Of a stretch of 64,000 nucleotides of DNA, positions 1 to 64,000 are shown one piece after another. The stretch comes from Caldilineaceae bacterium (GTDB lineage: Bacteria; Chloroflexota; Anaerolineae; Caldilineales; Caldilineaceae), in contig JAJEBF010000038.1 of NCBI GenBank assembly GCA_022824025.1, forward strand, positions 1 through 64,000, written 5' to 3'. The position numbers were made by a program, and so were the translations under genes. Below the pieces are notes generated by a model. It saw nothing but the letters and a program-made list of their open reading frames with translations, was not told where the DNA came from and searched no databases. Every line of letters begins with the position of its first letter. The stretch's first letter is position 1.

Positions 1-718
1 GGGCGAGGGCGGCGGCGATCTGGGCTTCATCCGCGCCCTTCTGCGTGAGCGCGAGCTGGGCCTGCGCGACTTCGAGGGCGATGGTGTTCTGTTCGAGCTG
101 GACGGCCTGGGGCGAGGCGCCGGCGTCGGGGAAGTTCTTGACTTCATCGTAGGCGCTCTGGGCCTGGCGCACGCTGACCGCGGCCTGGCGGATCTGGGAT
201 TCCTGGACGGCGATCTCTTCGGGGGAGGCGCCGGCGATGAGGTCGCGATAGCTGGCCTGGGCGCTGGCGAGGGAGGCCTCGGAGCTGGCGACGCTGGCCT
301 GGGCGACGGTTACGTTGGCCTGGGCGGCGATGATGTCGGAGTCGGAGGGCGGTTTTTCCAGTTTATCGAGCTGGGCGCGGCTGATTTGGAGAGAGACTTC
401 GGCCTGTTCGAGGGCCAGGGAGGCGTCGGTGACGTCGAGCTGGGCGAGGAGCTGGCCGGCCTCCACGGGCTGGCCGACGGAGACGAGCACCTGCTCTACG
501 CGTCCGCTGGCGCGAAAGGAGAGGGCGACCTCGGCTTCGGGTTCGATGCTGCCGGTGGCGCTGACGGTGCTGCTGATTGTGCCGCGTTCTACGGAGACGG
601 TTTCGTAGGTGGGCTGTTCGTCGAGTTGGGCGCGGCTTTCCTGGAAGCGCTGGAAGCCGAACCAGCCGGCGGCGCCGAGAACGGCGAGAGTGATGATCGC
701 GGTCAACAGTCTTTTCAT
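1..718 (-). CDS. HlyD-family membrane fusion / efflux periplasmic adaptor protein, 3' part outside window
   Basis: The reading frame starts at ATG 718 and runs without a stop to base 1, so the C-terminus lies outside the window (about 239 residues seen). The N-terminus MKRLLTAIITLAVLGAAGWFG is a single membrane anchor. It is followed by a biotinyl-lipoyl-like half motif (about residues 45-85, with SFRASGRVEQVLVSVGQPVE) and then a long Ala/Gln/Ser-rich coiled coil (AQASVASSEASLASAQASYR and similar heptads). This is the order seen in adaptor subunits that link an inner-membrane ABC or RND pump to export. The partner ATPase or permease would be expected beyond base 1. Family assignment is firm; the exported substrate is unknown. 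Confidence 0.85.
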   Translation of the reverse strand, partial: MKRLLTAIITLAVLGAAGWFGFQRFQESRAQLDEQPTYETVSVERGTISSTVSATGSIEPEAEVALSFRASGRVEQVLVSVGQPVEAGQLLAQLDVTDASLALEQAEVSLQISRAQLDKLEKPPSDSDIIAAQANVTVAQASVASSEASLASAQASYRDLIAGASPEEIAVQESQIRQAAVSVRQAQSAYDEVKNFPDAGASPQAVQLEQNTIALEVAQAQLALTQKGADEAQIAAALA

Positions 719-967
719 CTCTATCGATCTCCGAGGCTTCGGATGTCGTTCCCGGCCGGTTGCGAGAAGATGGGCAAGGCAATTATAGCGACAGATCGCG
801 CCGCGCGCGAATCGCGCCGGGTCCGAACTGGCCAGCCATTCGTATGCCGGGCCTCTTTAATGCAATACGGAAAGCGGTGACAGCGGTTTCATGTCACGGG
901 GAGCCGGCAACTGTATTTGTACATCGGATATGATACGGCCGGCGGGAGAGGGTGTCTGTAAGGGTAT

Positions 968-1004
968 CCCCATTCCCGCGGTTCGGGCGCCGGCGGGAAT
1001 GGGG
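968..1004 (-). terminator. Hairpin just after the FnIII gene stop
   Basis: CCCCATTCCCGC (968-979) pairs perfectly with GCGGGAATGGGG (993-1004) around a 13-nt loop, starting 9 nt after the stop of the minus-strand FnIII gene. There is no clear U-tract, so it may be a 3'-end stabilising hairpin rather than a canonical intrinsic terminator. Confidence 0.5.
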
Positions 1005-1012
1005 ATTGGGGA

Positions 1013-2794
1013 TCAGGGGGTTGCGCTTACGTGTTCGGACCAGGCGCTTTCCTTGCCGTCGCTGGCGTGGGCGCGCAGGGTGTAGTAGTAGGTTGTGCCG
1101 GCGGCGCCGCTGGAGTGGGTGAAGGTTGTGGCTGCGAGGGCGCCGTCATCGAGCTGCTGCCAGCCGTTCACGCTGTCGGCGACCCAGAGCTCGTAGGTAT
1201 CGGCTCCGGGGACGGGTTGCCAGGTGATGACGACCTGGCCGCCGGAGGCGGTTGCGGTCAGGACGGGCGTGGTGAGTTCGCCGAGCACGGTGGCTTCGGC
1301 ATGGGCGGACCACAGGCCCTCCTTGTCGTCCGAGGAGAGGGCGCGGAGGGAGTAGTAGTAGGTATTGCCGATGGTCAGGCCGGTGTGGTTGTAGGTGGTA
1401 TCAGTCAGGGAGCCGTCGTCGAGCCGGTACCATTCGACGCCGTCCTCCCAGGCCCAGAGCTCGTATTTGGCGGCGCCTGTGACGGCATCCCAGGAGAGGG
1501 TATTCTGGCGGACGCCGGGGGTGGCGGTGAGGTTGGGGGCGGGAAAGGCCCCTTCAACGGTGGATTCAGTTTCCTGGGACCAAGGGCCTGGCGTGCCGTC
1601 GGCAGCAAGGGCGCGAACGAGATGGTGGTAGTGGGTTCCGGGGGTCAGTTCGTCATGGGTGTAGGATGTCGCGGTGAGGGCGCCATCGTCGAGGCGTTCG
1701 CGGTCGGCGTGGTCTTTCTCGGCCCAAAGTTCATAGGTGGCGGCGCCTGTCACCGGTTGCCAGCTGAGCGAGATGAAGCCGATGCCGGCTGTGGCGGTGA
1801 GGGCGGGTGCGGCGAGGCCGTTATTGGGGGTGGCTTCGGTTTGCTGGCCCCACGGGCCTTTGTGACCGGAGGCGGCAACGGAGCGTGCGGTGTAATAGTA
1901 GGTCTGTCCGATGCCAAGACCTGAGTGGATGAAGGAGGTGTCCGTTCCTGAGAGGGAGCCATCGTCGATCTGTTGCCAGGCGGCGTCGCTCTGGCGCGTC
2001 CAGATTTCGTAGCCGGCGGCGTCGGTTACGGGCTGCCAGGTGAGCGTAACCTGGGCGGCGCCGGCGGTTGCTGTGAGCGCGGGGGGAGCCAGAGCGGCGT
2101 TGGCGGCGTTGTGGACCTGGGCGGACCAGGGGCCGGGTGCGTCGTCGGCGTTGAGGGCGCGGATCTGGTAGTAGTAGATGACGCCGGGGGCGAGATCGGA
2201 ATGGGTGAATGAGGTGGTGGCGCTGATCAGCTGGCCGGCGTCGATCCGCTGCCAGTTGGTTGTATTTTCATAGGCCCAGAGCTCGTAGCTGTCGGCGCCG
2301 GTGACGGGCTGCCAGGAGAGGTCGATCCGGGCGGGGCCTGGGGCGGCGATGAGGACAGGGGCGTCGATGTCGGCGAGCACGGTGGCATGGACTTCGGTGG
2401 ACCAGGGGCCTTTTTCGCCGGAGGAGGAGACGGCGAGCCCGGCGTAGGTGTAGATGTCGCCGGGCAGGAGGTTTGTATGGGTATAGATGGTGGTCGAGCT
2501 GATGAGCGTGCCGGCGGCGAGTTCTTCCCAGGGGTTGGCTGCCAGCCGGAACCAGAGTTCGTAGCTGTTGGCGTCGGCTACGGGCTGCCAGGTGATGATG
2601 ATCTGTCCTTCGCCGGCGGTGGGCACGAGTTCGGGCGCGGCGAGCGCGGTCGCGGGCTGCGACGACCCGGGCACGAGCGGCTCCGGCTCTGCCAGAGGGA
2701 AGGAAAAGTCGAACTGGTTGGAAGGGAGCGCGTAGGCCAGGACGGCGAATACGGCGGCGATGAGAAAGGCGCTCAGAGTGAGTAGACGTTTCAT
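1013..2794 (-). CDS. Secreted or membrane-anchored protein with six fibronectin type III repeats
   Basis: The 593-residue product has an N-terminal hydrophobic segment (MKRLLTLSAFLIAAVFAVLAY) and then six repeats of about 90 residues. Each carries the core signature (V/I)T(L/I)(S/T)WQPV..A..YELW and ends in Y.Y..RA....G..GPWS. There is no catalytic motif. I chose the ATG at 2794 because translation from further upstream would put an unrelated charged stretch before the signal peptide. FnIII chains of this type are usually extracellular binding or spacer modules; a role at the cell surface is inference. A second FnIII protein with closely related repeats lies at 42191-44302. Confidence 0.85.
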   Translation of the reverse strand: MKRLLTLSAFLIAAVFAVLAYALPSNQFDFSFPLAEPEPLVPGSSQPATALAAPELVPTAGEGQIIITWQPVADANSYELWFRLAANPWEELAAGTLISSTTIYTHTNLLPGDIYTYAGLAVSSSGEKGPWSTEVHATVLADIDAPVLIAAPGPARIDLSWQPVTGADSYELWAYENTTNWQRIDAGQLISATTSFTHSDLAPGVIYYYQIRALNADDAPGPWSAQVHNAANAALAPPALTATAGAAQVTLTWQPVTDAAGYEIWTRQSDAAWQQIDDGSLSGTDTSFIHSGLGIGQTYYYTARSVAASGHKGPWGQQTEATPNNGLAAPALTATAGIGFISLSWQPVTGAATYELWAEKDHADRERLDDGALTATSYTHDELTPGTHYHHLVRALAADGTPGPWSQETESTVEGAFPAPNLTATPGVRQNTLSWDAVTGAAKYELWAWEDGVEWYRLDDGSLTDTTYNHTGLTIGNTYYYSLRALSSDDKEGLWSAHAEATVLGELTTPVLTATASGGQVVITWQPVPGADTYELWVADSVNGWQQLDDGALAATTFTHSSGAAGTTYYYTLRAHASDGKESAWSEHVSATP

Positions 2795-3174
2795 TTGTTT
2801 CCTGTTTGTGCGGTCAGAATTGTATCGCGTCGTAACATTACAGTGTTGAAAAGATCGAGGGCAGTCTTCAAGTGGGAAACACCTGCGAAATGTCTGATGG
2901 TTAATTGTAAAACGGGAAGGGAAAAAAATAAATCGGTTCGAGGGCAGATGGGCGTGCGCGTTTGGGGATGTTGGCAAATCGGGCGCGATTGGGAGGGGAT
3001 TGGGATGTTAAGCGTACAGGAGCGATCCTGCGGTGCGTTGGCTGGCGGCGGGAGCGGCGGCCAGATTCATGACGGGTTCAAAGGGGAGATGGGCGCCCGT
3101 TGCCGGGATTCCAGGGGGCTGGAGGCGGCAACGGGCGTTCTGTTTGGGGGTGTCGCGGCGCTGTCAGGCGGCGT
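2795..3174. other. 380-bp intergenic stretch
   Basis: This lies between the FnIII gene start and the 3' end of the dehydrogenase gene, both minus strand. It contains the hairpin at 3094-3137. The half nearer the FnIII gene is locally AT-richer and probably carries its promoter, but I see no convincing -35/-10 pair. Confidence 0.5.
3094..3137 (-). terminator. Terminator-like hairpin downstream of the dehydrogenase gene
   Basis: CGCCCGTTGCCG (3094-3105) and CGGCAACGGGCG (3126-3137) form a perfect 12-bp stem with a 20-nt loop, beginning 37 nt after the stop at 3175. The following minus-strand sequence is pyrimidine-rich (CCCATCTCCCC) rather than a U-run. Confidence 0.55.
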
Positions 3175-4062
3175 TCAAGCGACCTGGACGCCGCTGAGGT
3201 TTTCGAGGGCTTTGACGAGAGCGTGGTTGCCTTCTTCGCCGAGCCCCATCTGTTGGAGCGTGCGATAGAGGTTGAAGATCTGGCCGGTGAGGAGGACGGG
3301 GACGCCGAGGGCGTCGGCTTCCTGCAGGATGAGGCGGACGTCTTTTTGCTGGAGGTCGATGGTGAAGCCTGGGCGCCAGTCGCGCTGGATGATTTGCGGG
3401 CCGCGGTTGGCGAGCATCCAGCTGCCGGCGGCTCCGCCGGAGACGGCGTTGAGGCATTTTTCGAGGTCGACGCCGCCGGCCTGTGCGAAGACGAGGGCTT
3501 CGCTCATGGCGAGGGCGTGTCCGACGACGAGGATCTGGTTGACGAGTTTGACGGTCTGGCCGGCGCCCTGGTCGCCGACGCGGGTGATGGTATTGCCCAT
3601 GGCTTCGAAGACGCCTTTGGCGCGTTCGACCTGGTCGGCGTCGCCGCCGATCATGATGCTGAGGGTGCCGTTGGCGGCGCCTTCGCTGCCGCCGCTGATG
3701 GGCGCGTCGAGCATTTTGACGCCTTTTGTGTTGAGCTGGGCGGCGATTTCGATGGTTGCCTGGGGGCTGATGGTGCTGCAGTCGATGACGAGGGAGCCCT
3801 CGTTGGCGCCGGAGAGGATGCCGTTTTCGCCGAGGATGACTTCCTGGACATCCGGGGTGTCGCTGACGCAGACGATGGTGATGTCGCTGTTGGCGGCGAC
3901 GTCAGCGGGGCTGGCTCCGGCGGTTGCTCCTGCCTCGACGAGTGGGTCCATGCGGCTGGAGGTACGGTTCCAGACACGCAGGTTGAATCCGGCTTTGAGA
4001 AGGTTGCGGGTCATGCCCTGTCCCATGATGCCAAGGCCGACAAACCCGACGCGCTGATTCAT
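3175..4062 (-). CDS. NAD(P)-dependent beta-hydroxyacid dehydrogenase (3-hydroxyisobutyrate / tartronate semialdehyde reductase type)
   Basis: The 295-residue protein has the full architecture of the 3-hydroxyisobutyrate dehydrogenase family. It shows a Rossmann GxGxxG (G9, G11, G14), the substrate-binding LDAPISGG loop (D119, S123-G125) and the catalytic lysine in GAGQTVKLVNQ (K172). Length is normal for the family. The start is supported by GGAGGA about 8 nt upstream of ATG 4062. Members oxidise small beta-hydroxyacids or reduce tartronate semialdehyde with NAD(P)H in the cytoplasm. The exact substrate cannot be read from sequence; the several acid-sugar dehydratases in this window make tartronate or 2-hydroxy-3-oxo acids plausible. 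The gene appears to be monocistronic. Confidence 0.9.
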   Translation of the reverse strand: MNQRVGFVGLGIMGQGMTRNLLKAGFNLRVWNRTSSRMDPLVEAGATAGASPADVAANSDITIVCVSDTPDVQEVILGENGILSGANEGSLVIDCSTISPQATIEIAAQLNTKGVKMLDAPISGGSEGAANGTLSIMIGGDADQVERAKGVFEAMGNTITRVGDQGAGQTVKLVNQILVVGHALAMSEALVFAQAGGVDLEKCLNAVSGGAAGSWMLANRGPQIIQRDWRPGFTIDLQQKDVRLILQEADALGVPVLLTGQIFNLYRTLQQMGLGEEGNHALVKALENLSGVQVA

Positions 4063-4157
4063 GCTATTGTTCCTCCTGTTGTGATCGGTGTGGAGTCGAT
4101 GCTCGCGGAGGGCTTATGATATGCGCGTTTGGGGGAAAAGACAAAGGGCGGTGGGTA

Positions 4158-4220
4158 GTGGATAGTGGATAGTGGATAGTGGATAGTGGATAGTGGATAG
4201 TGGATAGTGGATAGTGGATA
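4158..4220. repeat. Heptamer tandem array (GTGGATA)9
   Basis: Nine exact head-to-tail copies of GTGGATA followed by a degenerate GTGGGTGG. It sits between two minus-strand genes. Related heptamer arrays occur at 12722, 24381, 28052 and 38707. Confidence 0.95.
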
Positions 4221-4253
4221 GTGGGTGGCGAGGCTGGGGGAGGGGCGGGGGCG

Positions 4254-4556
4254 TTAGTCGGGTGGGGGCGCGTCGGGTGGGGGCGGGTCGCCGGTGGGTG
4301 AGTCGGGCGGGGTAGGGTTGCCGGGCGGTGAGTCGGGCGTGGGCGAGTCGCCGGGGGATGAGTCGGGCGTGGGCGAGTCGCCGGGGGATGAATCGGGCGC
4401 GGGCGGGGGTGTGGGTTGATTGACCGGGTCCGGGTCCGAGCCGTTGGCGAGGGGGCCCAGTCCGCCGAAGAGGCCGATAAGCAGCGCCAGGGCTGCGATG
4501 GAGATGAGGACCAGCGCCAGAATCGTGAGGCCGGCTTTTTTGTTGCTTGCAGCCAT
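4254..4556 (-). CDS. Small membrane-anchored protein with Pro/Ser/Asp repeat tail
   Basis: The predicted 100-residue protein has one N-terminal transmembrane helix (about residues 9-32, LTILALVLISIAALALLIGL). The rest is a low-complexity tail of PDSSPGDSPT-type decamer repeats becoming PPPPD at the end. There is no strong ribosome binding site, only GAGCGGA about 7 nt before ATG 4556. The tail is encoded by a degenerate DNA repeat, so its length could vary between strains. Function unknown; the composition suggests an unstructured cell-wall-spanning or linker segment. It lies just downstream of clpC on the same strand. Confidence 0.6.
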   Translation of the reverse strand: MAASNKKAGLTILALVLISIAALALLIGLFGGLGPLANGSDPDPVNQPTPPPAPDSSPGDSPTPDSSPGDSPTPDSPPGNPTPPDSPTGDPPPPDAPPPD

Positions 4557-4622
4557 TGTTATCCGCTCTTTTCGGCTTTTGTGTCGGGACGGGGGTTGAT
4601 GGAGTTTAGTGGGAGCAAGGGA

Positions 4623-4648
4623 CGAGGACTCCGCGGGCGGAGTCCTCG
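4623..4648 (-). terminator. Hairpin downstream of clpC
   Basis: CGAGGACTCCGC and GCGGAGTCCTCG form a near-perfect stem with a very tight loop, about 40 nt after the clpC stop. There is no U-tract. Confidence 0.5.
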
Positions 4649-4687
4649 ATTGGTTGCGCGTCTGCGCGATGCAGGCTGTGGCGGGCG

Positions 4688-7303
<2,616 letters not shown>

Positions 7304-7816
7304 GGGTTCATTCCCTCGATAATCGTTTTCCTGCTTGTATGCAAACGGACAGAAGGTACTATACCATAGAGGCCACCCGGCAGCCGTAATGGGAATTCCG
7401 TTTTGCTCCGTCGCGTTGTTCGGCGTCCGTTTGCCGTTGATACCGAATATGCTGACCTCAGGCGGCGGACAAAATGGAAACGAATCGAAGCGCATGGCCG
7501 CAAGAAGTCGGGACCTGGCGCTTTTCGGAAGGTAAGGTGCGATTGGCGGCCTGGGGTTGGAGAACCGTTGGACTGGACCGGCGCAGTTGTGGAAAGGGGG
7601 CCCGGACCGGCAGCATCGGCTCACCATGCTGGCACTGTTAGCTGCTGAAGTATTGTAACGACGGCCCGGCGATTTTGTCAATTCAGCAAAAAACGTGTCG
7701 GACGGAATGTCCGACACGTTTTGGCGGTCTTGGTTCCTGCCCGGCGCGCAGGCTGCTGGCGGCAGGATGGCGGCGCGGCGCCCCTTTTCGGGGGAGGGGG
7801 CGCCGGCGGCCGGGCC
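7304..7816. other. 513-bp intergenic region between clpC and the S1 gene
   Basis: It contains the S1-gene terminator (7690-7722) and, nearer clpC, an AT-rich stretch whose minus strand reads CTATGGTATAGTACC about 50 nt before the clpC start. That resembles a -10 region, but no good -35 is visible and I saw no CtsR-type operator. Open frames here look like chance. Confidence 0.5.
7690..7722 (-). terminator. Rho-independent terminator of the S1-domain gene
   Basis: ACGTGTCGGAC and GTCCGACACGT form an 11-bp perfect stem with a 5-nt loop, extended by three A-T pairs and followed on the minus strand by a run of T. It lies about 95 nt after the stop at 7817. A-runs on one side and T-runs on the other would also let it act on plus-strand transcripts. 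Confidence 0.9.
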
Positions 7817-9220
7817 TTACATTACGGCTTCAACGACCTCCGGGGCTCCGGGGGGTTCGGTCTGTTCATCAGCGGCGCTGTCCGGGCTGGGCGCGTTTTG
7901 GGCGTTTTCGGTGGTTGCTTCGATTTGGGCGGCGCCGTTTTCGGTGATTTCAGCGGCCGGGGCGCTCGTTTCGTTTGACGCGCCGGGGGCGCGGTCTGCG
8001 TTTTCTTCAAGCGGGGCGGGTTCCCAATCGAACTCGACCGATTCTTCTTCGGGCGCGACCTGTTTGAGGCTGAGGCCCATGCGGCGTCTTTCGGTATCGA
8101 TGCGAATGATACGCAACTCCAGCTCTTGTCCTTCGGAGACGACCTCGCTGGGATGGGTAATGCGGTGTTCGGCGAGTTCGCTGATGTGAATGAGACCCTC
8201 GATGGAGTCACCTTCGAGACGTGCGAAGGCGCCAAAGTGGACCAGTTTCGTAATGAGGCCGCGCACGATCTGGCCGACTTCGTAGCGGTCGGGCACGGTC
8301 TCCCACGGTTCGGGCAGCAGTCGGCGAAGGCTGAGGCCGATGCGTTTGCGGTCCCGGTCAACGTTGAGGACCATGACCTGGAGTTTTTCTCCGATGGAGA
8401 CCACTTCGCTGGGATGGTTGATGCGTCCCCAGCTGAGTTCGCTGAGATGGATGAGGCCGTCAGCGCCGCCGAGATTGACGAAGGCGCCGAAGTCGGCGAG
8501 GCTGCTGACGACGCCCTCGCAGACGGAGTTTTCTTCGAGTGTTTTGAGTAGTCTTTCCTTCTGTTCGCGACGCCATTCGCGGATGGCGACGCGCTCTGAA
8601 AGGATGAGGCGATTGCGGCGGCGGTCAAGGTCGATGACCTTCATGCGCAGTTCGGCGTCCATCAGTTTCATCCAGCGGTTGTCAGGCTCGGCTTCGGTGG
8701 ATTGCTGGGCCTGGCTCTCGCTGCTGAGCTGGCTGGCGGGGACGAAGCCGCGCACCTGGCCGATTTTGACGATCACGCCGCCCCGGTTGAAGCCGCTGAC
8801 GGAGCCGGTAAACATTTCCTGCGATTCCAACAGTTCTTCGGCGTGTTTCCAGTCGCTTTCGGCGCGGGCCCTGGTGATACTGAGGAGCAGGTTGCCGTCG
8901 CGGTCTTCGCGCATGACGTAGACGGGCACCTCGTCACCGACGGACATTTCCCGGAATTCGCCTTCGAGACGGTCGACCTCGCGGCCGGTGACGATTCCTT
9001 CGGATTTGTATCCGATGTCGATGAGGAGTTCGCCGGCGCGTTTATCGACGACAACGCCGTGGCGGATGTCCCCGGTTTGGGGCTGGTTGACATAGGAATC
9101 GTCGAATTCCTGCAGGAGGAGGGCCATTGGATGATCGTCGCTGGGCGGGGCCTCGTCCAAATCCTCTTGCAGGAAATCTGCGTGTGGTTCCATTGCTACG
9201 GTTGCTTGCTGGTTTGACAT
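7817..9220 (-). CDS. rpsA: 30S ribosomal protein S1 / S1-domain RNA-binding protein
   Basis: The 467-residue protein has four S1 OB-fold domains at about 49-117, 136-208, 232-300 and 315-386. The last two are the best conserved ([22 protein letters not shown] and [23 protein letters not shown]). The acidic N-terminal 45 residues and the Ala/Glu/Pro-rich tail after 390 are low complexity. Proteins with four S1 domains serve as ribosomal protein S1 in many non-proteobacteria, binding mRNA for initiation. The start ATG 9220 has GGAGGAAG 10 nt upstream. The gene is monocistronic, between its own putative promoter and a strong terminator. Confidence 0.9.
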
Positions 9221-9249
9221 GACTGTGTTACTTCCTCCAATAGAAGTAG

Positions 9250-9255
9250 ATTATA
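9250..9255 (-). promoter_or_regulatory. Candidate -10 box of the S1 gene
   Basis: The minus strand carries a consensus TATAAT here, 30 nt before the ATG and upstream of the GGAGGAAG ribosome binding site. The -35 position is poor, so confidence rests on the -10 alone. Confidence 0.45.
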
Positions 9256-9461
9256 ACGGCAGATACGCGCTGACGTTGGCGGAAAACATATGGACGCGAA
9301 ATCGATACGGAATTACAGGGCAAACAGTTTATATTCAAGCGCGAACCTGCCAGCGTTGGGCGCGCTTTTTGACATTCTAATCAGTGCAAGCCAGGGGGAA
9401 TGCACTACTCTGAACGGTATTTGTGGGGCGAAGACGGCTCTGTCTTCTTTGTGGAAAGGTA

Positions 9462-9866
9462 CTACGTTTCGCCGGCTGAAGCGCTACAGACGCGTAAAGC
9501 GATCGCCTCAATTTCGATCAGGGCGCCGAGTGGCAAGGCGGCGACCTGCACTGTGCTGCGAGCAGGGGGTTCATCCTGGAACGCTTGCGCGTAAATCTCG
9601 TTGACAGTGGAAAATTCGGCGATGTCGGTCAGGAAAATCGTTGTTTTGACGATGTTGCCCATGCTGGAGCCGGCGGCGTCGAGGACGGCGGCGAGGTTAT
9701 CCAGGACTTGCTGGGTCTGTTCGACAATGCCTGGTCGTAGTTGACCGGTAAGGGGATGGATACCGATCTGACCCGAAGTGAAGATCAGATGCTCTGTTGC
9801 GACGGCCTGAGAATAGGGGCCGACAGCAGCAGGCGCTTTCTCGGTGCGAATTGTTTGTTGTGTCAT
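9462..9866 (-). CDS. ridA: RidA family reactive-intermediate (enamine/imine) deaminase
   Basis: The 134-residue protein fits the YjgF/YER057c/UK114 family in length and motifs: APAAVGPYSQAV at the N-terminus, the FTSGQIG strand, and PPARSTVQVAALPLGALIEIE with the arginine (R103) that binds the carboxylate of 2-aminoacrylate or iminopropionate. RidA hydrolyses these reactive enamines released by PLP enzymes and protects PLP-dependent enzymes from damage. A PLP-dependent Cys/Met enzyme lies directly upstream on the same strand (10044-11282), a functionally sensible neighbour, although 177 nt separate them. Confidence 0.93.
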   Translation of the reverse strand: MTQQTIRTEKAPAAVGPYSQAVATEHLIFTSGQIGIHPLTGQLRPGIVEQTQQVLDNLAAVLDAAGSSMGNIVKTTIFLTDIAEFSTVNEIYAQAFQDEPPARSTVQVAALPLGALIEIEAIALRVCSASAGET

Positions 9867-10043
9867 GCAGGCTATCAGCGTGCAATCCGCTGAATCAGTT
9901 CCTTTTAGCGTTACAGTCGGTTGGAAGATGGTGGCAAATTCCTGTTGACTGCAAATTGTCGGCTATTGTATGCGATCATCCAATGTTTGTCAAAATCCGA
10001 TTTTGGTCACTTTATGATGTGGTGGGAGGGCGGTGGCGAGGGA

Positions 10044-11282
10044 TCAGTTTTCGAGGGCGGCGGAGATGTCGGCGGTGATGTCGTGGGGATCTTCGGCGCC
10101 GACGGCGAGGCGGACGAGGCCGTCGGAGATGCCGACGGCGGCGCGCTGGGCGGGGGAGAGGGCGCGGTGGGAGGCGTGGCTGGGGTAGAGGACGAGGGAG
10201 TAGACGTCGCCGACGGTGGTGGCCGGTTGGACCATTTGGAGGGCTTCGAGGAAGCGGAAGACTTCGGGCCGGCCGGCGTCTTTGAGCTCGAGGGCGACGA
10301 CGGCGCCATAGCCGCGCTGGCCAAAGAGCCGGGCGGCCAGCTGGTGTTGGGGATGATCGGGGAGGCCCGGGTAGCGGACGCGGGCAAGGGCGGGATGGCG
10401 GCTCAACTGTTCGGCGACAGCGGCAGCGTTGCCGCACTGGCGCTCGACGCGCAGGGGCATGGTTTTGAGGCCGCGGTGAAGCAGCCAGGCTTCGTGGGGG
10501 CCGAGGTTGGCCCCGGTCTTTTTGAGAAAATCCCAGAAGGAGGGGCGGAGCTCGTTTCGGGCGACGACGACGCCGCCCAGGACATCGCCGTGGCCGCCGA
10601 TATACTTGGTGGCGCTGTGAATGACGACGTCGGCTCCGTGGGCGAGGGGCCGGAAGAGCATGGGGGTGGCGAAGGTGTTGTCGACGAGCAGACGGGTGTT
10701 GTGGGCGCGGCAGAGCTGGGCAAGTCGGGGGATGTCTACGACTTTGAGGAGTGGATTGGAGATGGTCTCGACGACGAGGACGACGGGCGCTTCTTTGGCG
10801 AGCATGCGCTCGACGGCATCAAGGTCGGTGGCGTCGACGAAGAGGCCCTTTGCGCCATATAGGGGCCAGAGGCTGTCGACGAGGGAGTAGGTGGCGCCGT
10901 AGCAGTCCTGGGCGGCGGCGACGGTTACGCCGGCCTGGACGCCGCAGGCAGCCATGGCGAGGTGGATTGCGGACATACCGCTGGCGGTGGCGAGCGCGAA
11001 GTGGTCGGCGGCCTTTTCGGGCATGTCGTGGCATTCGAGGTCGACGATGGCGTTTTCAAAGGCGGCGACAGTGGGGTTGCCGTAACGGCCGTAGACGTAG
11101 AGGTCGGGGTCTCCGCCGAGGGCGCTGTCGAGGTGGGTGGAGTCCTCGTATACGTAGCCGATGCTGGGGATGATGCCGCTGACGACGGGCGCGGGGGTGG
11201 CGCTGGGGGCAGGCGGGGCATAGCGGCGTTCTTCGCCGCCATGGACGGCTTTGCTGTCTATTGATTTGGGCGTGAATGACAT
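10044..11282 (-). CDS. PLP-dependent Cys/Met metabolism enzyme (cystathionine gamma-synthase / methionine gamma-lyase family)
   Basis: The 412-residue fold-type I enzyme has the PLP lysine in SATKYIGGHGD (K226), the PLP-ring aspartate in LLVDNTFATP (D201) and the YGRYGNPT phosphate-binding region (about 65-71). These are hallmarks of the trans-sulfuration family (CGS, CBL, MGL, O-acetylhomoserine sulfhydrylase). Members cannot be separated reliably by eye; reactions are gamma- or beta-replacement or elimination on sulfur amino acids. I start at ATG 11282 rather than a TTG two codons earlier. It lies 34 nt after mreB on the same strand, so read-through from mreB is possible. Confidence 0.88.
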   Translation of the reverse strand: MSFTPKSIDSKAVHGGEERRYAPPAPSATPAPVVSGIIPSIGYVYEDSTHLDSALGGDPDLYVYGRYGNPTVAAFENAIVDLECHDMPEKAADHFALATASGMSAIHLAMAACGVQAGVTVAAAQDCYGATYSLVDSLWPLYGAKGLFVDATDLDAVERMLAKEAPVVLVVETISNPLLKVVDIPRLAQLCRAHNTRLLVDNTFATPMLFRPLAHGADVVIHSATKYIGGHGDVLGGVVVARNELRPSFWDFLKKTGANLGPHEAWLLHRGLKTMPLRVERQCGNAAAVAEQLSRHPALARVRYPGLPDHPQHQLAARLFGQRGYGAVVALELKDAGRPEVFRFLEALQMVQPATTVGDVYSLVLYPSHASHRALSPAQRAAVGISDGLVRLAVGAEDPHDITADISAALEN

Positions 11283-11316
11283 GGTCAAGGGTGGGGCGTT
11301 GGGTGGTTCGGGATGG

Positions 11317-12327
11317 TTATGAGTAGAGCATGGGCAGGCTGCGGCGCATGATTTCGTAGTTTTCGAGGGCGCGGCCGGCGCCGAGGGCGACGCAGGCCAT
11401 GGGGTTTTCGGCGACGTAGGCGGGGACGCCGGTTTCGTGGGTGAAGAGTGAGGCGATGAGTCGGAGCTGCGCGCCGCCGCCGGTGATGACCATGCCGCGA
11501 TCGATGATGTCTGCGGCGAGTTCCGGGGGCGCTTTTTCGAGGGTGGCGCGCACGGTGCGCACGATGGCCTGGAGGGGTTCCATCATGGCCTCGATGACTT
11601 CGCTGTTGGTGATTTCGATGGTTTTCGGGAGGCCGTTGATCTGGTCGCGTCCGCGTACTTCGATGGCGCGGTCTTCTTCGGTGGGGAGGGCGGAGCCGAT
11701 GGCGATTTTTATCTCTTCGGCGGTCTGTTCGCCGACGTGGAGGTTATACTTTTTGCGGATGTAGCTGACGATCGATTCGTCGAGCCGGTTGCCGCCGACG
11801 CGCACGCTGCTCCAGACGACGATATCGTACATGGAGACGATGGCGGCTTCGGTGGTGCCGCCGCCCATATCGACGACCATATTGCCGGTTGGCGTGCCGA
11901 TCGGGAGACCGGCTCCGTAGGCGGCTGCGAGCGGTTCGGGGATGAGGTAGGCTGCGCCGGCGCCGGCCTGCATGGCGGCGTCGTGGACAGCGCGTTCTTC
12001 GACGGAGGTGACCCCGCGCGGGGTGCTGATCATGACTCTTGGCTTGAAGAGGGGGAAGCGGCCGACGATGTCCTGGATGAATTTGCGCAGCATGGCTTCG
12101 GTGACGACGAAGTCGGCGATCACGCCGTCGCGCATGGGGCGGACGACTTCGATGCTTTCGGGCGTGCGGCCGAGCGTGTCGTAGGCTTCATGGCCGATCA
12201 GCACCATCTTGTTGGCCTCGCGGCGAATGGCCACGACAGACGGTTCGTGCAGCACGATGCCCCGCCCCCGCACGTGTACAAGAACGTTGACAGTGCCGAG
12301 GTCGATTCCGATCTGTTTTTCAAACAT
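11317..12327 (-). CDS. mreB: Rod shape-determining protein MreB
   Basis: The 336-residue actin-like ATPase shows phosphate-1 ([12 protein letters not shown]), connect and phosphate-2 ([16 protein letters not shown]) and adenosine ([11 protein letters not shown]) motifs in the right order and at normal length. MreB forms membrane-bound filaments that guide lateral peptidoglycan synthesis. There is no mreC/mreD downstream; instead a PLP enzyme follows, an arrangement compatible with an Mbl/MreBH-like stand-alone paralogue. The ribosome binding site is weak (AAAAAAG). The presence of MreB suggests elongated cells or filaments. Confidence 0.93.
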
Positions 12328-12515
12328 AGACTTTTTTCGTATCTGTGGTCATTCAGGGCGCAGGGGAAACGGTTGTCATCGAGCGGGGCGCAACCATAAC
12401 AGCGCGGTCACCGGTCGCGTCCATTTTCGACCATAGACATTCATTATAGCGTCTACCATTCAGGAAGGACAAATCAGTTTCTGATTTTCCATCTCCGTTT
12501 ACGCAGTTGAGCGGT

Positions 12516-12719
12516 TCAGCGTTTTGTCCGCGCGTAGCTGGCGGCGCCGTACGAGCCGATAATCAGGCCGGCCAGGGAGGCGCCGTAGGCGAGGAAGCTG
12601 AGCAGAAAACCGGCTTCGATGACTTTGATGACCATGGCGAAGGCGAGCAAAAAGCCGGCGAGCAGGAGAAAGAAGCCGTAGAGTATCAGATGAACCGGGG
12701 CGGTGGGCATGGGGGACAC
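12516..12719 (-). CDS. Small two-helix membrane protein
   Basis: Up to 67 residues with two hydrophobic helices (VHLILYGFFLLLAGFLLAFA and FLLSFLAYGASLAGLIIGSY) and a short basic tail (SYARTKR). The first possible start is GTG 12719, with an ATG at 12710; neither has a clear ribosome binding site, and the heptamer array at 12722-12746 directly abuts the start. I do not recognise a family. It lies downstream of the peptide ABC cluster and may be its last cistron or an independent gene. Confidence 0.55.
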   Translation of the reverse strand: MSPMPTAPVHLILYGFFLLLAGFLLAFAMVIKVIEAGFLLSFLAYGASLAGLIIGSYGAASYARTKR

Positions 12720-12721
12720 CA

Positions 12722-12746
12722 GTGGATAGTGGATAGTGGATAGTGG
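12722..12746. repeat. Heptamer tandem array (GTGGATA)3 plus GTGG
   Basis: Three exact GTGGATA units and a partial fourth fill most of the gap between the ATPase gene and the small membrane protein gene. Same unit as the nine-copy array at 4158. Confidence 0.9.
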
Positions 12747-12756
12747 CGGACTGCCT

Positions 12757-13794
12757 CTAATCCTGGTAGAGGAAGCAACGGGCGCGATGGTCGGGTTCGG
12801 GCTCGAAGTCGAGGGGCGTCTTCAGTGCGCACAGGTCTTCGATGAAATGGGTGCAGCGCGGGTGGAAGCGGCAGCCTGAGGGCGGGTTGACCAGGCTGGG
12901 GGGTTCGCCGGGCGGCACGTCGCGAAAGACGCGCGCGTTTTCCGGGTCCGGGTCGGCGATGGCGGCGAGGAGTGCGCTGGTGTAGGGGTGGAGGGGGTTG
13001 CGGAGCAGGTCGTCCATCTGCGCCTGTTCGACGATTTCGCCGGCGTACATGACGAAGATACGCTCGGAGAAGTAGCGCACGGTGGAGAGATCGTGGGTGA
13101 TGTAGACGACGGCGAGGTTGTGGGAACGCTGGAGCCCCTGCAGGAGGCGAAGGATTTCGACGCGCACGGACATGTCGAGCATGGAGACGGGTTCGTCGGC
13201 GACGATCATGCGCGGGCGCAGGAGCATGGCGCGGGCGATGACGACGCGTTGCTGCTGGCCGCCGCTGAGCATGTGGGGAAAGCGGGGCAGGATGTCATCG
13301 ACAGGCGTGAGGCGGACCTCCTCCATGACCTCGTAGATGCGTTTTTGGCGGCCGGCCTCGTCCATTTGGCCGTGGATTTTGAGCGGTTCGCCGAGGATGC
13401 GGCGGATGTCCATGAAGGGCGGGAGGGCGCCGAAGGGGTCCTGCTGGACATAGCCGACCTGTGAGCGGTACCACTGCATCTCCTTCGAGTCAAGGGTACT
13501 GAGATCGCGGCCTTCGAAGATGACGGAGCCTTCGGTTGGCATATGCAGGCCCAGAATGGTCTTCATGAGGGTGGATTTGCCGCAGCCGCTTTCGCCGACG
13601 ATGGCGATGGCTTCGCCGGCGTGGAGGTCGAAGCTGACGTCGTCGACGGCGCGGACGGTGCCGGCGCGGCCGAAGCCCCAGCGCCTGAGCTCGAACCAGG
13701 TGCGCAGATTGCGCAGGGAGAGGAGGGGTTCGGTCTGGGCCGCGGAGCCGCTGGCGGGCCGGGCCGGCGCGGTTTCAGGGGTTGCCGTTGTCAT
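12757..13794 (-). CDS. Oligopeptide/dipeptide ABC transporter ATP-binding protein (OppF/DppF type)
   Basis: The 345-residue ATPase has Walker [10 protein letters not shown] (about 68-76), Q-loop VQQDPFGAL, signature LSGGQQQRV, Walker B MIVADEP, and the C-terminal oligopeptide-transporter region ending in PPSGCRFHPRCTHF. The HPRC cysteines may bind a cofactor as in other Opp ATPases. It is the last conserved gene of a minus-strand cluster beginning at 24110 and pairs with the ATPase at 13862. These are the only two ATPases for two permease pairs and two binding proteins. Confidence 0.93.
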   Translation of the reverse strand: MTTATPETAPARPASGSAAQTEPLLSLRNLRTWFELRRWGFGRAGTVRAVDDVSFDLHAGEAIAIVGESGCGKSTLMKTILGLHMPTEGSVIFEGRDLSTLDSKEMQWYRSQVGYVQQDPFGALPPFMDIRRILGEPLKIHGQMDEAGRQKRIYEVMEEVRLTPVDDILPRFPHMLSGGQQQRVVIARAMLLRPRMIVADEPVSMLDMSVRVEILRLLQGLQRSHNLAVVYITHDLSTVRYFSERIFVMYAGEIVEQAQMDDLLRNPLHPYTSALLAAIADPDPENARVFRDVPPGEPPSLVNPPSGCRFHPRCTHFIEDLCALKTPLDFEPEPDHRARCFLYQD

Positions 13795-13861
13795 CGCGGG
13801 CCTTTCTGCGGGCGGCGGATTTCCTTTGCGGGGGGGACAGCAAGTTTGTCGGCTGGATGCA

Positions 13862-14842
13862 TCACGGGGTGTCTCCGTTCTGATGGAGCCAGCATTTTAC
13901 ATGTTGGCGGCGGCCGGCCGGCGCCAGTTCAGGGTCGGTGTCGCAGAGCTCGAAGCGATGGTCGCAGCGGGGAGCGAAGCGACAGCCGGGGACCAGGTCC
14001 AGCAGGCTGGGCGGCTGGCCGCTGATGAAGTCGGGTTCCTCGACCTGGCGCAGTTTGGGGACGCTGGCCATCAGTTTCTGTGAGTAGGGATGGAGCGGTT
14101 CGACGAAGAACTGCTCGGCGTCGTTGAGCTCGACGATCTGGCCGGCGTACATGACGGCGGCGCGGTCGGCGAGTTCGCTGGAGGTGCCGATGTCATGGGT
14201 GATGAGGATGAAGCTGGTCCTGGTCTCCTGTTTGACCCTCTTCAGGACGTTCATGATGTTGGCCTGGGTGAGGACGTCGAGGGCGGACGTCGGCTCGTCG
14301 AGAATGATCAGGTCGGGGTCGGTGACCATGGCCATGGCGATGGCGACGCGCTGGCGCATGCCGCCGCTGAGCTCGAAGGCGTAGCGGTTGATGAAATCAG
14401 CGGGAACGCCGACATTCTGGAAGGCGACGGCGACGCGTTCGAGGGCTTCGCTGCGGCGGATTCCGTAGTGGGAGAGAAGGGGCTCGGCGACCTGGTCTCC
14501 CACCTTGAGCACAGGGTTGAGCGAATTCATGGCAGCCTGGGGCACGAGAGAAATCTGTACCCAGCGGACCTGCTGGCGGTACTCTTCGTCGCTGAGCTGC
14601 ATGACGTCCTGGCCGTTGAGTTTGACGCTGCCGGAGTAGGTGTGTACGTTGCGGGGCAGCATGCGCAGAATGGCCTTGGTGAGCGAGGTCTTGCCGCAGC
14701 CGGATTCGCCGAGGATGACCATGGCTTCATTGCGGCGCAGGTTGAGGCTGACGCTGTCGACGGCGTGCAGGACGCCCTGCTGCGTGCGGAAATAGAGGCG
14801 CAGGTCTTCGATCTGCAGGAGAGGCTGCTGGGATTGGGTCAT
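13862..14842 (-). CDS. Oligopeptide/dipeptide ABC transporter ATP-binding protein (OppD/DppD type)
   Basis: The 326-residue ATPase has Walker A GESGCGKT, signature LSGGMRQRV, Walker B LIILDEPTSALD, and the C-terminal VPGCRFAPRCDHRFE motif. The start ATG 14842 overlaps the permease stop as TAATG, indicating translational coupling; longer in-frame extensions upstream read through the permease and are not used. Forms a heterodimer with the OppF-type subunit encoded 67 nt downstream. Confidence 0.93.
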   Translation of the reverse strand: MTQSQQPLLQIEDLRLYFRTQQGVLHAVDSVSLNLRRNEAMVILGESGCGKTSLTKAILRMLPRNVHTYSGSVKLNGQDVMQLSDEEYRQQVRWVQISLVPQAAMNSLNPVLKVGDQVAEPLLSHYGIRRSEALERVAVAFQNVGVPADFINRYAFELSGGMRQRVAIAMAMVTDPDLIILDEPTSALDVLTQANIMNVLKRVKQETRTSFILITHDIGTSSELADRAAVMYAGQIVELNDAEQFFVEPLHPYSQKLMASVPKLRQVEEPDFISGQPPSLLDLVPGCRFAPRCDHRFELCDTDPELAPAGRRQHVKCWLHQNGDTP

Positions 14843-16203
14843 TACAGCTCTCTCAGTCTGGGGTTGAAGACTCTGTCCAGGGCGAAGCCCACCATGGCAA
14901 AGCCGATGCCGGAGATGAGCAGGAGCGCGGCGGGCTCGAGCACCCAATAGTAGTGCCCCTGGTAGAGGGCGTCATTGACGCGTGCGTCGCTTAGCACTTT
15001 GCCCCAGGTAGGCAGCAACGGGTCGCCCAGGTTGAGCACGGCGAGCGTAGCTTCCACAAAGACGAAAGAGGGGATGGCAACCACGAAGCCGGGCACGAGG
15101 GTGGGAATGATGCGCGGGATGAGATAGAGAAAGATGATGCGGAAGTTGCCGGCGCCGTAGGCGCGTGCGGCTTCGAAGTAAGGGTCCTCCTTGATCTGGA
15201 GGAAGATGGCGCGGCTGGTTTTTATGCCCGAGCTGAAGACGCTGAGGACAATGAGAGCGCCCAACATGACCCAGATGCTGCGGGAATAAAATATGCCGAT
15301 CATAATCAGGATTGGCAGAACGGGCAGGATGAGGTTTACCTCGGTGATGCGCTGAATTGTCGCGTCGACGATGCCGCCGAACCAGACCCCGATCGCGGCC
15401 ATAATCAGTGTGCTTATGGAGGTGCCGACGGCCGCCATCAGGCCGAAGGCGAGGGCGACGGGCATCCCCCACATGAGGGCAAGCGTCAGGTCGCGGCGCA
15501 GGTGATCGGTTCCGGCGAGGCCATAGACCTGGCCGTAGACGACCAGGCGGGCGTCAACATCGGCATCATCTTCGAACACGAGCCCGGCGGCGACGAGCTG
15601 GTAGGTACCCTTGAGCGGCCTGGGGTCGTCTTCGCTGGCGGCGGGATCAGCGAAGAGGCCGATTTCCGGTCTGACCCCGTCGAGGCGCCTTTCGAGTTTT
15701 TCTTCTTGCGAAAACCGGACGGTTACGGGTCCTTCGACGGTGACATCGGCGATGCGGATTTCGCGGCCGTCGGGTGTCAGCCAGGTGAGCGACACGAGGG
15801 GCCGTTTCTGTTCATGCTCCGACCTGAGGAAGAGGGAGATTTCCTGGGGAAACTCGTCGGCCGTAAAGTCGAACGTGAAGGTGGTGATGACGTCGGTGAT
15901 CTCTTCGGAGACTATCTCGCGCGTCTTCCGGACGGAGTCGACGTCGGTTTCGCCGGCGGGGCCCAGGATAATCGTCTCGGGCTGATTGACGCCGGGGAAC
16001 AGGTTCACCCATATGGGCATGGCCGTGCGCGGGTTTTCCAGCCAGACGCCTTCGCCTCCCCGCCAGAGGTTGACGGCTTCGCTGTAGGGAATGGCGATCA
16101 CGGTATAGATGGAAAAGAAGACCATGGCCGCGATGATGGCCAGGCCGGCGACGGCGGAAGGGTATTGTGATAGCGCGGCGAGCGTCCGTCTGATGGCCGT
16201 CAT
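14842..16203 (-). CDS. Peptide ABC transporter permease (DppC type) with large extracytoplasmic insertion
   Basis: The 453-residue permease is far longer than usual DppC proteins (about 280-300). TM1 is at about 20-40. The next conserved element, the GTDHLRRDLTLALMWG segment before TM2, only appears at about 231, leaving roughly 185 residues outside the membrane. The insert has beta-rich sequence (ITTFTFDFTADEFP, VSLTWLTPDGREIR). The remainder is typical, with an EAA loop at EAARAYGAGNFRIIFLYLIP. It overlaps the upstream permease by 4 nt (ATGA) and the downstream ATPase by 1 nt. The insert may contact the unusual binding protein encoded at 17434-20016; that is inference. Confidence 0.9.
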   Translation of the reverse strand: MTAIRRTLAALSQYPSAVAGLAIIAAMVFFSIYTVIAIPYSEAVNLWRGGEGVWLENPRTAMPIWVNLFPGVNQPETIILGPAGETDVDSVRKTREIVSEEITDVITTFTFDFTADEFPQEISLFLRSEHEQKRPLVSLTWLTPDGREIRIADVTVEGPVTVRFSQEEKLERRLDGVRPEIGLFADPAASEDDPRPLKGTYQLVAAGLVFEDDADVDARLVVYGQVYGLAGTDHLRRDLTLALMWGMPVALAFGLMAAVGTSISTLIMAAIGVWFGGIVDATIQRITEVNLILPVLPILIMIGIFYSRSIWVMLGALIVLSVFSSGIKTSRAIFLQIKEDPYFEAARAYGAGNFRIIFLYLIPRIIPTLVPGFVVAIPSFVFVEATLAVLNLGDPLLPTWGKVLSDARVNDALYQGHYYWVLEPAALLLISGIGFAMVGFALDRVFNPRLREL

Positions 16204-17342
16204 GACTGTCCTCCCGAGTTGCCGCCAACCTTGACGCGAGGGTCGATGAGGGCATAGACGATATCGAGGAAGAAGACAGTGATGCCAAGCAAATAGGCAT
16301 AGATGACAGTAGAGCCGACGATCACCGCGGTTTCGAAGATGTTGGCGGCCAGATAGAAGAGCCGGCCCAGGCCGGGCCAGTTGAAGATCGTTTCAAGCAC
16401 GATCGAACCGAACCAGAGGCCAATGATTGAAAGCGCCAGGCCGGTCACGATGGTGGGCATGGTCGGCCGCAAGATGTAGCGGCGCTCGATCACGCGGTCG
16501 GGCAGACCTTTGGCGCGGGCCATGTCGACATAGTCGGCGTTGGAAAAGATGAGGAAGAAGGTGCGCGAGCCGTAGATGCCGAGAAATATCGAGCTGAGAA
16601 ATGTGGCCGTGACGGGCAGAACCATGTGGTTGAGAACGCTGAGGGCGTAGCCGGTGGTTGTGTCCGGCGGGGGCGCGGAGACTAGCCCGCCGAATGGGAA
16701 CCAGCCCAAGAGGGCGGCAAAGAGCAGAATGAAGAAGAGGCCGTAGAACCAGCTGGGGGCCGCGGAAGTGGGGGCCAAGGCGACGATGACCCGGTCGATC
16801 AGGCTTCCGTAGTTGCGTGAAAGATAGAGGGAAACGAAGAGTTGCACAAAAAAGGACAGGAAGAAGGTGGTGGAGAAGAGAAGAATGGTGGCGGGCAGCC
16901 GCTCCAGTATGATGTTACGCACCTGACGCGAGCCGCTGTCGCTGGACATGTTATCAGCCCAGCCAAGGTTGAGGGTCATGGCCCCCAACAGAAAACGGAA
17001 GCTACGGAGGAGGAAGGGTTGGTCGAGCCCCATCCGTTTCTCCTGCAGAGCAACCAGTTTTTCTGCATGTTCGCGCCGTTCTTCGGCGGTCATGTTTTTG
17101 ATATCGGGATCGAACCCCAATGAGATTGCCACTTGCTCGCGAATATAGTTTCTGCGAATGTCATCGACATGGCCGCCCATATTGGCGATCAGGATGGTCA
17201 GATAGACGCCGATGAGCACGGTGACGAAGAGGGCAACCATACGAAGCCCGGTGTAGTGGACAACGCGGGCGAGCGTGCTTTGCGTCTGCTGACGTTCGCC
17301 GCTCTCGGCGCCGGGTTGGAGGGGCAGAGCCGCATCTGTCAT
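16200..17342 (-). CDS. Peptide ABC transporter permease (DppB type)
   Basis: The 380-residue permease has an N-terminal TM (VALFVTVLIGVYLTILIANM), an extracytoplasmic segment holding ERREHAEKLVALQEKRMGLDQPF, then five further TMs with the EAA-like loop ARAKGLPDRVIERRYILRPTMP. I start at ATG 17342 (MTDAALPLQ) because AAAGG sits about 8 nt before it; a TTG five codons upstream lacks this. Partner of the large DppC-type subunit, to which it is translationally coupled. Confidence 0.9.
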   Translation of the reverse strand: MTDAALPLQPGAESGERQQTQSTLARVVHYTGLRMVALFVTVLIGVYLTILIANMGGHVDDIRRNYIREQVAISLGFDPDIKNMTAEERREHAEKLVALQEKRMGLDQPFLLRSFRFLLGAMTLNLGWADNMSSDSGSRQVRNIILERLPATILLFSTTFFLSFFVQLFVSLYLSRNYGSLIDRVIVALAPTSAAPSWFYGLFFILLFAALLGWFPFGGLVSAPPPDTTTGYALSVLNHMVLPVTATFLSSIFLGIYGSRTFFLIFSNADYVDMARAKGLPDRVIERRYILRPTMPTIVTGLALSIIGLWFGSIVLETIFNWPGLGRLFYLAANIFETAVIVGSTVIYAYLLGITVFFLDIVYALIDPRVKVGGNSGGQS

Positions 17343-17378
17343 AGGGTGACCTTTCAAATGCAGGAGAGAGTGAAGAGA

Positions 17379-17410
17379 AGTGAGGAGAGAGGGTACCCTC
17401 TCTCCTCACT
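17379..17410 (-). repeat. Perfect 32-bp palindrome between binding-protein and permease genes
   Basis: AGTGAGGAGAGAGGGT is followed at once by its exact reverse complement. As RNA it makes a long GA/UC stem, 23 nt after the binding-protein stop and before the permease ribosome binding site. Such hairpins usually protect the 3' end of the abundant binding-protein message or cause partial termination. It is related to the elements at 54214 and 54650 (shared flank GGAGAGAGTGAAGAG). Confidence 0.9.
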
Positions 17411-17433
17411 CTCCCAGTCTCACTGCTTCAGGG

Positions 17434-20016
17434 TTAGTTCGTGGTTACGAACTCCAGGGACGAGAAGGTGGGGATGCTGACGCGCAGGGGCGCGACGGCC
17501 ACCTCCAGTTTGTTGGCGCCGGTTTCGAGGCCGGCGGTGTCTTCGGCGCTGAGGGTGATCTGCCAGAGACCATCCTCGACGGCTTCGGCGGCGCCGGTCA
17601 GGGCCAGTTCGCCGAGGGCGTCAAAGACGAGATATTTGACTTCGCCGATGTCGGCAGTGGCGTAGGCTTCGCCAGCAAAGTCGACGAATATTTCGAATGT
17701 CGCTTCATCGCCGGAGGCGACGCGGGCCGGGCCGTCGACCGAGACTTCGGCGATCATGGGTGTGTCAAAGCCTTCCCACTTGCTGGAGGCGTCGGGGAAG
17801 CTTTCGACACGGATCAATTGGACGGTCTTCTCGGTGGTGAAGGCCTTTTCGAGGTAGAAGGGCCCGTTGCCGACCCAGAAGTGCCCTTTATCTTCGTACC
17901 AGGCGCTGAGGTTTGCCCAGCGTGCATCCGCTTCATCGGCGCTGATATAGTCGCCGAGTGTGGACGCGTAGGGGATATGTCCATCGGCGGCGGCGGATTC
18001 GAGATGCCCTTGGAGGATCTCGATGCTCGGCCCGGCGATGTAGCTCATCCACTCGACTTCGTTGGCATCGGCCTTGTCGGACGAGAAGGCGAGGTCACCG
18101 GCGGCTTCGGCCAGGAGCCCAACCGCCAACGAATGCCAGGGTGTGCCGGGGAAGAAGTTGGCCACGTTTAGCTCGGCGTCCAGGGTGTACTGGTCACTGT
18201 AATACTCGATGACGAGCGGGCTCGTCTGCGCGATCCGGTAGCCCCGGAAGTGGCTCTGGAAGTTGTTCAGACTCGGCACCTGGGCCTCGTCGAAGACGGC
18301 GCTCTCTTCCTTGGCCAGGTCGAAGGTGGTGATCATGCCCAGGACGACGTCGGCGAGACTGATCGGGCTGCCGTCGTGCCAGGTCAGATCGGAGAGATCG
18401 CCCGGATAGTAGACGACACTCTTGAGGTTGGCTGTGAGGCCGTCGGGATGGAGGTCGCCGACGGTTACGAATTGCTGTTCAACGGCGTCCCAGTCGAGCC
18501 AGGCATCTTCGGGCACCTCGATCTGTTCGGCGAAGGTCAGGTCGACCCAGTCATGGGTGCTGCCGACGGGGAGCCCTTCCTTGACCGTAACCTCGGCTCT
18601 CTCGAAGCGCTGCGGCCACTGGAGCCCGGTGAAGGGGTCGGGCATTGCGCCCAGATCGGCGGTGGCGCGGATCAGCATGGTGTCGTAGATCCAGTTGGAG
18701 CCGGCTACGGGATTCCAGGGCTCAGGCAGCATGCTGGGCATGGCGATGGTCAGGGTACCACCCTCTTCGCCGGCGCGGCGCAGTGTGTAGGGCCAGAGGC
18801 GGGCGCCGTTGAGGCCGCCGGCCAGGTCTGTGGAGACGGAGACATCGTCTCTGTAGGCGGTGAAGCCAAGCTGGTTCACGAGCCAGACACGCACCGAGTC
18901 CTGCATGGAGAGGGCGAGGACATCGCCGAAGAGCTCGCGGCGTTCATCCATGGTGGTGAAGTCGCGCAGGTCCAGTTTTTCGGACATGGCATCGAATTCT
19001 TCGGACGGGGTGTAGGCCTGCCAGAGTGGGAAGGGCAGCCCGCGGTTGGTGTAGAAGAAGTCGAAGTTGCCGGCCTGGTCGCGGCTGATGGCGGTTGTGA
19101 TCCAGCCGCCGGTGTAGATGTGGAACATTCCTTCGTTGGGATCGGTGCCGATCCAGATCGGGGAGGCTTCCGAGGAGGTCTTGTAGTCACGGACGACGCT
19201 GAATCCAAGGTCTTCGAGCATAGTGGAAACGTAGTCGCCGATTTCCTTACGCTCATCCTCGGTGCGGATGAGGAAGATTACCTCGACCGGCTCGTCCTCG
19301 TAGTTCCAGACGCCGTCGACCAGTTCGGCGCCCAATGCTTCCATTTCCTCGTTGATGATCTCGGCCGCTTTGTCGGGATTGTGCGCGTACTCAAGCTCAA
19401 GCTGGCGCACGATGTCGACGAGGCGAGCGTAGTCCGGGAAGGCATTGGTGATGGCCATGTAGCGCGGTGAGGCGAGGCCGCCGTAAATTTCCTGGGAGAT
19501 GAAGTCGCGGTCAACCAGGTAGTTCATGGCCTCGCGGATGCGCGGCACGGCAAACGGGTTGAGTTTGCCGGTGCCGTCGAATACCGGTCCGGCGGGGTTG
19601 AAGGTCAGCTCTGCGTAGACGCCGAAGGAGTTGGAATATGTCAGGCTATCCATTCCCTGGACAGTGGCGTAGACCTCTGCGTCGCTGATGGAGAATGCGT
19701 AGGCGTCGATCTCTGCGAGATCCATGCGTGTGACGGCAGCGGCGGCTGAGGGTTCTTCGATGGCGATGACTTCGTCGACCCAGGCGCCGGTGCGCTCGCT
19801 CATGGCTGCGGGTTCTTCTTCCTCAGCCTCGGCCACTTCTTCGGTTTCTTCCTTTTCTTCTGCGGCCACTTCTTCGGTCTCTTCGGCGGCCTGTTCCTCC
19901 TGTGCGGGCGCGGCCGGCTCCTCGGCCATTTCCGTATCACCGCCGCCGCCGCAGGCGGCGAAGGCGAGCGCGGCGATCAGGAGGATCGCCAGGAAGGCAA
20001 AACGTTTCTTAGACAT
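17434..20016 (-). CDS. Peptide ABC substrate-binding lipoprotein with apparently permuted lobe order
   Basis: The 860-residue protein has a lipobox (LAFAAC, Cys22), an acidic Glu-rich linker (27-72) and SBP_bac_5 sequence in unusual order. Residues 78-414 look like the second half of the family: WVDEVIAIEEPSAAAAVTRM..AEIDA, then VPRIREAMNYLVDRDFISQEIYGG at 157-180. Residues 417-755 look like its first half: EGGTLTIAMP at 418-427, WHDGSPISLADV at 546-557, WVGNGPFYLE at about 714-723. A beta-sandwich-like C-terminal domain (about 758-850, SVDGPARVASGDEATFEI) follows. Normal members begin with the GGTLTIA strand. It lies upstream of the DppB/DppC/ATPase genes with a strong palindrome after its stop. 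Role as periplasmic-face peptide receptor is family knowledge; the permutation is my reading. Confidence 0.88.
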   Translation of the reverse strand: MSKKRFAFLAILLIAALAFAACGGGGDTEMAEEPAAPAQEEQAAEETEEVAAEEKEETEEVAEAEEEEPAAMSERTGAWVDEVIAIEEPSAAAAVTRMDLAEIDAYAFSISDAEVYATVQGMDSLTYSNSFGVYAELTFNPAGPVFDGTGKLNPFAVPRIREAMNYLVDRDFISQEIYGGLASPRYMAITNAFPDYARLVDIVRQLELEYAHNPDKAAEIINEEMEALGAELVDGVWNYEDEPVEVIFLIRTEDERKEIGDYVSTMLEDLGFSVVRDYKTSSEASPIWIGTDPNEGMFHIYTGGWITTAISRDQAGNFDFFYTNRGLPFPLWQAYTPSEEFDAMSEKLDLRDFTTMDERRELFGDVLALSMQDSVRVWLVNQLGFTAYRDDVSVSTDLAGGLNGARLWPYTLRRAGEEGGTLTIAMPSMLPEPWNPVAGSNWIYDTMLIRATADLGAMPDPFTGLQWPQRFERAEVTVKEGLPVGSTHDWVDLTFAEQIEVPEDAWLDWDAVEQQFVTVGDLHPDGLTANLKSVVYYPGDLSDLTWHDGSPISLADVVLGMITTFDLAKEESAVFDEAQVPSLNNFQSHFRGYRIAQTSPLVIEYYSDQYTLDAELNVANFFPGTPWHSLAVGLLAEAAGDLAFSSDKADANEVEWMSYIAGPSIEILQGHLESAAADGHIPYASTLGDYISADEADARWANLSAWYEDKGHFWVGNGPFYLEKAFTTEKTVQLIRVESFPDASSKWEGFDTPMIAEVSVDGPARVASGDEATFEIFVDFAGEAYATADIGEVKYLVFDALGELALTGAAEAVEDGLWQITLSAEDTAGLETGANKLEVAVAPLRVSIPTFSSLEFVTTN

Positions 20017-20115
20017 TCGCTTATCTCCTTTGTTGCGTACGTGCAGAATGTTTTCGGCAGCTGGCGCCCAGCCATTGGGTGGAGCTGGTCGGACCGACTG
20101 TGTGCGCCAAACTGT

Positions 20116-21144
20116 TTACCGTAAGTTTTTCATCATCGGGTCGAGCGCGTCGCGCAGACCGTCGCCGATGAGGTAGAGTGCCAGCACTGTAAGCGTGATC
20201 AGCAGGCCGGGGCCGACGAGCAGATGCAGCGCCACGAATGCGCCGGATTCCGGGTCACGAAGGAAAAGAAAGTTATTGGCCCTGTTGAGCATATTACCCC
20301 AAGTTGCCGTTGGCGGTTGTATGCCCAATCCCAAAAAACTGAGAGCGGATTCGACAAGGATGAGGATGCCAACATCGATGGCTGCGTTGACGATGATAAT
20401 TGGCAGGCTGTTGGGGATCACATGTTGGAGCATGATGCGGGCATTGCGCGTGCCGACGGAGCGGGCCGCGAGCACGAAATCCAGGGCGCGCACTTTGAAT
20501 ACATTTCCGCGGATGAGGCGGGCGGTGCCAAACCAGCCGAAGAGGCCAAGGAAGAGGGTCAGGGTGATGGGATTGGGCTTGAACATTGCAGTAACGATGA
20601 TGAGGAGATAGATTCCCGGGATGGACACAAAGGTATTGATAAACCACATAATGAAGTCGTCGACAACGCCGCCAAAGAAGCCGGCCGTTGTGCCGACGGT
20701 CACGCCCAGGATGAGAATCAGGATAGTGGCGGCAAAGGCGATGCCAAGGCTGACCCGGCCCCCGTAGAGGAGGCGCACGAACTGATCGCGGCCGAGCTGG
20801 TCGGTGCCCAGCCAGTGCGCGACGCCGCCGGCTTTTTCCAGGAGGAGAGGGGCGCGCAGTGGGTCCTGGCCGGCGCGCCACTGGATGTACGGCCCCAGAT
20901 AGGGTTGCTGGAAGGCGTTGTCGGGGTTGGTGTCGTTGGGTCCAATGCCGACAGCGCCGGCCACTACCGGCGCCAAGAGAGAGAGCGCGGCCATCGTTAC
21001 GAGAAAGCCCAGGGCGATAAGTGTAACGAGGTCGCGGCGCAGGGACTGGAGCGCCATGCTCCAGTAGGTGAGTGGTTTGCGCTGCAGCTGGGGTTCGGCG
21101 GCCAGGTCTGCGTGCGTCGAGCCGTGCGCTTGAGCAACGGTCAT
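20116..21144 (-). CDS. Peptide ABC transporter permease (DppC type)
   Basis: The 342-residue permease has TM1 at about 38-60, the LGTDQLGRDQFVRLLYGGRVSLGIA motif before TM2, and the EAA loop LAARSVGTRNARIMLQHVIPN. It ends in GDGLRDALDPMMKNLR, typical for DppC. It lies 22 nt downstream of its DppB-type partner and 99 nt upstream of the large binding-protein gene. No ATPase is encoded between the two, so this pair presumably uses the ATPases encoded at 12757-14842. Confidence 0.93.
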   Translation of the reverse strand: MTVAQAHGSTHADLAAEPQLQRKPLTYWSMALQSLRRDLVTLIALGFLVTMAALSLLAPVVAGAVGIGPNDTNPDNAFQQPYLGPYIQWRAGQDPLRAPLLLEKAGGVAHWLGTDQLGRDQFVRLLYGGRVSLGIAFAATILILILGVTVGTTAGFFGGVVDDFIMWFINTFVSIPGIYLLIIVTAMFKPNPITLTLFLGLFGWFGTARLIRGNVFKVRALDFVLAARSVGTRNARIMLQHVIPNSLPIIIVNAAIDVGILILVESALSFLGLGIQPPTATWGNMLNRANNFLFLRDPESGAFVALHLLVGPGLLITLTVLALYLIGDGLRDALDPMMKNLR

Positions 21145-21166
21145 GAGTATAGGCCTGTCCTCATTG

Positions 21167-22228
21167 CTAGAGCCGCACGCGCGGGTCGACGACGCCGTAC
21201 AGGATATCCGAAAGGAGGTTGCCCAGGATTGTCAGGAGCGCGAAGAACATCACTGCGCCCAGAACCGTCGGATAGTCCCGTTGCACGGCTGCGCTGAAGG
21301 TCATGCGCCCCATTCCGGGCCAGGAGAAGATGGTTTCGACAATTACGGCGCCGGTCAGGACGCCAAAGATGGTTGGGCCAAGAATCGTCATCAGCGGAAT
21401 GAGAGCATTGCGGAGGGCGTGGATGAACCAGACGCGGTTGGCGGGGACGCCTTTGGCCTTGGCCATGCGGATATAGTCGGTGCGGATTACTTCGAGCGTT
21501 TCGGTGCGCATGAAGCGGCTAATGCCGGCGATTCCCCCAAAGGCAAGAATGATGGTCGGCAGAATCAGATGTCTGACGCGGTCCAGCAGGTCGAACTCGT
21601 TGGTGAGGGAAACGGTGCGCCTGCCACCGGTGGGCAGCCAGCCAAGCACAACGCCGAAGAAAAAGATAAGCATCAGGCCGAACCAGAAGGAAGGGAGCGC
21701 ATTGCCAACAACGGCGAGCACGCGTACGGAGCCGTCGAACAGCGATGCCTGGCGGACGGCGCTGAGGACGCCCAGTGGCACGCCAAGAAGCAGTGAGACG
21801 AAGAGCGCGGAGACGCTGAGCTCAAAAGTCGCGGGCATACGCTCGACGAGGCGTTCCCAGACGGGCTGATTGGTGGCGATGCTGGTGCCAAGATTGCCCC
21901 GCAGGATGCCGCCGCCGTTATCGCAGAAGGTGGTATTGAGGGCGGCGGCGAAGGAACAGCGGGTATCCTGACGGTCGAACTCTGCGACAACGTCGCCGTT
22001 TCGCAGTGTAACACCGGTCAGCCAGCCGATATATTGCAGGGCCCAGGGTTGATCCAGCCCGAGTTGCCTGCGCAGGATTTCGCGTGTTTCCTGTGTAATG
22101 TTGGGATCGAAGGTCCGGATGAGGATGGGATCACCGGGAGAGTTGTAGACCAGCACGAAGCTGATGACGCTGACGCCAAGCAGGGTGGGGATTGCCTGGA
22201 GGAGGCGGCGAATTACGTAACGGGCCAT
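21167..22228 (-). CDS. Peptide ABC transporter permease (DppB type)
   Basis: The 353-residue permease starts with the classic MARYVIRRLLQAIPTLLGVSVISF. It carries an extracytoplasmic insert with two cysteines (RCSFAAALNTTFCDN) between TM1 and TM2, and the loop MAKAKGVPANRVWFIHALRNALIP. It ends DILYGVVDPRVRL. It forms a heterodimer with the DppC-type subunit encoded next. The two insert cysteines, 12 residues apart, could form a disulfide outside the membrane; this is inference. Confidence 0.93.
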   Translation of the reverse strand: MARYVIRRLLQAIPTLLGVSVISFVLVYNSPGDPILIRTFDPNITQETREILRRQLGLDQPWALQYIGWLTGVTLRNGDVVAEFDRQDTRCSFAAALNTTFCDNGGGILRGNLGTSIATNQPVWERLVERMPATFELSVSALFVSLLLGVPLGVLSAVRQASLFDGSVRVLAVVGNALPSFWFGLMLIFFFGVVLGWLPTGGRRTVSLTNEFDLLDRVRHLILPTIILAFGGIAGISRFMRTETLEVIRTDYIRMAKAKGVPANRVWFIHALRNALIPLMTILGPTIFGVLTGAVIVETIFSWPGMGRMTFSAAVQRDYPTVLGAVMFFALLTILGNLLSDILYGVVDPRVRL

Positions 22229-22394
22229 GGTCTGATACTGTCTTTCGATCCGCCTGGACGGACAGGCGGGCGCGTTAGAGATATAGGTGAGAATCCGCCA
22301 GCGCGCGCGGAGGGCGAGCGGTGGCGGATTCTTCAGATCTCGTACGCGGCCTGTTCGTCAGGCGCGAGATTCTTCCAGAAATCGTTGCGCCGGT

Positions 22395-24110
22395 CTACTG
22401 CGCGAGAGACCAGGTCTCAACGTTGTGGTAGAAGCTCCACGGGCCGGGTTCGGTGCCGTTGAACTTCTTTGAGTAGCCGGTATTGCCGACCGAGCCGGTC
22501 ACGAAGACATAGGGAATGTCGTCGTGAATGATCTTCTGAATTTCCTGGTAGAAGGGCGCGCGGTCCTCTGCGGCGCAACCGGGAACGCTGACAGCCTGTT
22601 CAAGGAGTTCGTCAATGCGTGCGTTTTGGTAGCTGACGAAGTTGAAGCCGCTGCCGGGTGTGTCGAACTTGGAGTGCCAGAAGGAGTCATCGTTGGGGTC
22701 GGTGCCGAGACCGGTCCAGCCGATGATGACCATGTCGAATGTCTGGCCGAGCAGTTCGCCGACGAGCGTGCCGAACTCGATGGCTTCGAACTGAATGTCG
22801 AAACCAATGCTGTTGAGCTGGTCCTGCACCAGGGCGCCGAGGTCTTCACGTGTGGTATTGCCGGCGTTGGTTTGCAGGCGGATGGTGAGGGAGGCGCCGG
22901 CTTCGGCGGTGGCGCAGCCGTTGCACTCGCGCACGCCGTCGCCGTCGCCGTCGGTCCAGCCGGCGTCATCCAGGATTTGCGCGGCGCGGTCGGTGTCAAA
23001 GGCGTAGGGTTCGAGTGAAGGGTCGTGGGCCCAGCCGACGGCGGGCAGAACATTGGCGGCGATCTGGTAGCCCTGGCCCAGATAGACATTTTCGATAATT
23101 GTATCGTAATCGAGGGCGTGGGCGATCGCCTGCCGCACAGCCAGATCGCTCAGAATCGGATGGGGATCCTGCTCGACGAGGTTGCCATCCTCGTCCTGGC
23201 CGGCCTGGGGGTTCTCGGGGTTGGCCTGATTGAGGCCGATGTAGCTGTAACCGTCGTCCTGGAACTTGTGCAGGTTCAGGTCGGGGTTGAGCTGGACAGT
23301 GGTCAGCTGTTCGGGCTGCACGCCGATGAGGTCGAGCTCACCGGTCTGCAGCTGCGCGAGGCGTGCGCCGGCGTCGGGGACGATCTTATAGATCCAACCG
23401 TCCATGTTGGGCGCGCCCTTCCAGTAGGTGTCGTTTCGCAGAACGGTTGCGTTATCGTCGCGGATCCATTCGTTGAAGATAAAGGGGCCGGCGCTGACGG
23501 CTGGCTCCTCGTTGAGGGGGCTGTCCATGACGTCGCTGAAATCTTCGGCGTAGAGGTGGCTTGGCAGCCAGCCGAGGCCGAGGTTATTAAGGGCATCGCA
23601 TTTCACTTCCTCGTACGTGACCTGAATGGTCAAGGGGTCGAGGACGTCGATGCTCGCGATGTTGTCGAGGTTTGCCTTGCGCGGGGTTTCGACGAGATCG
23701 CTGGCGATGGCGTCATAGGTGAATTTGAAGTCGTCGGCTGTGACCTGCTCGCCGTCCGACCACATGACGCCGTCCTGGAGGTGGAAGGTCCAGATGAGTC
23801 CGTCCTCAGAGACATCCCAGCTTTCGGCCATCTCGGTAGGGACGATGGCGCCGCTGAAAGGATCCTGGCCGAGGAGGCTGGGGAAGAACCAGCCGAGCAC
23901 GTCGAAGCTGGCGCTGTCGGAGGCGAGGATGGGATTGAGAATGGTTGCGTCGGCGCTGGAGCCTTCTACCCAGACGCCGCCCTGGACCGCGGCATCAGAG
24001 GCCGGGGCTTCCAAGGCTGTCTCGGCGACGGGAACGGGTTGAGGGCAGGCCGCCAGGAGCAGTGCAGAGACGAGAAGCGCTGCCAGGATAGAAATTTTTC
24101 TGTTTTTCAT
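22395..24110 (-). CDS. Peptide ABC substrate-binding lipoprotein (SBP_bac_5), normal lobe order
   Basis: The 571-residue protein has a lipoprotein signal (LLVSALLLAAC, Cys at about 22) and the normal order of the family: GVWVEGSSADATILNPILAS near the N-terminus, MWSDGEQVTADDFKFTYDAI, then LSDLAVRQAIAHALDYDTIIENVYLG. It carries an EF-hand-like loop DGDGDGVREC with paired cysteines (ECNGC). GGAGG lies about 8 nt before ATG 24110. First gene of the minus-strand peptide ABC cluster. Confidence 0.93.
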   Translation of the reverse strand: MKNRKISILAALLVSALLLAACPQPVPVAETALEAPASDAAVQGGVWVEGSSADATILNPILASDSASFDVLGWFFPSLLGQDPFSGAIVPTEMAESWDVSEDGLIWTFHLQDGVMWSDGEQVTADDFKFTYDAIASDLVETPRKANLDNIASIDVLDPLTIQVTYEEVKCDALNNLGLGWLPSHLYAEDFSDVMDSPLNEEPAVSAGPFIFNEWIRDDNATVLRNDTYWKGAPNMDGWIYKIVPDAGARLAQLQTGELDLIGVQPEQLTTVQLNPDLNLHKFQDDGYSYIGLNQANPENPQAGQDEDGNLVEQDPHPILSDLAVRQAIAHALDYDTIIENVYLGQGYQIAANVLPAVGWAHDPSLEPYAFDTDRAAQILDDAGWTDGDGDGVRECNGCATAEAGASLTIRLQTNAGNTTREDLGALVQDQLNSIGFDIQFEAIEFGTLVGELLGQTFDMVIIGWTGLGTDPNDDSFWHSKFDTPGSGFNFVSYQNARIDELLEQAVSVPGCAAEDRAPFYQEIQKIIHDDIPYVFVTGSVGNTGYSKKFNGTEPGPWSFYHNVETWSLAQ

Positions 24111-24380
24111 ACTTTAGACCTCCGTATTGGAAGCTACTGGTCGATTCACGGCGAATGAACTCTGGGTTCAGAATCGATCAAGCGGAATCGAGCATTGAAT
24201 GGCGGACTTCGTCTAAAGCGGCGCCAGTGTCAGCTGGGTCGGCGATACGATCCTGCGCGGATGGAGTCGCCGCGCAGACTTCAGGTGAAACAGAGACACT
24301 ACGCCTATGCTATGGGTTGGGGAATATCAGCATGGTAGCATTCCCGTCTGTTGCTGTCAACACGGTGGCGGGGGGGACTG

Positions 24381-24456
24381 CAGTGGTCAGTGGTCAGTGG
24401 TCAGTGGTCAGTGGTCAGTGGTGAGTGGTGAGTGGTCAGTGGTCAGTGGTCAGTGG
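24381..24456. repeat. Heptamer tandem array, mainly GTGGTCA
   Basis: About ten GTGGTCA-type units with two GTGGTGA variants in the middle. The array starts directly after GGACTGCA, the same lead-in as the array at 28052, giving a shared 14-mer GGACTGCAGTGGTC. Confidence 0.95.
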
Positions 24457-24536
24457 GTGGCGGGGGCGGGGCTATGCTGCGGGGCAGCGATATGGGGGCG
24501 GGGAGAAGACGGAGCAAGGTGGCGGCTGGCTTTGGG

Positions 24537-24593
24537 AGATTTCGCTGAATGCTGCAGGCGTGTTCTTCTGGCAGGCCCGAGTCCGGGCTGCAC
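24537..24593. repeat. 57-bp direct repeat, copy 1, flanking vapBC
   Basis: It begins AGATTTCGCTGAATGCTGCA and ends CCGGGCTGCAC. It matches 25702-25758 with three mismatches in 57 bp, in the same orientation. The two copies bracket vapBC. Confidence 0.9.
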
Positions 24594-24746
24594 CTGTTCC
24601 GGTTCCTTGCAAATGGCCCTGTGAGGGAACTTCTCGCCGTCAGCGAAGACGGGGGCGTTTGGCCGCGAAAACCGGACGAGAAGATGCATTTGCGCAGTAT
24701 TTCTTCGAGCAGAGCGGAAGTAAGACAAAGGGAAACCCGACACGGC

Positions 24747-25133
24747 TTATGCCGCTTCAATGTCGGTGCGGGCAAAGTCCTCCCCTTTGAATAGAAGCGG
24801 TTCACGGCTCGTTTGCGCGAGCGCGTAGACAAAGCAATCTCCAAAGTTCAACCCGGCTGGATGGTTGCCTTTCCCGAAGCGCCGCCAGGCGCGTCGGGCG
24901 CTATCCGCTTGTTCGGCCGTAATGGGGACCAGTTCAATGGATGCCGTTTTCAGGAACCGATCCAGTTCTTGCCCAGCCGCAACACCCCCCCTGCTTTCGA
25001 CAACCATCGCGGCTTCGAGCAACGTAGCCACCGAAATGAGCCGGGGCTGCGCCACGGCGATCGCCTCTTCATAGCGTGATGCATCTGGCTCTCCGAACAG
25101 AATGGCGAGGATGGCTGAAGTGTCGATAATCAC
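24747..25133 (-). CDS. vapC: Type II toxin VapC, PIN-domain ribonuclease
   Basis: The 128-residue PIN protein has the acidic triad D4 (MIIDTSAILAIL), E40 (ATLLEAAMV) and D99 (NFGDCFVYALA), and the usual C-terminal LLFKGEDFARTDI. Start is GTG 25133, overlapping the vapB stop as GTGA, so toxin translation is coupled to antitoxin. VapC toxins cleave tRNA or rRNA when VapB is degraded. The module lies between 57-bp direct repeats and beside a heptamer array, consistent with acquisition as a small cassette. Confidence 0.92.
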   Translation of the reverse strand: MIIDTSAILAILFGEPDASRYEEAIAVAQPRLISVATLLEAAMVVESRGGVAAGQELDRFLKTASIELVPITAEQADSARRAWRRFGKGNHPAGLNFGDCFVYALAQTSREPLLFKGEDFARTDIEAA

Positions 25134-25387
25134 TTCGGCAACCCTCGCTCATCGTACAGCACATCCCCGTGCTCGACAGCGGACGGGCCCGGCGCGAGCA
25201 GAGCGGCGCATCGCTGCCCTATGGCATGCAGTTCCTGCGCCAGCGCAGTGGCGTCCCTTCGGCGCCGCTCGCGTTCCAGGCGTTCGCGTAACGCAACTGT
25301 AACAGCGAAGGTCGTGGTTTCACCCGTCAACCGGGCCAGTTCGTCGGCCAGCCGGCAAGTCTCAGTGTCGTTGATATTCAGACTCAT
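25130..25387 (-). CDS. vapB: Type II antitoxin VapB (PSK/Rv0623-like)
   Basis: The 85-residue protein begins MSLNINDTETCRLADELARL, matching the DNA-binding N-terminus of the PSK-type VapB family. Its C-terminal part (GPSAVEHGDVLYDERGLP) is the usual toxin-wrapping tail. GGAGG lies 6 nt before ATG 25387. It overlaps vapC by 4 nt. Antitoxins of this family repress their own operon, so an operator is expected just upstream of 25387; I could not identify the site. Confidence 0.9.
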   Translation of the reverse strand: MSLNINDTETCRLADELARLTGETTTFAVTVALRERLERERRRRDATALAQELHAIGQRCAALLAPGPSAVEHGDVLYDERGLPK

Positions 25388-25996
25388 CAGTTGCCTCCAA
25401 GTAAGTCAGGTTGCCCGCGGTCTACCCTACAACATCGCGACATCACTGGCAAAACCATTCCCCCCGAACTCACACACTGCCCCCTATCGCGCCATCATTT
25501 TCACGGTCACACTTCTTTAATGCGCCACAGAAAACGGTGACCTTTGCGCGCCCGCATACGATATCACTGCCGCGCCTGCCTGCCTGAATACCGAAAATCC
25601 CCCAGCTCCTGCAGATTCTGATTCAGCCGTACCCCCATTCGTGCATGAACCGCCCTTCCGGGCGCAGTCCAAAGTGGGTTGCGTTTCAGGCTGCCTCCGG
25701 CAGATTTCGCTGAATGCTGCAGTCGTGTTCTTCTGGCAGTCCCGGGTCCGGGCTGCACGCGCGGGAACGGGGGCAGCGGGCGCCGGCACGGCGGGATTCG
25801 ACGCCTCGTTCGCCAAGCCGTTATAATGCGTTGAGCAGTTCCGCAAGAGGAGGCGCGGGGTTGAATGCGCAGCCTGCTGGCCGGATCCTCTTTCGGGCAG
25901 GATCCGGCGCGGGCGGTTGGCGGATCTTTTCCTAAGCGGTTTTTCCACCCTATTTCCAGGCACGAATTGCGGCGCAGGCGCGCCAAGGAGCTCACC
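25388..25996. other. 609-bp region without a supported gene
   Basis: It holds the vapBC promoter region, the second 57-bp direct repeat (25702-25758) and the leader of the following plus-strand gene. AT-richer sequence at about 25430-25510 is likely the vapBC regulatory region. Frames of up to 154 codons here have no recognisable composition. Confidence 0.5.
25702..25758. repeat. 57-bp direct repeat, copy 2, flanking vapBC
   Basis: Same orientation as copy 1 with three substitutions. The spacing between copy starts is 1165 bp, and vapBC lies inside. Confidence 0.9.
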
Positions 25997-28066
<2,070 letters not shown>

Positions 28067-28162
28067 TGGTCAGTGGTCAGTAACTGCAAGGATTGATGTG
28101 GCGTGGGTGAATTGGGCGTGGCTGGGATGCTATATTGATCGTGGGATAGGTCGGGGGCGAGG

Positions 28163-29059
28163 ATGGGTGATAGGCTGGGGCAGTTTCGGGAGAGTATTGG
28201 TGAGGCGTGCCCTGAAGTGGTCTTAGAGACGGTCGAGCTGTTTCGGGCGGGGCAGAACAATGCGTTGGTCCTGGTCAATGGTGAGTGGCTTTTTCGCTTT
28301 CCGAAGTTTGCGGAGGGCGTTGCGGGGCTGCGCCGGGAGGATGCGATTTTGCGCGCGGCGCGGCCGCGGCTGCCGCTGGCGACGCCGGATTACGTTTTCC
28401 GCAATCTGGACGACGAGGTAGGGCGGGCTTTTGTGGGGTATCGCAAGCTGCCGGGCAGTCCCTTGTGGCCGGAAGTCTTCGCGGAGATCGGTGATGAAGG
28501 GACGATCGACCGCCTGGCCGCGGACATTGCATCGTTTTTGCAGGCGCTGCACGCGATCCCGCCTGACACGGTCGCGATTCCCCAGGAGCCGTCCGACTCG
28601 CCGGCTGGTTGGCGGGAGATCTTTGGGCGGGTCGAGCAGGTCGTCTTCCCGCGGCTGACGTCCGAGGCGCGGGCGTGGACAGCGGAGCGGTTCGACGCTT
28701 TCTTGGGGCAGGATGAGCAGTTTGCATTCGACAACGTGCTGCGCCACGGTGACTTCGGGTCAAGCAATACCCTGTACAGCGCGGAGGAGCGGCGGGTTGT
28801 GGGCATGATCGATTTCGGTCATGCGGGAATCGGCGACCCTGCCGTCGACTTTGCGGGGCTGTTCGTCTGCTACGGGGAGGCGTTTTTGCGGCGTTGCGCC
28901 CGGGTCTATCCGCTGATGGATCAGTGCTGGGAACGGGTCCGCTTTTATGCCGAATGCGCTTTTCTGCTGGAGGATGCCCTGTTCTGCATCGAACATGAAC
29001 TAGAGGAGGCGGACGGCGTAGTCCGGGAGATCAATAAGAAGGGCGGCAGGGCAGGTTGA
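28163..29059 (+). CDS. APH/ChoK-family phosphotransferase
   Basis: The 298-residue kinase-like protein has the Brenner motif LRHGDFGSSNTL (H195, D197, N202) and the DFG-like metal site VVGMIDFGHAGIGDPAVDFAGL (D217). This is the fold of aminoglycoside and choline/homoserine kinases. The N-lobe has FRAGQNNALVLVNGEWLFRFPK in place of a glycine-rich loop. Substrate not predictable; an antibiotic-modifying role is possible but chromosomal members often act on metabolites. ATG 28163 follows GGGGGCGAGG. It is a single gene, convergent with the PhyH gene. Confidence 0.88.
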   Translation: MGDRLGQFRESIGEACPEVVLETVELFRAGQNNALVLVNGEWLFRFPKFAEGVAGLRREDAILRAARPRLPLATPDYVFRNLDDEVGRAFVGYRKLPGSPLWPEVFAEIGDEGTIDRLAADIASFLQALHAIPPDTVAIPQEPSDSPAGWREIFGRVEQVVFPRLTSEARAWTAERFDAFLGQDEQFAFDNVLRHGDFGSSNTLYSAEERRVVGMIDFGHAGIGDPAVDFAGLFVCYGEAFLRRCARVYPLMDQCWERVRFYAECAFLLEDALFCIEHELEEADGVVREINKKGGRAG

Positions 29060-29290
29060 GGTTTGTTTGAATTGAGTTTTGCGGGATCGGGACTTGGTTT
29101 TGCCGCGGAAGGACGGGGAGAACAGTTCAAATACCTGTCACCCACGAAGGGCCACAGAGGACCACGGTGAACAGCTCTACACCTTATGATCCGCGAAGGG
29201 TAGCGAAGAGCTGCGAGGAACAGCTTGACACCTAAGTTCTTCCGCGGGAGGGCGGGGCGTATGGCCGGACCCAATCGCCCACACTGCCCG

Positions 29291-30088
29291 TCATTTGAAT
29301 CCTAACTCCACCAGCTTGCCCACCATGCCCTTGATGCGCGGCTGTTCGCTGTACAGGAAAGCATCTTCGTACACGCGGGCCGATTGCGTATACTGCATGT
29401 TCTCCACGTGCTTGAGGTTGCTTTGGTAGACCCGTTTCAGAAAGTCGATGTGCTCATCTTTTGACGGCTGCGCGCCGAAATTCATGGTGAACATGCGCCG
29501 CCCCGTCTTCCCGCCGAACGCGGCATGCCACAGGTTCTGATTGAAGAAGACCACATCACCGGGCTGGGACTCAAGCGGAAAACTGGGCACGCCGGGGCCG
29601 TCCGTATCGAACGGCATCAGGCCGGACTCGGCGCGCTGCCCATGGAGCGGGTCGAGCGCGGCGTGCAACGGCAGTTGATGCGAGCCGGGGATCACCCGCA
29701 GGCAGCCGGTGTCCTTTGTCACCGGGTCCAGGTATAAGGCGACCTTGATGCGCCCATAGTCAAGTTCCGAGCCGTCGGGATGCCAGCCGGTGTCGCCGAC
29801 GTAGAGGTTGCCGTCGGACCCGATCCAGACGAAGCCGGGGCCAAGCAGCTGCTCCAAGGGCTGGTAGATGCGATCATCCTCGACAAGGCCGGACAGCAGC
29901 GGCCGCTTCTCGATGAAGCCGAGGACAGCCTGCCGCGCCGCCCCATCAAACGGCTGGCCCTTGCGGTCTGCCGCCAGCACGTCGTCGAACGCGCGGCTGA
30001 TCTCCGCCATCTCGGTCGCGGAGAAGCACTGCCGCCTGATGACGAAGCCGAAGGTCTCAAAGTGGGCAATCTGTTCCGTAGTCAACAT
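29291..30088 (-). CDS. Phytanoyl-CoA dioxygenase (PhyH) family Fe(II)/2-oxoglutarate oxygenase
   Basis: The 265-residue protein has the 2-His-1-carboxylate site: H103 and D105 in GWHPDGSELDYG, and distal H188 in FFNQNLWHAAFGG followed by a 2-oxoglutarate-binding arginine in GRRMFTMNFG. Also LRVIPGSHQLP, typical for PhyH. It hydroxylates a small molecule using O2 and 2-oxoglutarate. It is the last gene of a minus-strand set (sugar ABC transporter, then TIM-barrel isomerase), so the substrate may be a sugar derivative or related compound; this is inference. Confidence 0.9.
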   Translation of the reverse strand: MLTTEQIAHFETFGFVIRRQCFSATEMAEISRAFDDVLAADRKGQPFDGAARQAVLGFIEKRPLLSGLVEDDRIYQPLEQLLGPGFVWIGSDGNLYVGDTGWHPDGSELDYGRIKVALYLDPVTKDTGCLRVIPGSHQLPLHAALDPLHGQRAESGLMPFDTDGPGVPSFPLESQPGDVVFFNQNLWHAAFGGKTGRRMFTMNFGAQPSKDEHIDFLKRVYQSNLKHVENMQYTQSARVYEDAFLYSEQPRIKGMVGKLVELGFK

Positions 30089-30133
30089 CGCGAGCGATTC
30101 CCTCCTGCTGTGCGCCAGCTCTTATCTATCCGA

Positions 30134-31021
30134 TTATCCGATCCCAATATCGCGCAAATAGGCGCGTGTCCTTTTGGCAATCGGCAGGGGCTTGTCGAAC
30201 GGCGCCGGGTACATGTCCTGTTCGACCACCGCCCACCCGTCAAAACCGATGTCGCGCAGCACGTCGCGGAAGGCCAGAAAATCAACGCCCCCCAGGGCCG
30301 GCTCGACAAACATATCCATCCTGACCGCCTCGGCGAACGTGACGCCGGAGGCCTCGACCTGCCGCTGCACGGCGCGGTCGACGCTCTTGATGTGAAGATA
30401 AGGGATGCGCTCGTGATGCTGGCGCATAAACTCGACCGCGTCACCGCCCCGATAGGCATGATGCCCCACATCCAGACATATCCCCACGCGTTCCGGGTCG
30501 GTCTGCGCCAGGAATGTCTCGATCTGCTCCGTATACTCGACGTGCGTCTCGGCATGGGGATGGAACACCAGCTGCAGGCCGAACCGGTCGCGGGCGAGGT
30601 CGGCCACTCTGTGTGTCGTATCGATCAACCGTTTCCAGGCGTCGCTGTCCAGCTCGGGCGGCTCCACCATTGCCCCCGTTTTCAGGTCGGAGTACATGCC
30701 GTCGATCAGCACGAGGAAACCGGCGCCCAACTCCCGTAGCAGTTCACCCGCGCCCAGCACCTGCCGCTCTAACTCCGGCCACTTCGCCGGGTCTTCAAGG
30801 CTCTCGAGGGCAAACGTCCCCGCCACCTTCAGGCCGCGGCTGTCCAACTCGCGGCGCAAAGTCGGCAGATCAGTGGGAAGATAACCGTAAGGCCCCAGTT
30901 CGATCCATTCATAACCGGCTTCAGCGGCCTCATCCAGAAAACGATGCCACGGAGTCTGCATGGGATCATTCGGGAACCAGATGCCCCACGAGTCAGGCCC
31001 GGTCCCAACTTTAACCGCCAT
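30134..31021 (-). CDS. Sugar phosphate isomerase/epimerase (AP endonuclease 2-like TIM barrel)
   Basis: The 295-residue protein starts KVGTGPDSWGIWFPND, similar to IolE/inosose dehydratase-type proteins. It has barrel metal-site elements: LVFHPHAETHVEY, VGICLDVGHHAYRGGD, and LHIKSVD, ending in a GWAVVEQDMYP strand. These match the xylose isomerase-like family that isomerises or dehydrates sugars and inositols with a divalent metal. GGAGG lies 7 nt before ATG 31021. It lies between the sugar ABC permease genes and the PhyH gene on the same strand, with a 281-nt gap upstream. Confidence 0.9.
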   Translation of the reverse strand: MAVKVGTGPDSWGIWFPNDPMQTPWHRFLDEAAEAGYEWIELGPYGYLPTDLPTLRRELDSRGLKVAGTFALESLEDPAKWPELERQVLGAGELLRELGAGFLVLIDGMYSDLKTGAMVEPPELDSDAWKRLIDTTHRVADLARDRFGLQLVFHPHAETHVEYTEQIETFLAQTDPERVGICLDVGHHAYRGGDAVEFMRQHHERIPYLHIKSVDRAVQRQVEASGVTFAEAVRMDMFVEPALGGVDFLAFRDVLRDIGFDGWAVVEQDMYPAPFDKPLPIAKRTRAYLRDIGIG

Positions 31022-31302
31022 CTATGCACCTCCTCATCCAGTTTGGGTACATCTTGAGATTCGCTTCGTCCTTTACTGGGCATTTCGTTTTTGCGCAGAG
31101 GCAGGCGGGATGTCTGTGGACCGGAGACGCGGACCGAACGCAAAGTCCTGGTTTCCAACGAGATCCACAGAAACAGTCGTTTGGCGGCAACGTCCAAATC
31201 GACCCAGCCAGACAGAAGATCGCGGCGTTGTTCACAGACTTCGGTCGATTGCGCCGCTTCTGCGGACCATGCAAAGGTTTCAGTGGGACGCTAACGCCTC
31301 CG

Positions 31303-32244
31303 TCATCCTTTGATACCGCTGATCACGACGCCCTGGATGAAATAGCGTTGGGTGAAAAAGAAAAGGACCACCGGCGGAATCGTCAGCACGGTCGCCATCG
31401 CCATGATCGCGTTCCACGTCGGCGGCACGTAGGCGCCCGCGCCCCACACCGCCACCTGCTGCCATTGCCGGATCGCGATTGCCAGGGTGTACTTTTCCTG
31501 CGAGTTCAGATAGATCAGCGGCGCCAGAAAATCATTCCACTCCGCCATAAAGGTGAAGATCGCCACCGTCGCCAGCGCCGGTTTCGACATCGGCAAAATG
31601 ATCCGCCACAGTATGGCGAAGGTCCCCGCGCCGTCGATGCGGGCCGCATCGTCGTAATCGCGCGGGATGGTCATAAAGAACTGCCGCAACAGGAAGATGA
31701 AGAAGGCGCCCCCACCGAAAAAGTGGGGCACAATCAACGGCCTGAATGAGTCCAACCAACCCAGATCGCGAAACAGGAGATACTGCGGGATCAGCACCAC
31801 GTGATAGGGGATCATCATGGTACTCAGCACCAGCAAAAAGAGCGCATTGCGGCCCGGGAAGCGCAGCCGGGCAAAGATATAGGCGGTCAGGCTGGCGCTC
31901 AGCAGACGCCCCGCCTCCACCCCTATCACAATTGTCATTGTATTTCGCAATGAGCGCCAGAAGGGGAACTGGTTCCACGCATCCACGTAGTTCCACCACT
32001 GGATCTGTTCAGCGATCAGGCGCGGCGGATACTCGAAGACATAGCCTTCCGGCTTAAACGAGGCGCTCACCATCCAGACCAGAGGCGCGACGAGAACAAC
32101 AGTCAGGACGGCCAGCGCCAGGTACAGGAAGGCCCTGCCGAGCAGACGTTGCCCCAGCTCCTGGCGGCGCATCCACGCCCCGCCCATCTCTGGCGGCGGT
32201 TGAGCCAGCGCGCCTCCAGCTTGCGCGCTTCCTGAATCTGACAT
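31303..32244 (-). CDS. Carbohydrate ABC transporter permease (MalG/CUT1 type)
   Basis: The 313-residue permease has six predicted TMs and the EAA loop DAARIDGAGTFAILWRIILP. It ends ..TQRYFIQGVVISGIKG, as is characteristic for MalG-like subunits of CUT1 importers. It begins three bases after the stop of the MalF-type gene, so the two are translationally linked. No MsmX/MalK-like ATPase lies nearby, so a shared ATPase elsewhere is likely. Confidence 0.93.
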   Translation of the reverse strand: MSDSGSAQAGGALAQPPPEMGGAWMRRQELGQRLLGRAFLYLALAVLTVVLVAPLVWMVSASFKPEGYVFEYPPRLIAEQIQWWNYVDAWNQFPFWRSLRNTMTIVIGVEAGRLLSASLTAYIFARLRFPGRNALFLLVLSTMMIPYHVVLIPQYLLFRDLGWLDSFRPLIVPHFFGGGAFFIFLLRQFFMTIPRDYDDAARIDGAGTFAILWRIILPMSKPALATVAIFTFMAEWNDFLAPLIYLNSQEKYTLAIAIRQWQQVAVWGAGAYVPPTWNAIMAMATVLTIPPVVLFFFTQRYFIQGVVISGIKG

Positions 32245-32247
32245 GTC

Positions 32248-33153
32248 TTACTCCTGCGCGCCCTCATAGAAGACAGTTGTGCGCGATAAGCGCAGCGACA
32301 GCAGCGTGATCACCAGCAGGATGACAAAGAGCAGCCAGGCCATCGCCGCGGCATAACCCATTTGCAGATATTCCCAACCGGTGCGGTACAGATAAAGCAA
32401 ATAGAACAGACTGGCTTCGCCCGGCCCGCCATTGGTGGTGACAAAGGCCACCGTAAATACCTGAAAGGTGCCGATCATACCGGTCAGGAAGACAAAGAAG
32501 ATGACCGGCGAGGTCATCGGCAAGGTCACGTTGAGGAATCGACGCCAGGCATTGGCGCCATCCACCTTGGACGCGTCATACAGTTCAGTGGGCACGCCCT
32601 GAAGGGCCGACAGATAGAGAAGCAGCGTACCTCCGACCGCCCATGCCGACATGAGAATGAAGGCGGCAAGCACCCAGTTGGGATCGCCGAACCACTTGGG
32701 GCCCGGCAGGCCGATGGCGCGCAGCGACTGATTGAGTAGCCCGACGTCGGACTGCAACATCCATGAAAAGACGTAGGCGACAGCCATGGCGGGCACGACG
32801 GCCGGCATGTAGAAGGCGGTGCGCCAGAACGAGAGGCCCTTGACTTTCAAGTTCAGGAGGAGGGCCATGGCATAGCCGACGATCACCTGCACCGGCACGG
32901 CCACCATCGTATAGATCACAGTGACCCGCAACGACTGCCACAGAGTGTCGTCGCCGGAGGCCATGCGCGCATAGTTCTCGAAACCGCTCCAGCGCGGCGC
33001 CGAGAGAATGTCGTAGCGCGTGAATGAAAGATAGAATGAATAGACCAGGGGGCCGGCGGTGAAGATCACGAAACCCAGCAGAAAGGGGAGCAGACCGATG
33101 TAGGCGTCGCGCGTCTCGCGCGCTTGCAAGGATAGATTTCGTTTCCAAAACAT
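32248..33153 (-). CDS. Carbohydrate ABC transporter permease (MalF/CUT1 type)
   Basis: A 301-residue permease starting at ATG 33153 (MFWKRNLSLQARETRDAYIG). Earlier in-frame codons run into the binding-protein gene and are not needed. EAA loop: YDASKVDGANAWRRFLNVTLPM. The N-terminal TM is FLLGFVIFTAGPLVYSFYLS. It pairs with the MalG-type permease downstream and the binding protein upstream (67-nt gap). Confidence 0.92.
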   Translation of the reverse strand: MFWKRNLSLQARETRDAYIGLLPFLLGFVIFTAGPLVYSFYLSFTRYDILSAPRWSGFENYARMASGDDTLWQSLRVTVIYTMVAVPVQVIVGYAMALLLNLKVKGLSFWRTAFYMPAVVPAMAVAYVFSWMLQSDVGLLNQSLRAIGLPGPKWFGDPNWVLAAFILMSAWAVGGTLLLYLSALQGVPTELYDASKVDGANAWRRFLNVTLPMTSPVIFFVFLTGMIGTFQVFTVAFVTTNGGPGEASLFYLLYLYRTGWEYLQMGYAAAMAWLLFVILLVITLLSLRLSRTTVFYEGAQE

Positions 33154-33220
33154 CGGTCGCCCCCCATTCAAACACAGTTGGATCGCGTCCTCTGGCCGCG
33201 TAATTCTGCGGCTTGCCGAC

Positions 33221-34606
33221 TCAGGCGCGATCAATCTCGGCGTCGATGGCCGCGTCTGCGTCCTGCATCGCCTGCTCCACGCCCTTTTCGCCGATGAGCA
33301 CCTTTTCCAGCTCTGAGCGAATCGTGTCCTGCAGGAAGCGCCCGCTGCGGCCGAATCCGGCGCGATTGAACATGTTCACATCTTCTGAACAATAGTCGCA
33401 GTCGGACATGCCGGCCAGGCGCGCCAGCATGATGCGCGTGATTACGCCCAGATCGCCTTCCGGCAGCGTGTCCAGGTAGTAGGCGGGGTCATAGGCGGAA
33501 ATCGTGGCCGCCAGATCGACGAGGGCCTGTCCTACCTCGTAGTCGGTGGTCTGGATGAGCGCCGCTTGCTGCGCCTGCGGAATCAGTTCTGAGGCCTTGT
33601 TGACGCTCCAGTGGTTTGCGCCAACGCCATGAACGCGACGGTCCACGAACGGCATGTGCATGAAGCCCAACTCGAAGGGGAGTTCAGCCATGAGATAGGT
33701 CTGGTTGGTCCAACTGATGACCGCGGCGGCCAGCCCCGCTCTGAACAGGCCTCCCTCAACGCCTTGCTGGGCTTCCAGCGTCGGCGCCACCCCATGCACG
33801 AGTGTCAGATCGACGATGTCGTGCGCGGCCGAGATAGCCGCCTCTGCATCCAGCAACGCCTCGGTTTCAGCGAAGGTCCACGGATCATCGACCAGGTCGG
33901 CTCCGTAGCTGGCCATCTGGTATGCCAGACTGGTTGCGTCGGTGATGGCGCCGGCATAGCCATACTGCTCGTAGGTTCCGTCGGACGCCTTGATGGTGAC
34001 AGCCTGGAGGAAGGCCACGAAGTCGTCCCAGTGCCACATGTCGAAGTTGTCCCTGCCGTACAAGGGCAGTTCATCTTCAGGGTATCCGGCCTCCCGCACC
34101 AGGTCCAGATTCAGATAGACTGAGCGGCCCTGCATAGTGAAGAGGCTCAGGGCCAGGATATCGCCGTTGTAGCCAACCTCAAGCGCCGGATCAACGTTCC
34201 ACTTGCTCATGTCCAAATCGGAGGCTTCCAGGAAGTCATTGTAGGGTACAAAAATGTCCTTGGGGAAGAAATCTGCGTTGTGGCTCTGATCAAGCTGGAT
34301 GATATCCGGCGCCACACCGCCTGCCACCTGGGTCAGGACTTTGGTCAGATACTCACCCCAGGGATAGATCTCCTGCGCCACCGTGACGTTGGTCTTTTCC
34401 TCAACGATGGGCAGCCAATGGTTGTGCTGCTCACCCCACCAGTGTGACAGTCTGATCTCAACAGCCTCTTCGGTCATCGCGTCCCCGCTCTCTTCGGCGG
34501 CGGGCGCGGCTGCCGGCTGGCCGGCACAGGCGGTGAGCAGCGCGCTGGCAGTGCCGGCTGCTGAAAGCTGCAGAAAACCACGTCGGCTCATTCTTTTCGC
34601 AGTCAT
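33221..34606 (-). CDS. Extracellular solute-binding lipoprotein (family 1, sugar), Tat-type signal
   Basis: The 461-residue protein has a twin-arginine motif SRRGFLQ, a hydrophobic stretch and a lipobox LLTAC, indicating Tat export followed by lipid anchoring. The mature part shows family-1 features: RLSHWWGEQHNHWLPIVEEKT, VAPDIIQLDQSHN, and GANHWSVNKASE in the second lobe. There is a CDYC pair near the C-terminus. AGGAGG lies upstream of ATG 34606. First gene of the CUT1 sugar operon; the ligand is unknown. Confidence 0.92.
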   Translation of the reverse strand: MTAKRMSRRGFLQLSAAGTASALLTACAGQPAAAPAAEESGDAMTEEAVEIRLSHWWGEQHNHWLPIVEEKTNVTVAQEIYPWGEYLTKVLTQVAGGVAPDIIQLDQSHNADFFPKDIFVPYNDFLEASDLDMSKWNVDPALEVGYNGDILALSLFTMQGRSVYLNLDLVREAGYPEDELPLYGRDNFDMWHWDDFVAFLQAVTIKASDGTYEQYGYAGAITDATSLAYQMASYGADLVDDPWTFAETEALLDAEAAISAAHDIVDLTLVHGVAPTLEAQQGVEGGLFRAGLAAAVISWTNQTYLMAELPFELGFMHMPFVDRRVHGVGANHWSVNKASELIPQAQQAALIQTTDYEVGQALVDLAATISAYDPAYYLDTLPEGDLGVITRIMLARLAGMSDCDYCSEDVNMFNRAGFGRSGRFLQDTIRSELEKVLIGEKGVEQAMQDADAAIDAEIDRA

Positions 34607-35345
34607 CGTCGAAACTCCTCCTTGTCGTTGCGCGCTGACAGGTTGCGCTCATCTGATAAAATGTCAGCACATTGAACATTGTCCCGAAGCGCGGACTACA
34701 TTACGGCTCATTTCGGAAGACATCACCCCCTTGGCGCCCAGGTCCTTCCACGTCAACTGTGATTGTTGTAACGAGAGTCGCCAGCGGCATTGAACGCTCG
34801 CTGCGCAGGGCAATGAACTGTGTCAATCAGAGTCCTTGTTGGACGGTCTCAACTGTGGCCCGCTTGTTTCGAGGATATGGAATATAATTACAAATCTACC
34901 ACACGTGACGTGTCTTGCCAATCGCATTTTTGATTCCGGGCGCAGTCCGGAATGAGGGCGAGATATACTGTTAGGACGGGATGGGGAGTCTTATGGAAGA
35001 GGAAAGGGATAGTTGGAAGAGTCAGTGGGGGAAGAAGGGCTGGGACCGGAGGCTAGGGCACATAGCGGGCAAGGGGCGTGCGGCGGAGGTCCGGGGGTGT
35101 CCCCCGGCCCGGCGGCGGGTGTTTGCCGCCGGGGATCAGCGCAGGGCCACCCGGTCCACGCACTGCCCCGCCCCGTGGGGCGCGGGGCCCGGCGGCGGGC
35201 GGCGTTAGGCAGCCTTGGCGCGCGGCGGGGGCGCGAGAAGGGCGGGGCGCGGAGGGGCCGCCGACACGTGGCCAGGCGACAAGGTGGAAGGGCGGGGGTT
35301 GGGGGAGGCCCCGCATTGCAGGGGGCAAAGGCAAGGAGCCCAGGG
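34607..35345. other. 739-bp intergenic region with structured GC-rich part
   Basis: The first about 300 bp are moderately AT-rich and should contain the sugar operon promoter. The rest, about 35050-35340, is extremely GC-rich and holds three consecutive hairpins (35089-35188). No frame here resembles a protein. A plus-strand TATAAT occurs near 34880 without a matching -35. Confidence 0.5.
35089..35188. repeat. Three consecutive GC-rich hairpins
   Basis: CCGGGGG/CCCCCGG with a 3-nt loop (35091-35107), CCGGCGGC/GCCGCCGG with an 8-nt loop (35109-35132), and an imperfect GCCCCGCCCC/GGGGCGCGGGGC stem (35165-35188). They lie downstream of the cupin gene on the minus strand and could be its 3' end or a small structured RNA. 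Confidence 0.6.
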
Positions 35346-35981
35346 TCAGTTGTTGTCGGCTCGGGGCGCGAGTCTGTTCCAGAGCAGGTCGAGTTTGAAG
35401 AGATTGGTGTGGAGGCTGCGAACGGCGTTCCACATGGTGTTGCGGGCGGTGACGGCTGCTTCCCGGTTGTTTGCGGCGTGGGCCTGGCGCCAGTTTTGGG
35501 CCTGTTGGGCGTGGGTGTCGGCGGCGCGGCGGGCTTCGGCGGCGAGGGCTTCGGCGTCGCGCACGAAGGTGTCGAGCTGGTCTGCGAGAGGGCCCCTGTC
35601 GTCGACGTCGTCGTAGAAAGCGTTGGAGCGGAACTGGGGCGGGTGGACGGCGCCGTCGGGGTCGCGGCCGGTGTGCGTGGGCTGGATGTGGGGGGTTACT
35701 GAGAGGAACATGACGGTGCGGCGGTCGGGCAGCAGGTTGCGCACCTGGTGGATTTCGTCGGCGAGGGCGATGCACAGCTGGCCGGCTTCGAGGACTTCGG
35801 TGTGGCCGGCGATCATGAACTCGGCTTTGCCTTCGAGGATGAGGAATATTTCGTGGCCGAGATCGTGGCTGTGGAGCCTGTCGACCTGGCCGGGCTCCAT
35901 GTGATAGAGGCGGGCGCGGATCTCCGGGGTCGTCAGTACGTTCTTGTTTACGTCGCGGAAATCATAGACTTCGAAGGGCAT
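35346..35981 (-). CDS. Cupin-domain protein
   Basis: The 211-residue protein starts at ATG 35981 (MPFEVYDFRDV) with AGGAG 8 nt upstream. A single cupin barrel spans about 25-100: RLYHMEPGQVDRLHSHDLGHEIFLILEGKAEF gives the first motif with H, H and E metal ligands, and QLCIALADEIHQVRNLLPD the second. The C-terminal 80 residues are helical and Ala/Arg/Gln-rich (AEALAAEARRAADTHAQQAQ), likely a coiled coil. Function unknown; small cupins often act as isomerases or sensors of sugars or acids. It is divergent from the LLM gene. Confidence 0.85.
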   Translation of the reverse strand: MPFEVYDFRDVNKNVLTTPEIRARLYHMEPGQVDRLHSHDLGHEIFLILEGKAEFMIAGHTEVLEAGQLCIALADEIHQVRNLLPDRRTVMFLSVTPHIQPTHTGRDPDGAVHPPQFRSNAFYDDVDDRGPLADQLDTFVRDAEALAAEARRAADTHAQQAQNWRQAHAANNREAAVTARNTMWNAVRSLHTNLFKLDLLWNRLAPRADNN

Positions 35982-36242
35982 GGGGTTCGCTCCTGTTACG
36001 GGATGGCCGGGCAGACTTGATCGGGCCCGCCGCAGCGCTGAGGGAGAAGAGGCCATGTAATGCGGCTCCGCCCGGCGCCGGCTACGGGCTGTTTGCGCCT
36101 GCTCTGGTATGATTGTGATGGAAGCGGATATGAAATGCAAGCCGGCAGGGCAGGCAGTCTGCCGGCAGCGGACTCTTTAGCTGACCCAACGCGCGTCTGG
36201 CGCTGTGAAGGCGCGGCGCGCGCCACCTCTGAGGAGGCAAGT

Positions 36243-37136
36243 ATGGGCATCCCTGTGGGCATCAACACGTGGTCCCGCCACGTAACGGAGCTTTTTCCTT
36301 ATCTGGACCAGATCATTCATCCGTTCGATTCGCTGTGGTTCCCGGACCATGTGCAGTACAACGGGCACAACGTGGCGGAGGGCTGGACGATGGCGGTGTA
36401 CGCGCTGGCGCGCTACCCGGACAAGCTGGTTGGGCACGACGTGCTGTGCAACAGTTTTCGCAACCCCGGGCACCTGGCGAAGATGGCGGCGACGGCGCAG
36501 GCATTTTCCGGCGGGCGGGTGGTGATCGGGATCGGCGCGGGCTGGAATGAGGAGGAGTACCGGGGGTACGGCTGGCCGTTCCCGGGGGCGCGGACCCGCA
36601 TCGAGCAGCTGGCGGAGGCGATCCGGATTTTGCGGGCGATGTGGACGGATACGCCGGTCAACTTTGCGGGCAAGCATTACCAGATGGAGAACGGGTATTG
36701 CGAGCCGAAGCCGGAAATTGTGCCGCCGATCATGGTCGGGGGCGGCGGGGAGCGGTATCTGCTGCGGGTGGTGGCGGAGCATGCGGACTGGTGGAACTGG
36801 GTGTGCAGCGACGTGGAGATGTATGCGCACAAGCAGTCGGTGCTGCAGGAGCACTGCCGCGCGGCGGGGCGGGATTATGACGAGATTTTGCAGGTGATGC
36901 ACGTGAGCGTGCTGATCGCCGAGAATGAGAGCGAGCTGCAGCGGTTGCGAGAGGACCCTGACGTGCGTCCGTCGGGCGAGGGCACGATTGAGGGGACGCC
37001 GGCGCAGGTGACGGATGCGCTGCTGCGGATTGTGGAGCAGGGCGCGCAACGGCTTACGGTCAATATCGCGGATTCGCCGCGGGTGGAGGGATCGTTCTTG
37101 TTCGCGGCGACGGTGCTGCCGCATTTGAGTGGGTAG
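36243..37136 (+). CDS. LLM-class F420- or FMN-dependent oxidoreductase (luciferase-like)
   Basis: The 297-residue bacterial luciferase-like TIM barrel has FDSLWFPDHVQYN near the N-terminus, VLCNSFRNPGHLAKMAATAQAFSGGRVVIGIGAGWNEEEYRGYGWPF, then PPIMVGGGGERYLLRVVAEHADWWN. GIGAGWNEEEY is the usual signature of F420-dependent LLM enzymes. GAGGAGG lies about 5 nt before ATG 36243. F420 versus FMN use cannot be decided from sequence. It stands alone, followed by two hairpins. Confidence 0.92.
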   Translation: MGIPVGINTWSRHVTELFPYLDQIIHPFDSLWFPDHVQYNGHNVAEGWTMAVYALARYPDKLVGHDVLCNSFRNPGHLAKMAATAQAFSGGRVVIGIGAGWNEEEYRGYGWPFPGARTRIEQLAEAIRILRAMWTDTPVNFAGKHYQMENGYCEPKPEIVPPIMVGGGGERYLLRVVAEHADWWNWVCSDVEMYAHKQSVLQEHCRAAGRDYDEILQVMHVSVLIAENESELQRLREDPDVRPSGEGTIEGTPAQVTDALLRIVEQGAQRLTVNIADSPRVEGSFLFAATVLPHLSG

Positions 37137-37146
37137 TTTGAGGGCG

Positions 37147-37170
37147 CTGCCCATCCGCCAAGGTGGGCAG
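37147..37170 (+). terminator. Hairpin after the LLM gene
   Basis: CTGCCCA (37147-37153) pairs with TGGGCAG (37164-37170), 10 nt after the LLM stop; no U-run. A second, longer hairpin follows at 37208-37239. Confidence 0.45.
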
Positions 37171-37207
37171 TTGGACGTTCAGACGCAGCGCCTGTGAGGC
37201 GCCATCG

Positions 37208-37239
37208 GTGTCCCTGCATGGTGATCTCTGCAGGGGCAC
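37208..37239. terminator. Hairpin between convergent genes
   Basis: GTGTCCCTGCA pairs with TGCAGGGGCAC including one G-U pair, around a 10-nt loop. It lies between the convergent LLM gene and the small minus-strand gene at 37248, so it could serve either. Confidence 0.5.
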
Positions 37240-37247
37240 AGTTCAGT

Positions 37248-37460
37248 TCAGGCGCCTCTCCGTTGGCGTCCATATCTCTCAACGGCTCGTTGCAGTCGTA
37301 ATTGGTTAGCTCCAAGACCCTTAATCTTGGCGTAGTGTACGATCAGATCCCACGTGGCGTCGAGACGCGCCTGAGGTGTTTGCGCCTGCCAGAAACGCAG
37401 ATCAAATGAACGGTCCAACTCTTCCAACTTGCCGCGTCTTTCAATGAAATCTTTTCGCAT
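37248..37460 (-). CDS. Short conserved-looking protein of unknown function
   Basis: 70 residues, strongly charged, starting MRKDFIERRGKLEELDRSFD and containing DLRFWQAQTPQARLDATWDLI and LRLQRAVERYGRQRR. The Trp/Phe pattern and AAGGGGTG upstream support a real gene. I recall small proteins with DRSFD.FWQ and RLQR in defence or toxin-antitoxin surroundings, but I cannot name a family with certainty, and no partner is encoded next to it. Confidence 0.6.
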   Translation of the reverse strand: MRKDFIERRGKLEELDRSFDLRFWQAQTPQARLDATWDLIVHYAKIKGLGANQLRLQRAVERYGRQRRGA

Positions 37461-37556
37461 TTTTCAAATTGTTCACCCCTTTTCGCGCCGTTGTTTACCC
37501 GCAGACACAGCATAACTGCCGGGGCCAGTTCGGCTGCGCTGAGCCTTAGCGTGCAC

Positions 37557-38699
37557 TTACGCCCAGTCGGTGGCCACGGTGAGGGAGCGCACGCGATCTT
37601 CGTCCCAGACGGCGCCCCAGCCGGGGCCGTTGGGCGGGGCGATGCGGCCGTCTTCGATGAGAGGCGCGTTGAGGAGACCCCACGCCTCGCCTTCGGCGCG
37701 CAGGTCGCGGGGACCGTTTGCGCCGAAGAGTTCGAAAAAGTCGGTGTTGTCGATGCAGCAGCCGGCCGCAGCATGCCCGATCCCGTAGAGATGGCCGGGA
37801 CCGTGCAGCTCGACGTTTGCGCCGCGTAGTTCGGCGAAGTGGGCCAGTTTGCGTACCAGGGTGAGGCCATGGCCTACCCGTGCGCGCAGCCGGTCGGTGG
37901 CGCCCTGGATGAGCCACTGGGCGGATAGGTCCACGTCGTGGCAGAGCCGTTCGGTGGCCATGATGGGGATGGTGAGCGTGCGGCAGAGCTCCTGGTACTG
38001 GTTCATCTTCTGTTCGTGCATCGGCTCTTCGAGCCAGACGTAGTCCAACTCCTCCATCGCTTTTCCCACTTCGATGGCTTCGCGCAGGGTATAAGAGCAG
38101 ACGGGATCGTTGAGCAGGTCGTAACTGTCGCCTACGTTTTTGCGAATTTCGGTGAGCAGGGGGATATCGCCCTTGCCGCCCCGGTAGGTGTGCAGTTTGT
38201 AGGCGTTTACGCCGAAGGCGCGGCCGCGCTCGATGTGATCGAGATAGCCCTGCGGGGTCAGTTCGTGGTCGGTGAGGTAGACGGGCAGGCGGTCGCGCAC
38301 GCGGCCGATGAGGGCGTAGACGGGCAGGCCGGCGGCTTTGCCGGCGATGTCCCAGAGGCAGTTGTCGAAGTCGCCGAACCAGCCGGGCTGCTGGTAGACC
38401 CAGCGCGTGCCTTTTTGCAGCATCTGGAAGAGCCGTTCGCGGGCGAAGGGGCTTTCGCCGACGGCGTGGGTCTTGAGGATGTCGAGCTGGGCCCTGGTGA
38501 TGGAGGCGGGGGCGACGCGACCGGTGATGCCCTGGTCGGTTTCCACGTCGAGAATCTGCATCTGCATGGGTGTGGTGGAGGACAGTGGGGTGTGCGTGTA
38601 CTGAATGCGGCGCAGGCCGGCGGTCTGTTTCAGCCGGTAGTCGGGTTGGGTGAGGGTTGGGTGTTGGAGTGTGCGGAGTTTGACGTCGGTGATTTTCAT
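37557..38699 (-). CDS. Enolase-superfamily (mandelate racemase/muconate lactonizing) enzyme, paralogue A
   Basis: The 380-residue protein has an enolase capping domain, then a barrel with metal ligands D198 (LLNDPV), E224 (WLEEPM) and E250 (MATERL), and lysine K168 in YKLHTY. The catalytic-dyad His position is kept (VELHGPG, H299), but the Asp usual in a ..QPD.. strand is replaced (RLRARVGHG, R274). It is about four-fifths identical to the next gene upstream (38902-40038), a tandem duplication. Members dehydrate or racemise carboxylates such as sugar acids with Mg2+. Substrate unknown. Confidence 0.9.
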   Translation of the reverse strand: MKITDVKLRTLQHPTLTQPDYRLKQTAGLRRIQYTHTPLSSTTPMQMQILDVETDQGITGRVAPASITRAQLDILKTHAVGESPFARERLFQMLQKGTRWVYQQPGWFGDFDNCLWDIAGKAAGLPVYALIGRVRDRLPVYLTDHELTPQGYLDHIERGRAFGVNAYKLHTYRGGKGDIPLLTEIRKNVGDSYDLLNDPVCSYTLREAIEVGKAMEELDYVWLEEPMHEQKMNQYQELCRTLTIPIMATERLCHDVDLSAQWLIQGATDRLRARVGHGLTLVRKLAHFAELRGANVELHGPGHLYGIGHAAAGCCIDNTDFFELFGANGPRDLRAEGEAWGLLNAPLIEDGRIAPPNGPGWGAVWDEDRVRSLTVATDWA

Positions 38700-38706
38700 G
38701 ACTTCA

Positions 38707-38734
38707 GTGGTCAGTGGTTAGTGGTCAGTGGTTA
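38707..38734. repeat. Heptamer array before paralogue A
   Basis: GTGGTCA and GTGGTTA alternate four times, ending GTGAAG, 7 nt upstream of the ATG at 38699. A degenerate relative lies at about 40050-40085, upstream of paralogue B. Confidence 0.85.
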
Positions 38735-38901
38735 GTGAAGCCCTGGGGAGGGCCGGAGTTGGCGCCGTTTTAGCCCGCGTATGCGGGCATTGCTGGCGAA
38801 CGCGCAGATTGCTCGAACGGTCCGGTTAAACTGTCTTGGCCCATTGTTGAGCCGGTTGCTCTCACTTACGCGTGTGGATCGGTCCTCACAGATCACGTCA
38901 T

Positions 38902-40038
38902 TCAGTCGGTGGCGACGGTTAGGGAGCGGATGCGGTCTTCGTCCCAGGCGGCGCCCCAGCCGGGGCCGTCGGGGGGCGCGATGTGGCCGTCTTCGATCAG
39001 GGGGGCGTTGAGGAGGCCCCACTCTTCGCCTTCGGAGCGTAGGCGCTTGGCGTCGGCCTGGCCGAGAAGCTCGTAGAAGTCGGTGTTGTCGATGCAACAG
39101 CCGGTATGGGCATGGACGAGCCCGTAGAGTCCGCCGGGCCCGTTCAGCTCGACGTTGGCGCCATGGAGCTCGGCGAAGTGGGCGAGTTTGAGGATCTGGG
39201 TGAGGCCGAAGGTGGCGCGGGCGCGCAGACGGTCTGTTGCGCCCTGGATGAGCCACTGGGCGGTGAGGTCCATGTCGTACATGAGGCGCTCGGTGGCCAT
39301 GATGGGGATTGTGAGCGTGCGGCAGAGCTCCTGATACTGGTTCATCTTCTGCTCGTGCATGGGCTCTTCGAGCCAGATGTAGTCAAGCTCTTCCATGGCG
39401 CGGCCGACTTCGATGGCTTCGCGCAGGTTGTAGGAGCAGACGGGATCGTTGAGCAGGTCGTAGGCGTCGCCGACAGCTTTGCGCACGTCGGTCAGTATGG
39501 GGATGTCGGCCTTGCCGCCTTTGTAGGTGTGCAGCTTATAGGCATTGACGCCGAAGGCGCGGCCGCCTTCGATGTGGTCGAGGTAGCCCTGCAGGTCCAT
39601 GTCGCCGCCGGTGAGGTAGACGGGCAGGCGGTCGCGCACGCGGCCGATGAGGGCGTAGACGGGCAGGCCGGCGGCTTTGCCGGCGATGTCCCAGAGGCAG
39701 TTGTCGAATTCGCCGAACCAGCCGGGGTCCTGGTAGACCCAGCGGGTGCCTTTGTGCAGCATCTGGAAGAGCCGCTCGCGGGCAAAGGGGCTTTCGCCGA
39801 TGGCGTGGGTCTTGAGGATGTCAAGCTGAAATTTGTTGATGGAGGTGGGGGCGATGCGGCCGGTGATGCCTTCGTCGGTTTCAACCTCGAGGATATGCAT
39901 TTGCATGGGGGCGTCAATGGGCCGGCCGGTGTGCGTGTACTGAATGCGGCGGAGGCCGGGCACCTGGATGAGGCGGTGGCGGCTCTGTGTGAGGGTGGGG
40001 TGTTGGAGGGTGTGGAGTTTGACGTCGGTGATTTTCAT
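38902..40038 (-). CDS. Enolase-superfamily enzyme, paralogue B
   Basis: The 378-residue paralogue of the downstream gene aligns without gaps over the barrel. K168 (YKLHTY), D198, E224 and E250 are kept, but the dyad His is Asn (VELNGPGGLYG, N299) and the loop is RLRARATFG instead of RLRARVGHG. Together with paralogue A this is a recent tandem duplication with divergence at the active-site end of the barrel. The sequence between the two genes contains a heptamer array but no gene. Confidence 0.9.
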   Translation of the reverse strand: MKITDVKLHTLQHPTLTQSRHRLIQVPGLRRIQYTHTGRPIDAPMQMHILEVETDEGITGRIAPTSINKFQLDILKTHAIGESPFARERLFQMLHKGTRWVYQDPGWFGEFDNCLWDIAGKAAGLPVYALIGRVRDRLPVYLTGGDMDLQGYLDHIEGGRAFGVNAYKLHTYKGGKADIPILTDVRKAVGDAYDLLNDPVCSYNLREAIEVGRAMEELDYIWLEEPMHEQKMNQYQELCRTLTIPIMATERLMYDMDLTAQWLIQGATDRLRARATFGLTQILKLAHFAELHGANVELNGPGGLYGLVHAHTGCCIDNTDFYELLGQADAKRLRSEGEEWGLLNAPLIEDGHIAPPDGPGWGAAWDEDRIRSLTVATD

Positions 40039-40103
40039 GGTGAACCTCAGCGGTCAGTGGTTGGTTGATAGTGTCCAGTGATTAGGTACGGCGAGCAAAG
40101 GGG

Positions 40104-41324
40104 TCATAGTGGCTGTTCTGACTGCAGGGACTTTGCGGCGAAGATGGTGAGGTGCAGCGTTTCGTCGATCTGTTCATAGACCGGCGCTTTGCCGCTCAGG
40201 GCTGTGCTTTCGTCCAGAATGATTCCCACGCCTTCGCCGCGCCGCTCCAGGAAGTATCGCCTGGCCACCTGTCTGCCGACGTTGTCTTCAACCGTTATTT
40301 CAGATAGCAGGCGGGCCAGGAGCTCGTTGCGGGTAGCCTGGCCGTAGCGCAGCCGTTCCACGGTTAGTGTGTTGGCCAGCGCGCCTGGCGAACTCAGTTC
40401 CAATCTGTCGGCAAACATGAAGAGGCGGATTTTTGAGGCGGTCCTTGAATAGTCTCTGTGTACGACGGCATTGACCAGGGCTTCGAAGACTGCTCTCATG
40501 CTGTATTGGGGTTGTTCCGTTCTGCCAATGTCTTTACGTGCGGAGACCTGATTGTATCTTTCCACAAACTTATAGGCGTCCATGACTTGCCGGTCCAGTG
40601 GGCCTCTGAAATCCTTGGCGTCGATCTGGTAATTTGCATCCATTGTTTTGCCGCGATAGAAGACGGCCTGGATGAAACTGTTGTAGAGGTAGTCGTCGGG
40701 CCTGTCGTGGCACATGAGAAGGCCGGCGACGGAGGCGCGAAACACTGGTCCGTCTTTGACAAGGAGTCGCCTTTTCTGCAGCAAATCCTCGACCTCGTTC
40801 TCGGTGGCCCCTTCTCTTATGAAACGTTGATAATGGTCTTTGCGGAGGGTGTCTCTGGTTGTATTCGGCACGACCTGTTCGTCGAACGATATAATCCGCG
40901 CCTGTGAACGGCTCTGAAGCAGCCGGGCTAGTTGATCGGTTGGCATTACGCGTTTGCTACTGCCTTGGCGGGTGAGGTATCCACCAGGGCTTTTGTGAAC
41001 AAAGAGGCTACGGGGGACATCTATTTTGAGCAGGACTTTTCCTTCAAGGCGCAGTTTCTCGGTGAAAATCGAGACTTGGGGTTCGATGCTGTCGCGGCAG
41101 ATTTCGACCACGGTTCCTTCGGCATCGTTCAGACTGCGAGGATTCAGACCGACGATTTCTCCATGATCGTCTACTCCAATCAGCAGCACGCCACCGCGGA
41201 CGTTGGCGAAGGCCGCTATCTCGTCGGCAAGGGCGTCTCTGCGAGGGAGTTCCCTTTTGAATTCGATGGTTGAGTCCTCACCGAGTTGGATTTTCTCGAT
41301 TAGATTGGACAGATTGTCAAACAT
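40104..41324 (-). CDS. AlbA_2-domain (Schlafen-like) putative transcriptional regulator with GHKL-like ATPase region
   Basis: The 406-residue protein begins with an AlbA_2/divergent AAA-4 domain (STIEFKRELPRRDALADEIAAFANVRGGVLLIGVDDHGEIVGL). It is followed by an HATPase_c_4-type segment with ALVNAVVHRDYS and IRLFMFADRLELSSPGAL. This domain pair is common in proteins annotated as RecG-like or ATP-binding regulators. Role is inferred as DNA or RNA binding; the target is unknown. The start is near a toxin-antitoxin remnant (41336-41640), so it may belong to the same accessory island. Confidence 0.88.
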   Translation of the reverse strand: MFDNLSNLIEKIQLGEDSTIEFKRELPRRDALADEIAAFANVRGGVLLIGVDDHGEIVGLNPRSLNDAEGTVVEICRDSIEPQVSIFTEKLRLEGKVLLKIDVPRSLFVHKSPGGYLTRQGSSKRVMPTDQLARLLQSRSQARIISFDEQVVPNTTRDTLRKDHYQRFIREGATENEVEDLLQKRRLLVKDGPVFRASVAGLLMCHDRPDDYLYNSFIQAVFYRGKTMDANYQIDAKDFRGPLDRQVMDAYKFVERYNQVSARKDIGRTEQPQYSMRAVFEALVNAVVHRDYSRTASKIRLFMFADRLELSSPGALANTLTVERLRYGQATRNELLARLLSEITVEDNVGRQVARRYFLERRGEGVGIILDESTALSGKAPVYEQIDETLHLTIFAAKSLQSEQPL

Positions 41325-41335
41325 TGATGGATTCT

Positions 41336-41455
41336 TCAGATGAACACCCTGATCTCGCTAACTATGAGCATCGAGGCAGGGCTTAAATCTGCCTGGGAAG
41401 AGGCTCCAAATGGGAAGAGGTTCAGGGAGTCGGCGCTCGCTGCAGGTGTGACCAT
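41336..41455 (-). pseudogene. Decayed MazF/PemK-type toxin remnant (39 codons)
   Basis: ATG 41455 lies out of frame inside the last codons of the antitoxin gene, exactly where partner toxins start in this kind of overlap. The 39-codon frame reads MVTPAASADSLNLFPFGASS then QADLSPASMLIVS, resembling the beginning of PemK/MazF toxins (..VVLVPFPF..LS..K.RPALV.S). It then stops at TGA 41336, with none of the remaining about 70 residues present. Similarity is by eye and short. Confidence 0.5.
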
Positions 41456-41640
41456 GCCGCTTCCTCCTCGGGACGATTCCAGTCTTCAGCAAGAGCGGCT
41501 TCACTCAGCAAAGCGGTCTCAGAAACGCATACTTTATCAGAGAGTATCGTTACAAATGCGCGCCGAGGCTCTGGAAGTTGGACGGGCTCCAGCAAGCGCA
41601 CATTTCCTTGTTCATCAATTGTCGCTTCAATCGTCTGCAA
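41422..41640 (-). CDS. Probable orphan antitoxin
   Basis: The 72-residue protein begins MQTIEATIDEQGNVRLLEPVQLPEPRRAFVTIL, a beta-rich start like small antitoxin families (AF2212/DUF104-like), and ends AALAEDWNRPEEEAAWSHLQ.., a tail typical of antitoxins paired with MazF-type toxins. It overlaps a truncated toxin-like frame at 41336-41455, so it is probably an orphan left after toxin loss. Family naming is tentative. Confidence 0.7.
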   Translation of the reverse strand: MQTIEATIDEQGNVRLLEPVQLPEPRRAFVTILSDKVCVSETALLSEAALAEDWNRPEEEAAWSHLQRAPTP

Positions 41641-41755
41641 CGTTACTGCCTACTCGCTGTGTCTGAAGCGCCTATAGTATATTCGCTGCTCTGACCACGA
41701 AAACTCGGTAATTCGAGATCCAGTGTACCTTTCTTTGACGCCATGCTCAAACGAC

Positions 41756-41868
41756 CTAACTTCTTCTCTCCATGACCCAGAGTGTCCACGGGAAGGTTGG
41801 GACGACGCTGATGGCGGCGAGCGACCGGATGATTGACGGGATGGTGAGGCTGGTGTCGAGGGTGGCGG
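41756..41868 (-). pseudogene. C-terminal fragment of an MFS transporter
   Basis: The minus-strand reading gives TLDTSLTIPSIIRSLAAIS then VVPTFPWTLWVM, almost the same as the end of the MFS protein encoded at 44495 (ALDTSLTISSIIWFLAAIS, VVPTVLWTLWVM). Nothing further upstream of the transporter is present. It is the residue of a third copy of the MFS gene, separated from the two intact copies by the FnIII gene. Confidence 0.85.
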
Positions 41869-42190
41869 AGTTGAGACCATTGACCCCGCCCGTTCTGCAC
41901 GAACTGGCCCTATTGGGTTGGAGGGCAGGTTGAGCGGGCTCGCATGCATCGTTGCACGAAAGGGACATCGCAACTTAGAGGAACGGACTTTGTCCCCAAC
42001 GCGTTTCAAAAGATATTAGCGGGAAGGCACAATCGCTGGCTGGAGGGGAGTTGAGCTCGGGCAATACGAATCTTTTGGCAGCGATTCAGGCGTCCGCAAG
42101 GGTTGTCCCTACGCTGGACTATATGTTTACGAAGCCCAGCTTGCCCAGTCAATTGCGGGGCATTTCAGGATCATTGTGGGAGTGGCTCAT
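41869..42190. other. Intergenic region after the MFS fragment
   Basis: About 320 bp between the MFS fragment and the end of the FnIII gene. I see no gene, clear hairpin or repeat, apart from the low-complexity edge of the FnIII gene's Thr/Pro codons. Confidence 0.4.
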
Positions 42191-44302
42191 CTATCCAGGC
42201 GTCGGCGTTGGCGTGGCAGTGGCCGTTGGCGTGGCTGTGGCAGTAGGCGTGGCCGTAGGTGCATTTATGTTGGCAACACTAACAGATGGCGAGAAGGTCG
42301 CTCCTACGTCGTTATGGGCGCGCACTCTGAAGTAGTATGTGGTCTTGTAGGGAAGATTGGTTACGGTTGCGCTGGTTCCGCTAATGCTGATTCTTATGTC
42401 CTCTCGAACATAGCCTTCGATGTCAACGTCAACACCATCGTATGGGAGCTTTACCCATCTTCTCAGGAATCCAAAGACGACGTAGTGGTACAACCAAACA
42501 TCATAGGAGGCCGTTTCCGGAACCGGTTCCCAGGAGATTGACACGCTTCCGTTGCTATTCATGCTGGCGGTGGGTCTGTTCGGCGCAGAAGGCCAGCCTA
42601 CGGGGGTCGGGGTGATTGTAGGTGTGAGGGTAGGCGTGGGCGTGGGCAACAGACGATATTCCTCAGGATTGGTCGCGCTGCCTGATGTGGAGATTCTCAG
42701 TCCGACTGAGTTTTCGGCTATGACTCTGAATGAGTAGGAAGGGAAGTCGGTGGGCATATTGGTCAACACAGCGCTTGAGCCGTTGAAGGTGAATGAGATT
42801 CCTCGTCTTGCCGCCTCATCTTTCACAGATCTCCAGTAGGGATAGGCCCAATACCACAGATCATAGTAGGTGGCGCGAGGCACATCATCCCAGTCGACGC
42901 TAACATGGCCTGCGCCCAGGACAACGACGCTTGGGGGCTCCGGGACATCGGGTTCTACGGAATACTGCGGCGTAGACGTTGGCGTTGATGTCGGCGATGC
43001 CGTGGAGGTAGGTGTCGTGGTCGTTGCCGGCGTACCTGTGAGCGTGGGGGTGGGCGTAGAATCGAGCTGCTGTTGTTGGGACTCCGGTGTGGGTGTAGCT
43101 GTCGGTGTGGCCGTGTGCGAAGGGATCGTCAGGGTGGCATACGTTGACCATGCGCTCGTAACGCCGGTGGCGCCCACGGAACGGACGGCGTAGGAGTAGG
43201 TCGTGCCGGGGTTGACGCTGGTATGGGTAAAGGAGGTATCTGTCAGGTTATCGCCCCCAATCTGCCGCCACTCGTTGACGCTGTCCCAGACCCAAAGCTC
43301 ATAGCGCGCCGCGCCGGTTACAGCCAGCCAACTCAGGCTCACTCTATTTGATGTTACGCCCGCCGACAACAACGGCACTGCAGGCGGTGTGGCCGTTGCC
43401 GTTGACGTGGCTGTGGCTGCCTTTGTGGCGGTGGTGGTGGCTGTGGCGGTAACTGTAGGTGTAGATGTAACCGTGGCCGTTGGCGTAGCAGTGAAGGTTG
43501 GATCGCCTGGATTTCGCGGCAAGGACGGCTGCGGGGTAAGTGTTGCCGTCGGTGTTGCTGTGGGAGTGGCTGTCGGCGCGGCGGTGGGTGTGGCGGTCGT
43601 TGTAACAGTGTGTTCCGGGCCCTGTTGTTCCGGGAGCGCGGTTGCGTGGACAGATCTCGACCATCCGCTATTCTCGCCTTCGTCGTTCACGGCGCGGATG
43701 GAGTAGTAGTAGGTTGTTCCAGCCGTGCGGCCCGTACGGGTATAGGTTGTGCCGGTCAGGTTGTCGCCGCCGATCTGCTGCCAGTCGTTGACGCTGTCCC
43801 ACTCCCACAACTCGTAGCGCACAGCGTCAGTCACCGCTGTCCAACTCAGTTCTATCCCGTCCGCGGTCGCCTGCGCGGTAAGTGTCGGCGTAGACAGAGC
43901 GGGTAAGCCCGGCGTAGCGGACACATAGTCCGACCATGCGCTGGTTTCGTCTTCAGCGTTGACAGCGCGGACCGCGTAGTAGTAGGTCGTACCGTCTGTG
44001 ACGTTGGTGTGCGTATAGGAGGTTCCGGTGAGGTTGTTCCCGCCGATTCGCTGCCAGCCGTCGGCGCTGGTCCAGGCATACAGGTCATAGCGCGTTGCGC
44101 CTGTGATGGCCGTCCAGCTCAGCGCCACGCCGTTTTCCCCGGTCTGCGCTGTCAGCGTCGGCGTAACGAGGGTGGCTTCTGTTGCATCCTGCTGGGCCGT
44201 GGCCTGGTCAGTAAGAGACAAGCTGGCAACAATGGTCAATAGGGCAATCGCCAGCAACAAACCAAGACCGACAAAGAGCTTGGATGCCTTTCGCCGCGAC
44301 AT
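42191..44302 (-). CDS. Secreted FnIII protein with Thr/Pro-rich linkers
   Basis: The 703-residue protein has an N-terminal hydrophobic segment (LFVGLGLLLAIALLTIVASL) and five FnIII-like repeats. Three have the same V.LSW.A(V/I)T.A.RYELW and TYYY..RAV signature as the protein at 1013-2794; the last two are more divergent, with no cysteine. Repeats are separated by three (TATPTA)n-type linkers, and the chain ends in another such tail. The Thr/Pro linkers are likely extended and possibly glycosylated, and their DNA is a degenerate hexamer repeat. Extracellular or cell-surface location is inferred. Confidence 0.85.
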   Translation of the reverse strand: MSRRKASKLFVGLGLLLAIALLTIVASLSLTDQATAQQDATEATLVTPTLTAQTGENGVALSWTAITGATRYDLYAWTSADGWQRIGGNNLTGTSYTHTNVTDGTTYYYAVRAVNAEDETSAWSDYVSATPGLPALSTPTLTAQATADGIELSWTAVTDAVRYELWEWDSVNDWQQIGGDNLTGTTYTRTGRTAGTTYYYSIRAVNDEGENSGWSRSVHATALPEQQGPEHTVTTTATPTAAPTATPTATPTATLTPQPSLPRNPGDPTFTATPTATVTSTPTVTATATTTATKAATATSTATATPPAVPLLSAGVTSNRVSLSWLAVTGAARYELWVWDSVNEWRQIGGDNLTDTSFTHTSVNPGTTYSYAVRSVGATGVTSAWSTYATLTIPSHTATPTATPTPESQQQQLDSTPTPTLTGTPATTTTPTSTASPTSTPTSTPQYSVEPDVPEPPSVVVLGAGHVSVDWDDVPRATYYDLWYWAYPYWRSVKDEAARRGISFTFNGSSAVLTNMPTDFPSYSFRVIAENSVGLRISTSGSATNPEEYRLLPTPTPTLTPTITPTPVGWPSAPNRPTASMNSNGSVSISWEPVPETASYDVWLYHYVVFGFLRRWVKLPYDGVDVDIEGYVREDIRISISGTSATVTNLPYKTTYYFRVRAHNDVGATFSPSVSVANINAPTATPTATATPTATATPTPTPG

Positions 44303-44494
44303 ATTTGCTACGTCTCCAAGGTCTAACGGGCCGACAAAGGACGTTCAGATTCGGATCCGCCGCGGTACAGTCTTCCAAGCCGGAAAATTCTGAAGCTTCT
44401 TGCGACGAACGCAATTACAGCAATAATAGACGATTCAGTTGAAAACTCAAATTCCCTGTCTCGAACCTTGGGTGACTGCCCTCCCGGACCCATT

Positions 44495-45763
44495 TCAGGC
44501 CGCGGGCCGCCTACTACGCATCACCCACAGCGTCCACAGGACGGTGGGGACGACGCTGATGGCGGCCAGAAACCAGATGATGGAGGAGATGGTGAGACTG
44601 GTGTCGAGGGCGGCGCCGACGAGGCTGGAGGCGAGGGCGCTGCCGAGGTAGAAGAACATAAAGTCGCTGGCGAAGACGCGGCCGCGGACTTCGTCGGGGA
44701 CCATTTGGAGGAGGAGGTGAGTTGAGAAGACCCAGATGACGCCGCTGCCGATGGAGCGCACGAAGGAGCCCAACAGGACAATCGGGAGGCTCAGGAGAGG
44801 GGCTGTCACCATGATGCCGGCGATGGAGATTACATAGCCGTATGCTATCCCTTCTTTGAGCGAGCGGGGATCGTCGCCGGTCAGTTTGCGTGCCAGGATG
44901 GGGCCGAGGCCGGAGCCGACACCGGTGAGGCCGAACATGAGGCCCATGCTGATGCCGCCGCCCTGGCCAACGATAAAGACCTGCTGGGAGATGGCTACCT
45001 GGATGACCTGGAAGGCGGTGGCGAGGAAGAGCGCCATGGAGGCTTTCTGAAGTGCGACAATAAGAACGTCGAGGTGGGCGCGCAGATAGCGGAGACCGTT
45101 GAAGTACTGACGCACAGCCGCGGCGACGGTTTTGTCGGCGGCGGTGGATGCGAGCCTGGCGGGCATGCGCACCTGCGCGAGCAGGACGGCTGAGAGTAGG
45201 AAGGTAAAGGTGTCGAGGACGAAGGCTGGATACATGCCAAAGATGCCGGAGAAGAGTCCGCCGAGCGCGGCGCCGAGCGCGAGCATTACGGACCAGGTGG
45301 CGGAGCTGAGCGCGTTGACGGCGCCAAGCTCGCGGGGGTTGGCGATGTCGGGCAGGATGGCGGTATGGGCGGGGTCGAAGAAGCCGGTCATCGCCATCTG
45401 AACGGCTGTCAGGGTGTACAGGATCCAGACATCTCCGGGATCGCGTACGAGGATGAAGGCGAGGACGACGGCGGCGCGGATGAGGTCGGCCGCGATGAGG
45501 ATGTGCTTTCGGTTATAGCGGTCAGCTGCGACGCCGGCGATGGGGCTGACGAGAAACGGCGCGAGCATGCGGACGACGAAGAGTGAGCCGACGGCCAGAC
45601 CGGACTGGGTGAGCATGCCGACGAGGGCGGCCGAGGCGACGAGGTTGAACCAGTCCCCCAGCAGGCTGACGATCTGGCCGAACCAGAGGTAGCGGAAGTT
45701 GCGGTTGTCGCGGAGGAGGTCGGTGTAGCTGACGGCGGTCTGCGTCGTGGTATCTGCGGTCAT
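44495..45763 (-). CDS. MFS transporter, drug/macrolide-efflux type, copy 1
   Basis: The 422-residue protein has 12 predicted helices, starting YTDLLRDNRNFRYLWFGQIVSLLGDWFNLVASAALV and containing PIAGVAADRYNRKHILIAADLIRAAVV, the motif-A-like loop of DHA3-type exporters (macrolide and multidrug). It is about two-thirds identical to the next gene (45852-47120), a tandem duplicate; a third, broken copy remains at 41756. No regulator is adjacent. Substrate unknown. Confidence 0.9.
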   Translation of the reverse strand: MTADTTTQTAVSYTDLLRDNRNFRYLWFGQIVSLLGDWFNLVASAALVGMLTQSGLAVGSLFVVRMLAPFLVSPIAGVAADRYNRKHILIAADLIRAAVVLAFILVRDPGDVWILYTLTAVQMAMTGFFDPAHTAILPDIANPRELGAVNALSSATWSVMLALGAALGGLFSGIFGMYPAFVLDTFTFLLSAVLLAQVRMPARLASTAADKTVAAAVRQYFNGLRYLRAHLDVLIVALQKASMALFLATAFQVIQVAISQQVFIVGQGGGISMGLMFGLTGVGSGLGPILARKLTGDDPRSLKEGIAYGYVISIAGIMVTAPLLSLPIVLLGSFVRSIGSGVIWVFSTHLLLQMVPDEVRGRVFASDFMFFYLGSALASSLVGAALDTSLTISSIIWFLAAISVVPTVLWTLWVMRSRRPAA

Positions 45764-45851
45764 TTAGTTTCGTTTCAGCGGCTGATGAGGATTAATTTCG
45801 CTTGTACCAGATCAACATACAGTAACAGACTCCGGCAGGGAGCCGAAAATT

Positions 45852-47120
45852 TTATCCCGCTCTTTGCTTTCCTCGCACGACCGATAGCGTCCATAACGTC
45901 ATTGGAATAAGGGTCAGCGCCGTCATCGACCAGATGATGCCGGAGATGCTGAGACTGCTATCGAGCGCGGTACCGACGACGCTGGATGCGAGCGCGCTGG
46001 CGAGGTAAAAGAACATGAACTCGGTGGCGAAGACCCTGCCATGCACGGTGCGGGACACATTTTGCATAAGCAGCTGGGTGGAGAAGACCCAGACGATGCC
46101 CCCGCCGACACCGCGCACGATAGACGCCAGCAGCACGGCCGGCAGGCTCAGGAGCGGCGCGGTGGCAGCCGCCCCAAGCACGCTGAGCAGGAAGCCAATA
46201 ATAATGGCTTTTCTAAGGGTGGGGCCGTCGTCGCCCGTCACCTTGCGGGCGAAAATGGGGCCGATGCCGGTCCCGACGCCGGTCAGACCAAACATCAATC
46301 CCATGCTGATGCCGCCGCCCTCGCCGAGGGTAAAGACCTGTTGGGAGATGGCGACCATGACGACCTGGGAGCCGGCGGTCAGGCAGAGAGAGTTGAGCGC
46401 TTTCTGGGAGGCGATAAAGAGGATATTGGGGTGTTTGTGCAGGTATTTGAGGCCATCGATGTACTGGCGTATTCCGGCTGCGATGGTCTTGTCCTCTGAA
46501 AGGGCTGCGGAGGAGGCCGGCATGCGGATCTGCATCAGGAGCGCGGCAGAGATAAGGAAGGTGAGCGTGTCGAGGAGAAAGGCCGGGTAGATGCCCCAGG
46601 CGCCGGCCACGAGCCCGCCCAGCGCGGCGCCGAGGGCGAGCATGGTGGACCAGGTGGCGGAGCTGATCGCGTTCATCGCGCCCAGTTCACCCTCTCTTGC
46701 CAGTTCGGGCAGGATGGCGTTGCGGGAGGGATAGAAGAATCCGCTCACGCAGAACTGGGCGGCTGTGAGGGCATAGAGGAGCCAGACGTCGCCGGCATCG
46801 CGGACGAGGAGAAAGGCAAGGACGACTGCTGCGCGGACGATGTCGGTCGCGATGAGGATATGTTTGCGGTTGTAGCGGTCGGCCACGACGCCGGCGATTG
46901 GGCTGACGAGGAAGGGCGCGAGCATGCGCACGACGAAGAGCGAGCCGACGGCGAGGCCGGACTGGGTGAGCATGCCGACGAGCGCGGCGGAGGCGACGAG
47001 GTTGAACCAGTCGCCCAGCAGGCTCACGATCTGCCCGAACCAGAGGTAGCGGAAGTTGCGGTTGTTGCGAAGCAGATCGGTGTAGCCGACTGCAGTTTGT
47101 GTGTTGGGATTGGCGGTCAT
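45852..47120 (-). CDS. MFS transporter, drug/macrolide-efflux type, copy 2
   Basis: Same length (422) and architecture as copy 1, with the identical N-terminal core NRNFRYLWFGQIVSLLGDWF and SPIAGVVADRYNRKHILIATDIVRAAVV. The central region differs (SGFFYPSRNAILPELAREGE). It lies 27 nt after a sugar isomerase gene on the same strand, so it may be co-transcribed with it. Confidence 0.9.
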   Translation of the reverse strand: MTANPNTQTAVGYTDLLRNNRNFRYLWFGQIVSLLGDWFNLVASAALVGMLTQSGLAVGSLFVVRMLAPFLVSPIAGVVADRYNRKHILIATDIVRAAVVLAFLLVRDAGDVWLLYALTAAQFCVSGFFYPSRNAILPELAREGELGAMNAISSATWSTMLALGAALGGLVAGAWGIYPAFLLDTLTFLISAALLMQIRMPASSAALSEDKTIAAGIRQYIDGLKYLHKHPNILFIASQKALNSLCLTAGSQVVMVAISQQVFTLGEGGGISMGLMFGLTGVGTGIGPIFARKVTGDDGPTLRKAIIIGFLLSVLGAAATAPLLSLPAVLLASIVRGVGGGIVWVFSTQLLMQNVSRTVHGRVFATEFMFFYLASALASSVVGTALDSSLSISGIIWSMTALTLIPMTLWTLSVVRGKQRAG

Positions 47121-47147
47121 TGGTTGTATGCGCCTGATGTCGGCGCG

Positions 47148-47930
47148 CTATTTGCCCATGGCCTGCAGCGCGCGGAGGCAGCGTTCGACGGCCTCCAGAG
47201 GCGGGTAGGCGTCGCTTTCGTATTCGACGATATACCATTCGGTTCCGCCGACAGATTCGCAGGCTTTGAAAAAGGCGGTCCAGTCGGTGTCATCCTCGCC
47301 GATGATGGGGTCGAAGGCGGGATGGGGGTAGTCGTGACCCGGGCCGTCGTGGAGGCGTTTGGTGAAGGGTTTGAGGTGGACGGTGACGGCGCGACCGGGG
47401 TAGCTGCGGATGACGCTGACGGGATCGGCGCCGCCGAAGACGGCGTTGCCGGTATCGAACTGCATGATGACGGATGAATCCGTGTTGCCGAAGAATGTAT
47501 CCCAGGGTGTTTCGCCGCCGAGAGGCAGGAACTCGTGGAAGTGGTTGTGGTAGCCGGTGCGCATGCCTTCGGCGGCCAGGCGTTCTGCGAGGCGGTTGGT
47601 GAATTCGGCCAGTTTGAGCCAGTCATCGCGGCTCTGGCGCAGCTCTTCGGGGATGCCGGGGATGATGAGTTTGTCGTTGCCGAGAGCATGGTGGAAGGCG
47701 ATGGTTTCGGGCAGGGCGTCATCTTGCACCAGGGCGAAGGGCACATGCCAGCCGGCGCAGGCGAGGCCAAGCTCGTCGATTTCGGCTTTGAGCGCGGCGG
47801 CGGAGTGTTGGGGCGGGCCGGCGAACTCGACGCCGCTGTAGCCCATCCGGGCCGCTGCGGCGAGCGTGCCGGACATGTCGGCGGCAAATTGATGTCGTAC
47901 AGAATAGAGTTGCAGTGCGATCGGAGGCAT
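47148..47930 (-). CDS. Sugar phosphate isomerase/epimerase (xylose isomerase-like TIM barrel)
   Basis: The 260-residue protein begins PIALQLYSVRHQFAADMSGT, a common start in this family. Metal-site elements are GYHNHFHEFLPL, VIMQFDTGNAVFGGADP, VTVHLKPF and WYIVEYESDAYPP. It isomerises or epimerises a keto-sugar or related compound with a divalent metal. It lies between the mandelate-racemase-type gene and the MFS genes on the same strand, consistent with catabolism of a sugar acid. Confidence 0.9.
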   Translation of the reverse strand: MPPIALQLYSVRHQFAADMSGTLAAAARMGYSGVEFAGPPQHSAAALKAEIDELGLACAGWHVPFALVQDDALPETIAFHHALGNDKLIIPGIPEELRQSRDDWLKLAEFTNRLAERLAAEGMRTGYHNHFHEFLPLGGETPWDTFFGNTDSSVIMQFDTGNAVFGGADPVSVIRSYPGRAVTVHLKPFTKRLHDGPGHDYPHPAFDPIIGEDDTDWTAFFKACESVGGTEWYIVEYESDAYPPLEAVERCLRALQAMGK

Positions 47931-48013
47931 GGGAGCGGTTTCCTTTCAAGGGTGAAGAAGTTCAGTGGACGGCAGCCGGTTTCCTGGTTGCCGCCAGGAA
48001 GCAGTCGATGGGT

Positions 48014-49192
48014 CTATTTGCCGGTCTTCTGCGTGTCGACGCTAAGCTGGCGCACGGCGGTTTCGTCAATGTCAACGCCCAGGCCGGGCCCGTTGGGCAC
48101 TTCGAGAAAGCCGCCGGCCTGGTCGAATGGTTCAGCGATGCCCTCGCGGATGGGACTGGGTGTGCGGTCGAACTCCATGACGGGCTCCTGCTGGTAGGGG
48201 CGGGGCGTGCGCGCGGGAGGACATTCGGGCACGGCGGAGGCGACATGGAGGCTGGCGGCGATCATGACGGGGGAACCCCACACATGAGGGTTGCAGAGGA
48301 TGCCGAAGGCGTTGGCCATGGAGGCGACGCGGTGCATTTCGGTGATGCCGCCCACCATGACGACATCGGGCTGGATGATGTCGACGCAGCGGCGGCCGAT
48401 AAAGTCCTTGAACTCGTAGCGCGTGCGCAGGTTTTCGCCGCCGGAGATGGCCATGGGCAGCGCGGCCTTGACCTGCAGATAGCCTTCTACGTCTTTGGCG
48501 TTGACGGGCTCTTCGAACCAGTAGATGTCGAGCTCGGCCAGCTCGCGGCCGATGCGAATGGCCGTTGTGGCGTTGTAGGCCTGATTGGCGTCCGCCATGA
48601 GGAAGACGTCGGGGCCGATGGCTTCGCGGATGGCGGCGACGCGGCGCACATCCTGCGCCAAGGGGAGGCCGCCGACCTTGGTTTTCATGCCGGCGAAGCC
48701 GAGCTCCACGTACATGCGGGCCTCATCGAGCAGCCGTTGTGGAATGACGCGGCCGTCGGAGGCGAGGTTCTCTTCGGTGTAGTAGAGGCCGGTGGCGTAG
48801 ACGGCGATGCGGTCGCGCACTTTTCCGCCGAGGAGGGCCCAGACGGGCAGGTTGCTTGCCTTGCCGGCGATGTCCCAGAGGGCTGTGTCGACGGCGCTGA
48901 TGGCGCTGCCGCCGATGCCGCCGGCGACGTTGCCGTTGTAGAAGAGGCGGAACATCTCCTGCCAGCGCAGGTTGCGCTGCATGGGGTCGGCGCCGAGCAG
49001 GAGGGGCGCGAACTCATCGTGGACGATGCGTGCGGAGGGGCCGTTGAGGCCTTCGCCCCAGCCGACGAGTCCATCGTCGGTGACGAACTTAACCAGGCCG
49101 ACCTGCCGATTTTCGGTCCATCCCTGGGACCAGCCGAAGCCGGTTTGAATGGGGGCTTCGAGGAGGAAGGTTTCGATGGAGTCGATACGCAT
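48014..49192 (-). CDS. Mandelate racemase-type enolase-superfamily enzyme (sugar acid dehydratase-like)
   Basis: The 392-residue protein has the full mandelate-racemase set: KxK at K170/K172 (GMKTKVGG), metal ligands D201 (LMADANQAYN), E227 (WFEEPV) and E253 (SGGENL), and the His-Asp dyad D276 (IIQPDVVMVGGITE) and H303 (NPHVWGSP). It therefore probably dehydrates or epimerises an aldonic or aldaric acid. Start ATG 49192 (MRIDSIETF); longer in-frame extensions overlap the gene at 49348-49710. Unlike the pair at 37557-40038, every catalytic residue is present. Confidence 0.92.
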   Translation of the reverse strand: MRIDSIETFLLEAPIQTGFGWSQGWTENRQVGLVKFVTDDGLVGWGEGLNGPSARIVHDEFAPLLLGADPMQRNLRWQEMFRLFYNGNVAGGIGGSAISAVDTALWDIAGKASNLPVWALLGGKVRDRIAVYATGLYYTEENLASDGRVIPQRLLDEARMYVELGFAGMKTKVGGLPLAQDVRRVAAIREAIGPDVFLMADANQAYNATTAIRIGRELAELDIYWFEEPVNAKDVEGYLQVKAALPMAISGGENLRTRYEFKDFIGRRCVDIIQPDVVMVGGITEMHRVASMANAFGILCNPHVWGSPVMIAASLHVASAVPECPPARTPRPYQQEPVMEFDRTPSPIREGIAEPFDQAGGFLEVPNGPGLGVDIDETAVRQLSVDTQKTGK

Positions 49193-49347
49193 GGATGACG
49201 CTCCGGAACTGTTGCTCGCGCCGGCGGGGCGGCGGTTGCGGTGGTTGCGGTCGGTCGTGGAGAACGTGGGAGGCGAAGGCCAAGGATGACGGACGACTGG
49301 TGACCGGCCGCGTTCATCTCTCCACTGTCCGCTGGCGGTCAAGGGCC

Positions 49348-49710
49348 CTATAGTACCATGCGGGGAATGAGATACGCGATCACGATGACGGCGAGTTGCG
49401 CGCCGGTGACCCAGGCGAAGGCTTGAAGGAGGCGGCCGAAGCTGACTTTGGACGCCCGGCGGTAACCTGCTTCGCTCCAGAAGAAGAAGACGACGGCCGC
49501 GACGGCCAAACCGAGGAGAGAGAAGCGATGGACGGCGGGAAGGGTCCACTGATCCGCGCCGAAGGCGATGGCGATCGCGCGCAGGGCGGGCAGCGTGGTA
49601 ACGATGTTGAGAATGAACAGACCGCACGAGCCGAACCAGAGTAGATAGAAGATAACAACCTGAACGGCGGCGTTGCTTACGTACTTCATATTTTTCATGG
49701 GGAATTTCAT
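49348..49710 (-). CDS. Small membrane protein, three predicted helices
   Basis: The 120-residue protein has hydrophobic segments AAVQVVIFYLLWFGSCGLFI, FSLLGLAVAAVVFFFW and LLQAFAWVTGAQLAVIVIAY. It starts at ATG 49710, 36 nt after the OppF-type gene. I know no family. Position suggests a last cistron of the Opp operon, but it could be independent. Confidence 0.65.
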   Translation of the reverse strand: MKFPMKNMKYVSNAAVQVVIFYLLWFGSCGLFILNIVTTLPALRAIAIAFGADQWTLPAVHRFSLLGLAVAAVVFFFWSEAGYRRASKVSFGRLLQAFAWVTGAQLAVIVIAYLIPRMVL

Positions 49711-49746
49711 CCGAATGGCAAGCGGCCGGCGCGAGGCTCCCGCCGC

Positions 49747-50796
49747 TCAAGCCACTACGCCCGCCAACTCCAGATCATGGGAAAAGTGACATTTTGCGAA
49801 GTGGCCGGGCGCGACCTCTTCCCAGGCAGGTTCCTGTTCATGGCAGAGGTCCTGGGCATAGGCGCAGCGGGGGTGGAAGTAGCAGCCGGACGGCGGATCG
49901 GCGGGGTTGGCGACTTCGCCTTCCAGGAGGATGCGCGCCGAACCCCTGCGCCGGGGATCCGGTTTGGGGATAGCTGACAGGAGCGCTTCGGTGTAGGGAT
50001 GCTTGGGGTTGGTGTAGAGTTCCAGGGTCGACGCCATTTCGACCAGTTTGCCGACGTACATGACAGCGACGCGGTCGCAGATGTGGGCGACGACGCTGAG
50101 ATCGTGGGCGACGAAGACATAGGTGAGCCCCATCTGCTCCTGCAGCTCCTGCAAGAGGTTGAGGATCTGGGCCTGCACGGAGACATCGAGGGCGGAGACC
50201 GGTTCATCGGCGACGACGAGGTTGGGCTGGCAGACGAGGGCGCGGGCGATGCCGATGCGCTGGCGCTGCCCGCCGCTGAAGGCGTGGGGGTAGCGGCGCA
50301 TCACTTCGGGCGCGAGGCCGACGAGGCCAAGCGTGTCGGCAACGCGATCCTCGAGTTCGGTCCCCTTTGCCAGGCCCATGGCGCGCAGGGGAGCGCCGAT
50401 CAGCTCCAGGATGGTCATGCGCGGATTGAGGGAGGCGTGCGGGTCCTGGAAGATCATGCGCATGTTGCGGCGCACCTGATTGAGCTGCTGGTTGTCCAGC
50501 TCGGTGACATTGACGCGTCCCAGCTCCGGATCTCGGAAGTATACGTCGCCTTCGGTGGAAGGAATGGCGCGCAGGATCATGCGACCGGTGGTTGTTTTGC
50601 CGCAGCCGCTTTCTCCCACCAGCCCCAGTGTTTCGCCCTCTTCAACCAGCAGGCTGATATCGTCGACGGCTTTGACGTAGCCAACGGTGCGCTTGAAGAA
50701 GCCGCGCTTGATCGGGAAGTGCTTCTTGAGATTGCGGATCTCCAGGAGCAGGGAAGAAGATGGGTTTGGGGTGTTGCTTCCGTTTTCGCTTGCCAT
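49747..50796 (-). CDS. Oligopeptide ABC transporter ATP-binding protein (OppF type)
   Basis: The 349-residue ATPase has Walker [10 protein letters not shown], signature FSGGQRQRI, Walker [16 protein letters not shown], and a C-terminal [15 protein letters not shown] motif. It partners the OppD-type ATPase encoded upstream (93-nt gap). Last ATPase of a complete operon: binding protein, B, C, D, F. Confidence 0.94.
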
Positions 50797-50889
50797 AGGT
50801 CTCAGGTGTCTATGATGCGCTACCGCTTCGCCAGACGGGCGCTGTATTGCGCTGCTGCATTGTTACGCGTACCCAGTTGGATTGCGCTC

Positions 50890-51936
50890 CTACGTATAGA
50901 GGTGGCAGCGTACGGCATGCCCTTCCTCGAGCTGGATCAGCTGCGGCTCGGCCTCATCGCAGACGCCGGGCATGAAGTCGGGACAGCGGGGATGGAAGGC
51001 GCAACCTTGCAGCCGCTGATAGGGGCTGGGCACCATGCCTTCAATGGCGTTGAGTTTCTCGCGCTTGTCCTGCAGGACATCTTCGAGGCGCGGGATCGAG
51101 TTCAACAGGCCTCTCGTATAGGGATGCTTGGGATTGTAGAAGATCGAGTCAACATCGCAGCGCTCGACAACCTTGCCCAGGTACATGACGACGACTTCCT
51201 CGGCCATTTCGGCTACGACGCCGAGATTGTGCGTAATGTAGAGAATGGCCATGTCGGATTCGGCCTGCAGCTCCCGCATCAGGTCGAGGATCTGGGCCTC
51301 GGTGGTGACATCGAGGGCGGTGGTCGGTTCGTCGGCGATGAGCAGTTGGGGGCGGCAGGCGAGCGCCATGGCGATGACGGCGCGCTGGCGCATGCCGCCG
51401 CTCAGCTGGAAGGGGTAGTCGTCGAAGCGCTGCTCCGGGTTGGGCATTTTCACGCGCGCGAGGGTCTCGATGGCGATGTCGCGCGCTTCGGTCTTGTTGA
51501 CATCCTGATGGAGGAGGATGGCTTCGGTGATCTGCTTGCCCACGGTGCGTACGGGACTGAGGGCGGTCATCGGCTCCTGGAAGACCATGGAGATTTGATT
51601 GCCGCGAATGTCGCGGAGCTGGCGGTCGTTGGACTCGAATTGGGCGAGGTCGACGATGTCCTTGGCGTCGGCGCGATCGTCGAACTGCCGGTGGAAGCGA
51701 ATCTCGCCTTCGACGATTTGGCCGGGGGGCGGCACCAGGCGCATAACCGACATGGCGGTCATGCTTTTGCCGCAGCCGCTCTCGCCGACTACGCCGACCA
51801 CCTGTTTGCGGCGGACGTCGAGGTCGACGCCGTCGACGGCGCGCACGGTGCCTTCATCGAGAGCGAAGTGGGTTTTCAGATCCCTGATTTCCAACAGGAC
51901 TTCCTGCTTTCCCGCACCGTTTTCATTTGACGCCAT
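50890..51936 (-). CDS. Oligopeptide ABC transporter ATP-binding protein (OppD type)
   Basis: The 348-residue ATPase has Walker [10 protein letters not shown], signature [16 protein letters not shown], Walker [15 protein letters not shown] and [16 protein letters not shown] near the end. ATG 51936 ([12 protein letters not shown]) gives normal length; the ribosome binding site is weak. Confidence 0.93.
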
Positions 51937-52005
51937 AGCGTGTAACCCTTGTGGTCTACGGGTGGCGGCCAGCGCTGCCATTGGCTTCTGCAGGCTGGTC
52001 GCGGG

Positions 52006-53187
52006 CTAGTGGTACGGGTCGGCAGCGTCGCGCATGCCATCGCCGAGGAAGTTGAACATAAGGACGGCAATGACGACAAAGACGACCGGCCAGAGGGTCC
52101 AGGGCGTCTGGGCGACCGACATGATGTCCTGCGCGTCCTGGAGCATGACGCCCCAGCTGATGGTGGGCGGCTGCAAGCCGATTCCCAGGAAACTCAATGC
52201 GGTTTCGCCTAGAATCATAAACGGGATGGCGATCGTGAGCTCGACGATAATGAAGCTGGTGAAGCCGGGAAGCAGATAGCGGGTGATGATGGTCCACTGG
52301 CTTTCGCCATCGAGCCGGGCGGCCATGACAAAGTCCTCTTCGCGCAGGCTGAGGATTTTGCCGCGCACGATGCGGGCCAGCCGCGTCCAGTTGAGGATAG
52401 AAAGAATGATGGTAATAGCGAAATAAAGGCGCAGATTGGGCCAGTCCTGGGGCAGGGCTGCGGCGAGCGACATCCACAACGGGATGGAGGGCAGGGCATA
52501 GAGCAGGTCGATGAGACGCTGGATGACTTCGTCGACGGCGCCGCCAAAGTAACCGGAAATGCCGCCCAGGAGCACGCCGAAGACGGCGGTGAGCGCGACG
52601 CCGATCAGGCCGATTGACAGGGAGATGCGGCCGCCGTAGATGATGCGGGAGAAGATATCGCGCCCGATGCGGTCTGTACCGAAGATGAAGAGCGGCATCG
52701 TGTCCTTTTCCGTGCCGAAAAGGTGCAGGTCGGACTCGATCAGGCCCAACATCTTGTAGGAGTCGCCGCGCACGAACAGCCGGATCGTGTTTGGCTCAGC
52801 TGCGTTGGCCCTGTAGATCGGGCGCGCGGTCACGGGATCGCGCCCGCGCACGATGGTGTAGATGAAGGGGCTGCGGTAGCTTCTGCTGACGACTTCGAAC
52901 AGGCGGACCTTTGTGGGCGGCGCGGAGGCGAGGTCCTTGTAGCGGGTCAAGGGCGCGTGGGGCGCGAAAAACTCGGCGAAGAGCGTGACGAAGTAGAAGA
53001 AGGCAAGCACCCACATGGCGGCCTTGGCCAGGCGATGGCGGCGGAACTTCCACCAGACGAGCTGCCACTGCCCGGCGCGGTAGAAGTCTTCCGATTCCGA
53101 AAAGGTGGTGGCCGGGCTCGGCGGCGTCTCGACGGCGCGCTGGCGCGGGTTGATGAGCCTCAGGATATTGGCGACGATTGAAGTCAT
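52006..53187 (-). CDS. Oligopeptide ABC transporter permease (OppC type)
   Basis: The 393-residue permease has TM1 MWVLAFFYFVTLFAEFFAP, a long external segment (about 80-165) with RSYRSPFIYTIVRGRDPVTA, FGTDRIGRDIFSRIIYGGRISL, and the EAA loop MAARLDGESQWTIITRYLLPG. ATG 53187 is 8 nt after the OppB stop. The external insert is moderately long, shorter than in the permease at 14842. Confidence 0.92.
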   Translation of the reverse strand: MTSIVANILRLINPRQRAVETPPSPATTFSESEDFYRAGQWQLVWWKFRRHRLAKAAMWVLAFFYFVTLFAEFFAPHAPLTRYKDLASAPPTKVRLFEVVSRSYRSPFIYTIVRGRDPVTARPIYRANAAEPNTIRLFVRGDSYKMLGLIESDLHLFGTEKDTMPLFIFGTDRIGRDIFSRIIYGGRISLSIGLIGVALTAVFGVLLGGISGYFGGAVDEVIQRLIDLLYALPSIPLWMSLAAALPQDWPNLRLYFAITIILSILNWTRLARIVRGKILSLREEDFVMAARLDGESQWTIITRYLLPGFTSFIIVELTIAIPFMILGETALSFLGIGLQPPTISWGVMLQDAQDIMSVAQTPWTLWPVVFVVIAVLMFNFLGDGMRDAADPYH

Positions 53188-53195
53188 GGTCTCGG

Positions 53196-54197
53196 TTACA
53201 TCTCCTCCACGCTGCCAAACCGGATGCGCGGGTCGACCGCTGCCAGGGCGATGTCGGCCAGTAGGCTCCCGACCAATGCCAGGGTTCCGACCAGCAGAAT
53301 GAAGCTGCCGGCGAGGAACATGTCCTGGGAGAGCAGGGAGCGATAGAGAACGACTGCGGCGGTGGGCAGGTTGAGCACGATCTCGACAACGGTGCCGCCG
53401 GAGATAATCCACGGGAGCAGGAAGCCGAGGGAGCTGATCAGAGGGTTGATGGCGATGCGCACGGGATAGTTCATGAGTACGGCAAACTCGGACAGGCCCT
53501 TGGAGCGGGCCACGGTGACGTACTGTTTGCGCAGCTCATCCAGCATGGTCGCCCGCATGATGCGAATGATGTGGGCGGTTCCGCCGATGCCGAGGATGAG
53601 GACGGGCACCCAGATGCGGGTGAGCATATTCTGGAATTTGGCGATGCTCCAGGGTTCGAGCTCGAAAGCCGGGGAGAAGAGTCCTCCCACTTTGAGGCCG
53701 AACCAGGCGAAGGAGAAGTACATGACGACCATCGCCAATAGGAAGCCTGGCACTGCCAGGCCGATGAATCCGATCATGGTAAAGAGATAATCGGTGAAGG
53801 TGTATTGCCGTACCGAAACGTAGATGCCGATCGGGACCGAAATGGCCCAGACGAAGATGGTTGTGAAGATGGCCAACAGGAAGGTGAGCGCCATCTTGTC
53901 TCCGATGACTTCGTTGACCGGTCTGCCCCACTGGAAGGACTGTCCGAATGAACCTTTGAGCAGGATGTTCTGGATCCAGGTCAGATATTGCACATGCATG
54001 GGGCGGTCGAGGGCGTACTGTTTCATGAGGCGCTCGACCTCGGCCTCGTCTACATCGCGGCCGGATGCCCGCAGCGCGTTGATGTGCTCAGTCAGGTAGT
54101 CGCCGGGCGGGAGCTGGATGATGAGGAAGGCGACCAGGGAGAGCAGGAACAGCAGCGGAATCATACGCATGACGCGCTGGATTATGTAGACGATCAT
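53196..54197 (-). CDS. Oligopeptide ABC transporter permease (OppB type)
   Basis: The 333-residue permease starts MIVYIIQRVMRMIPLLFLLS and has the loop VARSKGLSEFAVLMNYPVRIAINP. It ends IALAAVDPRIRFGSVEEM. Translationally close to OppC. Between it and its binding-protein gene lie a four-helix-bundle gene and two copies of a GA-rich hairpin element, an atypical interruption of the operon. Confidence 0.93.
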   Translation of the reverse strand: MIVYIIQRVMRMIPLLFLLSLVAFLIIQLPPGDYLTEHINALRASGRDVDEAEVERLMKQYALDRPMHVQYLTWIQNILLKGSFGQSFQWGRPVNEVIGDKMALTFLLAIFTTIFVWAISVPIGIYVSVRQYTFTDYLFTMIGFIGLAVPGFLLAMVVMYFSFAWFGLKVGGLFSPAFELEPWSIAKFQNMLTRIWVPVLILGIGGTAHIIRIMRATMLDELRKQYVTVARSKGLSEFAVLMNYPVRIAINPLISSLGFLLPWIISGGTVVEIVLNLPTAAVVLYRSLLSQDMFLAGSFILLVGTLALVGSLLADIALAAVDPRIRFGSVEEM

Positions 54198-54213
54198 GGG
54201 GAACCCCCTGATA

Positions 54214-54282
54214 GGAGAGAGTGAAGAGGAGTGAGGAGAGAGTAAAACCTCTTACATCTCACTGCTCACTTCTAGCCTCTCC
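54214..54282 (-). repeat. GA-rich imperfect hairpin element, copy 2
   Basis: Begins GGAGAGAGTGAAGAGGAGTG, includes GTAAAACCTCT, and ends in a CT-rich arm. The S23-like gene ends inside it (last codons DTGRG and its stop). Closely related to the copy at 54650 and to the palindrome at 17379. Confidence 0.8.
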
Positions 54283-54637
54283 CTGTATCGGAACTCATTT
54301 TGCGGCGCAAGGTTGTCAGCATTCGGCTTACTTCGTCTAACAGACCGCGCAGCGTTTGCGTTTCGCTCGTGGGAAACCAGCCCAGGTCTTCACATAGTGT
54401 AAGAAGTGTTTCGGTTTCCGCCAAAGAGCCTTGCGCTATGGCGAGGAAGCGCGCTTTGTCCTTTACCGTCTCGCGCGTCCAGCCTTCTGCGATGTTGGCT
54501 GGCATCGATACTGCCGAGCGGGTGATCTGCGAACGCATGCCGTAGTTTTCTGTACTGGGCAGACGTGGTGTCAGTCGATATGTCTCGCGGGCCGCGTCCA
54601 TCGCTTTCTGCCACAGAATCGTTTCCCGATAGTACAT
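54272..54637 (-). CDS. Four-helix-bundle protein (S23 / rRNA intervening sequence protein family)
   Basis: The 121-residue protein has the family signature: LWQKAMDAARETYRLTPRLP, YGMRSQITRSAVSMPANIAEGW, FLAIAQGSLAETETLLTLCEDLGW. These small proteins form barrel-like pentamers related to Avd and occur in 23S rRNA insertions and elsewhere; function is unresolved. Start ATG 54637 (MYYRETILW). The gene is inserted between the Opp binding-protein gene and oppB and is flanked by two copies of a GA-rich hairpin element, suggesting a mobile cassette. Confidence 0.9.
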   Translation of the reverse strand: MYYRETILWQKAMDAARETYRLTPRLPSTENYGMRSQITRSAVSMPANIAEGWTRETVKDKARFLAIAQGSLAETETLLTLCEDLGWFPTSETQTLRGLLDEVSRMLTTLRRKMSSDTGRG

Positions 54638-54649
54638 GGATGAATTTGA

Positions 54650-54712
54650 GGAGAGAGTGAAGAGGAGAGAGGAGGGAGTAAAACCTCTCCCTCCTCTCTC
54701 TTCGCTTCTCAC
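54650..54712 (-). repeat. GA-rich hairpin element, copy 3
   Basis: GAGAGAGGAGGGAG and its complement form a 14-bp stem with an 8-nt loop, read on the minus strand directly after the binding-protein stop. It shares GGAGAGAGTGAAGAGGAG and GTAAAACCTCT with copy 2, in direct orientation. The S23-like gene lies between the two. Confidence 0.85.
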
Positions 54713-54715
54713 AGT

Positions 54716-56764
54716 CTATGCGCCGCCGCCTTCGTAGTAGAAGGCTTCGGGATGGTAGGTGGAGATGCCGTAGGTATCCCAGCCGACGGGCTTGCCTGCG
54801 ACCGGCAGGTTGCGCATCGTCTTGGGGAAGATGAGCGGAGCCGGGCTCTCGGAAACGGAGCCGACTGCGAGCGGGTTGTCGGCGAGCCAGTCGAAGATCT
54901 TCTGGCCGGCAGCCACGCGCTCGGCATCATCGATCACGGTGTTCATGGTGTTGTAATGGTCATAGAGCGTCTGGATTTCGGCCGGCGGCTCTTCGCCGTC
55001 CTGGCCGGCGCTCGTGTACCAGCGTCCCCACTCCGGCGCGGGACCGCCCTGGCCGATGTTGGTGGGGATGAACCAACGCATTTCCACAGGAAGGAGCGTG
55101 TCGGTGCAACGGTCGGCATGCCAGCAGCCGCAGTGGATCAGGCCCTGGTTCCAGCGTTCGTTATAGAGTGAGATCTGGATCTCCTTGGTCGAGGCTTCGA
55201 TACCGACCTCGCGCCAGAAGGTGACGACAATCTCGGTGAACTCGTGTGTGGCGACGCCAACGCGCGGGCCGGCATGCTCGATGTTAAACTTGAGTACTTC
55301 ACCGTCGGGGCGCAGGCGGAAGCCGTCGCCGTTGCGCTCGGTCAGCCCCATGTCATCCAGCAACTGGTTGGCCATGTCCGGATCGAACTGGGACCAGTTT
55401 TCGGCATATTTCGGCTTGTAATACTGGGAGTTGGGCATGGGCGCCAGCTGGCCCATCGTGGCAAGACCGAAGAAGAGGTTCTGGTTGATCTCCTCGCGGT
55501 CGATGGAGATGTTCAGGGCCTTGAGGAAGTTGGGGTGCTGGATTATGTCCCGCAGCACCGGATCTTCGTTCAGGGTGTGATTGGGGTAGAGCGTGTAGCG
55601 GTCGGTCATGCAACTGGTGTAGTCCATGACCTGATAGTGCTGATTGGGCTCGTTTTCCTTGTAAAGGGGATAACGGGCAATCGAGACATCATGCGGGCCG
55701 ACGTAGTCCAACTCGCCCTGGATGGTCTTCTGTGTGGCGATTTCGTGGTTGGCCACGAAGTCGATGCGCAGGTCCTCGACGTAGGGAAGCTGCTGGCCGG
55801 AGGTATCGACCTTCCAGTAATAGGGATTCCTCTTCATGAGCACGAGGCCCTGCTGCGGCTCCTGGTCTACGATCCAGGCGGAGAGCATGGGATACTCGGG
55901 TGAGTTGGGCCGTGTGCCCCAGACGCTGCGGCCACTGCGGATGTTGCTGAGGAGCTGCACCCAGGTCTCATACTCGGATTCTTCGAGCATGGCGTTGAGG
56001 TCGTCCTCATCGGCGAAGTCGCCATGGAACTGCTTGAGGTAGTTGCTGGGCAACAGGAAGTCACCCTGGATACGGCGGGTGAGGTAGGCGGGGAAGTTGC
56101 CAAACGGGGCGGCGAAGGTGACGGAGAAGCTGTAGTCGTCGTGAATGTCGACGACCATGTTCTCGCCGCCGTGGCGGTAGACCCACCAGACGCTGGAGGC
56201 GACTTCGGGATGGGTGGCGACCGAGTTCCACCAGAAATCGACATCGCCGGTGGTGACCAGGTCACCGGAGGACCAGCGCATGCCTTCGTGCAGATGGAAA
56301 GTGTAGTGCGTGGCGTCGTCACTGATCTCCCAACTGGCGAACAGGTTGGGGATGATGGTCCTGAGGTCCTGGTCGGAATAGGTCAGCATGCGTTCGGCGA
56401 ACCAGCCGTACTGGCTGACGAAGCTGGAGGGATCGAGGTGGATCTGGCGTACGAGGCCGCCGTACTCGCCGATGGCTTCGCGCGGCAGGACCAGCGGCGA
56501 GACCGGCAGGCGTTCGGTGACGGGAGGCAGGTCACCATTGGCGACCATCTCGGCCAGACGCGGTGATTCCGAGTACTGGGAGGGCGCTTCGGCCTCTTCC
56601 ATCACGGTTTGCGCCGGCGCCTCTTCTTCGGCCGCCGGCGCGGCGGCCGGCTCCTCGGTGATCACTTCCGGTTCGGGGCCGCCGCATGCGGCCAGGACAA
56701 CGGCCGCGGTTGTCGCTCCTGACAACTGCAGGAAGCGGCGACGATGCATCTTTCGTTGGGTCAT
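54716..56764 (-). CDS. Peptide ABC substrate-binding lipoprotein (SBP_bac_5), Tat-type signal
   Basis: The 682-residue protein has a twin-arginine-like motif (HRRRFLQLSG) and a lipobox (LAAC). It shows normal family order: GGLVRQIHLDP, MRWSSGDLVTTGDVDFWWN, YVEDLRIDFVANHEIATQKTIQGELDYV, LKALNISIDREEINQNLFFG. AGGAGG lies about 7 nt before ATG 56764. Receptor of the Opp system encoded downstream; its 702-residue upstream neighbour may process or bind the same substrate (inference). Confidence 0.92.
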   Translation of the reverse strand: MTQRKMHRRRFLQLSGATTAAVVLAACGGPEPEVITEEPAAAPAAEEEAPAQTVMEEAEAPSQYSESPRLAEMVANGDLPPVTERLPVSPLVLPREAIGEYGGLVRQIHLDPSSFVSQYGWFAERMLTYSDQDLRTIIPNLFASWEISDDATHYTFHLHEGMRWSSGDLVTTGDVDFWWNSVATHPEVASSVWWVYRHGGENMVVDIHDDYSFSVTFAAPFGNFPAYLTRRIQGDFLLPSNYLKQFHGDFADEDDLNAMLEESEYETWVQLLSNIRSGRSVWGTRPNSPEYPMLSAWIVDQEPQQGLVLMKRNPYYWKVDTSGQQLPYVEDLRIDFVANHEIATQKTIQGELDYVGPHDVSIARYPLYKENEPNQHYQVMDYTSCMTDRYTLYPNHTLNEDPVLRDIIQHPNFLKALNISIDREEINQNLFFGLATMGQLAPMPNSQYYKPKYAENWSQFDPDMANQLLDDMGLTERNGDGFRLRPDGEVLKFNIEHAGPRVGVATHEFTEIVVTFWREVGIEASTKEIQISLYNERWNQGLIHCGCWHADRCTDTLLPVEMRWFIPTNIGQGGPAPEWGRWYTSAGQDGEEPPAEIQTLYDHYNTMNTVIDDAERVAAGQKIFDWLADNPLAVGSVSESPAPLIFPKTMRNLPVAGKPVGWDTYGISTYHPEAFYYEGGGA

Positions 56765-56823
56765 GCTGTCCTCCTGGATTGAGGCTTGAGTATAAAAAGG
56801 CGGTTTATCAGGCTGGCTCGCCA

Positions 56824-58932
56824 TCACTGGCCGCTGGCCAGGTCAAGTTGCAGGGCCTGGTCGCCATGAACAACGATCATTTGGGAGGCCGGCCAGCCGT
56901 CTGTGACGCAGTTGGGGCCTTCGTAGTGATTGGCGTTTTGCAGCGGTTGCGGTTCGCCGTTGACGCAGAGCGGTCCGTTCCAGTCGAAGGTGACGGTGTC
57001 GCCCTGCAGCTGGCGATATGTCACAGAGAGCCCGTCCAAGGCCAGACGGGATGCGAGGACCCGCTTGCGGAAATTGGCGAAGGAATCGTAGTCGGCTTTG
57101 CGTCCCATCTGGCAGAGCCAGGCGACGCTGCGGCCGGCGGCGCGCAGTTCACTGCTGGCGACCGGCCCGTGTTGGACCAGCGCGATCGGGGCGGAGCAAC
57201 CCAGAGCGATGTAGGCGTCCCCTCTGGCGGCGAAGGCCCAGTGGTTTGCCACCTGGTGCTCGTCAAAGGCGAAGGTGGGGAAGTAGGCGCGGGTGAAGCC
57301 GATCAGATCGGTTTCGGGCAGGTCGTAGAGCGCGATCAGGAGGTCGCGGCGCTGGGCGACGCGGGGCAGGATTCCGCTGCGCCAGTAATCGCTTCCGTGG
57401 GAATTCTGCGTCGGGTCACCGGAGGTATCGTCGCTGGCGGGATGGTTCACGAAAACGATGGCGTTTGCGCTCAAGGTGGCCTGCCAGCTCTGCCCGCCGC
57501 CGCCGCGCTGGCCGGCCTGGAAGTCCTGTGCGCTGCTGAGCAGGTAGTCGGGCGTTCTGTAGACTGCCTTGTGGAGCGTTTGCTTATGCAGGTCTTCGCT
57601 GTGTTGCGGCTCCTCGTCAGACCCTGGCGCGAAGGCGTGCCGTTCGCTGGCCCACATTCCGTCGGCGGCTGGATCGGTTGCCAGGGAGGCGATGAGTTGG
57701 GGTTGCTGATAGTTCTGCCCGCAGCAGAGGCTGAGCGGCGCGGCGAGATGCCAGTTCCAGGCGCCGATGCCCCACTTGAGGCGTGCAACGCCGGCGAGGG
57801 GCGACACGTAGCCGCTGCGGACGGCGGCGCCGCGATCAGCCGCGCACTGGCCGGCGCCGTAGACGCCCTGGAAAGAGTCCAACGCAACTGTTGCCAGAAC
57901 TTTGTCGATCAGGGCCGCGGCCAGGTCCCAGATCTTTTCGGAGTCGGCCAGATCGATCAGGTACGGCAACGCCGTCAGAAGTTGGGCCAGATCGCGGCTT
58001 GATGATTCGGAGAAGCCGACCGTTGCGGCCCGCCGGAGCCAGCGGACGACGGCATCTTCGGCGCGCTGCCGGTGCCACTGCCCGAGCTGCTGGCTGCATT
58101 GGAACGGGCGGTCGGGATAGAGCTGGCCGGCAAGGAGCTCACAGGAGGCGAGAAGCAGTTTATCGGTTTCGGAGAGGGCGTTGCCCGACTTCTCGCCGTA
58201 ATCCTGCCTGCAGTAGGGAAAGCTGATGATGCAGTCATCGAGGGGCTGGCGGAATTCAGTGGGGAACTCGCTGTTTTCGGCGTGCCGGCAGACGATACCC
58301 AACAGACCGAGCAGGCCTGACAGGTGGTCCTCCTGGAAGCTGGCCACGGCGTCGACGGCGGCAAGGAATTTTCGTGCGCTGATGCGATTCCACCAGGCCA
58401 GGGTCATTTTGGCGATCTCGGAGTAGAGGCCGTCGTCCCGGCTGATGGCGTAGCGGAGCAGCTCGACCTGGCGCTCGACGTATGTGCCGTAGGGTTCAGT
58501 CCGATAGTCGGACCGCACGGAGGAGAGGGGGATTTTTCTCTGGATGCGAACGCCGCGGACGTAGTATTCGCTGGCGGACGGCATCAGGATCAGTTCGTAT
58601 TCGCCGTCGGGAATTGAAACCGCCTGGGCCAGGACGCGGTCGCCGCAGTCACCCTCTTTGCCCTCCGCTTCGGCATAGATGCGCCCGTTGGATAGTTGGA
58701 GACGGATGTTGTAGTCGGCGGGGGCTTCGAGTTTGCGGGGCCAGCGTACGAGAATGCTGTCTTCGTGGGTGAAGATGTCTTTCTCGAGGTAGAGCTGTTC
58801 GAAGAAGGATGCGAAGAGCTGTCGCCGGTCATCCGGATTTGCCGAGACGGCGGGCGAATCGGGGGCGGGTGAAGCGGCGCCTGGCTGGTGTTGGTGAGCT
58901 TGAGCGCCGTTGCTCCGGGATTTGGCAGTCAA
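56824..58932 (-). CDS. Large protein of unknown function, possibly polysaccharide-lyase/heparinase-like architecture
   Basis: About 702 residues from TTG 58932 (AGGA 9 nt before); no in-frame ATG exists near this point. No signal peptide is visible. The N-terminal third looks beta-rich (YNIRLQLSNGRIYAEAEGKE), the middle helical (LLTALPYLIDLADSEKIWDLAAALIDKVLA), the C-terminal third beta-rich with repeated aromatic motifs (QATLSANAIVFVNHPASDD, GILPRVAQRRDLLIALYDLP). This order recalls heparinase-type lyases with an alpha-toroid and beta-sandwich, but no catalytic residue can be assigned. It lies upstream of the Opp binding protein (59-nt gap), downstream of the hydroxyproline-type dehydratase gene. 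I cannot name the family. Confidence 0.7.
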   Translation of the reverse strand: MTAKSRSNGAQAHQHQPGAASPAPDSPAVSANPDDRRQLFASFFEQLYLEKDIFTHEDSILVRWPRKLEAPADYNIRLQLSNGRIYAEAEGKEGDCGDRVLAQAVSIPDGEYELILMPSASEYYVRGVRIQRKIPLSSVRSDYRTEPYGTYVERQVELLRYAISRDDGLYSEIAKMTLAWWNRISARKFLAAVDAVASFQEDHLSGLLGLLGIVCRHAENSEFPTEFRQPLDDCIISFPYCRQDYGEKSGNALSETDKLLLASCELLAGQLYPDRPFQCSQQLGQWHRQRAEDAVVRWLRRAATVGFSESSSRDLAQLLTALPYLIDLADSEKIWDLAAALIDKVLATVALDSFQGVYGAGQCAADRGAAVRSGYVSPLAGVARLKWGIGAWNWHLAAPLSLCCGQNYQQPQLIASLATDPAADGMWASERHAFAPGSDEEPQHSEDLHKQTLHKAVYRTPDYLLSSAQDFQAGQRGGGGQSWQATLSANAIVFVNHPASDDTSGDPTQNSHGSDYWRSGILPRVAQRRDLLIALYDLPETDLIGFTRAYFPTFAFDEHQVANHWAFAARGDAYIALGCSAPIALVQHGPVASSELRAAGRSVAWLCQMGRKADYDSFANFRKRVLASRLALDGLSVTYRQLQGDTVTFDWNGPLCVNGEPQPLQNANHYEGPNCVTDGWPASQMIVVHGDQALQLDLASGQ

Positions 58933-59274
58933 TCGTTTTCGTCCTGGTAGATGGGTCAAGCCGCTATGGGAAGGGCCGGCTACGCTACCGAGAGTAAGGG
59001 GCGCGAGGGCGGCCCATCTGGAAAGGGAGGCTATGGGGGGCTTGCGCACTCCCTTGAAACGGCGAGAGATATGCGGGGCTTCGCTGCGTTTGCCCCTGAT
59101 CGGCAGGGCTTCAGATCTTACGCCAGACGATGCGGGGGCTCGACACAACCGTTTGGAGGGGCATTATATGCGTTTGGGCGACGATTATACAAATCAGGCG
59201 GGCTATGCATACACCGTTTGAAGCGGCAGCGTGGGGGGGACCTATGAAGGCGGCTGAACCGCAGTGGCCGGTGG
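58933..59274. other. 342-bp intergenic region with promoter
   Basis: It separates the dehydratase-like gene from the 702-residue gene, both minus strand. It contains a good TTGTAT-18-TATAAT promoter candidate (59163-59192). A degenerate GTGGCCG/GTGGTCA pair occurs at 59263-59278, overlapping the dehydratase gene's end. Confidence 0.55.
59163..59192 (-). promoter_or_regulatory. Sigma70-like promoter for the 702-residue gene and Opp operon
   Basis: On the minus strand TTGTAT and TATAAT are 18 nt apart, about 230 nt upstream of the start at 58932. The long 5' leader could hold further control elements, but I see none. Confidence 0.55.
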
Positions 59275-60381
59275 TCAGCCGTCGATAGAGAGCGCAGGCT
59301 GGCCGAGAGTCGGCCAGCGAGGGTTGATGCCCAGACCGGGCGCGGTTGATGCCGCCATGCGGCCGTTGCGGCGCTGGGGCGCTCCTTCTGCGGTGCTGAC
59401 GGTGACGTAGCTGTTGAAATCGGTGGCGGTAAAGAGGAATTCGGGGGGCGTGCTGTGGGCCAGGTGGGCGATGGCCGCGGTGGTGATGTCGCCGCCCCAA
59501 CTGTCTTCGATGGTCATGGCGATGCCGAGGGAAACGCAGAGGTCGCGGGCTTGCCGGGCCTTGGTCAGGCCGCCGAACTTGCTGATCTTTATGTTGATTG
59601 CATCCATGGCGTCGTCACGATGGGCGGCCAGCAGGGCGTCGATGCCGTCGATGGTCTCGTCGAGGACGAAGGGGTGGGATGTGCGGCGGCGAATGGAGAG
59701 GCAGGCTTCATAGCTGAGGCAGGGCTGCTCGATGTAGACGTCGACGTTCTGGACGCCGCGCACGACGCGGGCGGCTTCGTGGACGAGCCAGCCGGTGTTG
59801 GCGTCGGCGATGAGGACGTCGCCGGGTTCCAGCACGGCGGCCACGGCCTGGATTCGTTCGATGTCTGTGTCCGCGTCTGAGCCGACTTTTAGCTGAAAGC
59901 GGCGGTATCCTTCGGCGCGATAGGCGGCGACGGAGTCGGCCATTTCGGCGGGGGGCCGCTGGGAAATGGCGCGATAGAGGACGAAGTCGTCGCCGTAGCG
60001 ACCGCCGAGGAGGAAGCAGACGGGCTGGCCGGCTTCCTGGCCCAGAATGTCCCAGCAGGCGATGTCGATGCCGGATTTGACGTAGGGGTGCCCTTTGAGG
60101 GCGCGGTCCATGCGCTCGTTGAGGATTGCCAGCTGGCGCGGGTCGAGGCCGATGAGGTGGGGCGCAAGCTCGGTGAGGCCTACGCGCACGCCGGCGGCGT
60201 AGGCGGGCAGGTAGAAGGGGCCGAGGGGGCAGACTTCGCCGTGGCCGACGAGGCCGGTGTCTGTCTCGACCTGGATGATGGTGCTGTCGAAGACGTCGAC
60301 CGATTTGCCGCCGGACCAGGCGTAGCGGCCTTCGTGGAGGGGCAGATCGACTTGGTAGGCGGAGATGCGCTTGATTTTCAT
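59275..60381 (-). CDS. Muconate-lactonizing-type enolase-superfamily enzyme, probably cis-3-hydroxy-L-proline dehydratase-like
   Basis: The 368-residue enzyme has the conserved start [38 protein letters not shown] and [14 protein letters not shown]. Catalytic parts are K165 (FQLKVG), D193 (IADANTGW), E218 (YIEQPC), D241/E242 (VLDETIDG), the lysine strand [15 protein letters not shown] (K265, K268) and [11 protein letters not shown]. These fit the subgroup acting on hydroxyproline or its betaine (dehydration or epimerisation). The name is from memory of the family; the substrate needs testing. A palindrome at 60468 lies upstream of its ATG 60381. Its stop lies in a degenerate heptamer pair. 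Confidence 0.85.
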
Positions 60382-60796
60382 GGTTCGGAACCTTTATTTG
60401 CGGACGCCTTTGGGTGGGGCAGGGCGCCTGGGTAGTCTTGGGAACGGTCCGATTTTAACACATGATGGTTGTACAACTGCAGTAGGAGGTTGTTGGTGGT
60501 TTGCATGATTGTGGCACAGGCGCCCGCTCCTTTTACGCATTCCACAGTCACTGAAAGCAGATCCAAGAGGGTGCAGTCCAGAATTGGGGCGAACCGCAGG
60601 CTATCTTTGGGCGTATACGCTGAATCCTGCAGCCCGCTTCTCCTGACAAGCCCAACTTTGGCCTGCGCTCTGACCGGCCTGTCACTTGACCATTTGCCTG
60701 AGTTCGGTTACAAATGAACAGAAGAAATGGGTAATGCGCCCCTTGTTTGAACGGTGCGCAGCTTCTCCACCCCACCCCCCGGAAAGGAATCGACGG
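60382..60796. other. 415-bp divergent intergenic region
   Basis: It lies between the minus-strand dehydratase-like gene and the plus-strand threonine-synthase-like gene. It contains a GTTGTACAAC palindrome (60468-60477) and, on the minus strand, TAAAAT at 60457-60452. No further gene is supported. Confidence 0.5.
60468..60477. promoter_or_regulatory. Candidate operator palindrome GTTGTACAAC
   Basis: A perfect 10-bp palindrome 87 nt upstream of ATG 60381, overlapping the expected promoter of the dehydratase-like gene. GntR/FadR-type regulators bind palindromes with TTGT/ACAA half-sites, but no such regulator gene is in the window. Confidence 0.35.
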
Positions 60797-61915
60797 TTGA
60801 TCGCTTACTGCCCCAGCAGCAGTTTTCGGGTTGCTGCCGAAGAAGCTCCCCTGCGCTGTCCCCTCAGCGGCGAACCATTGGAGTATCAAGATCTGCCCCC
60901 ATTTGACCCGGACCAGATTGATGGTCGGGAACCGGGTCACTGGCGTTACCTGGCGATGTTGCCGGTGGTGGCCGAGGGGCGTGAGCTGTATTCCCTGGGG
61001 GAGGGCTGGACGCCGCTCATCAAGGACAGTTGGGAAGATCAGCGGGTTTATTGGAAGTTTGAAGGGCTGATGCCTTCGGGCAGTTACAAGGATCGCGGGG
61101 TCAGCGTGATCGTGAACTGGCTGGTGGGGCAGGGCGTGCGGACGGTGATGGACGATTCGAGCGGGAACGCCGGGGCGAGCCTTGCCTGCTACGCGGCGAG
61201 AGCGGGACTGTTCGCGCGCATCTTTGTGCCGGCCTATGCCCCGCAGCCGAAGAAAGCGCAGATTGCGGTCTATGGGGCGGAGCTGGTCGAAGTCGGTGGG
61301 CCGCGAGCCGCGGCGACGCAGGCCGCGGAGGCGTCGCAGACGGGGGGCGATGTCGTGTATGCCTCCCATGCATGGCACCCGGCGTGCCTGCTGGGCTTCA
61401 TGACGAACGCGTGGGAGATTTGGGAGCAGTTGGGCGGGCGTGTGCCGGACTGGTTTGTGAGCCCGGTCGGGTATGGCGGCCTCTTTTTGGGCGCGTGGCG
61501 GGGATTTCAGCACCTGCACCGCAGCGGGATCATTGACAGGTTGCCGCGGATGGTGGCAGTCCAGGCCGAGCCGATCACGCCGATCTGCGACGCCTTTCAC
61601 GAAGGGCACAGCGAGATCGTCCCGCGCCGCCAGGTTGCGCCGAGCATTCTGGCCGACGGCATCGCGGTGGAGCGGCCTGTGCGGAACCGCTCGATATTGT
61701 GGGCGTTGCGGCAATCGGGCGGAACGGCGATCGTGGTCAACGATGAGGAGATACTGGAGGCGCAGGAGCGGCTGGCCCAGCGCGGGCTATTCGTCGAGCC
61801 GACGAGCGCCACGGTTGCGGCTGCGCTCACGAAGTTGGCTCCCAGGTTGAAGCCTTCGGAGACCGTTGTTGTCAACCTCACCGGTCTGGGTTTGAAGCGT
61901 TTGCCGGCTTTCTGA
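60797..61915 (+). CDS. Threonine synthase-like PLP enzyme (fold type II)
   Basis: The 372-residue protein, from TTG 60797 with AAAGGA about 8 nt upstream, has YKFEG-type motif [16 protein letters not shown] (PLP lysine), [18 protein letters not shown] (PLP phosphate or substrate loop), [14 protein letters not shown] and a C-terminal [10 protein letters not shown]. This is the threonine synthase / threonine dehydratase family; the N-terminal [10 protein letters not shown] replaces the usual CxxC zinc-like motif with one cysteine. An ATG at 60734 would add 21 residues with a poorer signal. Exact reaction uncertain. It lies 32 nt upstream of rnc. Confidence 0.82.
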
Positions 61916-61947
61916 AGTTCCTTTTCTGTGCTGAGGAGACAGTTGGC

Positions 61948-62736
61948 ATGGAGGGCAGGTTTGATATGCTGGAGGAGTTGGAGGCGGGGGTGGGCATCCG
62001 CTTCAACGATCGGGCGCTGCTGCAACGCGCTTTTGTTCATCGCAGCTATCTGCATGAGGCCGACGAAGACGGCGACCTGCAGGACAACCAGCGACTGGAG
62101 TTTTTGGGCGATGCGGTGCTGAGCTTTGTGGCGAGCGAGTTGCTGTTTCGGCGTTATCCTGAGCGGCGGGAGGGTGAACTGACGAATTTGCGGTCGGCGC
62201 TGGTCAAGCGGGAGACGTTATCGCGTTTTGCGCAGGAGCTGCGGTTGGGGGAGTATCTGCTGTTGGGGCGGGGCGAGGAGGAGAGCGGCGGGCGGGGCCG
62301 TCACACGACGTTGTGCGATACGTTTGAGTCGTTTCTTGGCGCCGTCTATCTTGATCAGGGGCTCAGGACGCTGCGGAACTTTCTGGAACCGCGCCTGGCT
62401 GCGGAAATTGACCGTGTGGCGGACCTTGCGCTGACGAAAGATCCAAAGAGCCGCCTGCAAGAGTGGCTGCAGGCGGAAATGGGCGAAACCCCGCGGTACA
62501 GGACCGTCCACACCGAGGGGCCCGATCACGCGAGGCTGTTCACGCGGCAAGTGACCATAGGGAGACAGCCGATTGGCGTTGGCCGGGGGCAGAGCAAACA
62601 GGAGGCGGAGCAGGCCGCGGCCGCGATGGCGCTCTTTCGATTGGGGCAGAACATACCCGGCTACGAGGACAGCGGTTTGGCGGCAGAATACGAGCTGGCG
62701 TCTGTGGAGATGCAGGAGATGGCGAGCGAACAGTGA
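61948..62736 (+). CDS. rnc: Ribonuclease III
   Basis: The 262-residue endonuclease has the signature NQRLEFLGDAVLSF (E51, D55), RSALVKRETLSRFA, and CDTFESFLGAVYLD (D124, E127), the four acidic residues of the two-metal site. A double-stranded RNA-binding domain follows (DPKSRLQEWLQAEMGETPRY, GRGQSKQEAEQAAAAMAL). It cleaves double-stranded RNA in rRNA processing. GGAG lies about 10 nt before ATG 61948. The C-terminus is about 20 residues longer than usual and acidic. Confidence 0.96.
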   Translation: MEGRFDMLEELEAGVGIRFNDRALLQRAFVHRSYLHEADEDGDLQDNQRLEFLGDAVLSFVASELLFRRYPERREGELTNLRSALVKRETLSRFAQELRLGEYLLLGRGEEESGGRGRHTTLCDTFESFLGAVYLDQGLRTLRNFLEPRLAAEIDRVADLALTKDPKSRLQEWLQAEMGETPRYRTVHTEGPDHARLFTRQVTIGRQPIGVGRGQSKQEAEQAAAAMALFRLGQNIPGYEDSGLAAEYELASVEMQEMASEQ

Positions 62737-62832
62737 GGCTGTTTTCCCGCTGCCGGCGGCGTGACCGCACGCACGCGGCTAAGCCTTGTGAACGGCCTCT
62801 CCCACAGCTGCCTCCACGTCACGCTCTCGCCT

Positions 62833-63687
62833 TCAGGTCGGGCCATAGACCGGTGTCTCGACGAGCCTGTTTCTGTTGCGCACGCGGGATACGTAGAAGA
62901 GGGTAACGCAGAAAAGCGCCGATTGCAGCAGTACGATTGACGCCCCGCTGGACACATCCACGTAAAAACTCAGGTACATCCCGATCAGGCCGGTCAAGGC
63001 ACCCAAGGCGGTTGAGTAAATAATCAGACGGTGGAAGCTGTCTGTCAACAGACGTATGGTTATGGGGGGAACCACCAGCGCGGCGCCGATCATGGTCACG
63101 CCCATGATTTGCACTGAGGCGATGATCACGGCGGCGAGGATCAGGGCAAACCAGGTTTCGATCCAGAAGGTGGGGATGCCGTAAACCTGGGCCACCTCGG
63201 AGTTGAAGGTAGTAAATAGCAGCTGCTTGTAGAAGAAAAAGATCATAAAGGTCGCGGCCAGGGTAACGAAAACAATCACGGCGATGTCAGTCGGGGTAAC
63301 GCCGAGGACATTGCCGAAGAGGGCGGCGTCGAACGATTGGGAGAAGCGGCGGTACCGTGAGATCAGGGCGACTCCGAGCGCGAAACTTGCGGTTGTGACC
63401 ACGCCGATGGCGGCGTCGGCGCTAATTGTCGTTTTGCGTACAGTCTGGTTGATGAGCAGCGCGGCGACGAAACCCCACGACACTGCCCCGACGTAGAAGT
63501 TGAACTGAAGGATAAAGGCGACGACCGCGCCGCCGAAGACGGCATGAGAGAGGCCGTGGCCGATGAAGCTCATGCCGCGCAGGACGATATAGACACCGAT
63601 CAGGGCGCAGAGGCCGCCGACAAGGACAGCGGCAATGACGCCGTTGCGGAAAAACTCATATTGAAATGGAGCAAGCAGAACGTCCAT
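62833..63687 (-). CDS. Metal (zinc/manganese) ABC transporter permease, ZnuB/TroC/MntB type
   Basis: The 284-residue protein has eight or nine predicted helices with the family pattern RNGVIAAVLVGGLCALIGVYIVLRGMSFIGHGLSHAVFGG and VQIMGVTMIGAALVVPPITIRLL. It imports Zn2+, Mn2+ or Fe2+ delivered by a cluster-9 binding protein. It lies 5 nt after the ATPase gene, and the binding protein is expected beyond 64000. Metal specificity cannot be read. Confidence 0.93.
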   Translation of the reverse strand: MDVLLAPFQYEFFRNGVIAAVLVGGLCALIGVYIVLRGMSFIGHGLSHAVFGGAVVAFILQFNFYVGAVSWGFVAALLINQTVRKTTISADAAIGVVTTASFALGVALISRYRRFSQSFDAALFGNVLGVTPTDIAVIVFVTLAATFMIFFFYKQLLFTTFNSEVAQVYGIPTFWIETWFALILAAVIIASVQIMGVTMIGAALVVPPITIRLLTDSFHRLIIYSTALGALTGLIGMYLSFYVDVSSGASIVLLQSALFCVTLFYVSRVRNRNRLVETPVYGPT

Positions 63688-63692
63688 AGCGG

Positions 63693-64000
63693 TCAGGACT
63701 CCTTTAGGGCGGAAACGGGGTTCGCGGATTTCTCGCGGCTGTCGTGATTGGGCAGTCCCCCCTCCACCGGATCCGGCAGCACGTCGCTAAGACCGTGAGA
63801 ATGGGGCTTCTGTTGGACAAAGATCATATCGTTTTGGCGGATGACGATGAATTCACCTTTGTAGGCGTCCTCCAGAATGGATTCAGTAAAGATCTCCTGG
63901 GGCGGGCCTTGCGCCATGATGCGGCGGTTGAGGCAGACGACCCAGGGTACGTGGGCTGCGGCCATGTTGAGATCGTGGGTTGTAAGGAGGATGGTCATGC
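63693..64000 (-). CDS. Metal ABC transporter ATP-binding protein, C-terminal part only
   Basis: The gene enters from beyond the window end. The visible 102 residues begin at the H-loop region (MTILLTTHDLNMAAAHVPWV) and continue VVCLNRRIMAQGPPQEIFTESILEDAYKGEF, as in ZnuC/MntA-type ATPases. The tail carries a HSHG motif. Walker A and the signature are outside the window. Adjacent to the metal permease gene, 5 nt apart. Confidence 0.88.
   Translation of the reverse strand, partial: MTILLTTHDLNMAAAHVPWVVCLNRRIMAQGPPQEIFTESILEDAYKGEFIVIRQNDMIFVQQKPHSHGLSDVLPDPVEGGLPNHDSREKSANPVSALKES

Follow-up and report, generated by a model that had tools for sequence, protein, structure and literature searches.

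A very probable circular permutant of the OppA fold in a Dpp/Opp-type ABC importer operon of Caldilineaceae

The receptor gene and its operon

The window analysed here, a stretch of 64,000 nucleotides from a Caldilineaceae bacterium, contains at 17434..20016 of the minus strand an open reading frame of 860 amino acids (P0001), defined by the ORF itself and by its Pfam and half-profile matches; all motifs quoted in the original prediction are found at the residues given for them. The protein starts with a lipoprotein signal peptide (19951..20016, minus strand), recognized in the sequence by the lipobox FAAC (Cys22), and continues with a Glu/Ala-rich low-complexity linker, likewise assigned from sequence (about residues 23-71; 19804..19950, minus strand). 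The linker is followed by segment A, comprising parts A1 and A2 (residues 72-415; 18772..19803), which corresponds to the C-terminal half of ordinary OppA/DppA proteins, by segment B (about residues 416-753; 17758..18771), corresponding to the N-terminal half of ordinary OppA-like proteins, and by a C-terminal Ig-like beta-sandwich (residues 754-860; 17437..17757), all on the minus strand, the order thus being A1-A2-B-Ig. The C-lobe motifs come first (WVDEV at 79, AEIDA at 101, VPRIREAMNYLVDRD at 157, and also NPFAVPRIREAMNYLVDRD), the N-lobe motifs come second (GGTLTIAMP at 419, WHDGSPISLADV at 546, GNGPFYL at 716), and the beta-sandwich closes the chain. An acidic linker in front and a beta-sandwich-like domain behind had both been predicted, and the predicted start of the N-lobe part, residue 418, is off by two residues at most. 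The lipobox is kept in most group 1 relatives; the composition and length of the acidic linker differ between relatives.

Downstream of the receptor gene lie the genes of its partner permeases and of two ATPases, all on the minus strand. Permease B (16200..17357) is of the DppB/OppB type, with a Pfam BPD_transp_1 match and Opp4B as the best NCBIfam match, the latter under its cut-off. Permease C (14842..16203) matches BPD_transp_1 at residues 267-451 only, and ahead of this permease domain it carries a large insert of approximately 190 residues (residues 41-237; 15493..16083) that is located, by position, between TM1 and TM2. ATPase D (13862..14842; ABC_tran and oligo_HPY) is taken to start at the in-frame ATG of MTQSQQ, and ATPase F (12757..13794) was recognized by its phmmer similarity to D. 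Thus, with a lipobox and B-C-D-F downstream, the gene has the features of a Dpp/Opp receptor, that is, an exported or lipid-anchored protein whose gene accompanies those of two permeases and two ATPases.

On the upstream side there is a second, normal set on the same strand, comprising a permease C without the insert (20116..21144; Pfam), a permease B (21167..22228; Pfam and comparison of Caldilineaceae loci), and an SBP of ordinary lobe order (22395..24110; Pfam match at residues 93-474 against profile positions 5-355). In 13 of the 15 Caldilineaceae loci, a normal-order SBP together with B and C genes of its own, including this permease C, is found directly upstream. The whole region 12757-24110 looks like a single operon, in which the receptors, the permeases and D are conserved in 13 of 15 loci. 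Since no ATPase gene was seen in the window between the upstream set and the D/F pair, the ordinary and the permuted receptor-permease sets probably share one pair of ATPases.

The order of the two halves

The Pfam profile SBP_bac_5 (PF00496) matches the whole protein with 75.7 bits (cut-off 32.4; E 4.8e-21), and the best stretch places profile positions 148-354 on residues 80-313, with the N-lobe part located downstream in the chain. Hence there is no single pass through the profile from the N-lobe to the C-lobe. As this order, which defines the family, was tested and is not the one seen, the receptor should be kept apart from the ordinary SBP_bac_5 members. It shares with SBP_bac_5/cluster C proteins (DppA, OppA, AppA) the middle and C-terminal motifs in segment A, a match above the Pfam cut-off, the lipoprotein nature and the BCDF operon, but differs from them by the swapped halves and by the extra C-terminal Ig-like domain.

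A search with the single sequence yielded one clear solved relative, 7fi3, an archaeal OppA-like protein that we presume to be from Thermococcus kodakarensis and that was deposited as an ABC-type dipeptide/oligopeptide transport system. It was matched in two swapped stretches (query 545-726 on chain 106-292; query 151-314 on chain 401-575), and when the halves were rewritten in the normal order, the same search produced one collinear stretch, 7fi3 106-575. We then used half-profiles for segments A and B built from 21 diverse relatives. The segment A profile (residues 72-415) matches 7fi3 323-603 (E 2.6e-45) and also the C-lobes of AppA (212-476), DppA (209-343), NikA and others. The segment B profile (416-755) matches 7fi3 29-308 (E 1.9e-30); outside 7fi3 it has short matches only, e.g. 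to 5isu, and is far from ordinary bacterial SBPs. Thus 7fi3 is the nearest solved relative of both halves and has motifs in common with them, and homology to it extends over both; the two ranges abut without overlap, in swapped order, as 7fi3 itself has the normal lobe order (B then A), N-lobe followed by C-lobe, and the window receptor does not. Since the two half-profiles, used independently, lead to one nearest solved structure, each at the opposite place, the order is far from what would be expected by chance.

The same matches bear on a chimera, in which an N-lobe-like domain from another gene would have been placed behind the C-lobe of one SBP, the likeness to a permuted OppA being convergent. 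Segment B has indeed diverged from ordinary SBPs much more than segment A, and a similar doubt was raised for the permuted binding protein TpMglB-2 (PMC4990184). However, the two halves have one and the same nearest solved protein, in abutting, non-overlapping ranges and with highly significant E-values, and the re-ordered query aligns across the junction; hence we regard the chimera as very unlikely.

The alignment across the junction comes from a profile comparison with a template of 30 ordinary SBPs from the same genome. The natural order scored 197.9 over 274 columns, and the re-ordered one, 251.8 over 303 columns, with the alignment running through the junction: the last template column covered by segment B is 202-203, and the first one covered by segment A is 204. 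When the artificial cut point was scanned, the score had a plateau at its maximum for cuts at about 400-530 and was lower elsewhere. This plateau and the gain in the score upon re-ordering argue against a simple two-domain reading, where residues 72-415 would form a complete stand-alone domain followed by an unrelated second one, with no permutation at all. Two Bacillota lipoproteins do carry most of the C-lobe alone, but the portion of the SBP fold preceding the strand normally written 'PYiDeV' is missing from segment A and is supplied by segment B (7fi3 29-308); moreover, A and B are found together in all 68 bacterial relatives of the tree, which had been chosen for holding both. We therefore consider a stand-alone domain extremely unlikely: residues 72-415 make up one half of the fold, and no profile search put the halves in the normal order.

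We conclude that the window protein is a circularly permuted OppA-fold surface receptor of a Dpp/Opp-type ABC importer, with 7fi3 as the closest solved protein, and assign to this reading a probability of about 0.9. The central claim of the original prediction, a circularly permuted SBP_bac_5 receptor, thus holds in both the profile-to-sequence and the profile-to-profile tests, and it is further supported by over 60 homologous proteins that share this order and were revealed by the proposed search. In the permutant, the old C-terminus and the old N-terminus are joined by the short link LWPYTLRRA-GEEGGTLTIAMP, and the new chain ends are situated in the loop just ahead of the 'PYiDeV' strand.

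The original prediction had also suggested a duplicated junction, with WVDEVIAIEE near residue 79 and FDTPMIAEVSV near 750 aligning to the same conserved strand. This part was rejected, both by the profile comparison, where residues 735-790 matched neither the template strand nor residues 60-125, and by the boundary of the Ig-like domain. In the structure model the well-defined Ig-like domain begins at about residue 754, the fold matches begin there too, and a branch of relatives without this domain ends at the same boundary, about residue 753. Given this domain start and the absence of a profile match, FDTPMIAEVSV (750-760) belongs to the Ig-like domain as its first strand and is not a duplicate. 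The domain has pLDDT mostly of 64-90 over model residues 691-789, with one dip to 43, and its PDB matches reach Z 11.6 and rmsd 2.2 over 91 residues. It is the best-defined large part of the AlphaFold2 model, which was poor overall both with a single sequence (pLDDT 34.7) and with an 18-row alignment (mean pLDDT 43.6); in fold searches with the whole latter model, the matches were to the Ig-like domain, apart from a single weak one to OppA of M. tuberculosis (8j5q).

Relatives and second-site permutants

In the genome of the window there are 45 SBP_bac_5 matches, 43 in the normal order and two permuted, and both permuted genes match the profile only at positions 146/148-356. The other permuted gene, on contig 26, shares 32% identity with the one in the window and encodes no lipobox; its product terminates in an acidic linker plus a membrane helix. 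Orthologues with 79-99% identity occur in 15 Caldilineaceae assemblies, two of them chromosome-scale. One could suspect an artefact of assembly or annotation, for instance a collapse of tandem genes, because some relatives do occur as tandem copies (L068, L075), but the same order is seen in all 15 of these assemblies, in other families and in Bacillota, and the full-length matches have no internal stops. For the A1-A2-B form this recurrence refutes an artefact, whose probability is practically negligible.

A permuted relative is present in 38 of the 400 genomes of the Chloroflexota sample and in 14 of the 299 genomes from the phylum of a Clostridiaceae MAG (Bacillota). Mapping of domains in the fetched loci gave 64 distinct A1-A2-B proteins from both phyla for the tree, four proteins of the order A2-B-A1 and one more cut by the contig end; the sole outgroup in the normal order was 7fi3, and none of the bacterial relatives used in the tree had this order. 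The search of Chloroflexota with the re-ordered sequence likewise found no normal-order relatives, only permuted ones, each in pieces. No relatives were found in viral contigs or, with the window protein as query, in plasmids; the plasmid matches of a group 2 relative were all weak, over 30-44% of the query. In the loci examined in Chloroflexota and Bacillota the permuted relatives are mostly located in SBP-B-C-D-F operons, and this gene order is shared by Anaerolineales, by Clostridiaceae and by the distant group 2. The family is widespread and apparently undescribed.

Two deviating types were seen among the relatives. L050 (the same gene as L073:5512-8406) and L155 (G168, G343) have an insertion of approximately 80 residues within segment B. 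The Bacillota lipoproteins mentioned above (L145:2757-4082, L146:5875-7230) carry the C-lobe fragment (A positions 62-308) with unrelated N-terminal domains, and there are no transporter genes adjacent to them.

Natural circular permutants among binding proteins have rarely been reported. One is TpMglB-2 (Tp0684) of Treponema pallidum, described as a 'Type Ic' glucose-binding protein of an ABC importer, with comments on its tethering; it is a sugar-binding protein of Type I/cluster B, in which part of the N-lobe is permuted, and the available part of the description mentions no second cut (PMC4990184). Judging by sequence, the window receptor is not of this type, as searches with it give SBP_bac_5/cluster C relatives only. 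No report of a permuted SBP_bac_5 protein was found in the open literature, although subscription papers may hold one. Hence, judging from the open literature, circular permutation is known in a binding protein of another class and appears to be new for the SBP_bac_5 class. Profile-based annotation catches only part of the permuted receptors and likely assigns their lobes wrongly.

The A2-B-A1 order is represented by five genes in four genomes. The protein L143:4858-7125 (G393:C19) from the Chloroflexota family f53 is a lipoprotein comprising A2 (profile positions 170-341), B (5-342) and A1 (5-163); the other members (L157, L158, L160 and the partial L164) are 38-46% identical to it. The second cut site is the C-lobe loop VDGxWxYxGEP. 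Four of the five genes (L143, L157, L158, L164) adjoin B-C-D-F or the part of it present on the contig, and both forms coexist in single genomes, e.g. G393 and G725. In the tree of re-ordered sequences (68 bacterial proteins and the outgroup 7fi3) the A2-B-A1 proteins are nested among those of the A1-A2-B order, where well-supported branches force at least three places for them, and the trees built from A1, A2 or B alone are in agreement, with two to three forced changes; all these trees are quick ones, with support by SH-aLRT only. No remnants of a deleted duplicate were found beside L143. A further cut in a second loop within family f53 produced the A2-B-A1 receptors, possibly more than once; judging by the sequences, either the second cuts were repeated, or there could have been one cut followed by reversions or recombination between paralogues. 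With 7fi3 in the normal order, tandem copies, the first permutant, and second-site permutants in single genomes, the family comprises nearly every state needed to test permutation by duplication.

The permease insert, anchoring and function

In the 400-genome Chloroflexota draw, the receptor was found in 38 genomes and the DppC insert in 40, the insert being present in all 38 receptor-bearing ones. Of the two extra genomes, G128 has a doubtful match (E 2.8e-4), and G106, a one-contig genome, has a B-C-D-F operon of the permuted-receptor type (L141) with no neighbouring receptor gene. Orphan ORFs of approximately 870-980 residues (L133-L140), also without adjacent receptor genes, carry the DppC insert and are similar to the C permease; some of them start with a DppB-like sequence and are apparently fused B-C permeases.

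If the protein is a true permutant whose permutation is functionally neutral, the insert would accompany it simply as part of a jointly inherited operon. Operons are indeed inherited together, and in Caldilineaceae SBPs of the normal and of the permuted order occur in one operon with an apparently single D/F ATPase pair; on the other hand, the receptor and the insert are paired in 38 of 38 genomes, which is still compatible with neutrality, and G106 retains the permease without an adjacent receptor. We give neutrality a chance somewhat short of even. Alternatively, and only tentatively, the chain ends may be evolutionarily mobile: one permutation would have preceded the spread through Chloroflexota and Bacillota, the second loop would have been repeatedly and independently re-permuted in one Chloroflexota lineage, each form would work in its BCDF operon, and the DppC insert would dock the relocated ends.

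Returning to the permutant as such, it likely arose when an ancestral OppA gene was duplicated, the copies were fused and the product was trimmed. The chain presumably still folds into an ordinary two-lobed trap, which would bind a peptide-like ligand outside the membrane, dock on DppBC and hand the ligand over. The receptor could be anchored by the N-terminal lipid or else by a C-terminal Ig-plus-membrane helix, and, as both new ends are situated at one loop, either anchor would hold it at the same place. The membrane tether might also be placed at a different face of the receptor, as the original prediction suggested. Some relatives have an N-terminal lipid as the anchor, others a C-terminal helix, and still others no obvious anchor, and hence the lobe architecture is separable from the tether site.

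As far as sequence data allow us to judge, the protein most likely works as an ordinary uptake receptor, and its ligand is probably a peptide, given its kinship and the metzincin-type peptidase domain of one relative. This relative, L074:4977-8204 (G393:C37), is a permuted receptor with an N-terminal matrixin-like metallopeptidase (Peptidase_M10, E 8e-6; HEIGHTLGLDD), with no permease genes nearby. Directly upstream of the group 2 receptors there is a gene of a secreted BNR-repeat protein (L076:5773-8154, L067:3893-6160, L070:8906-11056), with BNR_2 matches ranging from weak to clear; the substrates of this group could therefore differ, possibly being glycans instead of peptides.
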